Assembly: GCA_033344875.1 (NCBI GenBank)
Contig: JAWPMO010000001.1
Coordinates: 558,001 to 622,000, forward strand
Length of the DNA stretch: 64,000 bases
Reading direction: 5' to 3'
Source: Ilumatobacteraceae bacterium
Lineage (GTDB): Bacteria > Actinomycetota > Acidimicrobiia > Acidimicrobiales > Ilumatobacteraceae
This document shows, piece by piece, positions 1-64,000 of the stretch (position 1 is the stretch's first letter; the number at the start of each line of letters is the position of its first letter). The notes under the pieces were generated by a model. It saw only the letters and a list, made by a program, of their open reading frames with translations, searched no databases and had not been told where the DNA came from. The translations under genes were made by a program, and so were the position numbers.

Positions 1-1
1 C

Positions 2-205
2 AACCCGATGGCGCCGCTGCTGTACGGCGTGAGCGTGCTGTCCTGCATGTCGTCGGCGCTGTCCGAACCGGATGGCGAGGGGCTCGGCACGCTCGGGCTC
101 CCGGCATCGAAGGCGGAAGCGATGGCGAACGCGGCCGGCTTCTCGCGGTTCGAGACGCTCGACGTGTCCCACCCGATGAATGCGTTCTACGAGGTCCGTC
201 CGTAG
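2..205 (+). CDS. C-terminal end of a SAM-dependent methyltransferase (5' truncated by the window edge)
   Basis: The frame is open to the left edge, so only the last 67 residues are present. The fragment has the look of the C-terminus of class I small-molecule methyltransferases: an NPMAPLLYGVSVL-type segment, a Gly-rich stretch (GEGLGTLG), then an amphipathic helix and AGFSRFETLDV, the usual 'AGF' strand before the last beta hairpin. The SAM-binding motifs would lie upstream and cannot be checked. Substrate unknown. It lies 55 bp upstream of ctaA, which has its own promoter, so the two are probably not co-transcribed. Confidence 0.6.
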   Translation, partial: NPMAPLLYGVSVLSCMSSALSEPDGEGLGTLGLPASKAEAMANAAGFSRFETLDVSHPMNAFYEVRP

Positions 206-245
206 TTCGTCGGTTCCCGGCGATCCGGTCGGGCGATTCGCCTCG

Positions 246-251
246 TAGCCT
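246..251 (+). promoter_or_regulatory. -10 hexamer TAGCCT of ctaA (leaderless type)
   Basis: TAGCCT fits the actinobacterial TAnnnT -10 consensus and ends 9 nt before the ctaA ATG. No Shine-Dalgarno lies between, so transcription probably begins at or near the start codon. Confidence 0.5.
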
Positions 252-260
252 GACGGACGC

Positions 261-1205
261 ATGCAGATCTCGCCGCATCGCTACCGACAGGTCACGGTCG
301 TCGCGCTGGTCGCGCTGGCGATCATCATCGTCACCGGTGCCGCCGTCCGGCTCACCAACAGCGGGCTGGGCTGCGACGACTGGCCGAACTGCTCAAGCGA
401 GCGGTTCGTCGACGTGTCCTCGAAGCACGCGGCGATCGAGCAGATCAACCGGCTGTTCACCGGCGTCGTCGGGTTCGCTGCCATCGCCGCGGTGCTCGGC
501 GCGCTCGTCCGGGTCCCACGCCGCCGTGACCTCACGACCCTGTCGCTCCTCGTCGCCGGTGGCGTCGTCGCCAATGCGGTGCTCGGCGGCATCTCGGTCC
601 TGGTCGATCTGCACCCGCTCGCGGTGCAGGGGCACCTGCTGCTGTCGATGGCGCTGATCGTGGTCGGCACCGTCCTGGTCCGGCGGGCGGGCGAACCCGA
701 CGGCGTCGAGCGGGTCCGGGTGGTGTCCGAACCCACACAGCGGTTGACCTGGTTGCTCTTCGCGCTGACCTGGGTCGTGCTGTTCACCGGCACCCTCGTC
801 ACGGGTGCCGGCCCCCACGCCGGCGACGAGAACGCCGAGCGGCTCGACCTGGACATCCCGACGGTGGCCCGGGTCCACGGGATCGTGGTCGTGACCACGA
901 TCGTGGTCGCGCTGCTGATCGCGTGGCGGATCCGTGCGCGTCGGGCCGGTGACGGATCGCTCGCCTCGCCGATCTCGACGTGGCTGTTCGTCGGCGTGCT
1001 CCAGGCGGCCGTCGGCTACGTCCAGTACTTCAACGACGTGCCCGCACTCCTCGTCGGCATCCACGTCGCCGGTGCGACCGCGGTGATGTGGGCGACGACG
1101 ATCGTCGTCCTCGACACGACACGCCCGGTACCGGCATCGCCGATGTCGCCGGTCGGGGTGTCGGACGTCACAGATGAGTTCAATGTGCACGTTTCCGCCG
1201 ACTAG
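261..1205 (+). CDS. ctaA: Heme A synthase (COX15/CtaA family)
   Basis: Integral membrane enzyme that oxidises the C8 methyl of heme O to the formyl group of heme A for aa3-type cytochrome oxidase. The 314 residues fit the usual length, with about eight hydrophobic helices. Visible marks are the N-terminal TGAAVRLTNSGLGCDDWPNC block with its cysteine pair (C38, C44) in the first external loop, Glu60, and histidines H118, H125, H206 (ARVHG) and H268 (GIHVAG). The classical ExxHR motif reads EQINR here, so the first heme-ligand histidine is Asn63; as I recall, Asn occurs at this place in other actinobacterial CtaA. The start is the ATG directly after the TAGCCT hexamer. The stop codon TAG is also the first half of the next gene's -10 box. 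Confidence 0.9.
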   Translation: MQISPHRYRQVTVVALVALAIIIVTGAAVRLTNSGLGCDDWPNCSSERFVDVSSKHAAIEQINRLFTGVVGFAAIAAVLGALVRVPRRRDLTTLSLLVAGGVVANAVLGGISVLVDLHPLAVQGHLLLSMALIVVGTVLVRRAGEPDGVERVRVVSEPTQRLTWLLFALTWVVLFTGTLVTGAGPHAGDENAERLDLDIPTVARVHGIVVVTTIVVALLIAWRIRARRAGDGSLASPISTWLFVGVLQAAVGYVQYFNDVPALLVGIHVAGATAVMWATTIVVLDTTRPVPASPMSPVGVSDVTDEFNVHVSAD

Positions 1206-1208
1206 AGT
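1203..1208 (+). promoter_or_regulatory. -10 hexamer TAGAGT of the liv operon
   Basis: TAGAGT ends 9 nt before the ATG at 1218. Its first three bases are the stop codon of ctaA. No Shine-Dalgarno is seen, so this fits a leaderless start for the liv operon. Confidence 0.5.
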
Positions 1209-1217
1209 CCGTGCACG

Positions 1218-2588
1218 ATGCGAGCCAGATCGCCCATGCCCGGAGGACCACGCTCGATCGGGCGAGCACTGAGAGCGCTCGTTGTCGCCCTGGTGATCGT
1301 GTTCGGCGTGTTCGGCGTCTCGACTCCCGCGACGGCCCAGGAGGGCAGCGGTGACGAGACGACCGACGAGTCCGTCGACGACACCGGCACCGAGGTCACG
1401 GGCACCCTGCGGGCACGCGACGCCGAGGGTGAGGACGTCTTCCTCGAAGGCGTCGAGTTCGTCGTGTCAGACGCCGACGGCAACGAGGTCGGTCGTGGCG
1501 TCAGCGACGCCGAGGGCAACTGGAGTGTCGGTCTGCCCGGCGCCGGCGAGTATTCGACGCTCCTGGTCGTCGAGACCCTCCCTGAGGGCAACTCGCTGCG
1601 GAACCCCGACAACAACCCGTTGTCGTTCTCGGTCAACGAGGGTGACAGCCGACCGAACCTGTTCCCGATGGGTGAGGCCGCCGCCAAGACCGACAACACG
1701 ATCAAGGCACTGCAGCTGTTCGTCGACGGCCTCAAGCTCGGATTGATCATCGCCATGTGCTCGATCGGTCTGTCGCTCATCTACGGCACCACGGCGCTCG
1801 TGAACTTCGCCCACGGCGAGATGGTCACGTTCGGCGCCATGGCCGCCTACCTGTTCCACGCCAGCGGTGCGCTCGGCTTCGAGACGTCGTTGATCGTCGC
1901 GGGCATCCTGGCGGTGCTCCTGTCGGGCGTCGCCGGCGGCCTGTTCAACGGATTCGTGTGGCGCCCGCTGCGCAACAAGGGTGCGAGCCTCATCTCGGCA
2001 CTCGTCGTGTCGATCGGGTTCTCGATCTTCCTCCGCTACGTGATGCTCTACATCTTCGGCGGTCGAGACGGGTTCTACCGTGACTACCGGATCCAGGAGA
2101 AGTGGGATCTGGGCTGGTTCACGCTCGCTCCGAAAGATGCGTTCATCATGGTCTTCTCGATCCTGGTACTGACCGGCGTCGGCATCGGACTCGAGAAGAC
2201 CCGGGCCGGCAAGGCGATGCGTGCCGTCGCCGACAACCGTGACCTCGCCGAGTCCTCCGGCATCGACGTCGAGAAGGTCATCAGCTGGGTGTGGGTCGGC
2301 GGTAGTGCGTTGGCGGGCCTCGGCGGTGTGCTGTTCGCGACGACCGAGGCGATCGGCTGGGAGATGGGCTTCCGGATCCTGCTGCTGATGTTCGCCGGCG
2401 TCACCCTCGGTGGCCTCGGCACGGCGTACGGCGCCCTGTTCGGCAGCCTCATCATCGGCGTGTTCATCCAGACCTCCACGCTGGTCATCCCGAGTGACCT
2501 GAAGAACGTCGGCGCACTGCTGATGCTGGTCGTCGTGCTGCTCGTGAGACCCCAAGGCCTGCTCGGACGAGCGGAAAGGATCGGCTGA
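1218..2588 (+). CDS. livH: LivH-type branched-chain amino acid ABC permease with secreted N-terminal domain
   Basis: Membrane subunit of a liv-type ABC importer. Residues about 165-456 are a normal LivH permease: the first helix runs into SLIYGTTALVNFAHGE (about 186-201), the cytoplasmic coupling loop is near EKTRAGKAMRAVADNRD, and the protein ends in VRPQGLLG. Unusually, about 160 residues precede it: a cleavable-looking signal peptide (residues 1-40, ending ATA), an acidic linker (42-58), and a small all-beta segment (about 59-150) with GVEFVVSDADGNEVGRG and SDAEGNWSVGLPGAGEY, like carboxypeptidase-regulatory or Ig-like domains. The extra domain should lie outside the membrane, perhaps touching the receptor protein. 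UrtB urea permeases also carry long signal-bearing extensions, so the substrate may not be an amino acid. The next gene overlaps by one base (TGATG). Confidence 0.85.
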   Translation: MRARSPMPGGPRSIGRALRALVVALVIVFGVFGVSTPATAQEGSGDETTDESVDDTGTEVTGTLRARDAEGEDVFLEGVEFVVSDADGNEVGRGVSDAEGNWSVGLPGAGEYSTLLVVETLPEGNSLRNPDNNPLSFSVNEGDSRPNLFPMGEAAAKTDNTIKALQLFVDGLKLGLIIAMCSIGLSLIYGTTALVNFAHGEMVTFGAMAAYLFHASGALGFETSLIVAGILAVLLSGVAGGLFNGFVWRPLRNKGASLISALVVSIGFSIFLRYVMLYIFGGRDGFYRDYRIQEKWDLGWFTLAPKDAFIMVFSILVLTGVGIGLEKTRAGKAMRAVADNRDLAESSGIDVEKVISWVWVGGSALAGLGGVLFATTEAIGWEMGFRILLLMFAGVTLGGLGTAYGALFGSLIIGVFIQTSTLVIPSDLKNVGALLMLVVVLLVRPQGLLGRAERIG

Positions 2589-3583
2589 TGGATTGGGGAG
2601 CGATCATCGAGAACATGTTCCGCGGCCTGATCGGCGAGAACCTCATCTACTTCGGGCTCGCAGCGATGGGGTTGAACATCCACTTCGGCTACACAGGACT
2701 CCTCAACTTCGGCCAGGCGGTGTTCATGGCGGCCGGCGCGTATGGGCTCGCGATCGCCGTCACGTCGATGGGTTGGAGCTTCTGGGTCGGTGTGCCACTG
2801 GGGCTCGTCGTGTGTCCACTCATCCTCGCCGGACTGATGGGTATCCCGACGCTCAGACTCAGAGCCGACTACCTGGCGATCGTCACGATCGCGGTGGCCG
2901 AGATGTTCCGCATCATCTTCCGGTCGCCGACGCCGAGCATCGCGAAGTACACCAACGCATCCGACGGCCTCAACGGCTTCACCCGCACGTTCTACGACCT
3001 CAGCCCGTTCAGCAACAACACGCGCTACCTGGGGCTCTGGCTCGGCAACCAGATGTGGGTGGTCGTCGTCGGCTGGATCGCCTTGGCGCTCGCCGTGCTC
3101 ATCGTGTGGCTCCTCATCCGCAGCCCTTGGGGACGTGTGCTCAAGGCCATCCGCGAAGACGAGGACGCCGCACGCAGCCTCGGCAAGAACGCCTACTGGT
3201 ACAAGATGCAGGCCCTGGCGTTGGGCGGCATGCTCGGCGCGGCAGGTGGCATGCTCCGGGCGATCGGCACCGGTTCGGCGCAGCCGCAGAACTTCATCAC
3301 CGACGTGACCTTCTTCGCCTGGGTCGCGTTGATCCTCGGTGGCGCCGGCAAGGTGTTCGGTCCGGTGGTCGGTGCGGCGCTCCTGTACGGCGTGTTGAAC
3401 TTCACCGACTCGTTCCTGCGCCAGGCCGTCCAGAACGACGTGATCCCCGAGTCGATCATGTCCGGAACCCAGGTCGGTCAGGTTCGCTTCATGCTGATCG
3501 GGCTGGGACTGGTGCTCCTCGCCGCCTTCAGACCGCAGGGGATCTTCGGCTCCAAGGAAGAGATGGCCCTCGATGATCGCTGA
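2588..3583 (+). CDS. livM: LivM-type branched-chain amino acid ABC permease
   Basis: Second membrane subunit of the importer, 331 residues. The LivM signature GYTGLLNFGQAVFMAAGAYG lies at about 34-52. There are about eight to ten hydrophobic helices and the ATPase-coupling loop GRVLKAIREDEDAARSLG at about 182-199. The C-terminus AAFRPQGIFGSKEE is typical of the family. The ATG overlaps the stop of the preceding permease, and its own end overlaps the following ATPase gene by 11 bases, so the four genes form one operon. It pairs with LivH to form the pore; the transported ligand (Leu/Ile/Val, another amino acid, or urea/amide) cannot be read from sequence. Confidence 0.9.
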   Translation: MDWGAIIENMFRGLIGENLIYFGLAAMGLNIHFGYTGLLNFGQAVFMAAGAYGLAIAVTSMGWSFWVGVPLGLVVCPLILAGLMGIPTLRLRADYLAIVTIAVAEMFRIIFRSPTPSIAKYTNASDGLNGFTRTFYDLSPFSNNTRYLGLWLGNQMWVVVVGWIALALAVLIVWLLIRSPWGRVLKAIREDEDAARSLGKNAYWYKMQALALGGMLGAAGGMLRAIGTGSAQPQNFITDVTFFAWVALILGGAGKVFGPVVGAALLYGVLNFTDSFLRQAVQNDVIPESIMSGTQVGQVRFMLIGLGLVLLAAFRPQGIFGSKEEMALDDR

Positions 3584-4469
3584 CGCCCGCGCTCGCACGA
3601 CCCCGACGTCCGATGTCGTCGACCCGGTGGCAGCCCGCGCTGCGCTCGCCGACGTCGCCCGCGAACCGGGTGTTGCGAAGCCCGACCCGATCCTGATCGC
3701 CGACAACGTCGTGCGCACGTTCGGCGGCCTCACCGCCGTCTCCGTCGACCACGTCGAGATCCAGCGCGGCGTGATCACCGCGCTGATCGGCCCGAACGGC
3801 GCCGGCAAGACCACGCTGTTCAACCTCCTCACCAACTTCGACGACCCCGACAGTGGGACCAGGGTGTTCGACGGCAACGACATCGGTTCGGTACCGGCCC
3901 ACAAGATCGCCAACTACGGCATGGTGCGCACCTTCCAGCTCACCAAGGCACTCTCGAAGCTGAGCTGCATCGACAACATGAAGCTGGGGGCCACCGGGCA
4001 GAAGGGTGAGTCACTCTGGCGGGCGTTGTTGCCGTTCCTCTGGAGCAGCCAGGAGGCCGAGATCGAGGCCCGTGCCGACGCGCTGCTCGAACGATTCAAG
4101 ATGGACCACATGCGCGACGAGTTCGCCGGTACGTTCTCCGGCGGACAGCGCAAGCTGCTCGAGATGGCACGGGCGCTGATGGTCGAACCGAAGATGGTCA
4201 TGCTCGACGAACCGATGGCGGGTGTGAACCCGGCGCTCACGCAGTCGTTGCTCGGTCACATCACCGGCCTACGCGACGAGGGCATGACCGTCCTCTTCGT
4301 CGAACACGACATGGACATGGTGCAGGAGATCAGCGACTGGGTCATCGTGATGGCCGAGGGACGCATCATCGCCGAGGGCCCACCACGAACGATCGGCGAG
4401 AACCAGGCCGTCGTCGACGCATATCTCGGCACGTCCCACGGGGCCGCCCTGCTACTGGACGAGGACTGA
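3573..4469 (+). CDS. livG: LivG-type ABC transporter ATP-binding protein
   Basis: Cytoplasmic ATPase subunit, 298 residues. Walker A GPNGAGKT at 73-80, signature SGGQRK at 189-194, Walker B ending in LDEP at 211-214, and an H-loop in FVEHDMD. The C-terminal extension after the H-loop (VIVMAEGRIIAEG...VVDAYLGTSH) is the BCA_ABC_TP_C type found on LivG. About 38 residues precede the first ABC strand, longer than usual and low in complexity. The ATG at 3573 lies inside livM. No good start with a ribosome binding site is evident further down, so the longer form is kept. Confidence 0.9.
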   Translation: MIADARARTTPTSDVVDPVAARAALADVAREPGVAKPDPILIADNVVRTFGGLTAVSVDHVEIQRGVITALIGPNGAGKTTLFNLLTNFDDPDSGTRVFDGNDIGSVPAHKIANYGMVRTFQLTKALSKLSCIDNMKLGATGQKGESLWRALLPFLWSSQEAEIEARADALLERFKMDHMRDEFAGTFSGGQRKLLEMARALMVEPKMVMLDEPMAGVNPALTQSLLGHITGLRDEGMTVLFVEHDMDMVQEISDWVIVMAEGRIIAEGPPRTIGENQAVVDAYLGTSHGAALLLDED

Positions 4470-4472
4470 CCG

Positions 4473-5228
4473 ATGAGCGACTCCGAACCGACGAGCGCAG
4501 CCGAACCACTGTTGATCGCCGATGATCTGACCGCCGGGTACCTGCCCGGCGTCGACATCCTCAGCGATTGTTCACTCGAACTCGCCGAAGGCGAATTGGT
4601 CGGCATCATCGGTCCGAACGGCGCCGGCAAGTCGACGCTGGTCAAGGCGATGTTCGGGCTGGTCAGCGTGCGAGCGGGCAGTGTGCGGCTCCGGGGCGAG
4701 GACATCACGAACCTCAAGGCGCACTCGCTGGTCAGCCGGGGTGTCGGGTACGTCCCGCAGAACAACAACGTGTTCCCGGCCCTCACGATCGCCGAGAACC
4801 TCGAGATGGGCACCTTTCTCGAGCCGAAGAAGTTCCGCGAACGGTTCGAGCGCGTCGGCGAGATGTTCCCGCGCCTGGTCGAGCGACGCGATCAGCGGGC
4901 CGGGTCGCTGTCGGGCGGTGAGCGTCAGATGCTCGCGATGGGTCGGGCGCTGATGATGGATCCGTCGGTGCTGCTGCTCGACGAGCCGTCGGCCGGGCTG
5001 TCGCCGGCACTGCAGGACGAGGTGTTCATCCGGTGTCACCGGATCAACAAGGCCGGCATCTCGATCGTCATGGTCGAACAGAACGCCAGCCGCTGCCTGC
5101 AGATCTGTCACCGGGGCTATGTGCTCGACCAGGGCACCAACGCCTATTCGGGCACGGGCAAGGAGTTGCTCACCGACCCGAAGGTGATCGAGCTCTACCT
5201 CGGCACCCTCGTCAAGTCCCACCAGTAG
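4473..5228 (+). CDS. livF: LivF-type ABC transporter ATP-binding protein
   Basis: Second ATPase of the importer, 251 residues, the normal LivF length. Walker A GPNGAGKS at 47-54, signature LSGGERQ at 146-152, and LLLDEPSAGLSP at 167-178. The C-terminal end ELYLGTLVKSHQ is typical of LivF. It begins 3 bp after livG and is the last gene of the operon. A strong hairpin lies about 360 bp downstream and faces the convergent receptor gene. Confidence 0.92.
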   Translation: MSDSEPTSAAEPLLIADDLTAGYLPGVDILSDCSLELAEGELVGIIGPNGAGKSTLVKAMFGLVSVRAGSVRLRGEDITNLKAHSLVSRGVGYVPQNNNVFPALTIAENLEMGTFLEPKKFRERFERVGEMFPRLVERRDQRAGSLSGGERQMLAMGRALMMDPSVLLLDEPSAGLSPALQDEVFIRCHRINKAGISIVMVEQNASRCLQICHRGYVLDQGTNAYSGTGKELLTDPKVIELYLGTLVKSHQ

Positions 5229-5450
5229 GACGCTCGGGCACGCTCTGGCTGTGCGTTCCGCCTCACCGCTCGCCGTCCGAAGACAGCTCGGGTTCGTGGC
5301 GTTGTTCCAGAGCGCACCTGAGCACCCTCCTGGATCCCCAGTTCGCTGGTGCAGGGTGTTCGGGCGTCGGATCGGGCCCTGCCCGGCCGCGTTCCGGCGC
5401 ACCGTTTCCCGGTCGACGATCACCCGCCCCGGGGCGCTCACCGCGAGGCC

Positions 5451-5495
5451 GTGTCGCGGGTGCGTGCGTGGCGGGCCCAGTTCCGCGACATGGCG
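5451..5495. repeat. 45-bp intergenic repeat, copy 1
   Basis: Begins GTGTCGCGG and carries CCGCGACAT near its end, so TGTCGCG...CGCGACA form inverted ends. It matches the copy at 5523-5567 at about 37 of 45 positions by eye. The copies start 72 bp apart. This could be a REP-like structural element or a degenerate duplication. Confidence 0.6.
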
Positions 5496-5522
5496 AGTCT
5501 GCGTCGGCGGCGTCCGTGGGCT

Positions 5523-5567
5523 GTGTCGCGGTTGTGTGCGTGGGGTGCTCAGGTTCGCGACACGGCG
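5523..5567. repeat. 45-bp intergenic repeat, copy 2
   Basis: Same length as copy 1, with conserved GTGTCGCGG start and TTCGCGACACGGCG end. Differences include compensating-looking changes near the ends, which would keep the inverted ends able to pair. Confidence 0.6.
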
Positions 5568-5584
5568 GACCTGGGCCGGGACGC

Positions 5585-5618
5585 GAGAGGGCCCGGGGTC
5601 GGAACCCCGGGCCCTCTC
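5585..5618. terminator. Bidirectional terminator-like hairpin between livF and the receptor gene
   Basis: A perfect 15-bp inverted repeat (arms 5585-5599 and 5604-5618) around a 4-nt CGGA loop, almost all G:C. It has no clear T-tract on either side. Its position between convergent genes, 36 bp from the receptor stop codon, fits a factor-independent terminator serving both strands. Confidence 0.75.
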
Positions 5619-5654
5619 AGGTGTTCAGTTGTTCAGGTGGTGCTGATCAGGTGA

Positions 5655-7088
5655 TCAGACCGCACCCTGGACCGAGCCGGCGACGAAGATGGTGCCCGTC
5701 TCGTCGAACTCGAGGATCAGGATGCTTGCCTGCGACGGCTCGCCTGCGTCGATGAATTCCAGCGGACCGGAGACACCGTCGTAGTCGATGTCGGTGCCGG
5801 CGTCGACGAGTGCGAGGCAATCGGCGTACGTCGTGCACTTCTCGCCTTCGCGGGTGACGCCGTTGATCTCGGCGGCAACAGCGACCGGGTCGTCGGTGCC
5901 GGCGATCGCGGCGGCCAATGCGGTCACGATCACGGCGTCGTACGACTCTGCCGAGTACGAGTAGTCGATGAGGTCCGGGTCGATCCCGAGCAGACGCTCC
6001 TGGAAGTCGGCCAGTTCACCGGCGACGTCGACACCCGGGAGCGTGCCCTTCATGCCGGCGACCACGGACGGGTCGTCGAACTGCTGAGCGAGCGCGTTGC
6101 CCATGTTGCCGTCGGTGCCGTAGAGCAGCTTGTCCGACGGGCCGAAGCCGGCCTCGATCAGGCCGCCGAGGATCTGAGCGGTTTCGTCGAAACCGATGAT
6201 CACGATGGCATCGGGGTTGGCGTCGACGACTGCCGCGATCTCGGCGTCGAAGTTCTCGGCCTGCGGGTCGTACGTCGTGCCCATGTCGCCGTAGACGACC
6301 GTGCCGCCACCGGCGGTGTAGGGCTCGATGGTGTACTGCTGGAGGCCGGTTCCGTACGAGTCGTTCAGCACGAGGAACGCTGCCGTGGCGGCACCGTCCT
6401 GGAGCATCACGTCGGCGAGGGCAGCGCCCTGGATGACGTCGGACGGGGCGGTACGGAAGTACAGACCGTTGTCGTCGTAGTCGGTGAACGTCGGCGAGGT
6501 GTTGGCCGGCGAGAAGTGGATCTTGTCGGCCTGGGTGATCTTGTCGATCACGGTCAGCGACACACCGGAGCTGGCGGCGCCGATGAAGGCATCGACGTCC
6601 TGGGCGAGCAGGCGGTCGACCGTGGCGTTGGCCACTTCACCGTTGTCGCCCGAGTCGCCGGGCAGCCACACGGCGTCACTGCCGAGCACGCCACCGTTCT
6701 CGTTGATCTCCTGGACCGCGAGTTCGACACCAGCGAACTCGGGTGGTCCGAGGAACGCAAGGTTGCCCGTCTCGGGCAGGATGCCGCCGAACGTCAACAC
6801 CCCGTCGCCGCCGGTGGCGTCGTCCGAACCGTCGTCGGTGGGCTCGTCGGACATGTCGTCGCTCATGTCTTCGGACATGTCTTCGGAGGGCTCGTCGGAC
6901 ATGTCGTCGGACATGTCTTCGGAGGGCTCGTCGCTCATGTCGTCCGACATGTCTTCCGACGACTCTTCGGTCGCGTCGGGAGTCGAGTCGGCAACCGGGG
7001 CATCATCGTCATCGCCGCCACACGCGGCAGCGACGAGAGACAGACCCACGATGAGGGCGCCAACGCGGCGCACACGTGATTTCTGCAT
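5655..7088 (-). CDS. Substrate-binding lipoprotein of the liv-type ABC importer
   Basis: Extracellular ligand receptor of the Peripla_BP_6 (Leu/Ile/Val-binding) family, 477 residues. A lipoprotein signal peptide ends in the lipobox AAAC with Cys23 as lipid anchor. Then comes a very acidic tether (about 28-93) built of repeated EDMSDDMSDEP-like units, then the binding domain from VLTFGGILPETGNLAFLG (about 97) to the end, with VELAVQEINENGGVLG typical of the family. It lies convergent to the four liv genes. The gene has a GGGGGAG ribosome binding site. The long tether would let the receptor reach through the wall layer; it may work with the extra domain on the LivH subunit (inference). Confidence 0.88.
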   Translation of the reverse strand: MQKSRVRRVGALIVGLSLVAAACGGDDDDAPVADSTPDATEESSEDMSDDMSDEPSEDMSDDMSDEPSEDMSEDMSDDMSDEPTDDGSDDATGGDGVLTFGGILPETGNLAFLGPPEFAGVELAVQEINENGGVLGSDAVWLPGDSGDNGEVANATVDRLLAQDVDAFIGAASSGVSLTVIDKITQADKIHFSPANTSPTFTDYDDNGLYFRTAPSDVIQGAALADVMLQDGAATAAFLVLNDSYGTGLQQYTIEPYTAGGGTVVYGDMGTTYDPQAENFDAEIAAVVDANPDAIVIIGFDETAQILGGLIEAGFGPSDKLLYGTDGNMGNALAQQFDDPSVVAGMKGTLPGVDVAGELADFQERLLGIDPDLIDYSYSAESYDAVIVTALAAAIAGTDDPVAVAAEINGVTREGEKCTTYADCLALVDAGTDIDYDGVSGPLEFIDAGEPSQASILILEFDETGTIFVAGSVQGAV

Positions 7089-7149
7089 AGTGGTTTTCTC
7101 CCCCTGTTTCCGCGGGGCGGGTTTGCCCCGTCGGTGTTAGGTGGCGCAA

Positions 7150-7155
7150 AGCGTA
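7150..7155 (-). promoter_or_regulatory. -10 hexamer TACGCT of the receptor gene
   Basis: Read on the minus strand, TACGCT lies about 60 nt before the receptor ATG, with TTGTAG (near -35 consensus) 18 bp upstream. The predicted 5' leader of about 55 nt carries a small GC hairpin and a good Shine-Dalgarno, unlike the leaderless promoters nearby. Confidence 0.4.
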
Positions 7156-7200
7156 GGTCATGGTCGGGGCCGACTACAACCACCCCCGTGTTTCGCGGGT

Positions 7201-7206
7201 TACGGT
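7201..7206 (+). promoter_or_regulatory. -10 hexamer TACGGT of the J-domain gene
   Basis: TACGGT ends 7 nt before the GTG at 7214. This supports that GTG as the start instead of the upstream ATG at 7160, which would lie inside the divergent receptor promoter. Confidence 0.45.
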
Positions 7207-7213
7207 TTCGTGC

Positions 7214-7795
7214 GTGTTTCGTCCCAATTCTCGGCATGTTCCGCCCGACCCGTTCGCCGTCCTCGGAATCGATTCAGACGCCGACGTCGCGGCGATCCAC
7301 GAGGCGCGGCGTGCGCTGGCCAAGCAGCGGCATCCCGATGCCGGTGGGTCGGTCGCGGCGATGCAGGAACTGAACGCGGCGGTCGATGCGGCACTGGCCG
7401 CGGCGACCGGGGCACCGGCACCCGGACCTGCACCCGCTGGGCGCCCGCGTCGACAGGCGCCACCGACGCCTCGCGGCGGTGTTCGACAGGACCACCCGTC
7501 GTTCACGATCGAGGCGCTGCCGGTCGAAGCGTTCGAAGGGTTGCTGGTCGCGGGGGCGGAGCTCGGTGAGCTGGCCGACGACGACCCGCCGTACCTGCTC
7601 GAGGTACTGATGACGTCGCCACCGGCGTGGTGCCGACTCGAACTCGTGCCGGACGCCGGTGCTGTGACGGTGAGCATCACGACGGCGCGGCTCCCCGGCC
7701 ACCCGACGCCTGACGTCTACGACGTCCGCGACGTGTGGATCGACGCTCTCAACCGTCTCGACTGGCCGGGTCCGGACGAGTCGCCGACGCCTTGA
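7214..7795 (+). CDS. J-domain (DnaJ-like) protein of unknown role
   Basis: 193 residues from the GTG at 7214; an ATG at 7160 in the same frame is possible but less likely. Residues about 12-45 form the core of a J-domain: DPFAVLGIDSDADVAAIHEA, a basic helix (RRALAKQRH), and the HPD tripeptide at 40-42 that stimulates DnaK-type ATPases. A Pro/Ala/Arg-rich linker follows (about 70-100), then an acidic C-terminal domain I do not recognise. No zinc-finger or DnaJ substrate domains are present, so it is a class C type co-chaperone. Its last 47 bases overlap the convergent tsaC2/sua5 gene. Confidence 0.7.
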   Translation: MFRPNSRHVPPDPFAVLGIDSDADVAAIHEARRALAKQRHPDAGGSVAAMQELNAAVDAALAAATGAPAPGPAPAGRPRRQAPPTPRGGVRQDHPSFTIEALPVEAFEGLLVAGAELGELADDDPPYLLEVLMTSPPAWCRLELVPDAGAVTVSITTARLPGHPTPDVYDVRDVWIDALNRLDWPGPDESPTP

Positions 7796-8702
7796 ACAGC
7801 CGGTCGCGGATCGCGTGGCCGATCCCCGAGGCGGGCGGGAGGACGACGATCAGTCGGTCGAGACCGGCTGCGTCGGCGGCACGGAGATCTGCGAACAGGT
7901 GGTTGGCCGCGATCACGAGGTCGTCGGTGCGGTCGAGCACCTCGACCCGTTCGCCGCTCGTTCGGCGCTGTGCCGCCAGGCGTTCGGCGGTGGCACGGTC
8001 GTCGACGGGTTCGACCGCGCACGCCGGGGCGTAGTGCGACTCGAGCATGCCGCTGGCTCGACTGGGCCCCGACGCCTCGGCGACCTCGGTCGCGAGGATG
8101 CGTCGGAGGTCGTCGGCGCTGATCGCCCCGGCACGGAGGACCTGGGGCGGATCCACGGTCAGGTCGACGATCGTGCTCTCGACGCCGACGACGCTCGGTC
8201 CGCCGTCGAGAATCAGGTCACGATCGGGGTCGAGGATCCCGCCGAGGTCGTCGAGCACGTGCTGGGCGGTCGTCGGGCTCACCTTGCCGAACCGGTTCGC
8301 CGACGGCGCGGCGAGACCGGAACCGAACCGTCGGAGCAGGTCGTCGGCGACCGGATGGCTCGGCACCCTGAGGCCGACCGTCGGGCGGCCCCCAGTGACA
8401 CGGAGGTCGACGTCGGGATGCTTGGGGACGAGCATCGTCAGCGGGCCCGGCCAGCACGTGGTGGCGAGGCGGGCAGCGTTGGAGTCCACGGTGGCGGCCC
8501 AGTCGACGAGCTCGTCGGCCGAGCCGAGGTGCACGATCAGGGGGTGATCGGTCGGACGACCCTTGATCTCGAAGATGCGGGCGACCGCAGCAGGGTTGCG
8601 AGCGTCGGCCGCCAGGCCGTACACGGTCTCGGTCGGGATCGCGACGACCCCGCCGGCACGGAGGCGGTCGGCTGCGAGCCCCACGTCGGACGAGATCATC
8701 AC
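7749..8702 (-). CDS. sua5: L-threonylcarbamoyladenylate synthase (Sua5/YrdC/YwlC family)
   Basis: Makes threonylcarbamoyl-AMP from Thr, bicarbonate and ATP for the universal t6A37 modification of tRNAs. The YrdC domain fills the first 200 residues: VVAIPTETVYGLAADA, KGRPTDHPLIVH, the SPSAN-like APSANRFGKVSPT, and VGVESTIVDL. The linker SGMLESHYAP introduces the C-terminal Sua5 domain, so this is the two-domain form (317 residues). The start may be GTG at 8702 (a 4-nt GTGA overlap with the hydrolase stop) or ATG at 8699 (TGATG overlap). It follows the hydrolase in one operon. Confidence 0.92.
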   Translation of the reverse strand: MMISSDVGLAADRLRAGGVVAIPTETVYGLAADARNPAAVARIFEIKGRPTDHPLIVHLGSADELVDWAATVDSNAARLATTCWPGPLTMLVPKHPDVDLRVTGGRPTVGLRVPSHPVADDLLRRFGSGLAAPSANRFGKVSPTTAQHVLDDLGGILDPDRDLILDGGPSVVGVESTIVDLTVDPPQVLRAGAISADDLRRILATEVAEASGPSRASGMLESHYAPACAVEPVDDRATAERLAAQRRTSGERVEVLDRTDDLVIAANHLFADLRAADAAGLDRLIVVLPPASGIGHAIRDRLFKASATRPDPASRDG

Positions 8703-9403
8703 GCGGGGATCGCGTCGAGGAACTCGAGCGTGGCGTCGATGAAGTCGAAGGACTCGGGGGTCGCGAAGTGGTCGGTGCGCCGCAGCATCGCGAGTCGCGC
8801 CCGGGGGAGCGCGTCGACCAGGGCGTCGGCGGGCAGGACGAAATCCTGATCGCCGACCGCGACGAGGGTCGGCAGGTCGAGCGTCCGGATGTCGTCCGGT
8901 CGGAGCCGCTCGCCGCCGGTTCCTCGCATGATCGCGGCGAGCGCCACCGGATCGTTGCCGGGCTGGTGGGCGTACTGGGCGAACAGCCGGGCCCGGTTGT
9001 CGTCGGTGTCGCCCCCGTTCTCGATCGCGGCGACGATGCGAGCGGTCGATTCCTCGTCGCGCTCGAACACGTTGCGGCCGACGCCGGCGAGCACCAGGCG
9101 CCGGAAGCGCGACGGGTCGTCCAGAGCGGCTCGCAGCAGGGTCATCGCGCCGAGCGAGAAGCCGACGGCGTCGACCGGACCGTCGGGGAGTGCGTCGACG
9201 ATCCGACCGGTGAGGTCGGCGTACGCCGCAGGATCGTGCGGTTTGGGTGCGGTGCCGTGGCCCAGCAGGTCGACACCGATGACCGATCGCCCGGCATCGG
9301 CGAGCAGCGCGGTGAACCCCGATCGCTCCCAGGTGGCGGCGAACGACCCGCCCCAGCCGTGGACGAGCAGGATCGGAACGGAATCGGCATCGACATCGGT
9401 CAC
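8699..9403 (-). CDS. Alpha/beta-fold hydrolase
   Basis: 234 residues. The oxyanion region VHGWGG (about 14-19), nucleophile elbow GFSLG with Ser83, Asp185 in VAVGDQDF and His212 in RRTDHF make a complete catalytic triad with the usual spacing. The family covers esterases, lipases and C-C hydrolases; the substrate cannot be told. The GTG start follows a TACGAT hexamer, and the gene leads a two-gene operon with sua5. Confidence 0.8.
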   Translation of the reverse strand: MTDVDADSVPILLVHGWGGSFAATWERSGFTALLADAGRSVIGVDLLGHGTAPKPHDPAAYADLTGRIVDALPDGPVDAVGFSLGAMTLLRAALDDPSRFRRLVLAGVGRNVFERDEESTARIVAAIENGGDTDDNRARLFAQYAHQPGNDPVALAAIMRGTGGERLRPDDIRTLDLPTLVAVGDQDFVLPADALVDALPRARLAMLRRTDHFATPESFDFIDATLEFLDAIPA

Positions 9404-9409
9404 ACGGTC

Positions 9410-9415
9410 ATCGTA
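9410..9415 (-). promoter_or_regulatory. -10 hexamer TACGAT of the hydrolase-sua5 operon
   Basis: Minus-strand TACGAT ends 6 nt before the GTG start codon. Leaderless type. Confidence 0.45.
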
Positions 9416-9426
9416 CGCGACGGTGA

Positions 9427-11539
<2,113 letters not shown>

Positions 11540-11543
<4 letters not shown>

Positions 11544-12235
11544 GCGCCCCCGACACGTTCCTGGCCGGCAACGGGCTCGGGAGCCGAGTGGCGTACCAGC
11601 TCGGGCGATCGATCGTGATCCCCTTCATGCGGATCTACACCCGCATGACCATCAACGGTCGCGAACACATCCCCAAGACGGGGGCGTTCGTGCTGGCACC
11701 GGTGCACCGGTCGTATCCCGACACACCGATCGCCGGGTGCGTCACCCGTCGCCGGCTCCGGTTCATGGGGAAGGACAGCATGTGGAAGAACCGGCAGTTC
11801 GGTTGGCTGCTGTCGGCGTTCGGCGCTTTCCCGGTCACCCGCGGCACGGCCGACCGGGAGGCGCTCCGCCGGGCGATCGAGGTGTTGGAGGCCGGTGACC
11901 CACTGGTGCTGTTCCCCGAGGGTGAGCGCAAGCAGGGCCCGACGGTGCAACCCCTGTTCGACGGAGCGGTCTACATCGCGATCAAGGCCGGTGTACCGAT
12001 CGTCCCGGTCGGGATCGGCGGTTCCGAACGTGTCATGCCGAAGAAGGCGAAGTTCATGCACCCGCGCAAGGTGCACGTCGAGGTCGGTCCGCCGATCCCG
12101 GCCCCGGTCGCGCCCGAGGGCGGACGCCTGTCGCGCACCGTCTACAAGGAGCACTCGGCGCGGCTCCACGACGAGTTGCAGCGTCTCTTCGACGAGGCGA
12201 TGACCAAGGTGCCCTGGGACTACCCGCTCGACTGA
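11540..12235 (+). CDS. plsC: 1-acyl-sn-glycerol-3-phosphate acyltransferase (PlsC family)
   Basis: Membrane-associated acyltransferase, 231 residues. The catalytic HX4D motif is HRSYPD (His56, Asp61); the substrate-binding FPEGER motif lies at 125-130, and VPIVPVGIGGSE matches block IV. The family transfers acyl groups to lysophosphatidic acid in phospholipid synthesis; related members act on other lipids. The GTG start overlaps the cmk stop (GTGA). A cmk-plsC pair is common in Actinobacteria. The stop codon lies inside the bidirectional terminator hairpin. Confidence 0.88.
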
Positions 12236-12264
12236 CCGGAGGGGGTCGGACCCCCTCCGGTCAG
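12232..12264. terminator. Bidirectional terminator hairpin containing both stop codons
   Basis: A perfect 14-bp inverted repeat (12232-12245 and 12251-12264) with a TCGGA loop. The left arm contains the plsC TGA (12233-12235) and the right arm the aminopeptidase stop (12261-12263 on the minus strand), so the convergent genes share one symmetric structure. Confidence 0.8.
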
Positions 12265-13508
12265 AGTTCGAACGAGGCGCGCAGTGCGCCGGCGAGCGAC
12301 ACCGGGTCGGCGGTGCCGCACAGCTCGCGTGCCGAATGCATCGACAGTTGCGGTACGCCGACGTCCACGGTGTCGATACCCAGGCGCGTCGCCGTGATCG
12401 GGCCGATCGTCGACCCGCACGGCATGTTGTTGCGTGACACGAACAGCTGGAACGGGACATCGGCTGCTTCGCATGCTCGACGGAACGACGCCGCGGTCGC
12501 CGACGACGTCGCGTAGCGCTGATTGCTGTTGATCTTGATCGCCGGCCCGGCGTTGACGACGGGGTGGTGCTCGGGGTCGTGCCGGTCGGTGTAGTTGGGA
12601 TGGATCGCGTGGGCGTTGTCGGCCGAGATGCAGCTCGACGCGGCGAGCGAGCGCAGGAGTGCGTCGCGGTCGCCGCCGCGGGCCGCGACGTGCCGCTCGA
12701 GCACTCGCTGGAGCAAGGGGCCGCCGGCACCGGTCGTCGACGAGGAACCGACCTCTTCATGGTCGTTGAGGACGATCATCCCGACGGCGTCCGACGGGGT
12801 CGCCGACACGAGCGCGTCGACCGCTGCCCAGCACGACAGCAGGTTGTCGAGTCGACCGCTCGCGAGCAGCGACCGGTCGGCGCCGATCACCGCCGCCGGC
12901 TGGACGTCGTAGAGGCACAACTCCCAGAACGCCGGCAGGTCGGTACCGGCGCGCTCGGCGATCCAGTGTGCGAACTCACCGGGCTGGGTCAGCCCGACGC
13001 CCCAGACGGGCCGGAGATGCTGCTGCGGGTCGAGTGTGAGTCCTTCGGTGTTGACGCCGCGGTCGAGGTGGACCGCCAGCTGGGGCACCCGGGCGATCGG
13101 CTCGGCGACGTTGACGAGCACATGGCTTCCGTCGGTCATCGTCAGCCGTCCGGCCACGCCCAGGTCGCGGTCGAGCCACGAGTTGTTGAGGATGCCGCCG
13201 TAGACCTCGACGTTCAGCTGCTTCCAGCCGACGTGTGACTGATCGGGGCGCGGCTTGACCCGCAGGCATGGTGAATCGGTGTGCGCTCCGGCCAGGCGGA
13301 ACGGCGCATCGGGCGCCGCACCGTCGGGTGTGCGCCACGCGACGACGCCGCCGTCGCGTTGCACGAAGCCGTCGGCGGGGAGGTACGACCAGTCGGCACC
13401 GTCGGCAATCTCGTCGAAGCCGGCCGCGAGCAGGCGATCGGCGGCCGACCAGGCCGCATGGAACGGCGACGGGGAGTCGTCGAGGAACGAGCGCAGGTCG
13501 TCGAGCAT
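12261..13508 (-). CDS. apeB: M18 family aminopeptidase
   Basis: Zinc-dependent aminopeptidase, 415 residues, the usual length for ApeB/DAP-type enzymes. Metal and catalytic residues are visible: AGAHTDSPCLRVKP (His76, Asp78), NDHEEVGSSSTTGAGG, SADNAHAIHPNYTDRHDPEHHP, and the C-terminal GVPQLSMHSARELCG with the last zinc histidine. It removes acidic or other N-terminal residues in the cytoplasm. It starts 6 nt after the phosphatase gene, so the two are co-transcribed. Confidence 0.92.
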   Translation of the reverse strand: MLDDLRSFLDDSPSPFHAAWSAADRLLAAGFDEIADGADWSYLPADGFVQRDGGVVAWRTPDGAAPDAPFRLAGAHTDSPCLRVKPRPDQSHVGWKQLNVEVYGGILNNSWLDRDLGVAGRLTMTDGSHVLVNVAEPIARVPQLAVHLDRGVNTEGLTLDPQQHLRPVWGVGLTQPGEFAHWIAERAGTDLPAFWELCLYDVQPAAVIGADRSLLASGRLDNLLSCWAAVDALVSATPSDAVGMIVLNDHEEVGSSSTTGAGGPLLQRVLERHVAARGGDRDALLRSLAASSCISADNAHAIHPNYTDRHDPEHHPVVNAGPAIKINSNQRYATSSATAASFRRACEAADVPFQLFVSRNNMPCGSTIGPITATRLGIDTVDVGVPQLSMHSARELCGTADPVSLAGALRASFEL

Positions 13509-13514
13509 GGCTGG

Positions 13515-14126
13515 TCAGCCCTTCTGGAACAGGCCCATCGGCAGTCCCGTGTTGCGGAGGTGTGAGGTTTCGTTGATGGTGACGATCGACCTGATCCCCG
13601 AGCGGGATGCAGCGACGCGATGGATCGAGGTGTAGTTGGGGTAGAAGAAGCCCGGTCCGGCGTGATCGATGCCCAGCACGGTAGCGAGCACCGTGTTGAT
13701 CACGCCCCCGTGGCACACCACGACGATCGTTTCGCCGGGGTGAGTATCGATCAGCCGGTCGATGGCGGCACCGACCCGCTCGTCGGGGTCGTCGCCGGCC
13801 CAGATGTCGCTGCTCAGGTCGTGGAACCGGGGATCGCCCGACGCCTTGAGTTCCTCGATCGGGATGTACGACGAGGCGTGACGATCGAACTCGGCGATGT
13901 CGTCGACGACGACCGCCGCGAGGCCGAGGCGGCGAGCCAACGGAGCCGCGGTCTGGACGGCGCGGCGCAACGGGCTGGTGTACACGAACGTGATCGGCTC
14001 GTCGCCCAAGTACTCGGCGAGCAGTTCGGCCTGCCGGTGTCCGGCGTCGGTGAGGTCCGGGTCGGCGGCGCCGGTCGACAACTCTTTTCGCTCCGGGAGT
14101 GCGTGTCGCACCAGGATGAGTTCCAC
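13515..14126 (-). CDS. Histidine phosphatase family protein
   Basis: 203 residues from the GTG at 14126. The frame is open further upstream, but similarity starts at VELILVRHALPERK, which carries the RH catalytic motif near the N-terminus; the second active-site histidine lies in VVVCHGGVINTV. The dPGM/cobC branch covers phosphoglycerate mutase-like and broad phosphatases; the substrate is unknown. It heads an operon with the M18 aminopeptidase. Only 18 bp separate it from the divergent pyk start. Confidence 0.82.
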   Translation of the reverse strand: MELILVRHALPERKELSTGAADPDLTDAGHRQAELLAEYLGDEPITFVYTSPLRRAVQTAAPLARRLGLAAVVVDDIAEFDRHASSYIPIEELKASGDPRFHDLSSDIWAGDDPDERVGAAIDRLIDTHPGETIVVVCHGGVINTVLATVLGIDHAGPGFFYPNYTSIHRVAASRSGIRSIVTINETSHLRNTGLPMGLFQKG

Positions 14127-14144
14127 ACCTGGTAGATAGCAGGT

Positions 14145-15578
14145 ATGACCCGGCGCACGAAGATCGTGGCAACCATCGGACCAGCGAGCGACTCCCCGGA
14201 GGCGCTGCGTGACTTGATGCGGGCGGGTATGAACGTCGTCCGTCTCAATCTGAGCCACGGCGACATCGACGAACACCTCGAACGGCTCGCTCGCGTGCGG
14301 GAGGCAGCTGCCGAACTCGGGCTGCCGATCGGTGTGTTGGCCGACCTGCCGGGCCCCAAGGTGCGCTCGGGGCAGTTCCCCGAGGGTGGCGTCGAACTCG
14401 TCGCCGGCGCGTTTCTGCATCTCAAGCCGGGCGACCGCCCCAGCGACGCCGGGACGATCTTCGTCGACTACGAGACGCTGCTCACCGACGTCACCGTCGG
14501 CGATCGGATCATCGTCGGCGACGGGGCGATCTGTCTGCGGATCGAGGCGACGTCCGAATCACACGTGACCGCGATCGTCGAGACCGGCGGTCGCACGCAG
14601 GGGCGGCCCGGCATCCACCTGCCTTCCGAGCGTCTGAGCCTGACCACGCCGACCGACGAAGACCTCGACCTCGCCCGCACGATGGCCGCCGCGGGGGTCG
14701 AGTACCTGGCGGTGTCGTTCGTCCGCCAGGCGGCCGACGTGCTGCAGGTCCGCGACGTCGTCGGTACATCGGTCGGCCTGGTCTCGAAGATCGAGACCAG
14801 TGCATCCCTGGAGAACCTGGCCGAGATCCTCGACGTGTCCGACGCGATCATGGTCGCCCGTGGCGATCTCGGGATCGATTGTCCGCTCGAAGACGTCCCG
14901 CACCTCCAGAAGTCGATCATCCGGCAGTGTGTCGAGTACGGCCTGCCGGTCATCACTGCGACGCAAGTGATGGAGTCGATGGTCACTGCGCCGTCGCCGA
15001 CGCGGGCCGAGGTGTCCGACATCGCCAACGCGGTGTTCGACGGCACCGACGCACTGATGCTGTCCGGCGAGACCGCCATCGGACACGACCCGTCGCTCGT
15101 CGTCGAGACGATGGGCAAGGTCGCCGAGCGAGCCGAGGCCGAGGCGAGCTACCGCGCGTGGGCGGCCCGCCTCGGACGGATCCAGCGTCAGAAGTGGGAT
15201 TCGCTCCACGACCGGGTGACGGCAGCGATCACGCACGCCGCGTCCGAGGCGGCGGTCGACATCGACGCCGCGGCGATCCTGTGCTGCACCGGAAGTGGCC
15301 GAACCGCCCGGGCGATGGCGCGATTTCGGCCCGAGATGGAGCTCGTCGCGCTCTCGCCGAGCCAGCGAACCGTCAACACGCTGGCGCTGTCGTGGGGCGT
15401 CGGTCCGCTCCTGGTCGAAGCGTCGGAGAGCACGTCCGACATGGTCACCGCCGCGGTGGCCAAGGCGCTCGAGCACGGGCGCGTGGCATCCGGCGACAAC
15501 GCGCTGGTCCTCGCCGGGTCGCCTGACCGCGACGCCACCACGGCCGCCAACGTGATGCGGGTCGTGACGGTTCGTTGA
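14145..15578 (+). CDS. pyk: Pyruvate kinase
   Basis: Last step of glycolysis: phosphoenolpyruvate and ADP to pyruvate and ATP. 477 residues. The N-terminal RRTKIVATIGPASDS, the nucleotide-binding RLNLSHGD, LADLPGPKVRSG, the catalytic VSKIET segment, MVARGDLGID, and ATQVMESMVTAPSPTRAEVSDIAN with DALMLSGETAIG are all present, followed by a C-terminal allosteric domain. The gene has a very short upstream region shared with a divergent phosphatase. Its stop overlaps the next gene's TTG start. Confidence 0.95.
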   Translation: MTRRTKIVATIGPASDSPEALRDLMRAGMNVVRLNLSHGDIDEHLERLARVREAAAELGLPIGVLADLPGPKVRSGQFPEGGVELVAGAFLHLKPGDRPSDAGTIFVDYETLLTDVTVGDRIIVGDGAICLRIEATSESHVTAIVETGGRTQGRPGIHLPSERLSLTTPTDEDLDLARTMAAAGVEYLAVSFVRQAADVLQVRDVVGTSVGLVSKIETSASLENLAEILDVSDAIMVARGDLGIDCPLEDVPHLQKSIIRQCVEYGLPVITATQVMESMVTAPSPTRAEVSDIANAVFDGTDALMLSGETAIGHDPSLVVETMGKVAERAEAEASYRAWAARLGRIQRQKWDSLHDRVTAAITHAASEAAVDIDAAAILCCTGSGRTARAMARFRPEMELVALSPSQRTVNTLALSWGVGPLLVEASESTSDMVTAAVAKALEHGRVASGDNALVLAGSPDRDATTAANVMRVVTVR

Positions 15579-16357
15579 CCGAGATCTGGTCGGCGAGCGC
15601 AGGTCCCGACGACGCACCGCACATCACGCTCATCCACGGCTCGCTCGATCGTGCCGCCGGACTGCTCAAGCTGAGCCGACGGCTCAGCGGCCGGTATCGG
15701 GTCACCCGCTACGACCGCCGGGGCTACGGGCGGTCGTTCCCGAGCGACGGCCCCTTCGGCATCGACGAGCAGGTCGCCGACCTGTCCGCCCTGCTGGCGG
15801 CCGAGTCCGGTCGGGTTCGGCCGAGCGTGCTCGTCGGCCACAGCTACGGCGGCAACGTCGCGCTCGCGCTCGCGCAACATCGCCCCGACCTCGTCGACGG
15901 CGTCGTCACCTACGAGACGCCGCTGTCGTGGCGCGACTGGTGGCCGGGCGAGTCCGCGGGCGGCGACGCGGTCGCGTGGCGTTCCGACCCGGCCGAGGCG
16001 TCCGAGCGGTTCATGCGCCGCTTGATCGGTGATGAGCGATGGGAGCGTCTGCCGGCCTCGACGAAGCGATCCCGCCGTGCCGAGGGTCCGGCGATGGTCG
16101 GCGAACTGCTCGACCTGCGGGCTCGGCCCGCGTGGCTGCCCGAGCGGATCTCGGTGCCGGTGCTGGCGATGTACGGCGAGCACGGTCGGCCGTACCATCG
16201 ACGTGCCGCCGAGACGATCGCGAGCGAGCTGGCCGACGCCGAACTGGCGATGCTGGCGGGTGCCCGGCATCCGGGTCCGAACACCCACCCGGACGACGTC
16301 GCCGAGATGGTGCACGCCTTCGTCGAAGCGCGGGTCAGGCCGACGACGACAGCGTGA
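15575..16357 (+). CDS. Alpha/beta-fold hydrolase
   Basis: 260 residues from a TTG that overlaps the pyk stop (TTGA). Features are LIHGSLDRAAG, the RYDRRGYGRS turn, the nucleophile elbow GHSYGG (Ser90), the acid in LAMYGEHGRP (Asp is replaced or displaced), and His in the AGARHPGPNTHPDDV segment. It looks like a non-specific ester or haloperoxidase-type hydrolase; the substrate is unknown. The last 23 bases overlap the convergent MFS gene. The TTG start is inferred from the overlap and from the conserved N-terminus. Confidence 0.72.
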   Translation: MTEIWSASAGPDDAPHITLIHGSLDRAAGLLKLSRRLSGRYRVTRYDRRGYGRSFPSDGPFGIDEQVADLSALLAAESGRVRPSVLVGHSYGGNVALALAQHRPDLVDGVVTYETPLSWRDWWPGESAGGDAVAWRSDPAEASERFMRRLIGDERWERLPASTKRSRRAEGPAMVGELLDLRARPAWLPERISVPVLAMYGEHGRPYHRRAAETIASELADAELAMLAGARHPGPNTHPDDVAEMVHAFVEARVRPTTTA

Positions 16358-17483
16358 GCACCACGGCGGCGGTGGCTGCGACCGCAGCGAGCGTGACCGT
16401 GCCCGTCATCCCGAACGCCTCGTAGAGCTGCCCGCTGACCACCACGGCGCCGGCGCGGCTGATGGTCCCGCACGCGTTGCTGATCCCGATCGCGCGTCCG
16501 CGCGATTTCGGTGCCGCCTCGGTGACGAGCGTCAGCGACGAGACGAAACCGAACTCGAACCCGGTGAGGAACACGAGCAACCCGACGATCGCCACGGCAC
16601 GCGAGTCGCCGGCACCGAGCATCACGCCGAGCCCGGCGAGCAGTCCGGTGAGACCGATGAGCACCGAGCGTCGGGAGCCGATTCGGTCGCCGACGGTCGC
16701 GACCCCGGTCGACGACGCGAGTTCGACGGCCCCGAACCCCGCGGCCACGACGCCGAGCCCTCCGGTCGAAATGCCGTATGCGTCGTCGAGCCAGGTCCCG
16801 GCGACGACGAATGTGCCGAGCCCGGCGGCGGCGGTCGTGGCCGATGCGAGCATTGGGAACCAGGCCGACCGGGGGAGTGGCGCCCGGGGCGGCTCGACAC
16901 CGCTGGCGTGGTGCGTCGTGCCGGGCGACACGAACGCGGTGACGGCTCCCGCCGCGACGAGGCTCACGATCGCGAGCGCCACGAACGGTCCCCGCCAGCC
17001 GAACCGCTCGATGAGGACGGCCACGATCGGTGCGCCGACGAGGAGCGCGATCGCCCACGATGTCTCGAACACCCCGATCGCGCGTCCACGTGCCGAGAAC
17101 GCGACCCGGTGCCCGATCCAGGTGTGGCCGGCGACGGTGAGGTTCGACACACCGAGTATCAGGATGACGAATGCCACGGCGAAGCTCGTGACGGTTCCGA
17201 TCAGGGCGATCAGCGACGAGACGGACACGGCGGCCAGGCCGAAGACGAACACGCGCCGCTCGTGCCCTCGGTCGAGCAACGGCCCGCTCCCGATCGTGCT
17301 CAGCCCCGCCAGTTCGGACACGCCCATGATGCCGGTGAGGGTCCCGGTCGTCGTCGAGAATGCCCGTTCGAGGGTGGGGAGGAACGGGCCGACCCACCGC
17401 AGCGCGGTGTTCGACACGACCTTGGCGCCGGTGAGGACTCCGAGTTGCGTTCGTCGCGACCGCTGAGCAGCCGCCGGAGTCAC
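16335..17483 (-). CDS. Major facilitator superfamily transporter
   Basis: 382 residues with about 11-12 hydrophobic helices. The loop 2-3 motif GSGPLLDRGHERRV and the helix-rich pattern match MFS drug or metabolite transporters; FVSSLTLVTEAAPKSRGRAIGISNACG is a motif typical of the C-terminal half. The substrate is unknown. The GTG start overlaps the stop of the upstream small membrane protein by 4 nt, so they are translated together. Confidence 0.8.
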   Translation of the reverse strand: MTPAAAQRSRRTQLGVLTGAKVVSNTALRWVGPFLPTLERAFSTTTGTLTGIMGVSELAGLSTIGSGPLLDRGHERRVFVFGLAAVSVSSLIALIGTVTSFAVAFVILILGVSNLTVAGHTWIGHRVAFSARGRAIGVFETSWAIALLVGAPIVAVLIERFGWRGPFVALAIVSLVAAGAVTAFVSPGTTHHASGVEPPRAPLPRSAWFPMLASATTAAAGLGTFVVAGTWLDDAYGISTGGLGVVAAGFGAVELASSTGVATVGDRIGSRRSVLIGLTGLLAGLGVMLGAGDSRAVAIVGLLVFLTGFEFGFVSSLTLVTEAAPKSRGRAIGISNACGTISRAGAVVVSGQLYEAFGMTGTVTLAAVAATAAVVLTLSSSA

Positions 17484-17770
17484 GAGTCGGAGGTCCGTTT
17501 GATCTCGATGTCACGGCCGAGGAACGAGCACGTGGTGTCGACATCGGGGTCGTTCAGATCGACGCCGGCGGCCCGAACCTTCTCGGAGCACTCCTGGAGC
17601 GACGAACGCTGCGTCCACACGAGGAGGGCGAGCAGACCGAGGATGACGACGAGCGCCACCTTCTGCATGACCTCCTTCATGATCCACGCCGAGACGAGTG
17701 CGAGGCCGACCAGCGCGACCACCACCAGTACGGCGATCGTCTTGGCCTGACCGAGCGTGAGCGCGAGCAT
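17480..17770 (-). CDS. Small two-helix membrane protein, unknown function
   Basis: 96 residues. Two strongly hydrophobic segments (about 11-33 and 37-53) are followed by a polar tail with two cysteines (C61, C81) that could form a disulfide if the tail is outside. I do not recognise the family. It leads an operon with the MFS transporter, overlapping by 4 nt, and has its own leaderless-type promoter. Confidence 0.65.
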   Translation of the reverse strand: MLALTLGQAKTIAVLVVVALVGLALVSAWIMKEVMQKVALVVILGLLALLVWTQRSSLQECSEKVRAAGVDLNDPDVDTTCSFLGRDIEIKRTSDS

Positions 17771-17776
17771 GCGGCG

Positions 17777-17782
17777 AGTGTA
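17777..17782 (-). promoter_or_regulatory. -10 hexamer TACACT of the small membrane protein operon
   Basis: Minus-strand TACACT ends 6 nt before the ATG at 17770, with no Shine-Dalgarno. Confidence 0.45.
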
Positions 17783-17824
17783 GGTGAGCGGGCGTGTCGC
17801 TGGCGGTTCGCCGAGTACGGCCCG

Positions 17825-17830
17825 TATGGT
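17825..17830 (+). promoter_or_regulatory. -10 hexamer TATGGT of the DUF3151-mobA operon
   Basis: TATGGT ends 6 nt before the ATG at 17837. It faces the divergent promoter about 45 bp away. Confidence 0.45.
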
Positions 17831-17836
17831 GGTCGA

Positions 17837-18298
17837 ATGTCCGACCAGCCGATCCAGATGTCGAGTGGAATTCCCACCACGGTGCTACCCGAGCCCGACC
17901 CAGCGCTTCGGCACGAACTGGGCCAGGCACGCCAGGCACGCCAGGCCGACGATCCCCGCGAGGCGGTGTCGTCGTTCGTTGCGGCCAACCCACGTTCGCT
18001 CGACGGTTGGGCCGAGCACGGCGACCTCGGGCGTGACGTGATGGACCGGTACGCCGCCTACCGAGTCGGCTATCACCGCGGTCTCGATGCACTGCGGGCC
18101 AACGGATGGCGCGGTTCGGGCTACGTGCGTTGGTCGGCGCCGGGCAACCAGGGTTTCCTGCGCTGTCTCCTCGGCCTCCATCTGATGGCCACCGAGATCG
18201 GCGAGGACGACGAAGCCGGCCGTTGCGCCCAGTTCCTGATGCAGCTCGACCCGTCCGGTGTGCCTGAAGAGTATGTGGAGGCGATGCGGCGATCATGA
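17837..18298 (+). CDS. DUF3151 family protein
   Basis: 153 residues. The conserved block YAAYRVGYHRGLDALRANGWRGSGYVRWSAPGNQGFLR (split here only for description; it starts near residue 74) matches the actinobacterial DUF3151 family, whose role is unknown. The rest is helical. Residues about 29-37 are an ARQARQA tandem encoded by a 9-bp repeat. It overlaps mobA by 4 nt (ATGA), so the two share one mRNA. Confidence 0.75.
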   Translation: MSDQPIQMSSGIPTTVLPEPDPALRHELGQARQARQADDPREAVSSFVAANPRSLDGWAEHGDLGRDVMDRYAAYRVGYHRGLDALRANGWRGSGYVRWSAPGNQGFLRCLLGLHLMATEIGEDDEAGRCAQFLMQLDPSGVPEEYVEAMRRS

Positions 18299-18861
18299 CC
18301 GGCCGACGCCCCGTCGGAGTCGTGCTCACCGGAGGGGCGAGCACACGGATGGGGGTGGACAAGGCGACGTTGACCGTCGGAGACAAGCCGATGGCGGTCC
18401 GCGTCGCCGATGTCATGTGGGAGGCCGGGTGCCAGCCCGTCGAGTGCCAGGGCGGCGATCTCGCTGCCATGGCCGAGTACGGACTCGAGGCGTTCCCGGA
18501 TCGCGACCCGGGCAGCGGCCCGGTCGCTGCGATCCGCGACGCGCTCGTCCGCCACGACGACCGAGACGTCGTCGTGGCCGCGTGCGACCTGATCGAGCTC
18601 GATGCGGCGACGGTCGCCGCGCTCGTGTCGGCCGGGGAGTCCGATGGTGAGCCCGATGTCGTCGTCGTGTCGGCCGGGGGTCGTCGTCACCTGATCTCGT
18701 GGTGGCGCTCCGGGCTCGGCAGCGGGCTCGACGAACTCGTGGGCGCCGGCGTCACCTCGTATCGCGGCGCTCTCGACCGGTTCCGAGTGCTCGAGGTCGA
18801 GGTCGATCCGGCGGTGGTTCGCAACGTCAACACCCCCACTGACCTGGGTGATGTCGGGTAG
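18295..18861 (+). CDS. mobA: Molybdenum cofactor guanylyltransferase (MobA-like)
   Basis: 188 residues with a nucleotidyltransferase fold. The signature LTGGASTRMGVDKATLTVGDKP sits at the N-terminus, with G-rich loop, Arg and Lys for GTP; the metal site is near FPDRDPGSGPVAAI, and AACDLIELD provides the DxD-like acid. The C-terminus RVLEVEVDPAVVRNVNTPTDL matches MobA/IspD-like NTP transferases. Expected reaction: GMP transfer from GTP to molybdopterin. No other Moco gene is near. The TAG stop forms part of the next gene's -10 box. Confidence 0.8.
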   Translation: MTGRRPVGVVLTGGASTRMGVDKATLTVGDKPMAVRVADVMWEAGCQPVECQGGDLAAMAEYGLEAFPDRDPGSGPVAAIRDALVRHDDRDVVVAACDLIELDAATVAALVSAGESDGEPDVVVVSAGGRRHLISWWRSGLGSGLDELVGAGVTSYRGALDRFRVLEVEVDPAVVRNVNTPTDLGDVG

Positions 18862-18864
18862 CCT
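18859..18864 (+). promoter_or_regulatory. -10 hexamer TAGCCT of the rhodanese-rnd operon
   Basis: Starts on the mobA stop codon TAG and ends 10 nt before the ATG at 18875. Confidence 0.45.
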
Positions 18865-18874
18865 CCGATCTCGT

Positions 18875-19192
18875 ATGACGATCCAGGAGATCACGGTCGA
18901 CGAGTTGGCCACCATCATCGAGCAGGGCGGTCGGGTGATCGACGTGCGCGAGCCGGCGGAGTTCGACGAGGCCCGCGTGCCCGGCGTGCAACCGGTGCCG
19001 CTCGGCACGGTTCCGCAGAACGTCGAGGCGTTCCGCGGCGACGGCACCACGTACGTCATCTGCCGATCCGGCGGACGGAGCATGCAGGCGTGCGAGTTCG
19101 TCGCCGCCCAGGGCGTCGACGTCGTCAACGTCGCGGGCGGCACGCTCGCGTGGATCGCATCCGGCCGCGACGTGGCGTCCGGTCCGGCGTGA
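18875..19192 (+). CDS. Single-domain rhodanese-like protein
   Basis: 105 residues from the ATG at 18875; an in-frame ATG 27 nt upstream lies before the -10 box and is rejected. It is one rhodanese domain: VIDVREPAEFDEARVPG, and the active-site loop VICRSGGRS with Cys63 able to carry a persulfide. The likely role is sulfur transfer. It overlaps the RNase D gene by 4 nt (GTGA). Confidence 0.85.
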   Translation: MTIQEITVDELATIIEQGGRVIDVREPAEFDEARVPGVQPVPLGTVPQNVEAFRGDGTTYVICRSGGRSMQACEFVAAQGVDVVNVAGGTLAWIASGRDVASGPA

Positions 19193-20349
19193 CCGTCTCA
19201 CACCCGCACCGCTGGGTCGATCAGCAGGACGAGCTCGAATCGATCGTCCTCGAACTGCTCGATCAGCCCCGCTACGCGATCGACACCGAGTTCCATCGGG
19301 AGCGGACGTACTATCCGGCGCTCGCCCTCGTCCAGATCGCCTGGCCCGACAACCTGGTGCTCATCGACCCGCTCGCGCTCGACATCACGGCACTGCGGCC
19401 GCTGTTCGAGTCCGACGTCGTCGCCGTGTTCCACGCCGCACAGCAGGATCTCGATGTGCTGACCCACGCCGTCGGTGCGGTGCCCGAACGCTTCTTCGAC
19501 ACCCAGATCGCCGGCGGTTTCGTCGGCTACGGCACGCCGTCGCTGGTCTCGCTCCTCAACGGCGAGATCGGTGTCAACCCGCCGAAGGGCGATCGCCTCA
19601 CCGACTGGCTCCGGCGGCCGCTCACCGAGGCACAACGCAACTACGCCGCGCTCGATGTGGCCTACCTGCTCGAGGTGCAAGACCGGCTCACGGCGCAGCT
19701 CGCGGAGCTCGGGCGGCTCGACTGGGTCACCCAGGCGTGTCAGGAACTCCGCGACCGTCCGGTCAGTGGCCAGCACCCCAACGATGCCTGGGCTCGGTTG
19801 AAAGACGTGCGGGGTCTGCGGCCCCGGCCGCGTGCGGTCGCCCAGGCCATCGCCGCATGGCGCGAGCGCACCGCGATGGAGCGCAACGTGCCCGTCCGTC
19901 AGGTCCTGCCCGACCTGGCGATCCTGGGGATCTCGCAGCGCCAGCCCAGCTCCGACAAGGAACTGTCCCAGGCGAGGGGGGTCGACGACCGCTTCAGTCG
20001 GGGCAAGGTCGCCGCTGCGATCCTCGAGGCGGTCCGGGTCGGCAAGGCGGCCGAACCGCCCGAAGCCCGAGGCGGCACCGACGACCTCGAACGCGACCTG
20101 CGGCCGGCGGTCACGCTGATCTCGGCGTGGGTGAGCCAGGTGGCCAAGACGGAGAAGATCGACACCTCGATGCTCGCGACCCGCGCCGATCTGGTGGCGT
20201 TCCTGTCCAACGACGAGTCGGCGCGCCTGCGGCACGGATGGCGCAACGAGATCCTCGGTGAGGGGATCGAACGCCTGGTCACCGGTCGCGCGGCGTTGAC
20301 GTTCGACCGCGGCGCGGGCCTGCGCCTCGTCGACGTCCCCGACGCCTGA
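19189..20349 (+). CDS. rnd: Ribonuclease D-like 3'-5' exonuclease with HRDC domain
   Basis: 386 residues from the GTG overlapping the rhodanese stop. The DEDDy exonuclease triad is visible: AIDTEFHRE (Asp32, Glu34), HAAQQDLDVL (Asp87 or 89), and NYAALDVAYLLEV (Tyr152, Asp156). An HRDC domain follows at about 200-280 (RPRAVAQAIAAWRERTAMERNVP), and a further C-terminal helical region completes the actinobacterial form. It trims tRNA or other RNA 3' ends. Confidence 0.9.
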   Translation: MTVSHPHRWVDQQDELESIVLELLDQPRYAIDTEFHRERTYYPALALVQIAWPDNLVLIDPLALDITALRPLFESDVVAVFHAAQQDLDVLTHAVGAVPERFFDTQIAGGFVGYGTPSLVSLLNGEIGVNPPKGDRLTDWLRRPLTEAQRNYAALDVAYLLEVQDRLTAQLAELGRLDWVTQACQELRDRPVSGQHPNDAWARLKDVRGLRPRPRAVAQAIAAWRERTAMERNVPVRQVLPDLAILGISQRQPSSDKELSQARGVDDRFSRGKVAAAILEAVRVGKAAEPPEARGGTDDLERDLRPAVTLISAWVSQVAKTEKIDTSMLATRADLVAFLSNDESARLRHGWRNEILGEGIERLVTGRAALTFDRGAGLRLVDVPDA

Positions 20350-20361
20350 GGTCCGCTCGGG

Positions 20362-21132
20362 TCAACGCGAGGCGGCACGAACGGCGCCGCGGACCTTGCG
20401 CCACAACGTGTCGAACACGGCGATCGGCTCGGCGGCCCGTGATCCGTACGAATGGATCGAGCGACGCTCGCCGACCGCCTGGTTGAACACGACGCGCTGC
20501 GGGACCTCGGGCGTCCAGATCGCGGGGCGACTGACGATCCGTGCCAGTTCGGCGATCCGGCGTTCGGCTTCGCGCGAGACGGCCGGCACCCGGTTGAGGA
20601 CGACGCCGGCGAGTTCGAGGTCGGGGTTGGTCGAGTCCCAGACGTCGTCGATCAGATCGGCGACGCCGCCGATGCCGCGGAGTCCCAACGCCGACGGTTC
20701 GACCACGATCAGCGCGTGACGGGACGCCGTGAGTGCGCTCCGGGTCAGGCTGCCGAGGGACGGTGGGCAATCGATCAGGACCGCTTCGTATCCGTCTTCC
20801 ACCCGCGCGAGCGCCTTGCGGAGCCGCTTCGAGGGTCCGGCCTCGAGTTCCTGCAACCCGGACGAGCTGGGGAGGACGTCCACGTGGTCCGACCAGGCGG
20901 AGGGTCGGATGATGTCGTCGATCCGGCGGGCCTTGTCGGCGAGCAGGTCGACCACCGTGGGAGCCTCGGCGTCCGGTTCGATCCCGAGCACCCAGGAGGT
21001 CGATGCCTGCGGGTCGAGATCGACCACGAGGACGCGGCGGCCGGCTGCTGCGGCGGCCGACGCCAGGCCCAGTGTGACGGTCGTCTTGCCGACACCACCC
21101 TTCTGATTGAGGATCGCGAGCGTTCTCAGCAT
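20362..21132 (-). CDS. Orphan ParA/Soj-family ATPase
   Basis: 256 residues. The deviant Walker A is KGGVGKTT (11-18); VVDLDPQAS is the A' motif and VLIDCPPSLG is Walker B. It matches chromosome or plasmid partition ATPases in core and length, but no parB, gidB or oriC-like region lies nearby. The C-terminal half carries an unusual RAIW-type segment and a basic end. It may position a cargo other than the origin. It is convergent to rnd and divergent from the small acidic protein. Confidence 0.85.
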   Translation of the reverse strand: MLRTLAILNQKGGVGKTTVTLGLASAAAAAGRRVLVVDLDPQASTSWVLGIEPDAEAPTVVDLLADKARRIDDIIRPSAWSDHVDVLPSSSGLQELEAGPSKRLRKALARVEDGYEAVLIDCPPSLGSLTRSALTASRHALIVVEPSALGLRGIGGVADLIDDVWDSTNPDLELAGVVLNRVPAVSREAERRIAELARIVSRPAIWTPEVPQRVVFNQAVGERRSIHSYGSRAAEPIAVFDTLWRKVRGAVRAASR

Positions 21133-21214
21133 GTCTGCATGCTGCCACGGACGCTGGGCCGGCGCACCGGCGAGTTCTGATGGGCAAGACTGCCGAAGCG
21201 GCGAGATGACCAGG

Positions 21215-21220
21215 TAGGGT
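21215..21220 (+). promoter_or_regulatory. -10 hexamer TAGGGT of the small acidic protein gene
   Basis: TAGGGT lies 40 nt before the GTG start at 21261; the predicted leader carries an AGGAG ribosome binding site. Confidence 0.4.
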
Positions 21221-21260
21221 GCACTGCACTGTCAACTCTCTCGCAAGTAGGAGCCCTGTC

Positions 21261-21443
21261 GTGAAGAAGGGTCGTCATCGTCGCTTCGAAGAAGCACGAA
21301 AGCTCAAGCAATCAGGCCCAGGGGCCTTTGACCTCGGTTTCGGAGATCGTTCGCGCGGCGACTCCGAAGACGACGATGAGTACGCTGCGCTCGCCGAGAA
21401 GTACGGCGTCACGTTCGAAGACGACGACGACTCCGACGACTGA
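21261..21443 (+). CDS. Small basic-acidic protein, possibly DUF3073-like
   Basis: 60 residues from the GTG at 21261, which has AGGAG 8 nt upstream. The N-terminus is strongly basic (KKGRHRRFEEARKLK) and the C-terminus strongly acidic (EDDDEYAALAEKYG...EDDDDSDD). This layout and the DEYA..AEKY stretch recall the actinobacterial DUF3073 proteins, but the match is weak. The function is unknown; a charged, disordered small protein able to bind nucleic acid is plausible. Confidence 0.6.
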   Translation: MKKGRHRRFEEARKLKQSGPGAFDLGFGDRSRGDSEDDDEYAALAEKYGVTFEDDDDSDD

Positions 21444-21482
21444 GTCCCATCCTGATCTCACGCGTCGGCGTGATCGATCGAC

Positions 21483-21968
21483 GTGAAGCGCCACCTCGCT
21501 CAACTGAACATCGGGCGCCTGCGCGCCCCGTCCGACGATCCGCTGGTCGCCGAGTTCATGGAAGCGCTCGATCCGGTCAACGAGCTCGCCGACCGGAGTC
21601 CCGGGTTCGTCTGGCGGTTCCAGACCGACGAGGGCAACGCCACGGCCGAACGCCCTTTCGACGACGAGGGGATCCTGGTGAACTTCTCGACGTGGGAGAG
21701 CATCGAGGCGCTCGCCGACTACGTCTACCGCAGCGAGCACGCCGTGTTCATGCGCCGGCGCCGCGAGTGGTTCGAGCGGTTCGACGGGGTCCATCAGGTC
21801 CTGTGGTGGGTTTCGGCAGGTCATCGACCGACGGCGGCCGAAGCGATCGAGCGGCTCGATCACCTGCGCGAGCACGGGCCGACGGCACACGCGTTCACCT
21901 TCCGCCATCGGTTCGCGCCCGATGTGCCGGTCGACGAGGTCGCCGACAGCGACACCCACCGATCGTGA
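21483..21968 (+). CDS. DUF3291 family protein
   Basis: 161 residues from the GTG at 21483. The pattern HLAQLNIGRLRAP at the start, ALDPVNELADRSPGFVWR, ILVNFSTWESIEALADYVY, and MRRRREWFERFD...LWWVSAGHRPT matches the DUF3291 family, a ferredoxin-like fold related to antibiotic-monooxygenase-type domains. The biochemical role is unknown. It is convergent with the Cys-rich protein gene, 4 bp apart. Confidence 0.8.
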   Translation: MKRHLAQLNIGRLRAPSDDPLVAEFMEALDPVNELADRSPGFVWRFQTDEGNATAERPFDDEGILVNFSTWESIEALADYVYRSEHAVFMRRRREWFERFDGVHQVLWWVSAGHRPTAAEAIERLDHLREHGPTAHAFTFRHRFAPDVPVDEVADSDTHRS

Positions 21969-21972
21969 CGAC

Positions 21973-22716
21973 TCAGGTGCGCAGCGTCGGGTGGGGGAGC
22001 GGCACCCACTCGGGGCGCTCCAACTGTTCGAGCATCAGGTCGTAGATCGGCGCTCCGACCAGCTCGATGATCTCGTCGCGCGAGGTGATGTACACCGGGT
22101 CGGCGCCGACGAATGCCTCGGGTGCCTCGGTGCACCACCAGTGGAACTCGTCGCCACCCTCGCCCCAGTCACGTCGCTTCCACTCGCGGAGGCGCGACGT
22201 GACGTGGCCGTTGTCGTCGGTGGTGTGCTCGAGGCGGATCGGCACCTGCCAGCAGACGTTCGGCTTCCAGTCGAGCGGCCGTTCGCCGGCCTCGAGCGCT
22301 GCGATGTGCAGGGCGCACCCGGTGCCGCCCTCGAACCCCGGACGATTCAGGAAGATGCAGGCGTCGTCGACCAGTCGGGTCACGGTCGGCGGTTCGTCGT
22401 CGCTGTCCGGGTCGGGGTCGCCGGCCCGAAGGAAGCCGCCCTTGAGTGCCTTGGCGTGGAACTGCATGTGCCTCGGCTCGATCTTGACGAACGCCGTCAC
22501 GACCGTCTGGACGTCGTCGTCGTCGACGAAGTGGGCGCCGTAGCTGCAGCAGCCCTGCGACATCTCCTCGGCGGGGGCGTCGAGCACGCCCTGGCACCCC
22601 TCGCCGAAGATGCACTTGTGGTTCGAACGGAGGTAGGTCGCATCGAACATCCACGTCCGCTGTTCGGCGGGATCCTCGAACGAGATCCATTCGTGCACGG
22701 AATCGGCGTCGGCCAC
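21973..22716 (-). CDS. Conserved cysteine-rich protein, possible metal binder
   Basis: 247 residues from the GTG at 22716, just after a TACCCT hexamer; the longer open frame upstream has no such support. The N-terminal core WISFEDPAEQRTWMFDATYL leads to C35-x5-C41-QG and GCCSYGAHF (C56, C57, H62), with later cysteines in ACIFLNRPG, TGCALH, NVCWQVP and WWCTEAP. The CC and spaced Cys/His pattern recalls YkgJ-type zinc or Fe-S binders, but I cannot assign the family. The sequence is well ordered and clearly coding. The DHA2 pump gene lies upstream on the same strand, but this gene has its own promoter. Confidence 0.7.
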   Translation of the reverse strand: MADADSVHEWISFEDPAEQRTWMFDATYLRSNHKCIFGEGCQGVLDAPAEEMSQGCCSYGAHFVDDDDVQTVVTAFVKIEPRHMQFHAKALKGGFLRAGDPDPDSDDEPPTVTRLVDDACIFLNRPGFEGGTGCALHIAALEAGERPLDWKPNVCWQVPIRLEHTTDDNGHVTSRLREWKRRDWGEGGDEFHWWCTEAPEAFVGADPVYITSRDEIIELVGAPIYDLMLEQLERPEWVPLPHPTLRT

Positions 22717-22724
22717 GGCGCCGC

Positions 22725-22730
22725 AGGGTA
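22725..22730 (-). promoter_or_regulatory. -10 hexamer TACCCT of the Cys-rich protein gene
   Basis: Minus-strand TACCCT ends 8 nt before the GTG at 22716. Confidence 0.45.
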
Positions 22731-22756
22731 CCCGCGAATCGTGGCCGCCGGCCCGC

Positions 22757-24340
22757 TCAGACGACAGCAGGTTCGCGGACCTCGTCGGGCTCGGTCGCGG
22801 TCTCGCGGACGGGTCCACGAACGACGAGGTACGCGAGGGCTACGGCGGCCAGGCCGACGCCCACCCACATCGACTGGACCCAGCCGTCGACGAACGCGTG
22901 CTGGGCCGCTTCGATGATCGCCGGGGCACGATCGCCGGCCTCGGCGGCGACGGCGAACGCGCTGCCGATGCCCTCGCCGGCCGGCTCCACGAGCTCGGGT
23001 GGGAGCCCTTCGAGCGCCGGCTCGATCGCGCTGGCGTATCCGGAGCTGAGGATCGACCCGAGCAGGGCGACCCCGACGGCACCGCCGACCTCGCGGGAGG
23101 TGTCGTTGAGCGCCGATGCGACGCCCTGCTTCTCGGCGGGAAGGGTCTCGGTGATCGCCGCGGTCGAGGGCGTCATCGTGAGGCCCATGCCGAGTCCGAT
23201 GATCACGAGGCCGGGCAGCACCGACATGTAGCCGCCTTCGACCGATGCCCGGAGTGCGAGGGTGACGAGCCCGGTCATGAAGATCGCGACGCCGAGCATC
23301 ATCGTGTTGTTGCTGCCGATCCGTTGCGCCACCTTCGGGGCGACCGTCGACATCGGCATCATCATCGCGGCCATCGGCAGGAGGCCGACCGCCGAGCGCA
23401 GCGCCGACCAGCCGATGACGGCCTGGAAGTACGGGAACAGCACGAGGAAGATGCCGAACATGACGGCGAACACGATCACGAGCGTCACCGAGCCGGCAGC
23501 CAAACCACGGTTGCGGAACACGGAGATGTCGAGCAGCGGGTCGGCGTGGCGGCGCTCCCAGATGACGAACGCCACCAGCGCGATGACGCCGGCGACGATG
23601 CCGGCGACCGCGATCGGGTCGGACCAACCGCGCTCGGGGCCCTCGTGGATGCCGAGCACCAGTCCACCGATGGCGACGGCGGACAGGACCGATCCGAGCG
23701 TGTCGAACGGGTGCTCGCTGTCTTCGCTGGAGTTCGGGACGAACCGGATCGCCATCACGGCCGAGACGGCGACCAGGACCACCGGGAGCGCGAACAGCCA
23801 GCGCCAGGTGACCACGTCGACCATGAACGAGGAGACGAACAGGCCGATGATGCCGCCGCTGCCGGCGAATCCGGCCCAGATGCCGATCGCCTGGGCACGG
23901 TCCTCCTCGGGGAAACTGGACGTGATCACCGACAGGGTGACCGGCATGACCATGGCGGCTCCCATGCCGGCCACGACGCGAGCGCCGATCATGAACGCGG
24001 TCGTCGTCGCGATGCCGGCGCCGATGCTGGCCAGGCCGAACAGCGCGAGCCCGACGAGGAGCACCGGCTTGCGGCCCCAGCGGTCGCCGATCGCGCCGAT
24101 CGGCATCAGGAGTGCCGCCAGCGCGATCGTGTAGGCGTTGATGATCCAGAGGATCGCGTTCTGCGAGGCGCCGAGGTCGATCGCCAGGTCTTGCTGGGCG
24201 ACGTTGAGGCCCGAGACCGACGCGATCACGGCGATCAGGGCCGTGCACATGGCGATCAGGATGTTGCGTTGGGCACGCTTGTCGGTGGTGACGACGTCGG
24301 TGTCGTGCAGCTCGTGCTGCTGGGCGGGGGGTGTAGTCAC
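22757..24340 (-). CDS. DHA2-family (14-helix) MFS drug efflux transporter
   Basis: 527 residues from the GTG at 24340, which has GGAGG 5 nt upstream. About 14 hydrophobic helices. Motif A is GAIGDRWGRKPVLLVGL, with ARVVAGMGAAMVMPVTLSVI typical of motif C of proton-drug antiporters; SALNDTSREVGGAVGVALLGSI matches EmrB/QacA-type pumps. Expected role: proton-driven export of toxic compounds. It is divergent from a TetR regulator across a 112-bp region with a likely operator. Confidence 0.88.
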   Translation of the reverse strand: MTTPPAQQHELHDTDVVTTDKRAQRNILIAMCTALIAVIASVSGLNVAQQDLAIDLGASQNAILWIINAYTIALAALLMPIGAIGDRWGRKPVLLVGLALFGLASIGAGIATTTAFMIGARVVAGMGAAMVMPVTLSVITSSFPEEDRAQAIGIWAGFAGSGGIIGLFVSSFMVDVVTWRWLFALPVVLVAVSAVMAIRFVPNSSEDSEHPFDTLGSVLSAVAIGGLVLGIHEGPERGWSDPIAVAGIVAGVIALVAFVIWERRHADPLLDISVFRNRGLAAGSVTLVIVFAVMFGIFLVLFPYFQAVIGWSALRSAVGLLPMAAMMMPMSTVAPKVAQRIGSNNTMMLGVAIFMTGLVTLALRASVEGGYMSVLPGLVIIGLGMGLTMTPSTAAITETLPAEKQGVASALNDTSREVGGAVGVALLGSILSSGYASAIEPALEGLPPELVEPAGEGIGSAFAVAAEAGDRAPAIIEAAQHAFVDGWVQSMWVGVGLAAVALAYLVVRGPVRETATEPDEVREPAVV

Positions 24341-24394
24341 GGATGCCTCCGGGCGATCGATGGGATGATGGGTGGACGAGCGCCGGATGACGCA

Positions 24395-24400
24395 ACAGTA
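24395..24400 (-). promoter_or_regulatory. -10 hexamer TACTGT of the DHA2 pump gene
   Basis: Minus-strand TACTGT. The putative TetR operator lies just upstream, where the -35 element would be. Confidence 0.35.
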
Positions 24401-24404
24401 GAAC

Positions 24405-24430
24405 GAAACGGTATCGTAGCGAAGTATCGG
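24405..24430. promoter_or_regulatory. Putative TetR operator with the tetR -10 box
   Basis: The segment holds AACGGTATCGTA, a 12-bp imperfect palindrome (8 of 12 positions symmetric), and a direct GTATCG repeat at 24411 and 24424. TATCGT (24412-24417) is a candidate -10 of tetR, so binding here would block both divergent promoters. Confidence 0.4.
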
Positions 24431-24452
24431 AATCGAGCAGAGAGGGGGCAGT

Positions 24453-25091
24453 GTGACAACGAACACATCATCGAGAACGAACGACGGCGAGACGTCCGGT
24501 GAGGCCCCGCGGGGCGACGAGTGCGGCGCGGTCGACCCGCGGGTGGTTCGCAGCCGACGGCTCGTGCTCGCTGCCGCCACCGAACTCCTGGTCGAGTCCG
24601 GGCCGCGGGCCGTGACGGTCGATGCCGTGTCCGAGCGGTCGGGTGTCGCGAAGTCGACGATGTACCGACACTGGGACTCTCGCACCGCGTTGCTCGTCGA
24701 CGTGATGTCGTCGAACGTGCCCGACGTCGCGGTACCCGACCCCGGCCTCGGCTTCGCCGAGGCGCTGCGCTCGCTTGTCCGCGACGTGGCGGCCACCCTG
24801 GGGACGCCCGAGTGGGCGAGGCTCCTGCCGGCGCTCCTGTCGCTGCAACAGCACATGCCCGAACTCCGGCAATTGGCCGAGACCGACCACGAGCGGAAGA
24901 TGGGTGCCTTGAAGCGGGTGCTCGACCTCGGCGGCGCCGAGGGGGTGCTCCCCGGAGACATCGACGCATCGCTCGTCGCGACGGTCGTGATCGGACCGGT
25001 CATGTTCGCTGTCCTCACGGGCCGACTCGACGAGATCGACGCGGTCGCCGACTATGCGGTCGACCGGTTCCTCGCGTCGTACCGCGCCTGA
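24453..25091 (+). CDS. TetR-family transcriptional regulator
   Basis: 212 residues, GTG start with a GAGAGGGGG ribosome binding site. The helix-turn-helix occupies about 35-80: VLAAATELLVESGPRAVTVDAVSERSGVAKSTMYRHWDSR. The C-terminal ligand domain resembles the TetR_C_11 type. It is divergent from a DHA2 pump and probably represses it until an inducer binds. Confidence 0.88.
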   Translation: MTTNTSSRTNDGETSGEAPRGDECGAVDPRVVRSRRLVLAAATELLVESGPRAVTVDAVSERSGVAKSTMYRHWDSRTALLVDVMSSNVPDVAVPDPGLGFAEALRSLVRDVAATLGTPEWARLLPALLSLQQHMPELRQLAETDHERKMGALKRVLDLGGAEGVLPGDIDASLVATVVIGPVMFAVLTGRLDEIDAVADYAVDRFLASYRA

Positions 25092-25112
25092 TCCGGGCGG
25101 CTGCCCGGTCGC

Positions 25113-25118
25113 TACGTT
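25113..25118 (+). promoter_or_regulatory. -10 hexamer TACGTT of the S9 peptidase gene
   Basis: TACGTT ends 6 nt before the ATG at 25125; leaderless type. Confidence 0.45.
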
Positions 25119-25124
25119 GTCCGG

Positions 25125-27164
25125 ATGCGCCCCGAACACCTCGACCTGCTCCACGCCGTCGGCCGACCGAGCCTGACCCCTGACGGAGCGATGGCGGTCG
25201 TCCCCGTCACCCGCCCCGATCTCGGCGACGACGAGTACCGCGGTGGGCTGTGGGTCGTGCCGATCCGTGGCGGTGCGGCTCGACGGCTGACGAACGGCGA
25301 CCGCGATCTGGCGCCGGCGGTCAGCCCCGACGGCACCACGGTCGCGTTCGTGCGGAGCTCGGCCGGCGGGGCGCCGCAGATCCACGTCGTGCGGATCGAC
25401 GGCGGCGAGCCGATGTGCCTGACCGATCAGCCGATCGGTGCCGGTACCCCCACGTGGAGCCCCGACGGGCGTCGGCTGGCGTGGAGCGCTCGCGTCGCCG
25501 AACCGGGCCGCTACGGGACCGAGGACGCCGACGGCAAGGCGCCGGATCCGGGCGCCGAACCTCCCCGACTCGTGCGCGAGTTCGCGTACCGCAGCGACGG
25601 GCTCGGCTACACCCGTGACCGCCGCCAACATCTGTTCGTCCTCGACGTGCCCGACCTCGGCGGTGGCCCGGGCGACTCTGAGCCGACGTTGCCCGTCGAG
25701 GCCCGCCAGGTGACCGACGGCGACGTCGACGACACCAACCCGGTCTGGAGCCCGGACGGGACCCGGCTCGCATTCCTCTCGGCCCGTCACCCGACGCGCG
25801 AGTCCGACCTGCGCTCGTCGGTGTACCTGGTCGACGTCGACGGTGCCGACGGGTCCGACGCGGCGCTGCCCGCTCCGACCATGGTGGTCGACGGTGACCT
25901 CTCCGTGGGCGGGGCACAGTGGTTGCCCGACGGTCGACTCGTGCTGCTCGCGACCGACATGGGTCCGACCGGACGCGATTTCGTCGGCCGCCCGACCCAG
26001 CTGTTCGTCACCGAGACGGTGGTCGGCGGGAGCGGCCCGGTCGCGGTTCGGGCGCTGACCGGCGACGTCGAGTTCGACCTCGCGGGCGGCACCGACGCCC
26101 TCGTCGTCGTCGGCGACCGCGTCATCGTCCGCGACCTGCATCGCGGATCGGATCGTGTGCTGGCGGTGGCCGCCGACGGATCGGCCGCGGACCGACCGCA
26201 GATCCTGCTCGACCGATCCGTGGTCGTGTCGGGCCTGGCCGCCGGCGCCGACGACACGATCGTCGTCGCGGCCTCGGACGAGTCACGCGTCGGCGACCTG
26301 GCGCTCCTGACCGATGGCGAACTGCGGTGGCTCACCGACGTGAGCGAACGGCTCCGGGCCGACGGCGGGCTGGTGCCCGTGATCGACGTCGAGGCCCCGA
26401 CGCCCCAGGGAGGAGTGGTGCACGGCTGGGCGCTGCTGCCCGACCCGACCGAGTACGGCGACGGGCCACACCCCGTCCTGCTGGTCATCCACGGTGGGCC
26501 GTTCGCCCAGTTCGTCGGGTCGTTCTTCGACGAGGCGCAGGTGTACGCGGGCGCCGGGTACGCGGTGCTGATGTGCAACCCGCGCGGCTCGGCCGGCTAC
26601 GGACTCGACCACGGCAGGGCGATCCGGCATGCGATGGGCACCGTCGACGCCGATGACGTGCTGACCTTCCTCGAACACGCTCTCGGCCGCGACGAACTCC
26701 CGCTCGACGCCGATCGGGTCGGGGTGATGGGCGGCTCCTACGGCGGTTACATGACCGCACTGCTGACGACCCGGACCGACCGGTTCGCCGCCGCGATCGT
26801 GGAGCGTGGCTACCTCGACGCCGACTCGTTCGTCGGATCGTCCGACATCGGCTGGTTCTTCCCGGGGGAGTACCACGGCTCCCCGGAGGCGGCGGTCGCG
26901 CAGAGTCCGATGGGGCAGGTCGCACGGGTCACCACCCCGACGCTGGTGATCCATTCCGAGGCCGACTGGCGCACGCCGGTCGAGCAGGGTCAGCGGTGGT
27001 TCACCGCACTGAAGATGCAGGGCGTCCACACCGAGCTGTTGCTGTTCCCCGGCGAGGGGCACGAGTTGAGCCGGAGCGGCCGGCCGCGACATCGCCGGGC
27101 GCGGTTCGAGCACGTCCTGCGATGGTGGTCGGAGCATCTGCCGGTCGCCGCGGCGACCGACTGA
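25125..27164 (+). CDS. S9 family (prolyl oligopeptidase-type) serine peptidase
   Basis: 679 residues. The N-terminal 400 residues form a WD40/TolB-like propeller with repeated 'SPDG' turns (APAVSPDGTTVAF, TPTWSPDGRRLAW, NPVWSPDGTRLAF). The C-terminal alpha/beta hydrolase domain holds the triad Ser538 in GGSYGGYM, Asp614 in SEADWRTP and His646 in GEGHEL. It resembles acylaminoacyl-peptidases and dipeptidyl peptidases. No signal peptide, so it is cytoplasmic and likely finishes peptide breakdown. Confidence 0.9.
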   Translation: MRPEHLDLLHAVGRPSLTPDGAMAVVPVTRPDLGDDEYRGGLWVVPIRGGAARRLTNGDRDLAPAVSPDGTTVAFVRSSAGGAPQIHVVRIDGGEPMCLTDQPIGAGTPTWSPDGRRLAWSARVAEPGRYGTEDADGKAPDPGAEPPRLVREFAYRSDGLGYTRDRRQHLFVLDVPDLGGGPGDSEPTLPVEARQVTDGDVDDTNPVWSPDGTRLAFLSARHPTRESDLRSSVYLVDVDGADGSDAALPAPTMVVDGDLSVGGAQWLPDGRLVLLATDMGPTGRDFVGRPTQLFVTETVVGGSGPVAVRALTGDVEFDLAGGTDALVVVGDRVIVRDLHRGSDRVLAVAADGSAADRPQILLDRSVVVSGLAAGADDTIVVAASDESRVGDLALLTDGELRWLTDVSERLRADGGLVPVIDVEAPTPQGGVVHGWALLPDPTEYGDGPHPVLLVIHGGPFAQFVGSFFDEAQVYAGAGYAVLMCNPRGSAGYGLDHGRAIRHAMGTVDADDVLTFLEHALGRDELPLDADRVGVMGGSYGGYMTALLTTRTDRFAAAIVERGYLDADSFVGSSDIGWFFPGEYHGSPEAAVAQSPMGQVARVTTPTLVIHSEADWRTPVEQGQRWFTALKMQGVHTELLLFPGEGHELSRSGRPRHRRARFEHVLRWWSEHLPVAAATD

Positions 27165-27213
27165 AACGCCGGGCGGCGACGATTCCCCACCGTGGCGGCG
27201 GCGGTCGCCTCGG

Positions 27214-27219
27214 TAGGCT
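27214..27219 (+). promoter_or_regulatory. -10 hexamer TAGGCT of alaS
   Basis: TAGGCT ends 9 nt before the alaS ATG; no Shine-Dalgarno is present. Confidence 0.5.
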
Positions 27220-27228
27220 GTCCGGACT

Positions 27229-29862
27229 ATGAGTAGCGGCCTGACCAGCGATATCACCGCGGATCGACTCCGCCAGTCGTTCATCGATTTTTTCGCTGCC
27301 AAGGACCACACCCCGGTCCCGTCGGCCAGCCTGATCCCGCACGACCCGACCGTCATGTTCACCGTGGCGGGCATGGTGCCGTTCAAGCCGTACTTCGTCG
27401 GCGACGAGGTGCCGCCGTACGCCCGTGCCGTCAGCTCGCAGAAGTGCGCCCGCGCCGGCGGCAAGCACAACGACCTCGACGACGTCGGCCGCACGAAGCG
27501 ACATCTCGTGTTCTTCGAGATGATGGGCAACTTCAGCTTCGGCGACTACTTCAAGGAGCAGATCATCCCGTGGAGCTGGGAGCTGGCCACCGCCGGCCGC
27601 GAGAGCGGCGGCTGGGGTATGGACGGCGATCGGCTCTGGATCACGGTGCACGAGAGCGACGACGAGGCCGAAGCGATCTGGCACGAGCAGGTCGGCGTCC
27701 CGATGAGCCGCATCCAGCGGCTCGGCGACAAGGACAACTTCTGGCAGATGGGCGACACCGGCCCCTGTGGGCCGTGCTCCGAGATCCACATCGATCGCGG
27801 CCCCGAGTTCGGTCCCGACGGCGGTCCGCTCGGCGATCCGGCCGGCGACCGGTTCATGGAGTTCTGGAACCTGGTGTTCATGCAGTACAACCAGGCCCCC
27901 GACGGCAGTCGCACGCCGCTGCCCAGGCCGTCGGTCGACACCGGTGCCGGCCTCGAGCGCATCCTCGCGTTGCTGCAGGGCGTCGACTCGGTCTGGGAGA
28001 CCGACCTGATGGCGCCGCTCGTCGAGACCGCCGAGTCCGTCACCGGCAAGCACTGCATCAGCGGCGACTACGACGACCGCGACAGCTTTGCGATGCGGGT
28101 GCTCGCGGAGCACGCCCGGTCGTCGACGATGCTCGTCAGCGACGGTGTCTTCCCGTCCAACGAGGGTCGCGGCTACGTGTTGCGGCGCATCATCCGGCGA
28201 GCGGTGCGCTACGCGTTCCTGCTCGGCACCGAACAGCTCGTCATGCCGCGGCTCGTCGAAACGGCGATCTACGTCATGGGCAACGCCTACCCCGACGTCG
28301 TGAAGAACCGCGACTTCCTGCTCGGTGTGCTGACACGTGAGGAGGAGCGCTTCCGCCACACGCTCAAGACCGGACTGTCGATCCTCGACGACGAACTCGA
28401 GTCGGGCGAGAGCCTCACCGGCTCGACCGCGTTCCTGCTGCACGACACCTACGGCTTCCCGCTCGAACTGACACAGGAGATCGCCGGCGAACGCGAGATC
28501 GAGGTCGATCTCGCCGGGTTCCAGGCCGAGATGACCGAGCAGCGCGAGCGGGCCAAGTCGGCCCGCAAAGACGCGTCGGCCGACGACGGGCGGCTCGAGG
28601 GCTACCGCGAGGTCGTCGAGCAGTTCGGCACCACCGAGTTCGTCGGGCACGCCGACGACGAGTCGCAGAGCCGCGTGCTCGCGGTGCTGCCGGCCGGGCA
28701 CGACGACGACGGCAACGAGTTGGTCGAGATCTTCCTCGACCGCACGCCGTTCTACGCCGAGTCGGGTGGCCAGGTCGGCGACACCGGCACGATCACGACC
28801 GACACCGGTTCGGCACGGGTGAGCGACACCACGTTCGCCCTGCCCAATCTCCGCCGCCACACGGCGGTGGTCACCGCGGGCACGATCATCGGTGGTCAGG
28901 AGGCCACGGCAGCGATCGACGCCGATCGCCGCAACGCGATCCGCCGGAACCACACCGGTACCCATCTGCTCCACTGGGCGCTGCGCCGCGTGTTGGGCGA
29001 CCACGTCAAGCAGGCCGGCTCGCACGTCGACGACGAACGCCTCCGCTTCGACTTCTCGCACTACGACGCGGTGACCGCCGACGAGATCGAGGAGATCGAG
29101 CGTCTGGTCAACGAGGAGACGCTGCGCAACGAGCGGGCCCGCATCTTCGAGACCACCAAGGAAGAGGCCGAGGCGATGGGCGCCATCGCCTTCTTCGGCG
29201 ACAAGTACGGCGACATCGTGCGCGTCCTCGAGGCCGGTCCGTCGATCGAGCTCTGCGGCGGCACCCACGTCAGGGCCACCGGCGACATCGGCACCGTCAA
29301 GGTCACGAGCGAGTCGTCGATCGGCTCCAACCTGCGTCGCATCGAGGCGATCACGGGGGCTGCGTCGGTGGCGATGCTCCAGCGCGACGAGCGTCAGCTC
29401 TCCCGGATCGGCGACCTGGTCGGCACGACCGGCGACGTCGTCGAGGGCGTGCAGCGCAAGCTCGACGAGGTCAAGGCGCTGCACGCCGAACTCAAGCAGA
29501 TGCGGGCGCAGTTGGCGACCGGTCGGGCGAGCGAGATCGCCGGCGACGCCACCGACGGCGTGGTCGTCGCCCGGATCGACGGTGTCGACCCCGGTGATCT
29601 GCGCGACCTGGCGATCGCCGTGCGTCAGCAGGCGGGGATCCGCCGTGTCGTGCTGATGGGAGAGACCGCGAGCGGCGGAGTCAGCCTCGTCGCCGCCGTA
29701 CAGCCCGACGAAGGGATCCCGGCCGCCGACCTGATCAAGACCGCCGCTCGGGCGGTCGGCGGTGGCGGTGGCGGCAAGGGCGACATCGCGACCGCGGGTG
29801 GCAAAGATCCGTCCGGCCTCGACGAGGCGATGCGGATCGCGCAGGAGGCCGCACGCGGCTGA
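27229..29862 (+). CDS. alaS: Alanine-tRNA ligase
   Basis: Charges tRNA-Ala and clears mischarged Ser and Gly. 877 residues, full length. The class II catalytic core starts with RQSFIDFFAAKDHTPVPSASLIP; GDTGPCGPCSEIHID and LVFMQYN lie in the core. The editing domain has the metal motif HTGTH (H575, H579) and CGGTH (C676, H680). The C-terminal DHHA1-type oligomerisation domain ends in GGGGGGKGDIATAGGKD. The stop overlaps the ruvX ATG by one base, so ruvX is translated from the same mRNA. This alaS-ruvX-mltG-aroE order is common in Actinobacteria. Confidence 0.96.
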   Translation: MSSGLTSDITADRLRQSFIDFFAAKDHTPVPSASLIPHDPTVMFTVAGMVPFKPYFVGDEVPPYARAVSSQKCARAGGKHNDLDDVGRTKRHLVFFEMMGNFSFGDYFKEQIIPWSWELATAGRESGGWGMDGDRLWITVHESDDEAEAIWHEQVGVPMSRIQRLGDKDNFWQMGDTGPCGPCSEIHIDRGPEFGPDGGPLGDPAGDRFMEFWNLVFMQYNQAPDGSRTPLPRPSVDTGAGLERILALLQGVDSVWETDLMAPLVETAESVTGKHCISGDYDDRDSFAMRVLAEHARSSTMLVSDGVFPSNEGRGYVLRRIIRRAVRYAFLLGTEQLVMPRLVETAIYVMGNAYPDVVKNRDFLLGVLTREEERFRHTLKTGLSILDDELESGESLTGSTAFLLHDTYGFPLELTQEIAGEREIEVDLAGFQAEMTEQRERAKSARKDASADDGRLEGYREVVEQFGTTEFVGHADDESQSRVLAVLPAGHDDDGNELVEIFLDRTPFYAESGGQVGDTGTITTDTGSARVSDTTFALPNLRRHTAVVTAGTIIGGQEATAAIDADRRNAIRRNHTGTHLLHWALRRVLGDHVKQAGSHVDDERLRFDFSHYDAVTADEIEEIERLVNEETLRNERARIFETTKEEAEAMGAIAFFGDKYGDIVRVLEAGPSIELCGGTHVRATGDIGTVKVTSESSIGSNLRRIEAITGAASVAMLQRDERQLSRIGDLVGTTGDVVEGVQRKLDEVKALHAELKQMRAQLATGRASEIAGDATDGVVVARIDGVDPGDLRDLAIAVRQQAGIRRVVLMGETASGGVSLVAAVQPDEGIPAADLIKTAARAVGGGGGGKGDIATAGGKDPSGLDEAMRIAQEAARG

Positions 29863-30395
29863 TGAGCACATCGTCGCCCGGTGCGAGCGAGGGAGCGTCA
29901 TCGAGCGAGCTGGCTGCGGCCTCCGTGGCCGGGGAACGGCGTGATCGTATTCGGGCGTTGGGCATCGACCCGGGCTCGAAGCGGATCGGTGTCGCCGTCA
30001 GCGATCTGTCCGGCTCGATCGCTTCGCCGTTGGTCGTCATCCAGCGCAGCAAGTCGAAGCAGCACGACCTCGGCGAGATCGCCAGGCTCGCTCGCGACGA
30101 AGAGGCCGACGTGATCGTCTACGGCCTGCCGCTCAACATGGACGGCTCGATGAGCAAGGCGGCCAAGACTGCCACCTACGAGGCGAAACAGCTGGCTACG
30201 TTGGTCGACGTGCCGGTCGAGATGCATGACGAGCGCCTGACCACCGTGTCGGCCGATCGGAGCATGCTCGACGCGGGGATGAACGCCCAGCAGCGCCGTC
30301 AGGTCGTCGACAAGGTCGCCGCGGCGATCATGCTGCAGTCGTGGCTCGACGCCCGCGCGATCCGTCTCGCTCGCGAGGATCGGCCACAGCCATGA
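29862..30395 (+). CDS. ruvX: Putative pre-16S rRNA nuclease / Holliday junction resolvase-like (YqgF/RuvX)
   Basis: 177 residues. The RNase H-like fold begins at about 30: RALGIDPGSKRIGVAVSD with the first acid Asp36. The YGLPLNMDGS motif, VEMHDERLTT with the second acid, and the final VDKVAAAIMLQSWLD with the third acid match YqgF. The first 28 residues are a Ser/Ala-rich extension. Family members process the 5' end of 16S rRNA in E. coli. Confidence 0.9.
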   Translation: MSTSSPGASEGASSSELAAASVAGERRDRIRALGIDPGSKRIGVAVSDLSGSIASPLVVIQRSKSKQHDLGEIARLARDEEADVIVYGLPLNMDGSMSKAAKTATYEAKQLATLVDVPVEMHDERLTTVSADRSMLDAGMNAQQRRQVVDKVAAAIMLQSWLDARAIRLAREDRPQP

Positions 30396-30415
30396 GCCGT
30401 CCGACCCTCCGCCAC

Positions 30416-30446
30416 CGAACGGAGCGAACCGGGTTCGCTCCGTTCG
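30416..30446. terminator. Terminator-like hairpin between ruvX and mltG
   Basis: A 13-bp perfect stem (30416-30428 with 30434-30446) around CCGGG. No T-tract follows. It may reduce read-through from alaS-ruvX or act as a processing site; mltG begins only 14 nt later. Confidence 0.55.
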
Positions 30447-30459
30447 CCCGAGCCCGTGG

Positions 30460-31674
30460 GTGTCGGTGGTGGCCGTGAGCCTGATCGAGGAGGAGGAGCC
30501 GAACCTCGACCGCCGTCGGTCCGACTGGGCGCTCGACGAGTGGGACGAGGTCGCCGAGGTTCCGCTGGTCGAACCACTGCGGCAGCAGACCCGCATCGTC
30601 AAGTGGGTCGTGTGGATCGCATTCGCGCTCGTCGTGATGTTGATCATCGTGGCCGGCTACGTCGGCTGGTGGTATCTGGGCCAGACCCGTCCCGACACCG
30701 AACCGGGCGATGCGGTGGCGTTCACGGTGCTCGAGACCGACACCCTCGACTCGCTGACCACTCGACTCGTCGACGAAGGGTTCGTCGTCGACGAATCCGT
30801 GTTCAAGTGGTACGTCGAACAGAAGGGCGGCCTCGAACTGACGCCCGGCTTCTACCAGTTGCCGTCCGGGGCGCACATGGGCGACGTGCTCGCCCGGTTG
30901 CGCACGCCGCCTGGTCAGACCTACTTCCGGGTGACGTTCCCCGAGGGGTTCACGCTCGAACAGATGGCCGAACGGCTCGACGAGGCGTCGCCACGGCTCG
31001 ACGCCGAGGCGTTCCTCGCCACCGCCGAGGGCGGCGGGCTGCCCGTGCCGTTCGACCGGCCGCCGGGCGTCACCACCCTCGAAGGGTTGCTGTTCCCCGA
31101 CACGTACCAGGTGTCGAACGCGGACAACGAGGCCCAGGTCGTCGACCGCATGATCAAGATCATGGAGCGGGTCGCCGCTCAGGAGGATCTCGAGGCTCGG
31201 GCGGCCGAACTCGGCCGTACCCCGTACGAGATCCTGATCATCGCGTCGATGATCGAGAAGGAAGCGAAGCTCGACGAGGATCGCGCCAAGATCGCCAGGG
31301 TCATCTACAACCGTCTGTTCATCGACATGAACCTCGAGATCGACGCCGCGGTGCGGTACGGCGCCCCCGACGGTGTCACCGAGTTCTCCGAGATGCGCCA
31401 GATCCCCGGCCCGTACAACACGTACCTCAACGGCGGGCTGCCGCCCACGCCGATCGCCAATCCCGGCCGGGCGTCGATCCGGGCTGCGCTCAACCCCGCG
31501 CCCAATCCGCCGCCCGGCGATCCGGTGTGCCAGGTGCTCGACGACCCGACGCAGGGCTGCATCTACCTGTTCTACGTGCTGATCAACGAGGAGGGCGGCC
31601 ACGCGTTCGCCGTCACCGGCGAACAGCACCAGGCCAACGTGAACCGCGCCGCCGACCTCGGGCTGCTCGACTGA
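30460..31674 (+). CDS. mltG: Endolytic murein transglycosylase MltG
   Basis: Cuts nascent peptidoglycan strands to set glycan length. 404 residues: an acidic cytoplasmic N-terminus, one transmembrane helix (about 47-70), a LysM-like segment (about 85-150, FTVLETDTLDSLTTRL), and the YceG catalytic domain with FPEGFTLEQMAERL and IIASMIEKEAK, where Glu266 is the catalytic acid. LEGLLFPDTYQ and YNTYLNGGLPPTPIANPG are family marks. It overlaps aroE by one base (TGATG). The GTG start was chosen for the first complete frame after the hairpin. Confidence 0.92.
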   Translation: MSVVAVSLIEEEEPNLDRRRSDWALDEWDEVAEVPLVEPLRQQTRIVKWVVWIAFALVVMLIIVAGYVGWWYLGQTRPDTEPGDAVAFTVLETDTLDSLTTRLVDEGFVVDESVFKWYVEQKGGLELTPGFYQLPSGAHMGDVLARLRTPPGQTYFRVTFPEGFTLEQMAERLDEASPRLDAEAFLATAEGGGLPVPFDRPPGVTTLEGLLFPDTYQVSNADNEAQVVDRMIKIMERVAAQEDLEARAAELGRTPYEILIIASMIEKEAKLDEDRAKIARVIYNRLFIDMNLEIDAAVRYGAPDGVTEFSEMRQIPGPYNTYLNGGLPPTPIANPGRASIRAALNPAPNPPPGDPVCQVLDDPTQGCIYLFYVLINEEGGHAFAVTGEQHQANVNRAADLGLLD

Positions 31675-32486
31675 TGACACGCCTCGCCGCCGTGATCGGC
31701 TCGCCGGTCCGGCACTCGTTGTCACCGGCGATGCACAATGCCGTGTTCGAAGCGACCGGTCTCGACTGGCGGTTCACCCGGTTCGACATCGTCGAGGGCG
31801 GGGTTCCGGCGGCGCTCGCGGCGATGCCGGTCCTCGACATCGGCGGGTACGCGGTCACGATGCCCCACAAGGAGGCGGTCGCCGCTGCGGTCGACGAGAT
31901 CGACCCCGCTGCACAGGCGCTGAACTCGGTCAACACCGTGGTGCTGCGCCCCGACGGATCGACCTATGGCGCGAGCACCGACGGAATCGGGTTGGTCGCC
32001 TGGGTCGGGGCCTCGGGGGTCGAGGTACAGGACCAGTCGATCGTGGTGCTCGGTGCCGGCGGCGCTGCCCGCCCGATCATCGATGCGTTCGGCCGCGCCG
32101 GTGCGGCCGAGATCATCGTCGTCAACCGGACGCGGCGCTCCGCCGAACAAGCCGCAGAACTCTCGCCGGTGGCCCGGGTCGGCGGCGTCGACTCGATTCC
32201 CCACGCCGGGCTCGTCGTCAACGCGACCTCCGTGGGGATGGGGACCGACGACTGCCCGATCGATCCGGCGCTGTTGCACGACGGCCACGCCGTCGCCGAC
32301 ATCGTCTACCACCCGCTCGACACAGCGCTGCTGCGGGCTGCCAGAAGCGTCGGCGCACGGGCGATCGACGGACTCGGCATGCTCGTGTACCAGGCGGTCG
32401 AGCAGGAGGAACTGTGGACCGGGTTCCGTCCCGACCCGACGCTCATGCGCTCCGCCGCCGAGCGGGCGTTGTCGAACTCCCGTTGA
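31674..32486 (+). CDS. aroE: Shikimate dehydrogenase
   Basis: Reduces 3-dehydroshikimate to shikimate with NADPH, in the chorismate pathway. 270 residues from the ATG overlapping the mltG stop. The substrate site is GSPVRHSLSPAMHN, followed by VTMPHKE with the catalytic Lys and ALNSVNTVV. The Rossmann motif is GAGGAARP and NRTRRSAEQ binds NADP. ATSVGMG and DGLGMLVYQA complete the family pattern. Confidence 0.94.
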   Translation: MTRLAAVIGSPVRHSLSPAMHNAVFEATGLDWRFTRFDIVEGGVPAALAAMPVLDIGGYAVTMPHKEAVAAAVDEIDPAAQALNSVNTVVLRPDGSTYGASTDGIGLVAWVGASGVEVQDQSIVVLGAGGAARPIIDAFGRAGAAEIIVVNRTRRSAEQAAELSPVARVGGVDSIPHAGLVVNATSVGMGTDDCPIDPALLHDGHAVADIVYHPLDTALLRAARSVGARAIDGLGMLVYQAVEQEELWTGFRPDPTLMRSAAERALSNSR

Positions 32487-32533
32487 GCACGGGTCGGTGG
32501 TCAACCGCCGTTCGATCGGACGGGGCACCGGGA

Positions 32534-32539
32534 TAGCCT
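32534..32539 (+). promoter_or_regulatory. -10 hexamer TAGCCT of aroC
   Basis: TAGCCT ends 7 nt before the aroC ATG, within the 60-bp gap after aroE, so aroC-aroB has a promoter of its own. Confidence 0.5.
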
Positions 32540-32546
32540 CGCTCGA

Positions 32547-33710
32547 ATGCTTCGTTTCCTGACCGCCGGTGAGTCCCATGGACAGGCGCTCGTCGCCGTG
32601 GTGGAGGGTTTGCCGGCCGGTTTGGAGATCACCGTCGAGGAGATCCAGTCCGAGATGGCCCGCCGCCGGCTCGGCTACGGCCGCGGCCCCCGTCAGAAGT
32701 TCGAGCAGGACGAACTCACGCTGATCGGCGGCGTTCGCCATGGTCGCACGCTCGGTTCGCCGGTCGTGATCGAGATCAAGAACTCCGAATGGTTCCGCAG
32801 CGACAAGTGGCACGAGGAGATGTCGCCGGCACCGGGCGAGACCAAGGATCCCCTCACGCAGGTGCGTCCCGGCCACGCCGACCTGGCGGGGATGCAGAAG
32901 TACGGCTTCACCGATGCCCGTGACGTGCTGGAACGCGCGTCGGCCCGCGAGACCGCCGCTCGCGTGGCCGCCGGTTCGCTCGCCAAGAAGCTGCTGTCGC
33001 ACCTCGGCGTCGAGATCATCTCGCACGTGATCCAGATGGGCGATGCCCGCGTCGCAGCCGATGCTGCCCGTCCGACGCCGGCCGACCTGGCCGCCGTCGA
33101 CGCCTCCGAAGTTCGCTGCTTCGACGCCGACGGCACCGAGCGCATGGTGGCAGCGATCAAAGCGGCGGCCAAGCAGGGCGACTCGCTCGGCGGCATCGTC
33201 GAGGTGCTCGGGTTCGGTGTCCCGGTCGGGCTCGGCTCGCACGTGCACTGGGACCGCAAGCTCGACGCGATGCTCGCGCAGGCCCTGATGTCGATCCAGG
33301 CGGTCAAGGGTGTCGAGATCGGCGACGGGTTCGAGGTCGCCGGACGTCTCGGTAGCGAGGCCCACGACGCGATCCGCTGGGATTCCGAGCACGAGCGGTA
33401 CGCCCGCCTGAGCACGCTGGCCGGCGGGCTCGAGGGTGGCATGACCAACGGTGAACTGGTCGTGGCCCGGGCGGCGATGAAGCCGCTGGCCACGCTCAAC
33501 CGGCCGACGCTCGAAACCGTCGACACCGAGACCAAGGAATCGGGTGTGTCGTTCAAGGAGCGCACCGACGTCACCGCGGTCCCGGCGATGGGTGTGGTCG
33601 CCGAGACGATGGTCGCGCTGATGCTCGCCCAAGAGGCGCAACGCAAGTTCGGCGGCGATTCGGTCGACGAGTTCGTCCGCAACGCCGACGCATTCCGACG
33701 TTCTCTCTGA
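32547..33710 (+). CDS. aroC: Chorismate synthase
   Basis: FMN-dependent elimination of phosphate from EPSP to give chorismate. 387 residues. GESHGQALVAVVEGLPAGL at the N-terminus, RPGHADLAGMQKYGFTDARDVLERASARETAARVAAG, and the C-terminal PLATLNRPTLETVDTETKE, TAVPAMGVVAETMVALMLA are all family signatures. It is followed 22 bp later by aroB. No aroK lies between, unlike many actinobacterial clusters. Confidence 0.96.
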   Translation: MLRFLTAGESHGQALVAVVEGLPAGLEITVEEIQSEMARRRLGYGRGPRQKFEQDELTLIGGVRHGRTLGSPVVIEIKNSEWFRSDKWHEEMSPAPGETKDPLTQVRPGHADLAGMQKYGFTDARDVLERASARETAARVAAGSLAKKLLSHLGVEIISHVIQMGDARVAADAARPTPADLAAVDASEVRCFDADGTERMVAAIKAAAKQGDSLGGIVEVLGFGVPVGLGSHVHWDRKLDAMLAQALMSIQAVKGVEIGDGFEVAGRLGSEAHDAIRWDSEHERYARLSTLAGGLEGGMTNGELVVARAAMKPLATLNRPTLETVDTETKESGVSFKERTDVTAVPAMGVVAETMVALMLAQEAQRKFGGDSVDEFVRNADAFRRSL

Positions 33711-33732
33711 CCCGAACTGGCAGACTCGGGAG

Positions 33733-34746
33733 ATGAGTGGACTCCGCCGGATCACGGTGCCGTTGGCCGAACGTTCGTACGACGTGTTGGTGGGGCACGG
33801 AGCCGCCGAGTTCCTCGGCACGCTGATCCCGGCCTCGGCCAAGCGGGCGGCGGTCGTCACCCAGCCGGGACTGCCGCTCGAGATCGAGGCCAGCATCGCC
33901 CACGAGCGGTTCGAGATCGGTCGTGGCGAGCAGCACAAGTCGCTCGAGACCGTCGGCGAGCTCTGCCGAGGGTTCGCACGCATGGGCCTGACCCGCAACG
34001 ACGTCGTGATCGGCGTGGGCGGCGGGATGGTCACCGATGTGGCCGGCTTCGCCGCTGCGAGCTATCACCGCGGTGTTCCCGTGGTGCACGTCGCCACCAC
34101 GCTGCTCGGCATGGTCGACGCGGCGATCGGTGGCAAGACCGGGGTCAACCTGCCGGAGGGCAAGAACCTGGTCGGAGCGTTCTGGCAGCCATCGGGTGTC
34201 GTGTGCGACCTCGATGCCCTCGAGACGCTGCCGGCACGCGAACTGCGGTGTGGCTACGGCGAGATGGCCAAGTACCACTTCCTGACCGGGGACGATCTGC
34301 TGAAGATGGAACTCGCCGACCGGGTGGCACGATGCGTCGAGATCAAGTCCGACGTCGTGGCGTCCGACGAGCGCGAAGGCGGCCGCCGTGCCCTGCTCAA
34401 TTACGGCCACACCCTCGCCCACGCGCTGGAGATCGCGACCGAGCACCGGCTGGCCCACGGCGAGGCGGTGGCGATCGGGTTGATCTTCGCGGCCCATCTC
34501 TCCGAGGTCATGGGGCGGATCCCACTGGAGCGGATCGACGAACACTTCGCGGTCGTGGGGAGGGAGTACGGCCTCGGTACCGACATCCCGGCGGGTCTCG
34601 ACCCGCGCCAACTGCTCGAACTGATGCGGCGCGACAAGAAGGCCGTCGCCGGGCTGACGTTCGTGCTCGACGGTCCCGACGGGGTCGAGGTCGTGTCGGA
34701 CGTCCCCGACGAGCCGGTGCTCGACGCGCTCGACCGCATGGTCTGA
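33733..34746 (+). CDS. aroB: 3-dehydroquinate synthase
   Basis: Converts DAHP to 3-dehydroquinate using NAD and a divalent metal. 337 residues, slightly short. GVGGGMVTDVAGFAAASYHRGVPVVHVATTLLGMVDAAIGGKTGVN is the NAD and substrate core (listed in pieces from about residue 95); CGYGEMAKY gives the metal Glu, and NYGHTLAHALE plus HGEAVAIG give the metal histidines. Confidence 0.94.
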   Translation: MSGLRRITVPLAERSYDVLVGHGAAEFLGTLIPASAKRAAVVTQPGLPLEIEASIAHERFEIGRGEQHKSLETVGELCRGFARMGLTRNDVVIGVGGGMVTDVAGFAAASYHRGVPVVHVATTLLGMVDAAIGGKTGVNLPEGKNLVGAFWQPSGVVCDLDALETLPARELRCGYGEMAKYHFLTGDDLLKMELADRVARCVEIKSDVVASDEREGGRRALLNYGHTLAHALEIATEHRLAHGEAVAIGLIFAAHLSEVMGRIPLERIDEHFAVVGREYGLGTDIPAGLDPRQLLELMRRDKKAVAGLTFVLDGPDGVEVVSDVPDEPVLDALDRMV

Positions 34747-34752
34747 GACCTC

Positions 34753-35316
34753 GTGGGTGCCACCCGACTCGTCACCGAACGCCTCGTGCTGCGCGGCTGG
34801 CGCGAGTCGGACCGGGCGGCCTTCCACGCGATGAACTCGGATCCGCAGGTGATGGCGACGATCGGTCCGGTCATGACGAGAGCGCAGTCCGATGCGTTCA
34901 TGAACCGTGTCACCCACCACTTCGACGAACACGGCTTCGGCCTGTGGTGCGTCGAGTTCGACGGTGTGGCCGTCGGCTTCACCGGGTTCATGGTGCCCTG
35001 GTTCCGCGAGGGCGTCGAGATCGGGTGGCGGATCCGCAGCGGATACTGGGGTCGTGGCCTCGCTCCGGAGGCAGCGGCGGAGTGCCTGCGACACGGTTTC
35101 GACGATCTCGGATTCGACGAGATCATCTCGTTCACGGCGGTCGGCAACACCAGATCCCGTCGGGTGATGGACAAGATCGGCATGGAGCGAGACCCGACGG
35201 GCGACTTCGACCATCCCGGCGTTCCCGAGGACAGCCCGCTGCGCCGGCACGTGCTGTACCTGCTCCGGCGGCCCGGCCGAGCCACGGCTGCCGACGCGGT
35301 CCGAACCGATCGTTGA
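34753..35316 (+). CDS. GNAT-family N-acetyltransferase (RimJ/RimL-like)
   Basis: 187 residues from the GTG at 34753. LVTERLVLRGWRESD at the start and WRIRSGYWGRGLAPEAAAE with the acetyl-CoA-binding Q/RxxG-type loop match RimJ/RimL-type acetyltransferases; AVGNTRSRRVMDKIGM is the final helix. The acceptor (protein N-terminus or small amine) is unknown. It begins 6 bp after aroB and may be read from the same mRNA. Confidence 0.85.
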   Translation: MGATRLVTERLVLRGWRESDRAAFHAMNSDPQVMATIGPVMTRAQSDAFMNRVTHHFDEHGFGLWCVEFDGVAVGFTGFMVPWFREGVEIGWRIRSGYWGRGLAPEAAAECLRHGFDDLGFDEIISFTAVGNTRSRRVMDKIGMERDPTGDFDHPGVPEDSPLRRHVLYLLRRPGRATAADAVRTDR

Positions 35317-35410
35317 GAACAGCCACGTTTGACATCCGGGTGGTCGGGTAAACACCGCCGGACCACATGGACACCGAACACGGTGCGACCACACACCGAA
35401 AAGGCGGCAG

Positions 35411-36991
35411 ATGAACGCGGGTGAAGCGAGTGCAATTCGATCGACGGCGACGACGTCACCGGGTTCGGTGCAACGGATCGAATCGCTGTGGCGTGCCGCG
35501 GTCGGCTCCGCCCGCACCCAGGTGGGCCGCGACTCGGGTGGCGTGTCGTCGAACGACCCGGGGCGTCACGGTGAGCGTGAGGCTCCGACCCGACCGATCG
35601 GCGATCGGTCGCCACGTGGGCGGGCCCGTCGACGGAGGCTGTTGCTGGCGCTCGCCGACGCCACCGCGCTGGTGGTGTCGCTGTGCGTTGCTCTGACGTG
35701 GCTCGGGTCGCCACGACCGGCCACGCCGCATGGCGTGGCGTTCGAGGTCGCGGCGCTGGTGGCGGCCTGGATGTTCGCGCTCGTGACCAATCGCCTGTAC
35801 CTGGCTCGCTGTGTGGAGCGGGCGCTCGAGGAGACGCGCCGGATCCTGGTGTCGGGCGGCGTGGCGATGTCGGCGTATCTGATCGCCTGCTACCTCGTCG
35901 GGGCCGAGCCGGCGAGCCGCGCCTGGGTGATCGGTGCGTACGCGGTCGGGTCGATGGGTCTCGTCGTGGAGCGAGCGATCGCCCGATTCGTCTTCCAACG
36001 TCTTCGGCGGCGGGGGAAGTCGGTGCGACGCATCGCGATCGTCGGCAGCGACGCACATGCGATCGCGCTGTACCGATCAGCGGTCGACGACCCCGACGCC
36101 TACGACGTCGTCGGGGTGATCGGCGACGGTGGGTCGTCGGGAAGCGTGCAGGTGCTGGGTGGGTACGACCGGGCGGTCGAGTTGCTCCGTGAGCACGGTT
36201 GCACGGGCGCGATCGTGTCGCTGGCATCGCTCACCAGAAGCCAGGTCAACTCGGTCGTGCGCTCGTTGACCGATGCGAAGATGCATGTCGCACTGGCGAC
36301 GAACATGAGCGACATCGACGTGCACCGGCTGCGGGCGCAACAGATGGACGGCGAGGTCATGATGTACGTCGAACCGACGGTGCGCACGGGTTGGCGGATG
36401 GTGGCCAAGCGCACGTTCGACCTGGTGTTGTCGTCGGTCGCCCTGCTGCTGTGCCTGCCGGTGCTCGCGGTGGTGGCCGTGGTGATCAAGTTGGACTCGG
36501 CCGGGCCGGTGCTGTTCCGTCAGGAGCGGGTGGGTCGCAACGGCGTGCCGTTCGACATGATCAAGTTGCGCACGATGTGCGTCGGCGCCGAGGCGAAGCT
36601 CGACGAGTTGAGCGAGTCGAACGAAGCGAACGGTCCGATGTTCAAGATCAAGGCGGACCCACGCATCACCCGTTCGGGGCGCTGGTTGCGACGACTGTCC
36701 ATCGACGAGCTCCCTCAGTTCTGGAATGTGCTCCGTGGCGACATGAGCCTGGTGGGACCTCGGCCCGCGCTCGCTCACGAGGTCGAGGCATGGGACCCGG
36801 AGCTCCGCAAACGCCTGGAGGTGCCGCCGGGCCTGTCGGGTCTGTGGCAGGTGTCCGGTCGTTCGGACACGACGTTCGAGCAATACCGTCGACTCGACCT
36901 GTACTACGTCGACAACTGGTCGTTGGCGCACGACCTGCGCGTGATCGTCAAGACCGCCTGGGTCGTGCTGGCCATGAAGGGCGCGAGCTGA
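35411..36991 (+). CDS. Polyprenyl-phosphate glycosyl-1-phosphate transferase (exopolysaccharide initiator)
   Basis: 526 residues. An Arg-rich cytoplasmic N-terminus, four to five hydrophobic helices (about 76-190), a soluble Rossmann-like domain (about 205-300, RRIAIVGSDAHAIALY), then the bacterial sugar transferase domain from KRTFDLVLSSVALLL (about 333) with RQERVGRNGVPFDMIKLRTM and RRLSIDELPQFWNVLRGDMSLVGPRPAL. It loads the first sugar-phosphate onto undecaprenyl phosphate for capsule or exopolysaccharide synthesis. No other polysaccharide gene is near. An AAAGGCGG ribosome binding site precedes the ATG. Confidence 0.9.
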   Translation: MNAGEASAIRSTATTSPGSVQRIESLWRAAVGSARTQVGRDSGGVSSNDPGRHGEREAPTRPIGDRSPRGRARRRRLLLALADATALVVSLCVALTWLGSPRPATPHGVAFEVAALVAAWMFALVTNRLYLARCVERALEETRRILVSGGVAMSAYLIACYLVGAEPASRAWVIGAYAVGSMGLVVERAIARFVFQRLRRRGKSVRRIAIVGSDAHAIALYRSAVDDPDAYDVVGVIGDGGSSGSVQVLGGYDRAVELLREHGCTGAIVSLASLTRSQVNSVVRSLTDAKMHVALATNMSDIDVHRLRAQQMDGEVMMYVEPTVRTGWRMVAKRTFDLVLSSVALLLCLPVLAVVAVVIKLDSAGPVLFRQERVGRNGVPFDMIKLRTMCVGAEAKLDELSESNEANGPMFKIKADPRITRSGRWLRRLSIDELPQFWNVLRGDMSLVGPRPALAHEVEAWDPELRKRLEVPPGLSGLWQVSGRSDTTFEQYRRLDLYYVDNWSLAHDLRVIVKTAWVVLAMKGAS

Positions 36992-37029
36992 CGAGGCCGA
37001 ACCATCGCTGCTTCCGACCGAGCGCCGAC

Positions 37030-37035
37030 TACCGT
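37030..37035 (+). promoter_or_regulatory. -10 hexamer TACCGT of aroQ
   Basis: TACCGT ends 8 nt before the GTG start at 37044; leaderless type. Confidence 0.45.
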
Positions 37036-37043
37036 GACTGCTC

Positions 37044-37481
37044 GTGAGCAAACTGGTGATGCTGTTGCACGGCCCGAACCTGAACCTGCTGGGGGAGCGC
37101 GAGCCGGAGATCTACGGCACCGACACGCTCGACGACTACGTCGACTTCACCGGAGCGGCCGCTGCAGCCCACGACATGACGGTCGAGGCGTACCAGTCCA
37201 ACCACGAGGGTGACCTGATCGAGCACATCCACCACGCTCGTGGACGTTGCGATGCGATCATCATCAACCCCGGTGCGTTCACCCACTACGCCTGGGCGAT
37301 CCACGACGCGCTCGCGGCGTTCGAGGGGCCGGTCGTCGAGGTACACATCTCCAATCCGAACGCCCGCGAACCGTGGCGCCACACGAGCGTCATCGCGCCG
37401 GTGTCGACCGGATCGATCATGGGGTTCGGCAAGCAGGGCTACGACCTCGCAGTCCGTGCGGTCGCCGCCAAGTTGGCCTGA
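37044..37481 (+). CDS. aroQ: Type II 3-dehydroquinate dehydratase
   Basis: 145 residues. Catalyses trans-dehydration of 3-dehydroquinate. LLHGPNLNLLGEREPEIYG gives the flexible-loop Arg and catalytic Tyr24; YQSNHEGDLIEHIHHA, NPGAFTHYAWAIHDAL and VEVHISNP with the catalytic His complete the family pattern. It lies 6 bp ahead of pepQ. Confidence 0.95.
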   Translation: MSKLVMLLHGPNLNLLGEREPEIYGTDTLDDYVDFTGAAAAAHDMTVEAYQSNHEGDLIEHIHHARGRCDAIIINPGAFTHYAWAIHDALAAFEGPVVEVHISNPNAREPWRHTSVIAPVSTGSIMGFGKQGYDLAVRAVAAKLA

Positions 37482-37487
37482 ACCTCC

Positions 37488-38609
37488 GTGGACACCACGA
37501 CGCTGCCACCGATCGGTTTCCGGGGGCGGGCCGACGCGATCCGCGACCGGCTGACCGATCATGCGGCCGAGGCGATGGCGATCACGAACCTCACCAACGT
37601 TCGCTGGCTGACCGGGTTCACGGGGTCGAACGCCTCCGTGGCACTGCTGCCCGACCGGCTCGTGCTGGTCACCGACGGCCGGTACCGCGAGCGAGCCGCC
37701 GACGAGTTGGCTTCGGCCGGCGTCGACGGCGATGTCGTCGTCGGGTTCACGCAGGCCGAGCAGCACGATGCGTTCACGAGGTCGTTCGAGGGTGTCCGGG
37801 CGGTGGGCGCCGAAGCGGGGTCCCTGACCCACGCCCGCTGGACCGCACTGGCGGCCGACCTTCCGCTCGTGGCCGCCGATGGCTTGGTCGAAGACGGTCG
37901 CCGCTCGAAGGACGAGGGTGAGGTCGCCCGGATCGCGGCGGCGTGCGGCTTCGCCGACGCCGCGCTGGCCGAGGTCGCACCGCTGCTCGGCGACGGGTTG
38001 ACCGAGGCCGACGTGCGGATGGAACTCGAGTACCGCATGCGGCGGCACGGCGCCGACGGCCCCAGCTACGACACGATCGTCGCGTCGGGCCCGAACCATG
38101 CCGCCCGCCCGCACCACGAGGCCGGTTCCCGCCTGATCGTCGACGGTGACACGGTGGTGATCGACGTCGGGGCGCTCGTCGACGGCTACCACTCCGACAT
38201 GACGCGCAGCTACGTGATCGGTGAGCCGACCCGGCAGCAGAGCGAGATCTACGCCTTGTTGCTCGAGGTCCAGCAGGAGGGGATCGGTGCCGTGCGGTCC
38301 GGCATCCCCGCACGCGACGTCGACGCGACCTGCCGTGACCTGATCGCCGAGGCGGGATATGCCGACTGGTTCATCCACTCCGTCGGTCATGGCGTCGGGC
38401 TGGTGATCCACGAAGACCCGTTCGAGTCGCCCACGTCCACGTCCGAACTTCGGGTCGGCGATGTCGTGACGGTCGAACCTGGCCTCTATCGTGTCGGATT
38501 CGGCGGTTTCCGCATCGAAGACCTCGTCGAGGTCACGGAATCCGGTTGCCGAACACTCACTGCATCGCCGAAGGACTCGCCATGCCCACCATCACCACCA
38601 ACGACCTGA
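37488..38609 (+). CDS. pepQ: M24 family Xaa-Pro aminopeptidase/dipeptidase
   Basis: 373 residues. An N-terminal creatinase-like domain (about 1-125) precedes the pita-bread catalytic domain. The five metal ligands are visible: [20 protein letters not shown] (two Asp), HSVGHGVGL (His), VTVEPGLY (Glu) and [10 protein letters not shown] (Glu). It cleaves X-Pro bonds. The last 28 bases overlap the efp start, an arrangement common in Actinobacteria and Firmicutes. Confidence 0.93.
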
Positions 38610-39145
38610 AGACCGGCATCACGCTCGAACTCGACAACGGTCTGTTCCAGGTCGTCGACTTCCAGCACGTCAAGCCGGGCAAGGGCAGCGCCTTCGTGCG
38701 CACCAAGCTCCGCAACGTCAAGACCGGCAACGTCTTCGACCGCACCTTCAACGCCGGCATCAAGGTCGAGCAGGCGATCATCAATCGCGAGGACATGCAG
38801 TTCCTCTACCGCGACGCCGAGGACTACGTGTTCATGAACACGAGTACGTACGAGCAGATGCACGTGCCGCCGGTCGCGCTGGGTGACGCCGCCGACTACC
38901 TGATCGAGAACATGACCGCCCAGGTCGCGTTCTTCAACGACGAGATCATCGGCGTCGAGATCCCGGCCTCGGTCGAACTCACGATCACCGAGACCGAGCC
39001 CGGCGTGCAGGGCGATCGCAAGACCGGCGCCACGAAGCCGGCGACCCTCGAGACCGGCAAGGTCGTCAACGTGCCGCTGTTCGTCGAGCAGGGCGAGAAG
39101 ATCCGCGTCGACACCCGCTCCGGCGATTACATGACGCGGGTCTGA
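38582..39145 (+). CDS. efp: Translation elongation factor P
   Basis: 187 residues from the ATG at 38582, with GAAGGAC upstream; the frame is open 36 nt earlier. Three-domain EF-P: the domain I loop KPGKG (31-35) carries Lys34 at the tip where other bacteria are modified, and the end [17 protein letters not shown] is the EF-P signature. It relieves ribosome stalling at proline runs. No lysine-modifying gene (epmA, epmB) is in view. Confidence 0.95.
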
Positions 39146-39146
39146 C

Positions 39147-39551
39147 GTGCTCCGCCCCGACGAGCGCTCCGACGCTCGAGAACGAGCCCTCTACCTGCTG
39201 TACGAAGCGCACTCGAAGGGCATCGAACCGTCAGCGACGATCGAGCTCCAGGTCATCGCCCCCGACGAGCTCACGCAAGAACTCGTGTTGGGGGTCGGCC
39301 GGACGATGGCCCAGCTCGACGCGCACATCGAGCAACGTGCCAAGGGCTGGACACTCGCCCGGATGCCGGTGCTCGACCTCAACGTGATGCGGCTCGGCGT
39401 GTTCGAACTGCTCGAACGGACCGACGTGCCCACCGCCGTGGTGCTCAACGAGGCCGTCGAGCTCGCCAAGCGCTTCTCGACCGACGACTCCGGTCGGTTC
39501 GTCAACGGCGTGCTGGCGGCCGTCGCCAACGACGTCCGCAACAGCGCCTGA
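39147..39551 (+). CDS. nusB: Transcription antitermination factor NusB
   Basis: 134 residues, GTG start one base after the efp stop. Helical NusB fold: RSDARERALYLLYEAHSKG at the start, VLGVGRTMAQLDAHIEQRAKGW, and RMPVLDLNVMRLGVFELLERTDVPTAVVLNEAVELAKRFSTDDSGRFVNGVLA (family core, from about residue 70). It supports rRNA transcription antitermination with NusE. The pepQ-efp-nusB order is conserved in many Gram-positives. Confidence 0.94.
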   Translation: MLRPDERSDARERALYLLYEAHSKGIEPSATIELQVIAPDELTQELVLGVGRTMAQLDAHIEQRAKGWTLARMPVLDLNVMRLGVFELLERTDVPTAVVLNEAVELAKRFSTDDSGRFVNGVLAAVANDVRNSA

Positions 39552-39624
39552 CGAAACGGTGCACGCTCCCGTCGATCTGATCGCCGGCGGCCAGCGTGGC
39601 CGGTGACGGACGGACGACCTCGGC

Positions 39625-39630
39625 TAGCGT
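39625..39630 (+). promoter_or_regulatory. -10 hexamer TAGCGT of the DUF2079 gene
   Basis: TAGCGT ends 7 nt before the ATG at 39638 and decides between that start and an upstream GTG. Confidence 0.5.
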
Positions 39631-39637
39631 TCGTCGG

Positions 39638-41278
<1,641 letters not shown>

Positions 41279-41291
41279 CCGGGTCGTCGGG

Positions 41292-41297
41292 TACGGT
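41292..41297 (+). promoter_or_regulatory. -10 hexamer TACGGT of the second histidine phosphatase
   Basis: TACGGT ends 6 nt before the GTG at 41304. Confidence 0.45.
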
Positions 41298-41303
41298 CAC
41301 CGC

Positions 41304-41915
41304 GTGTCCACGTCGCAGCTGATCGTCGTCCGCCACGGTGAGACCGAGTGGTCTCACACCGGTCGGCACACGGGGCGCACCGACATCCCGCTGACCGAGC
41401 GCGGCGAGGAGGAGGCCCGGGACGCCTCACGAACGGTCGCTGGATGGAGCGTCGACCGGGCGTACACGAGTCCACTGGTGCGGGCCCGTCACACGGCGCA
41501 GCTGGTGGAGCCCGCCTGCGAGCTGGTCGTCGACGACGATCTGGTCGAATGGGACTACGGGGTGTACGAGGGCGAGGCGACGCCGCAGACGCGTGAGCGC
41601 ATTCCCGGCTGGTCGGTCTGGACACACGAGATCGTCGACGGCGAGTCGGTCGACGAGGTGGGGGAGCGCGCCGACCGGTTCATCGCGCGCTTCGACCGCG
41701 AGGTCGGCGGCGGCGGTACGGGCGTGGTGTTCGCGCACGGCCATCTGCTCGCGATCCTGATCGCCCGCTGGTGCGGCCTGCCGGCGGTCGAAGGGCGGCG
41801 GTTCGCGCTCGCGACGGCGACCGTCAGTCTCCTCGGTTGGCACCGCGAGGATCGGGTGATCCGAGCGATCAACCACCGGGTGGGCGACCGCCTCGACCCG
41901 CCGGCGCGAGCGTGA
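41304..41915 (+). CDS. Histidine phosphatase family protein (GpmB-like)
   Basis: 203 residues from the GTG at 41304. The catalytic motif VVRHGETEWSHTGRHTGRTDIPLTERGEEEA (from residue 8) is phosphoglycerate mutase-like; the second His lies in VVFAHGHLLAIL, and EWDYGVYEGEATPQTRERIPGW gives the acid. Members of this branch are broad-specificity phosphatases or act on acid-activated sugar phosphates. Substrate unknown. Confidence 0.85.
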   Translation: MSTSQLIVVRHGETEWSHTGRHTGRTDIPLTERGEEEARDASRTVAGWSVDRAYTSPLVRARHTAQLVEPACELVVDDDLVEWDYGVYEGEATPQTRERIPGWSVWTHEIVDGESVDEVGERADRFIARFDREVGGGGTGVVFAHGHLLAILIARWCGLPAVEGRRFALATATVSLLGWHREDRVIRAINHRVGDRLDPPARA

Positions 41916-41934
41916 CGGTACGAGGCAGCGAGGT

Positions 41935-43644
41935 TCAGCGCGGTCCGCGGACGAGTCGACCGGGCAGTTCGCCGGTGAACGCGTCGTCGGTGACGGTCTC
42001 GACGCCGGCGCAGAACGTGTGGCGGTAACCGCTCGCTTTCTGGACGAGGCGCGGGGCGCCGCCGGGCAGGTCCCAGGCCATGCGCGGCTTGCCGAACGTG
42101 AGCGCGTCGTAGTCGATCACGTTGACGTCGGCGCGCATCCCGGGTGACAACAGACCGCGATCGCCGAGACCGTAGAGCTCGGCGGTCTGGCGGGTCTGAC
42201 GGTGGATGACGTACTCGAGCGGCATCTTCGGTCCGCGCGACCGGTCACGGGTCCAGTGGGTGAGCATGAACGTGGGGGTGCCGCCGTCGCAGATCACACG
42301 CACGTGGGCGCCGGCGTCGGCCAGGCCCATCCGGGTCGACGGGTTCATGTGTGCGTCGTACACGAAGCTGAGGTCGCCGTAGCTGTAGTTGAAGAACGGC
42401 GAGTACAACATGCCGTGGCCGTCGGCGGTGAGCAGTTGGTCGATCATCAGGGCCATCGGGCCGGCGCCGGTCCGGGCAGCGACGGCACCGACCGCCTCGT
42501 CGGGCGAGGGCTCGTAGTCGATGTCGCCGTCGGCGACCGCCCAGATCTTGTGCGTCACGTTGAGGACGGCTCGCTCGAAGAACCCGCCGTCGTCGGGGAC
42601 CTCGTCGATGATGCGGTCGCGGATCGGTCCGGCCTGCAGCGCCCGGCGGCGTTCGTCGAGGGGCAGCTCGGCGATCTCCTGGTACGCCGGGTGGAACATC
42701 AGCGGGTGATAGCTGCCCTCGAGGCACATCAGGAGTCCGACGGTGCGGCCGTGGACCTGGGCGACGATCGGCACGCCGTTGGCGCGGTCCTCGTCGAGCT
42801 TGGCGATCACCTGCTTCCACAGGTCGGGCTGCTGGTCGGTCTGCGAGAAGTTGACGCTGACGGTGCGGCCGCTTCGGGTCGCGAGCTCGCGCATCCAGGT
42901 CCACTCCTGGTCGGGGAGGATCACGTGCTCGGGAGCGAACTGGAACACCCCGTGACCGACGTCGGCCATCGCGTCGGCGATGCCGTACAACTCGGTCGCG
43001 TCGACCATGGTGCCGGGCACGAGCTCGCCCGACTTCGACTTGTGGAGCGGTGTTCGACTGGTGGAGAAGCCGAGCGCGCCCGCTCGCAGGCCCTCGCCGA
43101 CCAGGTCGGCCATGGCGCCGATGTCGTCGGAGTTCGCCTCCTCGTTGGCGGCGCCGCGTTCACCCATCACGTAGCCCCGCACCGCGCCGTGCGGCACCTG
43201 GGTGCCGATGTCGAGCACGTACCGGCGACGATCGAGGGCGTCGAGGTACTCGGGGAAGGTCTCCCACTCCCACTGGATGCCCTCGGTCAGCGCCGCGCCG
43301 GGGATGTCCTCGACACCCTCCATCATCTCGATCAGCCACTCGTGCTTGTCGGGGGCCGCCGGGGCGAAGCCGACGCCGCAGTTGCCCACGACGGCCGTCG
43401 TGACACCGTGCCACGAGCTGGGCGTCAGGTACGGGTCCCAGGTCGCTTGGGCGTCGTAGTGGGTGTGGACGTCGACGAAGCCGGGCGTGACGAGCAGCCC
43501 GGTCGCGTCGATCTCGCGGGTGCCGGGCCCGACGTCGGTGCCGACCGCGGCGATGACACCGCCGTCGATCGCGACGTCGGCGACGCGGGCGGGCGCCCCG
43601 CTGCCGTCGACCACGTTGCCCCCACGGATCACCAGATCATGCAT
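41935..43644 (-). CDS. Amidohydrolase of the N-acyl-D-amino-acid deacylase family
   Basis: 569 residues from the ATG at 43644; a GTG 9 nt upstream is also in frame but lies against the -10 box. It has a metal-dependent TIM-barrel hydrolase: DLVIRGGNVVDGSG, PGFVDVHTHYDAQATWD with the HxH metal site, VVGNCGVGFAPAAPD typical of D-aminoacylases, and a C-terminal LSPGMRADVNVIDYD. The probable reaction is release of an acyl group from an N-acyl-D-amino acid. It ends 19 bp from the convergent phosphatase gene. Confidence 0.85.
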   Translation of the reverse strand: MHDLVIRGGNVVDGSGAPARVADVAIDGGVIAAVGTDVGPGTREIDATGLLVTPGFVDVHTHYDAQATWDPYLTPSSWHGVTTAVVGNCGVGFAPAAPDKHEWLIEMMEGVEDIPGAALTEGIQWEWETFPEYLDALDRRRYVLDIGTQVPHGAVRGYVMGERGAANEEANSDDIGAMADLVGEGLRAGALGFSTSRTPLHKSKSGELVPGTMVDATELYGIADAMADVGHGVFQFAPEHVILPDQEWTWMRELATRSGRTVSVNFSQTDQQPDLWKQVIAKLDEDRANGVPIVAQVHGRTVGLLMCLEGSYHPLMFHPAYQEIAELPLDERRRALQAGPIRDRIIDEVPDDGGFFERAVLNVTHKIWAVADGDIDYEPSPDEAVGAVAARTGAGPMALMIDQLLTADGHGMLYSPFFNYSYGDLSFVYDAHMNPSTRMGLADAGAHVRVICDGGTPTFMLTHWTRDRSRGPKMPLEYVIHRQTRQTAELYGLGDRGLLSPGMRADVNVIDYDALTFGKPRMAWDLPGGAPRLVQKASGYRHTFCAGVETVTDDAFTGELPGRLVRGPR

Positions 43645-43651
43645 GGCGGTC

Positions 43652-43657
43652 ACGGTA
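43652..43657 (-). promoter_or_regulatory. -10 hexamer TACCGT of the amidohydrolase gene
   Basis: Minus-strand TACCGT ends 7 nt before the ATG at 43644. Confidence 0.45.
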
Positions 43658-43711
43658 TCGCTTGCGGAGGTTCGACGTGGGTGGCGGCGGAACGCCCACC
43701 CGCGTGCACGT

Positions 43712-44224
43712 TCAGGTCACGACGAGCTCGGCGAACATGCCGTGTGCGAGATGGGGCGCACCTCCGTCGACGTCCGGAGGGCCGTCGCTCGTCGCTGCTG
43801 CGGCCAGGTACTCGTCGGGATCGGCCCCCGTCGGGATGAAGCAGGCGATCAGGTAGCGCCCGGGCTCGGTGAGGGTGCCGTCGCCGACCGCGACGATCTG
43901 TTCGTCGCTCCCTGGCGCTGCGAGCACCACGAGCGCCGGCTCGCTCGCCATGAGCGCCGCCGCGTCGGCGAGCACGTCGTCGACCGAACGGTCGTCATCG
44001 TCCGCGAGTCGGAACGCGACGAGTTCGTGGAGCTCGCTCGACGACGTGTTGGAGACGGCGATCTCGGTACCGGCGGGGACGGAACTCGGCAGGTCGTCGA
44101 AGCTGAAGTCGCTCATCTCGACCTCGATCGTGCCGGGTTCGGCGGCACCGTCGTCGCCGCACCCGACGAGTGCGAGTGAGGCAAGGGCGAAGACGGCGGC
44201 GACGGGTCGGTGTGGTCTGGTCAT
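43712..44224 (-). CDS. Cupredoxin-like lipoprotein
   Basis: 170 residues with GAGGAAAC ribosome binding site. The lipoprotein signal ends in LVGC (Cys22). The mature domain reads like a small blue copper protein: IEVEMSDFSFDDLPSSVPAGT, VSNTSSSELHELVAF with His66, GRYLIACFIP with Cys128, then HLAHGMFAEL with His158/161 and Met163, a possible H-C-H-M type 1 copper set. The stretch between Cys and the second His is about 30 residues longer than in plastocyanins. Electron transfer or copper handling outside the membrane is plausible but unproven. It follows the cupin gene. Confidence 0.65.
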   Translation of the reverse strand: MTRPHRPVAAVFALASLALVGCGDDGAAEPGTIEVEMSDFSFDDLPSSVPAGTEIAVSNTSSSELHELVAFRLADDDDRSVDDVLADAAALMASEPALVVLAAPGSDEQIVAVGDGTLTEPGRYLIACFIPTGADPDEYLAAAATSDGPPDVDGGAPHLAHGMFAELVVT

Positions 44225-44265
44225 GATGTTTCCTCGGATGTCGGGGGCGGGTGTGGGGACGCGGC

Positions 44266-44784
44266 TCATGCGAGCGGCCCCGGGGGCGGCCCGAGCACTT
44301 CGATGCCGTGGGCGGCGCACACGGTCGAGACGTGCGCGGGATCGATGCCCTCGGCCTCGATCGTCGTCGGGTCGTCGATCGGACGTCCGAGCGTGCTGAC
44401 GAACGTGTCGAACGACGGCTGCGTGTCGCGTCCGGAGCTGATGGTGGTGAACCGGGCCGAATCCGACTCGACCTGGAAGGTGTGGGGGATGCCGACCGGC
44501 AGTACGGCGACGTCGCCGGCACTCACCAGCGACTCGACGTCTCCGGAGCGCAGCCGGATGTCGCCGTCGGACACGATCATGATCTCGTCCTCCTCGGCGT
44601 GTGCGTGCAGCGGGGGACCGAATCCGCGTGGCGCGGTGAACTCGACCACGTTCGTCCCCGACGACAGGTCGCTGCTGCGGACCTTGACCGTGGCGAGGTG
44701 GTCGAGGAAGTGGTGGTGTTCGCCGGTGCCCGCCGGCACGGCTCGGACGACTGGTTCGGTGCTGGTGGAGTTGCTCATGCCCAC
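44266..44784 (-). CDS. Cupin domain protein
   Basis: 172 residues; the start may be GTG at 44784 or the ATG two codons later. The cupin beta-barrel motifs are GPPLHAHAEEDEIMIVSDGDIRLRSG (metal-binding His-x-His-x3-Glu-like) and GDVAVLPVGIPHTFQV. The C-terminal third is unassigned. It sits directly after the hydrolase-SARP gene on the same strand, so they may be linked in regulation or substrate. No enzymatic role can be claimed. Confidence 0.78.
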   Translation of the reverse strand: MGMSNSTSTEPVVRAVPAGTGEHHHFLDHLATVKVRSSDLSSGTNVVEFTAPRGFGPPLHAHAEEDEIMIVSDGDIRLRSGDVESLVSAGDVAVLPVGIPHTFQVESDSARFTTISSGRDTQPSFDTFVSTLGRPIDDPTTIEAEGIDPAHVSTVCAAHGIEVLGPPPGPLA

Positions 44785-44832
44785 ACCGTCGTCCGGCGCT
44801 CTTTCGAAACTCTTCAGGCGGCGACGACCGAC

Positions 44833-46376
44833 TCAGTTCGGCAACAGGATGGCGTCGAAGTCGTCGGCCTCGACCCCGAGCTCGGTCATCCGAGCCTGGT
44901 ACGTGACATACGCCTCGCGGGCGGCTCCGTGGCTGCCGCCCGTGTGGAGGCCGGCGATGACGGCGCAGTGGGCAGGGTCGTCGTAGGGATCGAGCGTGAG
45001 GATGCGGCTGCCGACGGCGGCTGCCTCGAGGGGCTCGCCGCGCTCGAGCGCCTGGTCGATCAGTTGCCGAGCCGCGATCAGGAATCGGTTGCGGGCGGCG
45101 GCGCGAGGCGGGGCCGCCCAATCCTCGTACTCGTCGTCGGGGAGCAGGTCGCCCGGGTACGCCTCGTAGATCGCGAGCGGGTCGTCGAGGCGATTGAACG
45201 CGACGAGGTCGCACCGGACGTGGTCGACGTCGAGCCGGATCGTCGACCGGTCGGCGACGACACCGCCGTCGAGGATGCGTCGGACCGTCGACAGCTGCAC
45301 CGACAGCCGGGGCCGCAGCCGGTCGTGATCGGGCTCGTCCGGCCACAGCAGGTCGCAGAGTTCGTCACGTGTGACCGGCCAACCCTCGGCGACCACCAAC
45401 CGCTTCAACAGTTGCCGCGCCCTTCGCGAACCCCAGGCCGACGGGTCGACCTCATCGCCGTCGACCGTGACGGCGAATCGACCCAGCACGAAGATCTCGA
45501 CCTGCGGCCGGCTGCGTCTGACGGGAGCGGTGGAGACCGTGCCCGTGACGAAGTGTTCGATCGTGTCCATGATGGCGTCGATGTCGGCGGCGTACATGAA
45601 GTGGTCGGCGCCGGGGAACTCGACGACCCGGGCGTCCGGCAACGCAGCTGCTGTCTCGTGGGCGAACCGCACCGGCGTGATCGGATCGTCCGTGCGATGG
45701 AGGAGCAGGACAGGGACCGTGATCCGGGGCAGTACGTCCCTGGCGTCCATCAGCCCGTTCATACGCATCAGCGTGACGATCGCGTCGCGGCTCGCCGATT
45801 GGCGCTCGTAGCCGGCGTGCCACGCCCGGAACTCCGGGTCGTCGACCAGCGACGGTGCGAAGAGTTCGGGGGTGAGTGTCTCGGGTGTGCCCCAGGCGTC
45901 GGCGAACCGGAGCAGTCCTTCCTGGCGTCCGTCGTCCGGCTCGGCCTGCTCACGGTCGATCAGGCGGGCGCCGGAGCCGTCGAGGATGATCCCGGCGACG
46001 CGGTCGGGGTAGGTCGCGGCGTACAGCAGCGTCATCGGCCCGCCCTCGGACGTGCCGAACAGGAACGCCCGCTCGACGTCGACCGCGTCCATCACCGCAC
46101 GCAGGTCGTCGACCCGCTGGTCGACTTCGGGCAGGAACACGTTCGGTCCGATGCGCCCGTGCCGCGCTTGTCGAAGTGGACGAAGCGGCAGAACGAACCG
46201 AACCGGTCGAGCATCGTTCGGATCCCCGGCCAACCCCAGCAGTGTTCGATGTTCTGTGCCATCGGCGGGATGGAGACCATCGTCGGCGGACCGCTGCCGA
46301 AGACCTGGTAGGCGATGTTCGTGGATGCCGCGCTGGCGAAGCGGATCGGCGCGCGCGAGTGGTCGGTCTCGTCCAT
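44833..46376 (-). pseudogene. Alpha/beta hydrolase fused to a SARP-type regulator, interrupted by a frameshift
   Basis: From the ATG at 46376 (MDETDHSRAPIRF...) the frame codes for a hydrolase start: YQVFGSGPP, RFVHFDKRGTGASDR. At about 46143-46152 the similarity moves to another frame and continues with PNVFLPEVDQRVDDLRAVMDAV, nucleophile elbow FGTSEGG, HRTDDPITP, and GADHF. Then follow a winged-helix domain (VEIFVLGRFAVTVDGDEV, SRRARQLLKRLV, RDELCDLLWPDEP) and a BTAD-like helical domain. One missing base, in a codon that would read CGn, restores the whole protein (about 514 residues). Either the gene is broken or the base is a sequence error. The second part alone is open from 46395. Adjacent to cupin and lipoprotein genes. 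Confidence 0.8.
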
Positions 46377-46420
46377 GACTCCGATTCCACCACATCGGCG
46401 CGCGCGGCGGCCTGGCGCGC

Positions 46421-46426
46421 TAGGTT
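46421..46426 (+). promoter_or_regulatory. -10 hexamer TAGGTT of the pyrR operon
   Basis: TAGGTT lies 53 nt before the pyrR GTG. The predicted leader has a 13-bp palindrome and a good CAGGAG ribosome binding site. Confidence 0.4.
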
Positions 46427-46442
46427 GCTGTCCCGACCGTGA

Positions 46443-47907
<1,465 letters not shown>

Positions 47908-47911
<4 letters not shown>

Positions 47912-49197
47912 GCGAACAGATCCTGATCACCGGTGGCACCGTCATCGACCCGACGGGCGAGCGGCACGCCGACGTCCGGATCGCCGACGGACGAGTCGTC
48001 GCGGTGGCCGACCGGCTCGGTCCCGCCGACGGCGATCGTGTCATCGACGCATCGGGATGTGTCGTGAGCCCCGGCTTCGTCGACCTGCACACGCACCTGC
48101 GCGAGCCCGGCAAGGAGGAAGCCGAGACGATCGAGACCGGCTCCCGTGCGGCGGCGAAGGGCGGTTACACCTGCATCGTCGCGATGCCGAACACCGACCC
48201 GACCCAGGACTCGGTCAGCGTCGTCGAGTTCGTCCGCCGGCAGGGCGAGATCGCCGGCCTGTGCGACGTACGTCCGTCGGGGTCGATCACGATCGGCCGG
48301 CGAGGTGAGCAACTGTCGCCGTTGGGCGAACTGGCCGAGGCCGGCGTGCACCTGTTCACCGACGACGGCGACGGTGTACAGGATCCACTCCTGATGCGTC
48401 GTGCGCTCGAGTACGCGGCCGATCTCGGCATCGTGCTCGCCCAGCACTGCGAGGTGAAGCGGCTGACCGAAGGCGCCGTGATGCACGAAGGAGACTGCTG
48501 CTCGACGTTCGGACTGCCCGGCTGGCCCTCGATCGCCGAGGAGATGATGGTCTTCCGCGACATCGAACTCGTCCGCCTCACCGGAGCACCCGTGCACATC
48601 CTGCACCTGTCGACCGCTCGGAGTGTCGATCTGGTGCGGGTGGCGAAGGCCGACGGCCTGCCGGTCACCGCCGAGGCGACGCCGCACCACATCAGCCTCA
48701 CGGACGAACTCCTCGCCGGATACGACTCGATCTACAAGGTCAATCCGCCCCTGCGCACGATGGTCGACGTCGAGGCCGTTCGGGCCGGCGTCGCCGACGG
48801 CACGATCGACGCGATCGCGACCGATCACGCACCGCACGCACCCGAGACCAAGGAACAGCCGCTCGATCACGCGCCCCCCGGCATGCTGGGCCTGGAGACG
48901 GCACTCGGGGTGAGCCTGGCCCATCTCGACATGCCGGTCGCCGCGGTCGTCGCCGCGTTGAGTTGGAAGCCCGCCGCGATCGCCGGCGTCGCCGACGACC
49001 ACGGCCGCCCGATCGCCGAGGGCGAACCCGCCAACATCACCGTCTTCGATCCCGACGAGACCTGGCAGGTGGTGCCCGCCCACCTGGCGAGCAAGAGCCG
49101 AAACACCCCCTTCGTCGGCGTGGAACTCCGCGGGAGGGTTCGCCACACGATCCTGCGCGGACAACTCACCGTCGGGGACGGCACACCGCGTCGATGA
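47908..49197 (+). CDS. pyrC: Dihydroorotase
   Basis: 429 residues, type I class. Zinc ligands in PGFVDLHTHLREPGKEEAETIETGSRAAAKGGYTCIVAMPNTDPTQD (from about residue 53), VLAQHCEV, HILHLST, and ATDHAPHAPETKEQ with the catalytic Asp. It cyclises N-carbamoyl-aspartate to dihydroorotate. It ends the pyrR-pyrB-pyrC run; carA follows after a 112-bp gap with its own promoter and a leader ORF. Confidence 0.95.
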
Positions 49198-49198
49198 A

Positions 49199-49230
49199 GC
49201 ATGACCATGCGATAGGATGCATGACCATGC
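49199..49230. promoter_or_regulatory. Tandem palindromic operator pair around the carA promoter
   Basis: GCATGACCATGC occurs twice (49199-49210 and 49219-49230), each copy a GCATG-AC-CATGC palindrome, starting exactly 20 bp apart, about two helical turns. The second copy extends to 7-bp arms (49217-49232). The -10 candidate TAGGAT (49213-49218) lies between the two, and the predicted transcription start falls inside copy 2. This looks like a two-site operator for a dimeric regulator. Confidence 0.55.
49213..49218 (+). promoter_or_regulatory. -10 hexamer TAGGAT of the carA-carB-pyrD operon
   Basis: TAGGAT ends 8 nt before the ATG at 49227, the spacing seen at the leaderless genes in this window. 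No good -35 is seen, so an activator may be needed. Confidence 0.45.
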
Positions 49231-49313
49231 ATCGAGTCACCGGCCAGCGCCGTCGCGCTGCCGAACGCCCAGCACACGCCCCATCCAACCCCCCGACAGG
49301 AGCAGCAACATGA
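49227..49313 (+). CDS. Candidate arginine-rich leader peptide of carA
   Basis: A 28-codon ORF that begins with the ATG 8 nt after the TAGGAT hexamer and ends in a TGA that overlaps the carA ATG (ATGA). The peptide has five Arg, three of them consecutive (residues 3, 8, 9, 10, 14), then a Pro/Ala-rich tail. The carA ribosome binding site AGGAG lies inside its last codons. Translation of this ORF would cover and couple the carA start. The Arg content suggests response to arginine, the second end product of carbamoyl phosphate. In-frame ATGs further upstream lie before the promoter. Not proven as a gene. Confidence 0.45.
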   Translation: MHRVTGQRRRAAERPAHAPSNPPTGAAT

Positions 49314-50421
49314 CGATCCAGGAGGGCCAGCTGGTCCTGGCCGACGGCAGCGTCTTCGAAGGTGATTTGATCGGTGCGCCGACCAACGGTGGCGTCGCCA
49401 CCGGCGAAGTCGTGTTCAACACGGCGCTGTCCGGTTACCAGGAGATCATCACCGACCCCAGCTATGCCGGGCAGATGATCACGTTCACGTATCCGCACAT
49501 CGGCAACTACGGGGTGAACGCCGTCGACGAGGAGTCCCGCGGCGCGTTCTGTCGCGGCGTGATCGTGCGCGACATGGCGCGCCGTCACAGCAACCATCGT
49601 GCCGAGGGACACCTCGACTCGCTGCTCCACCGGCACGGGATCCCCGGCATCGCCGGCATCGACACGCGCCGTCTGACGCGCATCATCCGCGACACCGGAG
49701 CGATGCCCGGTGCTTTCGGTGACGCGAGCGAGGCCGATCTCCTGGCCGCCGCGGCCGGCGAGCCGGGCACCGACGGCGTCGACCTGGTCGCGCAGGTCAC
49801 CACCGCGGAGGCGTACACGTTCGACGCCGCCGCCGGCGCCCCCGATCGCGTGATCGTGGCGTACGACTTCGGGATCAAGACCAACATCGTCCGGCACCTC
49901 TCGCAGCTCGGGCGGGTCGAGGTCGTCGCCGCATCCACCAGCGCCGCCGACGTCCTGGCGATGTCGCCCGACGGCGTGTTCCTCTCCAACGGCCCCGGCG
50001 ACCCGGCGGTCGTGCAGTACGCCGTCGACGAGATCTCACAGCTCATCGGCAATGTGCCGGTGTTCGGGATCTGTCTGGGGCACCAATTGCTCGGCCGGGC
50101 GCTCGGCGCCGGCACGGTCAAACTCCCGTTCGGTCATCACGGTGCCAATCATCCGGTCAAGAACCTGGTGAACGACACGATCGAGATCACCAGCCAGAAC
50201 CACAACTTCGCCGTCGACGCCGATTCGTTCTCCGGCCTCGGCAAGCAGGTGCGGATGACGCACGTCAACCTCAACGACGGTGTCTGCGAGGGGCTCGAGG
50301 TCGTCGGGGAGCGGTGCTTCAGTGTGCAGCACCATCCGGAGGCCGCACCCGGGCCGCACGACAGCCGCTATCTGTTCACCCAGTTCGACGAACTCATGAC
50401 CACCGGGAAGGTGAGCGCCTG

Positions 50422-50422
<1 letters not shown>
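49310..50422 (+). CDS. carA: Carbamoyl phosphate synthase, small (glutaminase) subunit
   Basis: 370 residues from the ATG at 49310 with AGGAG 7 nt upstream. The N-terminal CPSase domain has [24 protein letters not shown]; the class I glutaminase domain has the nucleophile Cys255 in [11 protein letters not shown] and the HPE dyad in [12 protein letters not shown]. It supplies ammonia to CarB. The stop overlaps the carB ATG by one base. Confidence 0.96.
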
Positions 50423-53681
<3,259 letters not shown>

Positions 53682-53685
<4 letters not shown>

Positions 53686-54593
53686 CCGTCGACACCCGCG
53701 TCACGATCGGTTCGGTCGAACTCCGGCACCCGGTGATGACCGCGTCGGGCACGGCGGGCTACGGCAGCGAGTTCGCCCCGTACTTCGACCTCGCGTCGAT
53801 CGGCGCGGTCGTGACCAAGTCGATCGCGCCGTTCGAGTGGGCCGGCAATCTGGCCCCGCGGGTGCATCCGACGCCGCAGGGCATGATCAACGCGGTCGGC
53901 CTCCAGGGGCCGGGCATCGAGCACTGGTTGACCCATGAGTTGCCGGCGCTGACGGCGACGGGTGCGACGGTCGTGTGCAGCATCTGGGGGCGTTCGGTCG
54001 ACGACTACCGTCGGGCGGCCGAGATGCTCGCGTCAGCGCCGTCGGCGGTCGTCGCGGTCGAGGTCAACCTCTCGTGCCCGAATCTCGAGGGTCGCGGCAG
54101 CATCTTCGCCCACGACGTCGACCTCTCGGCCGAGGTGATCGCCGCCACCGACGCCTGCGGGCGCCCGCGGTGGGCCAAGTTGAGCGCCAACACCGACCGG
54201 ATCGTCGACGTCGCAGGAGCCTGCCACGACGCCGGCGCCGAGGCGGTCACGCTGATCAACACCCTGCTCGGACTCACGTTCGACCCCGAGACGATGCGGC
54301 CGTCGCTCGGTAACGGCGGCGGCGGTCTGTCCGGTCGGGCGATCCATCCCGTCGCCGTCCGAGCCGTCCACGACGTCCGCCGGGCACATCCCGGACTGCC
54401 CATCGTCGGCGTCGGGGGCGTGGCGACCGGCTGGGACGCCGTCGAGATGATGGTCGCCGGCGCCCAGGCGGTGCAGGTCGGGACGGCGAGCTTTGCCGAT
54501 CCTCGGGCATGCGCCCGGATCGCCGAGGAGATGGTGACGTTCGCCACGCGGCGCGGGATTGCACGTCTGGCGGATTGCAACGCGGTAGTTTGA
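53682..54593 (+). CDS. pyrD: Dihydroorotate dehydrogenase, class 1B-like catalytic subunit
   Basis: 303 residues from the ATG overlapping the carB stop. The FMN barrel has [33 protein letters not shown] and [12 protein letters not shown], with catalytic Cys132 as in class 1 enzymes (class 2 uses Ser). [27 protein letters not shown] is the FMN phosphate site. Class 1B enzymes normally need the PyrK FAD/Fe-S subunit; none is adjacent. pyrF, often next in Actinobacteria, is also missing here. Confidence 0.92.
54586..54591 (+). promoter_or_regulatory. -10 hexamer TAGTTT of mihF
   Basis: TAGTTT ends 7 nt before the mihF ATG and overlaps the end of pyrD, so mihF has its own leaderless-type promoter. 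Confidence 0.5.
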
Positions 54594-54598
54594 CCGGC

Positions 54599-54910
54599 AT
54601 GGCAACACCTCCGCAGTTGACACCTGAGCAAAGGACGGCTGCCCTCGCGAAGGCGGCCGAGGCTCGCGCGGCCCGGGCCGACATCAAGGCACGACTGAAG
54701 ATGGGTTCGATGAGCCTCCAGGAGGCGCTCGACTCCGACGATCCGAACGTCGGCAAACTCAAGGTCGTCTCGATGCTCGAATCGCTGCCGGGCGTCGGCA
54801 AGGTCAAGGCGCGTCGCGTGATGGACGACGTCGGTATCGCCGACAACCGTCGCGTGCAGGGTCTCGGCGCACAGCAACGCGCTTCCTTGCTGAACCAGCT
54901 TGGCTCGTGA
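54599..54910 (+). CDS. mihF: Integration host factor, actinobacterial type (mIHF)
   Basis: 103 residues from the ATG at 54599. The conserved core LKVVSMLESLPGVGKVKARRVMDDVGIADNRRVQGLG carries a helix-two-turns-helix S13-like DNA-binding unit. This nucleoid protein bends DNA and is essential in mycobacteria; it is unrelated to proteobacterial IHF and marks the genome as actinobacterial. It overlaps gmk by 11 nt. Confidence 0.94.
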   Translation: MATPPQLTPEQRTAALAKAAEARAARADIKARLKMGSMSLQEALDSDDPNVGKLKVVSMLESLPGVGKVKARRVMDDVGIADNRRVQGLGAQQRASLLNQLGS

Positions 54911-55469
54911 ACGTCTGATCATCGTCGTCTCCGGCCCCGGAGGCGTGGGCAAGGGCACGATCGTCGATGCCCTCGTCCGGCGCGACCCCGGTCTGTGGCT
55001 GAGCCGGTCGTGGACGACCCGCGAGCGCCGTCAGGGCGAGGACGAGGACGCCTACGTCTTCGTGACGTCCGAGGAGTTCGAGAAGCACATCACCGACGGC
55101 GGGTTCCTCGAGTGGACCGAGTTCCTCGGCAACTACTACGGCACGCCGCGACCCGACCACCTCGAGGGCGACAACGACATCGTGCTCGAGATCGAGCTCG
55201 ACGGTGCCCAGCAGGTCAAGCGCCAGTACCCCGAAGCGATCCTGATCTTCGTGCTGCCGCCGTCGCGCGAAGAACAGGAGCGCCGCCTCCGCGGCCGCGG
55301 CGACCCGGGCGACAAGGTGCAGGCCCGGCTCCGCAAGGCCGAGATCGAGGAGCCGGTCGGGCGCGAACAGGCCGACCATCTCGTCGTCAACGACGAACTC
55401 GACCGGACCGTCGACGAGATGATGGCCATCATCGAGCGCGAACGCGGCCGGTCGGGTATCTCCCGGTAA
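54900..55469 (+). CDS. gmk: Guanylate kinase
   Basis: 189 residues from a TTG inside the end of mihF; no ATG or GTG gives a complete P-loop. VVSGPGGVGKGTIVDAL is the P-loop; SRSWTTRERRQGEDEDAYVFVTSEEFE and LEWTEFLGNYYGTPRP bind GMP. It phosphorylates GMP to GDP. Its TAA stop doubles as the first half of the rpoZ -10 hexamer. Confidence 0.93.
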   Translation: MARERLIIVVSGPGGVGKGTIVDALVRRDPGLWLSRSWTTRERRQGEDEDAYVFVTSEEFEKHITDGGFLEWTEFLGNYYGTPRPDHLEGDNDIVLEIELDGAQQVKRQYPEAILIFVLPPSREEQERRLRGRGDPGDKVQARLRKAEIEEPVGREQADHLVVNDELDRTVDEMMAIIERERGRSGISR

Positions 55470-55472
55470 GCT
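55467..55472 (+). promoter_or_regulatory. -10 hexamer TAAGCT of rpoZ
   Basis: TAAGCT begins on the gmk stop codon. The predicted leader of about 35 nt carries a GAGGAG ribosome binding site before the rpoZ ATG at 55511. Confidence 0.4.
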
Positions 55473-55510
55473 TGTCGGGCTGCAATTCGCACCCACTGAG
55501 GAGCTGGTCC

Positions 55511-55813
55511 ATGGCAAACAGCCACGAAACGATGATGACGCCCGCGATCGAGGGTTTGCTCGACCGCGTCGACTCCAAGTTCAGCTTGGTCACCCTCGCT
55601 GCACGTCGGGCGCGCAACATCAATTCGTACTTCAACCAGCTCGGTGACGGCCTCGGCCACATGATCCCGCCGCAGGTGTCCTCCACGGCCCGTAAGCCGC
55701 TCAGCATCGCGTTCGAAGAGATCTCGGTCGACAAGATCGTCCAGACCGACGCCCCCGAGCCGGTCGAGCCCGAGCTCGACCTCCCCGAGGGCGACCTCGA
55801 CACCGACGCCTGA
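55511..55813 (+). CDS. rpoZ: RNA polymerase omega subunit
   Basis: 100 residues from the ATG at 55511. The core PAIEGLLDRVDSKFSLVTLAARRARNINSYF and ARKPLSIAFEEISVDKI matches RpoZ; the C-terminus is acidic. It helps assemble and stabilise RNA polymerase. The order gmk-rpoZ-coaBC-metK is conserved in Actinobacteria. Confidence 0.95.
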   Translation: MANSHETMMTPAIEGLLDRVDSKFSLVTLAARRARNINSYFNQLGDGLGHMIPPQVSSTARKPLSIAFEEISVDKIVQTDAPEPVEPELDLPEGDLDTDA

Positions 55814-55874
55814 CATGTCCGGGCTCCGGCTCACGGCTCCATCGACCGCCCGCATCGCGACAGCGGGCTGAGTC

Positions 55875-57071
55875 GTGCTCGCCGGCAAGCGAATCGTCCT
55901 CGGTGTCACCGGGGGGATCGCGGCGTACAAGGCCGTCGAGGTCAGCCGCCGTCTGGTCGACGCCGGCGCTCACGTGGTCCCGGTGATGACCGAGGGGGCC
56001 GAGCGGTTCCTCGGGCCGACGACGCTGTCGGCACTCGCCAGTGAGCCCGTCAAGACACGGTTGTGGGACGACCCCGAGACGCCGATCCCGCACACGAAGT
56101 TGGGCCAGGGTGCCGATCTGATCCTGGTCGCACCGGCGACCGCGCGCCTGATCGCCGCGCTGCGGATGGGGCTGTCGACCGATCTGCTCACCAATGTCCT
56201 GCTGGCCACCCGTGCGCCGGTGATGATCTGCCCGGCGATGCACACCGAGATGTGGGAGCACCCCGCCGTCGTCGACAACATCGCGACCCTGCGCGAGCGC
56301 GGCGTGCACATCGTCGATCCCGAGGCCGGTCGCCTGGCGGGCGGCGACGTCGGTGCGGGTCGTCTGGCGTCGCCCGAGTCGATCGTCTCGGCGGTCGAGC
56401 AGCTCTTCACCCCGCGCGACCTGGCCGGGGTCGACCTGGTGGTCAGCGCAGGCGGCACTCGCGAACCGATCGACGCCGTGCGCGTCATCGCCAATCGCAG
56501 TTCCGGCAAGCAGGGGTACGCGATCGCGGCCGAGGCGGCCCTGCGCGGCGCCAACGTGACGATCGTGTCGACGGTCGATCTGCCGGTGCCGCACGGTGCC
56601 GAGATCGTTCCGGTCGACACCGCAGCCGACATGGAAGCGGCGATGCAGCGCCTCGCCCCCACGAGCGATGTGGTGATCATGGCCGCCGCGGTCGCCGACT
56701 TCCGACCCAAGGTCGCAGCACCCAACAAGCTCAAGAAGCACGACGGCGTGCCCGAGATCGTCCTCGAACCGACACCCGACATCCTGGCGGGGCTCGGCGC
56801 CGCCAAGCCCGCCGGCCAGGTGCTGGTCGGCTTCGCCGCCGAGACCGACGACCTGGTCGCCAACGCCGAGCGCAAACTGGCCGCCAAACATCTCGACCTC
56901 ATCGTCGCCAACGATGTCGGGGCCCCGTCCACGGGCTTTCGGCACGACACGAACGCCGTCACGATCCTGGCGCCCGGTGCCGAGCCGCACGTGGTTCCAC
57001 TGGCCGACAAACGTACGATTGCGGCGTCGGTGATCGACCGAATCGTGTCGATCCGTGATGCAGCCGGCTGA
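55875..57071 (+). CDS. coaBC: Bifunctional phosphopantothenoylcysteine decarboxylase / phosphopantothenate-cysteine ligase
   Basis: 398 residues, GTG start. The N-terminal CoaC flavoprotein has [15 protein letters not shown] and [18 protein letters not shown] with PAMHTEMW; the C-terminal CoaB has [29 protein letters not shown] and AAVADFRP, where CTP is used. It performs two steps of coenzyme A synthesis. Confidence 0.95.
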
Positions 57072-57163
57072 ATCTGCCACGCTGCCAACCCATCTCCGTG
57101 TCGGCGTCGCTGTCGCCCACCGACACATCAACCCAGCATCGACAGCAGAACCGAGGAGGAGCC

Positions 57164-58351
57164 GTGGCTCGTTGGACATTCAGTTCCGAGAGTGTGACCG
57201 AAGGTCACCCGGACAAGATGGCAGATCAGATCAGTGATGCGGTACTCGACGCCATTCTGACCGAGGATCCCGACGGTCGCGTCGCCTGCGAGACCATGGT
57301 CACGACCGGGCTGTGCGTGATCGCCGGCGAGATCAGCACGACCGCCTACGTCGAGATCCCTCGGATCGCTCGCGAGACGATCAACGGCATCGGCTACGAC
57401 AACGCCCTCTACGGCTTCGACGGGAACACCTGTGGCGTGATCGTCTCGATCGACGAGCAGAGCCCCGACATCGCGCAGGGCGTCGACTCGTCCGAAGAGC
57501 TGCGCGCCGGGCAGGCCGGCGAAGACGTCATCAACGCCCAGGGCGCCGGCGACCAGGGCATGATGTTCGGGTACGCCTGCAACGAGACACCCGACCTCAT
57601 GCCGCTGCCGATCTGGACGGCTCACCGTCTGGCCGAACGGCTGGCCGAGGTCCGCAAGTCGGGTCAGCTCCCGTACCTGCGTCCCGACGGCAAGACCCAG
57701 GTCACCTACGAGTACGAGGACGGCCGCCCGATCGGCATCAGGAGCGTGCTGATCTCCACCCAGCACCAGGACGGCATCGATCGCGACAGCGTCATCCGTC
57801 CCGACCTCATCGAGCAGGTGATCCGACCCACGATCCCCGAGCAGTACGCCGACGACGACTACGACGTGTTCGTCAACCCGACCGGCACGTTCGTGCTCGG
57901 CGGCCCCCACGGCGATTGTGGCCTGACGGGTCGCAAGATCATCGTCGACACCTACGGCGGCATGGGCCGCCACGGTGGCGGCGCCTTCTCGGGCAAGGAT
58001 CCGTCGAAGGTCGACCGCTCCGCCGCGTACGCCACCCGATGGGTCGCGAAGCACGTCGTCGCGAGCGGTGCCGCCGACCGGTGTGAACTGCAGGTCGCGT
58101 ACGCGATCGGCATGGCCCAGCCGCTCAGCATCCACGTGACCACGTTCGGTACCAACCACGTCGACGACGCCACGATCGAAGCAGCGGTCCGCGAGGTCTT
58201 CGACCTCCGCCCCGGTGCGATCGTCCGGGATCTCGACCTGAAGAAGCCGGGCTACCAGCGTTCGGCCGCGTACGGACACTTCGGTCGCTCGGGCTTCACC
58301 TGGGAAGACACCAACCGCCTCGACGACTTCAAGGCTGCCGTCGGCCTCTGA
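57164..58351 (+). CDS. metK: S-adenosylmethionine synthetase
   Basis: 395 residues from the GTG at 57164, chosen for the GAGGAGG just upstream and the conserved [27 protein letters not shown] start. [16 protein letters not shown], the P-loop-like [26 protein letters not shown] and [17 protein letters not shown] are family signatures. The 92-bp gap after coaBC shows no riboswitch I can recognise. Confidence 0.96.
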
Positions 58352-58367
58352 GCTGCGACGAGGCACG

Positions 58368-60089
58368 GTGACCGTCGCCAGGGTGCTCCCCAACGTCACC
58401 GGACTCGACAAACAGTTCGACTACCTCGTCCCGGCCGCGCTCGTCGGCGATGTCCACGTGGGCTCGCTGGTTCGCGTCGAACTCCATGGGCGTCGCATCG
58501 GCGGATGGGTGGTCGCGCTCGACCCTCCCGATGCGCTGGCGGTCGACGAACTCAAGGAGATCGCCAAGATCACCGGTCATGGCCCGTCCGAGGACGTGGT
58601 CGAGCTGTCCGAGTGGGCGTCGGTGCGGTGGGCGGCACGGCGGCGCCGGTTCCTGATCGCGGCATCCCCGGAACGGGCGGTCCCGCGGATCCCTGCGGAG
58701 CGACGGTCCGGCACGGTGGTCGAACCGCGGTCGCCGGCATCGACCGCGATCCTCGAATCGGGCGGGGGAGTACTCCGGCTCCCTCCGGCCAGCGATCCGA
58801 TGCCGGCGGTGCTGAGCGCGGCGGCGATCGGGCCGACCTTGGTGATCGTCGCCGCGGTGGACCAGGCGATGCTGCTCGGCGCCCGCCTGCGCCGCTCGGG
58901 GCTCGTCGTCGCAGTGATGCCGAAGGAGTGGCCCGCGGCGGCGGGTGGGGTCGACGTGGTGATCGGTGCCCGTGCGGCCGCCTGGGCACCCTGCCCCGGC
59001 CTCCGCTGCGTCGTCGTGCTCGACGAGCACGACGAGACGCTCCAAGAGGAAGGCTCGCCGACGTGGCACGCGCGTGACGTGCTGATCGAACGGGCCCGTC
59101 GTGTCGACGCGGCGGTCCTGCTCGTGTCGCCGGCCCCGACGCTGACCGCGCTCGAATGGGGGCCGCTGACCAAGCCGCCGATCGACCGTGAGCGTGCGGG
59201 TTGGCCGATCGTGGACGTGATCGACCGGACCGATGACGAGCCGTGGAAACGTTCGCTCGTGACGTCCGACCTCATCCGTCACCTGCGCGACCCGGAGCGG
59301 ACCGTGGTGTGCATCAGCAACACCACGGGTCGTGCTCGCCTGTTGGCCTGCCGACAGTGCCGTGAACTCACTCGCTGCGAGCGGTGTGATGCCGCCGTCA
59401 TCCTCGACGACGACGGCGATCTCGCATGTCTGCGCTGCGGCACCGTGCGTCCACCCGTCTGTCTCGTGTGCGGTGCGGGGCGGTTCGCGAACCTCCGCCC
59501 GGGTGTCACCCGTCTGCGCGAAGAGCTCGAGGCCGCGGCGAACCGTCCGGCGGTGCTGGTCACCGGAGCCGACACCGAACGTCCGGCGCCTGCCGGGGTG
59601 TACGTCGGGACGGAGGCGGCCCTGCATCGGGTCGATCATGCCGACACCGTGGCGTTCCTCGACTTCGACCGGGAAGTGCTCGCCCCCCGGTACCGCGCCG
59701 CGGAGCAGGCGATGGCGTTGCTGGTTCGGGCCGCCCGCCTGGTCGGCCCCAGATCACGGGGCGGACGCATCCTGATCCAGACCTTTCAGGCCGACAACGA
59801 GGTCATCCGAGCGGCACTGCACGCCGATCCGGGCCGGATCGTCGACGGTGAACGTGAGCGTCGCCGCATGCTCGGGCTCCCTCCGTTCGGCGCGCTGGCG
59901 GAGATCAGCGGTGCCGGGAGCGACGAGTTCGTGGCGTCGATGCCACCGACCGTCGGCGTGGAGATCGTCGGCGGCGACGGTGAGTACGTCGCCCGTGCCG
60001 ATGACTGGATGGTGCTCGGTCGAACGATCGCGGCGGGTACCCGGCCCGCCGGCGCCCGTCTGCGGATCGCGGTCGACCCGAGCCGCTGA
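58368..60089 (+). CDS. priA: Primosomal protein N' (PriA), helicase-deficient actinobacterial form
   Basis: 573 residues, GTG start 16 bp after metK. The N-terminal 3'BD domain (VARVLPNVTGLDKQFDYLVP) and the zinc-binding cysteines (C328xxC331, CERC, CLRC, C365xxC368) are present. The Walker A region is absent: the equivalent stretch reads LSAAAIGPTLVIVAA with no GKT, though an LDEHDE remnant of the DEAH box remains. Actinobacterial PriA proteins are known to lack helicase motifs, so this one should load the replisome without unwinding DNA. Confidence 0.9.
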   Translation: MTVARVLPNVTGLDKQFDYLVPAALVGDVHVGSLVRVELHGRRIGGWVVALDPPDALAVDELKEIAKITGHGPSEDVVELSEWASVRWAARRRRFLIAASPERAVPRIPAERRSGTVVEPRSPASTAILESGGGVLRLPPASDPMPAVLSAAAIGPTLVIVAAVDQAMLLGARLRRSGLVVAVMPKEWPAAAGGVDVVIGARAAAWAPCPGLRCVVVLDEHDETLQEEGSPTWHARDVLIERARRVDAAVLLVSPAPTLTALEWGPLTKPPIDRERAGWPIVDVIDRTDDEPWKRSLVTSDLIRHLRDPERTVVCISNTTGRARLLACRQCRELTRCERCDAAVILDDDGDLACLRCGTVRPPVCLVCGAGRFANLRPGVTRLREELEAAANRPAVLVTGADTERPAPAGVYVGTEAALHRVDHADTVAFLDFDREVLAPRYRAAEQAMALLVRAARLVGPRSRGGRILIQTFQADNEVIRAALHADPGRIVDGERERRRMLGLPPFGALAEISGAGSDEFVASMPPTVGVEIVGGDGEYVARADDWMVLGRTIAAGTRPAGARLRIAVDPSR

Positions 60090-60095
60090 CAATGG

Positions 60096-60127
60096 CCGGT
60101 CAGCCGGTCAGCCGGTCAGCCAGTCAG
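60096..60127. repeat. Four tandem copies of an 8-bp unit between convergent genes
   Basis: CCGGTCAG occurs three times in a row and a fourth time as CCAGTCAG. It covers the gap between priA and the surface protein gene and includes the latter's stop codon, so slippage could alter its C-terminal tail. Confidence 0.7.
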
Positions 60128-62169
60128 CGACCGGCGTCGGCGGAGCGGCCGGTTCGGCGTACGAGTTGCAGCACACCGCCGACCAGGACGAGGACCGACG
60201 CGTACGCGAGCAGGATCGAAGTTGACGACGACCCGGTGCGCGGCAATCGGGTAACCGGCGTGGTGGTCTGAGGTCCCGGGTTCGTGGTCGTGGTCGTGGT
60301 GGTGGTGGTCGTGGTCGATCCGGGCGGGACCTGCTCCTCGTCGATGCAGTCGACGGTGCCGGTGAACGTCCACATCGTCGTGGTGCCCGACTCGAACTCG
60401 TAGCCGGCGTTCGGCGTGGCCACGACCGTGATCGAGTACGACTCGCCTTCCGCGGCACCGAGGTCACCGTCGACGGCGAACGTGTACGCATCGCTGACCG
60501 GTGTGTCGACCACGAGGTCGTCGTTCTCGCAGACGAGTGCAGGTGCGGCTGGGGCGGTCTCGACGAGGCAGTCGACGGTGCCCGAATACGTCCACTCGTC
60601 TGTCGTGTAGGCCGGGAACTCGAACCCGGGTCTCGGTTCGGCGGTGATGGTGATGGCCCAGGTGTCGCCTTCGCCGTCGGCGGGGTCGGTGGTGGTGATG
60701 GTGTAGTCGATGCTGGCGGTGTCGTCGGCGCCGATGATGACGATGGTGTTGTTGGGGCAGTCGTAGGAGGCGACGGGTGTGGTGGGTGTCGTGGTGTCGA
60801 GGCAGTCGACGGTGCCGGTGAAGTCCCAGTGGGTGGTGGTGTCGGTGGGGAATTCGTAGCCGGGTCGGGGGGTGGCGGTGATGGTGATGGCCCATGTGTC
60901 GCCTTCGCCGTCGGCGGGGTCGGTGGTGGTGATGGTGTAGTCGATGCTGGCGGTGTCGTCGGCGCCGATGATGACGATGGTGTTGTTGGGGCAGTCGTAG
61001 GAGGCGACGGGTGTGGTGGGTGTCGTGGTGTCGAGGCAGTCGACGGTGCCGGTGAAGTCCCAGTGGGTGGTGGTGTCGGTGGGGAATTCGTAGCCGGGTT
61101 GGGGGGTGGCGGTGATGGTGATGGCCCAGGTGTCGCCTTCGCCGTCGGCGGGGTCGGTGGTGGTGATGGTGTAGTCGATGCTGGCGGTGTCGTCGGCGCC
61201 GATGATGACGATGGTGTTGTTGGGGCAGTCGTAGGAGGCGACGGGTGTGGTGGGTGTCGTGGTGTCGAGGCAGTCGACGGTGCCGGTGAAGTCCCAGTGG
61301 GTGGTGGTGTCGGTGGGGAATTCGTAGCCGGGTTGGGGGGTGGCGGTGATGGTGATGGCCCAGGTGTCGCCTTCGCCGTCGGCGGGGTCGGTGGTGGTGA
61401 TGGTGTAGTCGATGCTGGCGGTGTCGTCGGCGCCGATGATGACGATGGTGTTGTTGGGGCAGTCGTACGACACCGTCGGCTCGATCGGCTCGACGGTGTC
61501 ATCGCAGTCGACGGTGCCCGAATACGTCCACTCGTCTGTCGTGTAGGCCGGGAACTCGAACCCGGGTCTCGGTTCGGCGGTGATGGTGATGGCCCAGGTG
61601 TCGCCTTCGCCGTCGGCGGGGTCGGTGGTGGTGATGGTGTAGTCGATGCTGGCGGTGTCGTCGGCGCCGATGATGACGATGGTGTTGTTGGGGCAGTCGT
61701 ACGACACCGTCGGCTCGATCGGCTCGGTTCGGCAATCGGTGGCGGCCGGACGGGTGGCGGTTGCGTCTCGGGAGCCTGATGCCGACGGGGTGCCCGTCTC
61801 CTTGATGAACCACTGTGACTCCACGACCACGGTCACCGCATCGACCGATGCGTCGAACGGGCCGAGTTGGGCCACGTACGGGACCTGATCGTCGGCCGAC
61901 GCACTCCACTCGGACGTCGCGCCCTCGACATGGTGTCGGCTCTGCCAGTCCTTGTCCCAGTCCCGATCTGACCGGGCCGTGACGGTTGCCGTCCAGGGCG
62001 ACTCGTCGCCGCACACTCGGTCGGTCGAGACCGAGATCTCGGGATGATGTGCTACGGCCGACCCGCTGAACGTCAACGCAGCGAACAGGCCGACGAAGGC
62101 GGCCACGAACGCACACACGATCTGGTGAATGGCGAGACGTCGATGCACGATTCCAGCTTTCCGAGCCAT
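60124..62169 (-). CDS. LPXTG-anchored surface protein with tandem Ig-like repeats
   Basis: 681 residues with a GGAGG ribosome binding site. Signal peptide 1-40 (ending SAVA), an N-terminal domain (about 41-150), then five near-identical 78-residue units that begin YDCPNNTIVIIGADD and end GTVDC, a sixth diverged unit (LVCENDDLVV...GTVDC), an 11-Thr wall-spanning run, the sorting signal LPRTG at 642-646, a hydrophobic helix and an RR tail. Each unit has a Cys near both ends, probably one disulfide per domain. It should be linked to the cell wall by sortase and act in adhesion or as a stalk. A TACATT hexamer at 62226-62231 may be its -10. Confidence 0.88.
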   Translation of the reverse strand: MARKAGIVHRRLAIHQIVCAFVAAFVGLFAALTFSGSAVAHHPEISVSTDRVCGDESPWTATVTARSDRDWDKDWQSRHHVEGATSEWSASADDQVPYVAQLGPFDASVDAVTVVVESQWFIKETGTPSASGSRDATATRPAATDCRTEPIEPTVSYDCPNNTIVIIGADDTASIDYTITTTDPADGEGDTWAITITAEPRPGFEFPAYTTDEWTYSGTVDCDDTVEPIEPTVSYDCPNNTIVIIGADDTASIDYTITTTDPADGEGDTWAITITATPQPGYEFPTDTTTHWDFTGTVDCLDTTTPTTPVASYDCPNNTIVIIGADDTASIDYTITTTDPADGEGDTWAITITATPQPGYEFPTDTTTHWDFTGTVDCLDTTTPTTPVASYDCPNNTIVIIGADDTASIDYTITTTDPADGEGDTWAITITATPRPGYEFPTDTTTHWDFTGTVDCLDTTTPTTPVASYDCPNNTIVIIGADDTASIDYTITTTDPADGEGDTWAITITAEPRPGFEFPAYTTDEWTYSGTVDCLVETAPAAPALVCENDDLVVDTPVSDAYTFAVDGDLGAAEGESYSITVVATPNAGYEFESGTTTMWTFTGTVDCIDEEQVPPGSTTTTTTTTTTTNPGPQTTTPVTRLPRTGSSSTSILLAYASVLVLVGGVLQLVRRTGRSADAGR
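60568..61701 (-). repeat. Five-copy 234-bp tandem repeat inside the surface protein gene
   Basis: The unit starts recur at 61701, 61467, 61233, 60999 and 60765 on the minus strand, a strict 234-bp period. Long stretches are identical between copies. Copies 1 and 5 share one type of second half (AEPRPGFEFPAYTTDEWTYSG) while copies 2-4 share another (TPQ/RPGYEFPTDTTTHWDFTG), evidence of recombination between units. Confidence 0.92.
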
Positions 62170-62371
62170 GGGCGGTCCTCCGCCGGTTCCGGCCGCCGAT
62201 TCTCACCGCGGTCATCGGGCATTTCAATGTAATGACAGCGAATTCCTCACGAATTGTCCTCGCTGAGCGCGAGTGGGCGCCAAAGCACCACGGTACGCGG
62301 TGGTACGTATCAATGCTTGAGGAAGTCTCGACAGTTCGGCCGCTGGCAGCGGTCGCGGAGCTCTGTTCGCC

Positions 62372-63547
62372 TCAGAGCGTGAGATCCGAGACGACTTCGA
62401 TCAGTCGATCGAGTTCGGCCTCGGAGTTGAAGTAGTGGACGCCGACCCGAGCGACGGCGTCGATGTTCCGACGGCCGAGGTCCCACCTGGCATTCACCGC
62501 TCCGGGCGCGCCGATGTTGATGCCGGCCGCGCCGAGCGACGACCGGATGTCCACAGCGGTCAGGCCCTCGAGGGTGAAGGTGACGATGCCGCAGCGGTCA
62601 TCGCCTTCGTCGCGGACCCGCACCCGGTCGAGCCCCGCGAGCTGACCGCGAAGTCGTTCGGCCAGCATCCCGACCCGTTCGGCGATCGTGTCGAGGCCGA
62701 CGTCGAGCGCATACCGCGTGGCCTCGGCGAGTCCCACCTGGGCGGCGAACGATCGCTCGCCCAGCTCGAACCGAGCGGCTCCCGGGGTGTGCTCCCAGGT
62801 GTCGTCGCCGGTCCAGATGCCGGAGCGGCCGTCCACGAACGGTGACGGGCCGAGCCGATCGACCGTCGAACGGCGGGCATACAGCACGCCGGTGCCCCGC
62901 GGACCCCGCATGAACTTCCGACCGGTGTACACCAGGAAGTCACAACCGAGTCGGTCGACGTCGAGCGGGCGCTGCCCGGCGACCTGGCAGGCGTCGAGCA
63001 GGAACGGCACCCCCGCATCGCGGCACAGACGACCGACGTCGGCGGCCGGGTGCACGGCTCCGTTGCTCATCGACACCTGCGTCAGACAGACGAGTCCGAC
63101 GCGATCGTCGATCGCCGCCGCGAGTGCCGCCAGGTCGATCGTGCCGCGCTCGTCGTTCGGGATCGTCTCGACGAGCACGCCCCGGTCGCGCGCTTGGAGC
63201 AGGCCGAACGCGTTGCCCTGGTACTCGCTCGTGCCGGCGAGGACACGGTCGCCCGGTTGCAGGTCGATCGACAGGAACGCCCGCCACCAACCCTCGATCG
63301 CACTGCCCTGGAACGCCACTTCGTCGACGCCGCACCCGAGCATCCGGGCGGTCAGCAGGGTGAAGTCGTGAAGGTCGTCGGAGCGGGCGGCGGCCACCTC
63401 GTAGCCGCCCATGCGCTGCTCCTCCCTGAGGTAGTCGACCTGGGCGTCGACCACCGACCTCGGCGGGAGTGACGACCCGCAGTTGTTGAGATGGACGATG
63501 TCGTCGACGCCGAGTGTGTCACCCCGGACCCGTGCGAGGTCGATCAT
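62372..63547 (-). CDS. PLP-dependent class V aminotransferase family protein
   Basis: 391 residues from the ATG at 63547. HLNNCGSSLPPRSVVDAQVDYLREEQRMGGYEVA is the typical N-terminus; Asp185 in PFLLDACQVAGQ binds the pyridine nitrogen and Lys211 in YTGRKFMRGPRGTGVLYA is the PLP lysine. This group includes cysteine desulfurases, isopenicillin epimerase-like and selenocysteine lyase-like enzymes; the NNCGSS start and missing desulfurase Cys loop leave the reaction open. It runs on the same strand as, and upstream of, the surface protein gene, with a 202-bp gap between. Confidence 0.82.
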   Translation of the reverse strand: MIDLARVRGDTLGVDDIVHLNNCGSSLPPRSVVDAQVDYLREEQRMGGYEVAAARSDDLHDFTLLTARMLGCGVDEVAFQGSAIEGWWRAFLSIDLQPGDRVLAGTSEYQGNAFGLLQARDRGVLVETIPNDERGTIDLAALAAAIDDRVGLVCLTQVSMSNGAVHPAADVGRLCRDAGVPFLLDACQVAGQRPLDVDRLGCDFLVYTGRKFMRGPRGTGVLYARRSTVDRLGPSPFVDGRSGIWTGDDTWEHTPGAARFELGERSFAAQVGLAEATRYALDVGLDTIAERVGMLAERLRGQLAGLDRVRVRDEGDDRCGIVTFTLEGLTAVDIRSSLGAAGINIGAPGAVNARWDLGRRNIDAVARVGVHYFNSEAELDRLIEVVSDLTL

Positions 63548-63554
63548 GGCCCGG

Positions 63555-63560
63555 ACCCTA
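63555..63560 (-). promoter_or_regulatory. -10 hexamer TAGGGT of the aminotransferase gene
   Basis: Minus-strand TAGGGT ends 7 nt before the ATG at 63547. Confidence 0.5.
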
Positions 63561-64000
63561 CGTGGGGTCGGGGTCGTCCGCTCGCCCGACCGCTCGGGCG
63601 GAGCACTCGAGCAGCCGGAACCCGGCGCGGCTCGCCCGCCGTTCGGTGCGGAAACCCTGACCGTCGAGCCACCGGTGGAGCGAGTCGGCACCGAGGTGCT
63701 TCTGGACGACGAGCACGGCGGTGCCGTCGTCGGTCAGTCGTCCGAGCCAGCCGCCGAGCAGCTCGCGCATCGCCGGTTTGCCGATCCGGATCGGGGGGTT
63801 CGACCAGATCGTCCCGAAACGCAGGTCGGCCGGTACGTCGTGCGGTGCGCACGCCCTGAGGTTGTCGGCGCCGGCGCCGGCGGCATTGCGGGAGGTCAGC
63901 GCCAGCGCTCGCTCGTTGGTGTCGACCGCCCAGACGGTGGCGTCCGGGCTGCGCAAGGCGAGCGTGATCGCGATCGCCCCGCTGCCGCATCCGAGATCGA
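63558..64000 (-). CDS. RsmC/RlmG-like class I methyltransferase (N-terminus beyond the window)
   Basis: The C-terminal 146 residues are present; the frame is open at the right edge. DLGCGSGAIAITLALRSPDATVWAVDTN is SAM motif I and II (starting at the edge), and the catalytic NPPI motif appears in FGTIWSNPPIRIGK, typical of the 16S rRNA m2G1207 and 23S m2G1835 methyltransferases; VVQKHLGADSL and the FRLLECSAR end fit this group. RNA target not determined. The stop lies 10 bp before the aminotransferase ATG. Confidence 0.82.
   Translation of the reverse strand, partial: DLGCGSGAIAITLALRSPDATVWAVDTNERALALTSRNAAGAGADNLRACAPHDVPADLRFGTIWSNPPIRIGKPAMRELLGGWLGRLTDDGTAVLVVQKHLGADSLHRWLDGQGFRTERRASRAGFRLLECSARAVGRADDPDPT

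Follow-up and report, generated by a model that had tools for sequence, protein, structure and literature searches.

The window, a stretch of 64,000 nucleotides from an Ilumatobacteraceae bacterium, carries on its minus strand a regulator gene (44833–46376) in which the sequence of an alpha/beta hydrolase is followed by that of an AfsR/SARP-like winged helix and a BTAD domain. A plus-strand reading of the same interval was dropped, as the frames that match relatives lie on the minus strand. This is the order of domains that an earlier note on this DNA had described, and the codons of the Ser-Asp-His triad it named are all present, but its single fused protein was not recovered here, since no one open reading frame spans 44833–46376 in this genome. 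The first part of the broken gene (46092–46376) runs from an ATG at 46376 to a TGA at 46094–46092; its 94 codons align with the N-termini of relatives and encode the first hydrolase strands as far as FDKRGTGASDR. Alignment with relatives and a homology test (see below) place the break, a net shift of one base, at approximately 46143–46149, where the relatives are open. From about 46143 the relatives fit the other frame, which forms the second part (44833–46143), encodes the remaining hydrolase and the SARP domain, and ends in a stop codon at 44835–44833. By alignment, the nucleophile Ser codon (in GTSEGGP) lies at 46048–46050, the triad Asp codon at 45685–45687 and the triad His codon at 45601–45603. 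Pfam gave no match to the short first part on its own; for the second part it reported the hydrolase (53.8 bits) and, at 44866–45192, the BTAD domain (PF03704; 38.1 bits, cut-off 22.1), with Trans_reg_C falling below its cut-off. Within the TGATG at 46094–46090 the stop of the first part shares bases with an ATG that is in frame with the second part. Re-initiation there is conceivable in principle and would give a product without the first hydrolase strands; as this ATG encodes a Met conserved in the family, the overlap is probably a coincidence.

The next two genes on the same minus strand, as the earlier note correctly reported, encode a cupin (44266–44778) and a lipoprotein (43712–44224), which we propose as a target operon of the regulator. 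Pfam, alignment and relatives in structure databases relate the cupin to quercetin 2,3-dioxygenase, the best solved relatives being YxaG and QueD (E 5.6e-26 and 1e-12, respectively). Its metal ligands His, His, Glu and His are invariant (33/33), and it ends in a conserved C-terminal tail, LGPPPxPL. In the lipoprotein alignment the lipobox Cys is present in 16/16 sequences, as is each residue of a blue-copper-like His-Cys-His-Met set, which, judged by the motif, we take to be type 1 copper ligands. The best solved relatives of the lipoprotein are blue copper proteins (auracyanin, E 0.0011), while the Pfam Copper-bind model reached 15.2 bits with the best lipoprotein relative, below its cut-off of 21.2, and did not match the window lipoprotein. 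The module is flanked by a gene resembling N-acyl-D-amino-acid deacylases and by a series of pyr and car genes (pyrR-pyrB-pyrC-carA-carB), at 41935–43653 and 46479–53685, all identified by eye from their translations. A link to this divergent pyr operon was ruled out: among 45 records searched pyrR and pyrB were unmatched and pyrC had one remote match (29%), and none of the deacylase, pyrR, pyrB and pyrC showed linkage to the module elsewhere.

The C-terminal half of the window regulator was modelled at a pLDDT of 97.2 (model m36f5b7897682) and, as had been predicted from the sequence, comprises an OmpR/SARP-type winged helix (45226–45501, minus strand) and the BTAD domain. In a structure comparison it matches AfsR (Z 16.0, 4.0 Å over 219 residues) and EmbR (Z 15.4 over 219 residues), with the next rows only at Z of about 10; EmbR was also found by sequence (E 2.1e-6). 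The winged helix and BTAD combination that characterises SARPs is therefore present, supported both by the Pfam score and by the AfsR and EmbR fold matches. The position of these domains is unusual. In the classes described in the relevant part of a 2024 review (PMC10972967), the SARP part is N-terminal and stands alone or is followed by NB-ARC, TPR or LAL, whereas in all 34 of the family records L046–L079 it is C-terminal, which makes this a new architecture, outside the small, medium, large and SARP-LAL classes.

Hydrolase and SARP halves share one open frame in each of these 34 records (contig ends remove the N-terminus of L078 and the last residues of L067), and L010–L016 likewise carry both parts in one open frame. 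The fusion is thus a true family, of which the window copy is a frame-broken member, and the possibility that relatives encode the two parts as separate proteins is ruled out; the search for the same domain order that the earlier note had suggested finds it in many genomes. The family records (L046–L081, L103 and L104; in L080, L081 and L103 the contig ends before the SARP part) come from a scan of an 84,980-species collection, in which 139 relatives were confirmed and 79 loci kept, and which represents a sample of the family since it relied on two short peptide patterns. The titles of their metagenome-assembled genomes name Acidimicrobiia, Ilumatobacter, Nitriliruptoraceae, Actinomycetota and the like. 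Matches to the SARP half at E below 1e-70 occur in 14/296 genomes of a class sample and in 9/346 of a phylum sample, four of them outside the class; the hydrolase sequence is also present in 14/14 of the class members and in the three members from outside the class whose DNA was retrieved (all except G583). No relative of the regulator was confirmed in viral contigs. Many of the regulator loci are closely related, so that their counts do not represent independent events.

The triad of the hydrolase half is conserved throughout the 34 aligned rows, with Ser and His in 34/34 and the acid an Asp in 31 and a Glu in 3. An intact relative, L079, was modelled from 35 rows with a pLDDT of 92.2 and a pTM of 0.67, values that make the individual domains sure but not their mutual placement. 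With Z of about 27–30, the structure matches to its hydrolase half include esterases, haloperoxidases, C-C hydrolases and D14, and esterases, haloperoxidases and enol-lactonases are the nearest structures. Of the receptors RsbQ, D14 and KAI2, which the earlier note had named for comparison, D14 (Z of about 27) is one among many similar hydrolase folds, and RsbQ is absent from the structure match lists, an absence that excludes nothing; the nearest relatives are hydrolase-cyclase fusions of the LipJ type. The best NCBIfam match is LipJ (NF058673; L079 residues 5–286, E 6.3e-43, 147 bits), although neither L079 nor the window sequence (88 bits) reaches the equivalog cut-off of 800 bits. LipJ (Rv1900c) appears as a characterised esterase in a listing within PMC10865251.

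In the next relatives of the hydrolase half the fusion partner is a class III cyclase, to which an OmpR-type domain is added in some; the cyclase domain is absent from the present family, in which the SARP part takes its place. A tree of 89 rows unites the 34 SARP-fused hydrolases with L080, truncated at its contig end, in a single group (support 84/98, not starred) that is separate from the cyclase rows. The chief reason to consider a sensory role is that the same hydrolase domain precedes several different outputs. One member, L104 (5986–6990; genome G110), which stands outside the 34 triad rows, has lost the middle of the hydrolase in frame, including the region of the Asp and His, and has kept the SARP half, operator and cupin; this may be a real variant, in which the hydrolase is dispensable, or an assembly fault.

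Relatives at roughly 50–60% identity cross the break point of the window gene in one frame. When 464 kb of its own genome, of which 91,488 bases were testable, were examined by homology, the regulator break was the only one detected, which argues that indels are not frequent in this assembly. On a recount against the window the break is shown by 63 reference records, three of them duplicates; most of the 63 were originally fetched as relatives of the regulator gene, which was thus examined much more intensively than the rest. In two control genomes the test returned artefacts of the antisense frame of the regulator gene: one candidate place in G001 (79,013 testable bases) and, in G021 (70,108 testable bases), two overlapping views of a single place. 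The homology test replaced detection by coding statistics, one version of which missed the known break, another caught 2/195 simulated breaks, and a third caught 128/195 yet called about 0.6–0.75 sites per kb in every genome. No second lesion was seen in either half of the window gene, and no second strong match to the regulator was found in its own genome. The break is either a recent mutation or an isolated sequencing error. As sequenced, the window copy probably does not yield the full fusion protein, and it is doubtful that it acts as a full-length switch, unless the break is a sequencing error.

The association with the cupin was examined at 40 distinct regulator loci (L046–L081, L103, L104, L039 of G001 and L043 of G021). 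The cupin lies within the fetched DNA at 32 of them; of the eight others, six end with their contig within about 100 nt of the regulator end, and two (L048 and L051) have room for it. Among the 296 genomes of the class sample, 14 have a strong regulator match and 14 a strong cupin match (E below 1e-70 and 1e-69, respectively, set at the gap in the E-value lists), with 13 in common (Fisher p 1.2e-20). The two genes are adjacent in 12 of these 13 genomes and 2.2 kb apart in the other, so the co-occurrence suggested for checking in the earlier note is evident. Besides the window, 15 of the 40 loci have a lipoprotein near the regulator; in the class sample the lipoprotein (E below 1e-53) is found in 12/14 regulator genomes versus 5/282 others, and in 9/14 regulator genomes it lies inside the module.

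Within 44785–44832, the stretch that the earlier note had named for a DNA-binding test, pattern, matrix and leave-one-out scoring identify a SARP-type operator (44799–44818, minus strand): a direct repeat with half-sites 11 bp apart (consensus TCGGAAGGTTTTCnGAAGGG), the first repeat of which starts 36 nt before the cupin ATG. The AAGG-type element was first noticed by eye in the listed regulator-cupin gaps and scored only afterwards; an unguided motif search in the DNA preceding the regulator returned a motif without the SARP pattern and was set aside. The plain box pattern is found in 25/26 gaps examined, against a background of 0.021 per kb in 2.4 Mb of strand. With a matrix built from 28 sites, a scan of 1.2 Mb from three genomes gave a best off-module score of 13.8 bits, and the two sites above 16 bits were both within the module of G021. 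The box starts 35–37 nt before an in-frame ATG in 33/34 cupin genes (leave-one-out scores 6.9 to 34.8) when the start codon nearest +36 is taken, as our script did, and in 30/34 when the first in-frame ATG after the box is used instead; in L059, L070 and L104 the ATG at 36–37 is accompanied by another that comes earlier. In L071, the 34th case, a lipoprotein gene with its own box at +37 precedes the cupin. The window operator, at +36, scores 16.0 bits leave-one-out, and 25 of the 27 other training sites score higher. Sites outside the matrix training (L039, L075, L076, L078 and L262 of G301) score 25 to 31; three of these, L075, L076 and L262, have no regulator upstream, and coding of the regulator end therefore cannot explain the box.

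SARP sites are described, in parts of two published accounts (PMC5930380, PMC10972967), as heptamer repeats with an 11-bp period that overlap the −35 region. The box conforms to this description, as 11-bp direct repeats near the −35 region at a fixed distance before 33/34 cupin genes, a count that refers to the presence of the repeat. By eye, a −10-like element appears to end about six bases before the cupin ATG, on which basis the cupin transcript may be leaderless.

Boxes are also present at 3/3 divergent lipoproteins and at 7/7 secreted cluster-3 genes beside regulators (mostly Nitriliruptoraceae, and including L077), in the latter mostly farther from the start. Proteins of this secreted family, which have signal-peptide-like starts, are encoded at L058:4584–5240, L064:5332–5883, L069:238–810, L072:660–1244, L081:2877–3473 and L051:1546–2055; Pfam matched 0/4 of those tested, and this family is likely another target of the regulator. 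For lipoprotein relatives in genomes without regulator and cupin, a box was found in 0/7 tested, whole loci of 2–3.5 kb included (G062, G077, G237, G350 and the second copy of G168 were left out). Where lipoproteins lie elsewhere in regulator genomes, G001 has a box of 18.0 bits with an ATG at +36 (counted by hand; found by a wider scan and missed by a narrower one), G110 has a 15.2-bit box with a start at +74, and G261 has none. In the window's own genome, neither the lipoprotein paralogue nor the distant cupin (G000:C1:2785673 and 2858122; L267 and L266) has a box of at least 8 bits nearby. A pattern for the window variant, allowing up to two mismatches, found two places in the same genome, that of the cupin and one inside a coding frame; the latter was dropped as a chance match.

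A calibrated box model was run on 38 genomes with 150 candidates scored in each; many of these had contributed sites to it (G001 and G301 had not), and for them matches at the module are no test. At E<=1 it matched 11 of the 15 genomes that carry the regulator or the cupin, always at the module, and 2/23 others; it missed G000 (and with it the window operator), G214, G335 and G261. A start codon follows 35–38 nt on in 4/6 of the off-module matches in regulator genomes (three in G001 and one in G312) and in 0/3 of those without a regulator, and these off-module boxes hint at a small regulon. Boxes of this kind, 35–38 nt before the start codons of other genes, include those at L284 and L289 (G001) and L285 (G312). 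At L055:3271–5418 there are two boxes 2.1 kb apart, with the apparent end of another SARP gene before the second, and a tandem duplication is possible. Tandem repeats with CACCCGACCCG-like units were seen by eye upstream of the regulator, beside the module, in L047 and L010.

From the domain content and predicted fold, the conserved triad, the gene linkage and the conserved operator at its fixed spacing, we infer a one-component regulator in which the hydrolase half senses an ester-like compound and the SARP half switches on the cupin operon, a reading that, taken as a whole, we consider reasonably probable. The C-terminal SARP half would bind the direct repeat, with its 11-bp spacing, in the −35 region that immediately precedes the metal-cupin gene and activate a nearly leaderless cupin operon, which in some cases would include the cupredoxin-like lipoprotein; that it binds the predicted box and switches on the cupin unit is very likely. 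The N-terminal LipJ-type half, with its Ser-Asp/Glu-His triad intact, would serve as the input, and would bind an ester- or lactone-like compound, probably tied to the dioxygenase chemistry of the cupin, such that ligand binding or turnover alters the activity of the SARP half. An input function of the hydrolase is somewhat favoured by our analysis, on the grounds of its kinship with hydrolase-cyclase fusions and its conserved triad. That it also cleaves its own inducer is possible, if rather less likely. The known product of quercetinases is an ester, which the hydrolase could recognise. Tentatively, the regulator might be a self-resetting receptor, in which an ester or lactone inducer is bound and subsequently cleaved, so that transcription of the dioxygenase and blue-copper lipoprotein genes tracks turnover; in this speculative extension the LipJ-type hydrolase would be a general plug-in sensor, joined to cyclases, to OmpR-type domains and, once, to a SARP.

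Several observations count against the one-component reading or invite other explanations of the same features. The frame-broken window copy and its weak operator are two of them. G261 has a divergent regulator but lacks a strong cupin, and the 12 kb around this regulator contain no box of at least 9 bits; conversely, G301 (C55; L262:5351–6469) has the cupin, the lipoprotein and the box, and the regulator was not found in this 90% complete genome, the contig ending about 0.4 kb upstream of the cupin. We count both against our explanation, as we do the mixed outcome for lipoproteins elsewhere in regulator genomes and L104 of G110, which has kept its SARP half, box and cupin with the middle of the hydrolase missing. 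The hydrolase could also be a pathway enzyme tethered to the SARP and acting downstream of the cupin, for example on an ester made by the dioxygenase, with no part in sensing. A fully conserved triad, nearest structures among esterases, haloperoxidases and enol-lactonases, and a quercetinase-like cupin, whose relatives release an ester, all speak for such an enzyme; the occurrence of the same hydrolase group on cyclase, OmpR-type plus cyclase and SARP outputs nevertheless fits an input domain better, and we regard the tethered enzyme as rather unlikely.

For the window copy itself the balance is even as to whether it is a recent pseudogene, which would leave the cupin operon without its activator and its weak operator decaying, a situation compatible with the one-component reading for the family. 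The sole frame break in the homology-tested bases of the genome falls in this gene, the genome has no second strong regulator match, and its operator is weaker than most; on the other hand, neither half shows a second lesion, the operator spacing is kept exactly, and the break may be an isolated sequencing error. Alternatively, the repeat might serve a different regulator, such as a response regulator of the PhoP kind, which also reads direct repeats, the linkage to the hydrolase-SARP protein being fortuitous; AfsR and PhoP do have a common site at afsS according to part of the 2024 review (PMC10972967). The box, however, follows the module closely, with 13.8 bits as the highest score outside the module in 1.2 Mb, no box at the seven lipoproteins tested in genomes without regulator and cupin, and model matches at E<=1 in 2/23 genomes without the module, and binding by another regulator instead is improbable.

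SARPs have been studied mainly as antibiotic regulators, and their inputs are little known. In the family described here, a SARP is joined to a defined input domain that bears a full triad, and its defined operator and target lie within a few kilobases. It thereby gives direct experimental access to the question of whether bacterial one-component and cyclase proteins use alpha/beta hydrolase domains as signal sensors. We found no report of a hydrolase-BTAD/SARP fusion in the open-access literature searched.

The SARP activators AfsR, EmbR and PimR share with this family the OmpR-type winged helix, the BTAD domain and an 11-bp-period direct repeat close to the −35 region of a target to which they are linked, but in the classes outlined in the review (PMC10972967) their SARP part is N-terminal, whereas here it follows the hydrolase. 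RsbQ, D14 and KAI2, which are known or proposed as signal receptors, likewise have an alpha/beta hydrolase fold with a triad; they are, however, separate proteins that work via partners, while the hydrolase here is fused to a SARP part. For the neighbouring cupin the closest comparison is with the quercetin 2,3-dioxygenases YxaG and QueD, its best solved relatives, which have the same His-His-Glu-His ligands, the conserved LGPPPxPL tail being a point of difference. The closest hydrolase relatives are the LipJ (Rv1900c)-type hydrolase-class III cyclase proteins, which share the FDKRGTGxSD-type signature, the triad and the placement of the hydrolase N-terminal to an output domain; that output is a cyclase there and a SARP here, and the SARP-fused hydrolases form their own tree group. 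The family is thus a SARP regulator by fold and site and LipJ-type by its input half, and belongs to neither class as defined.
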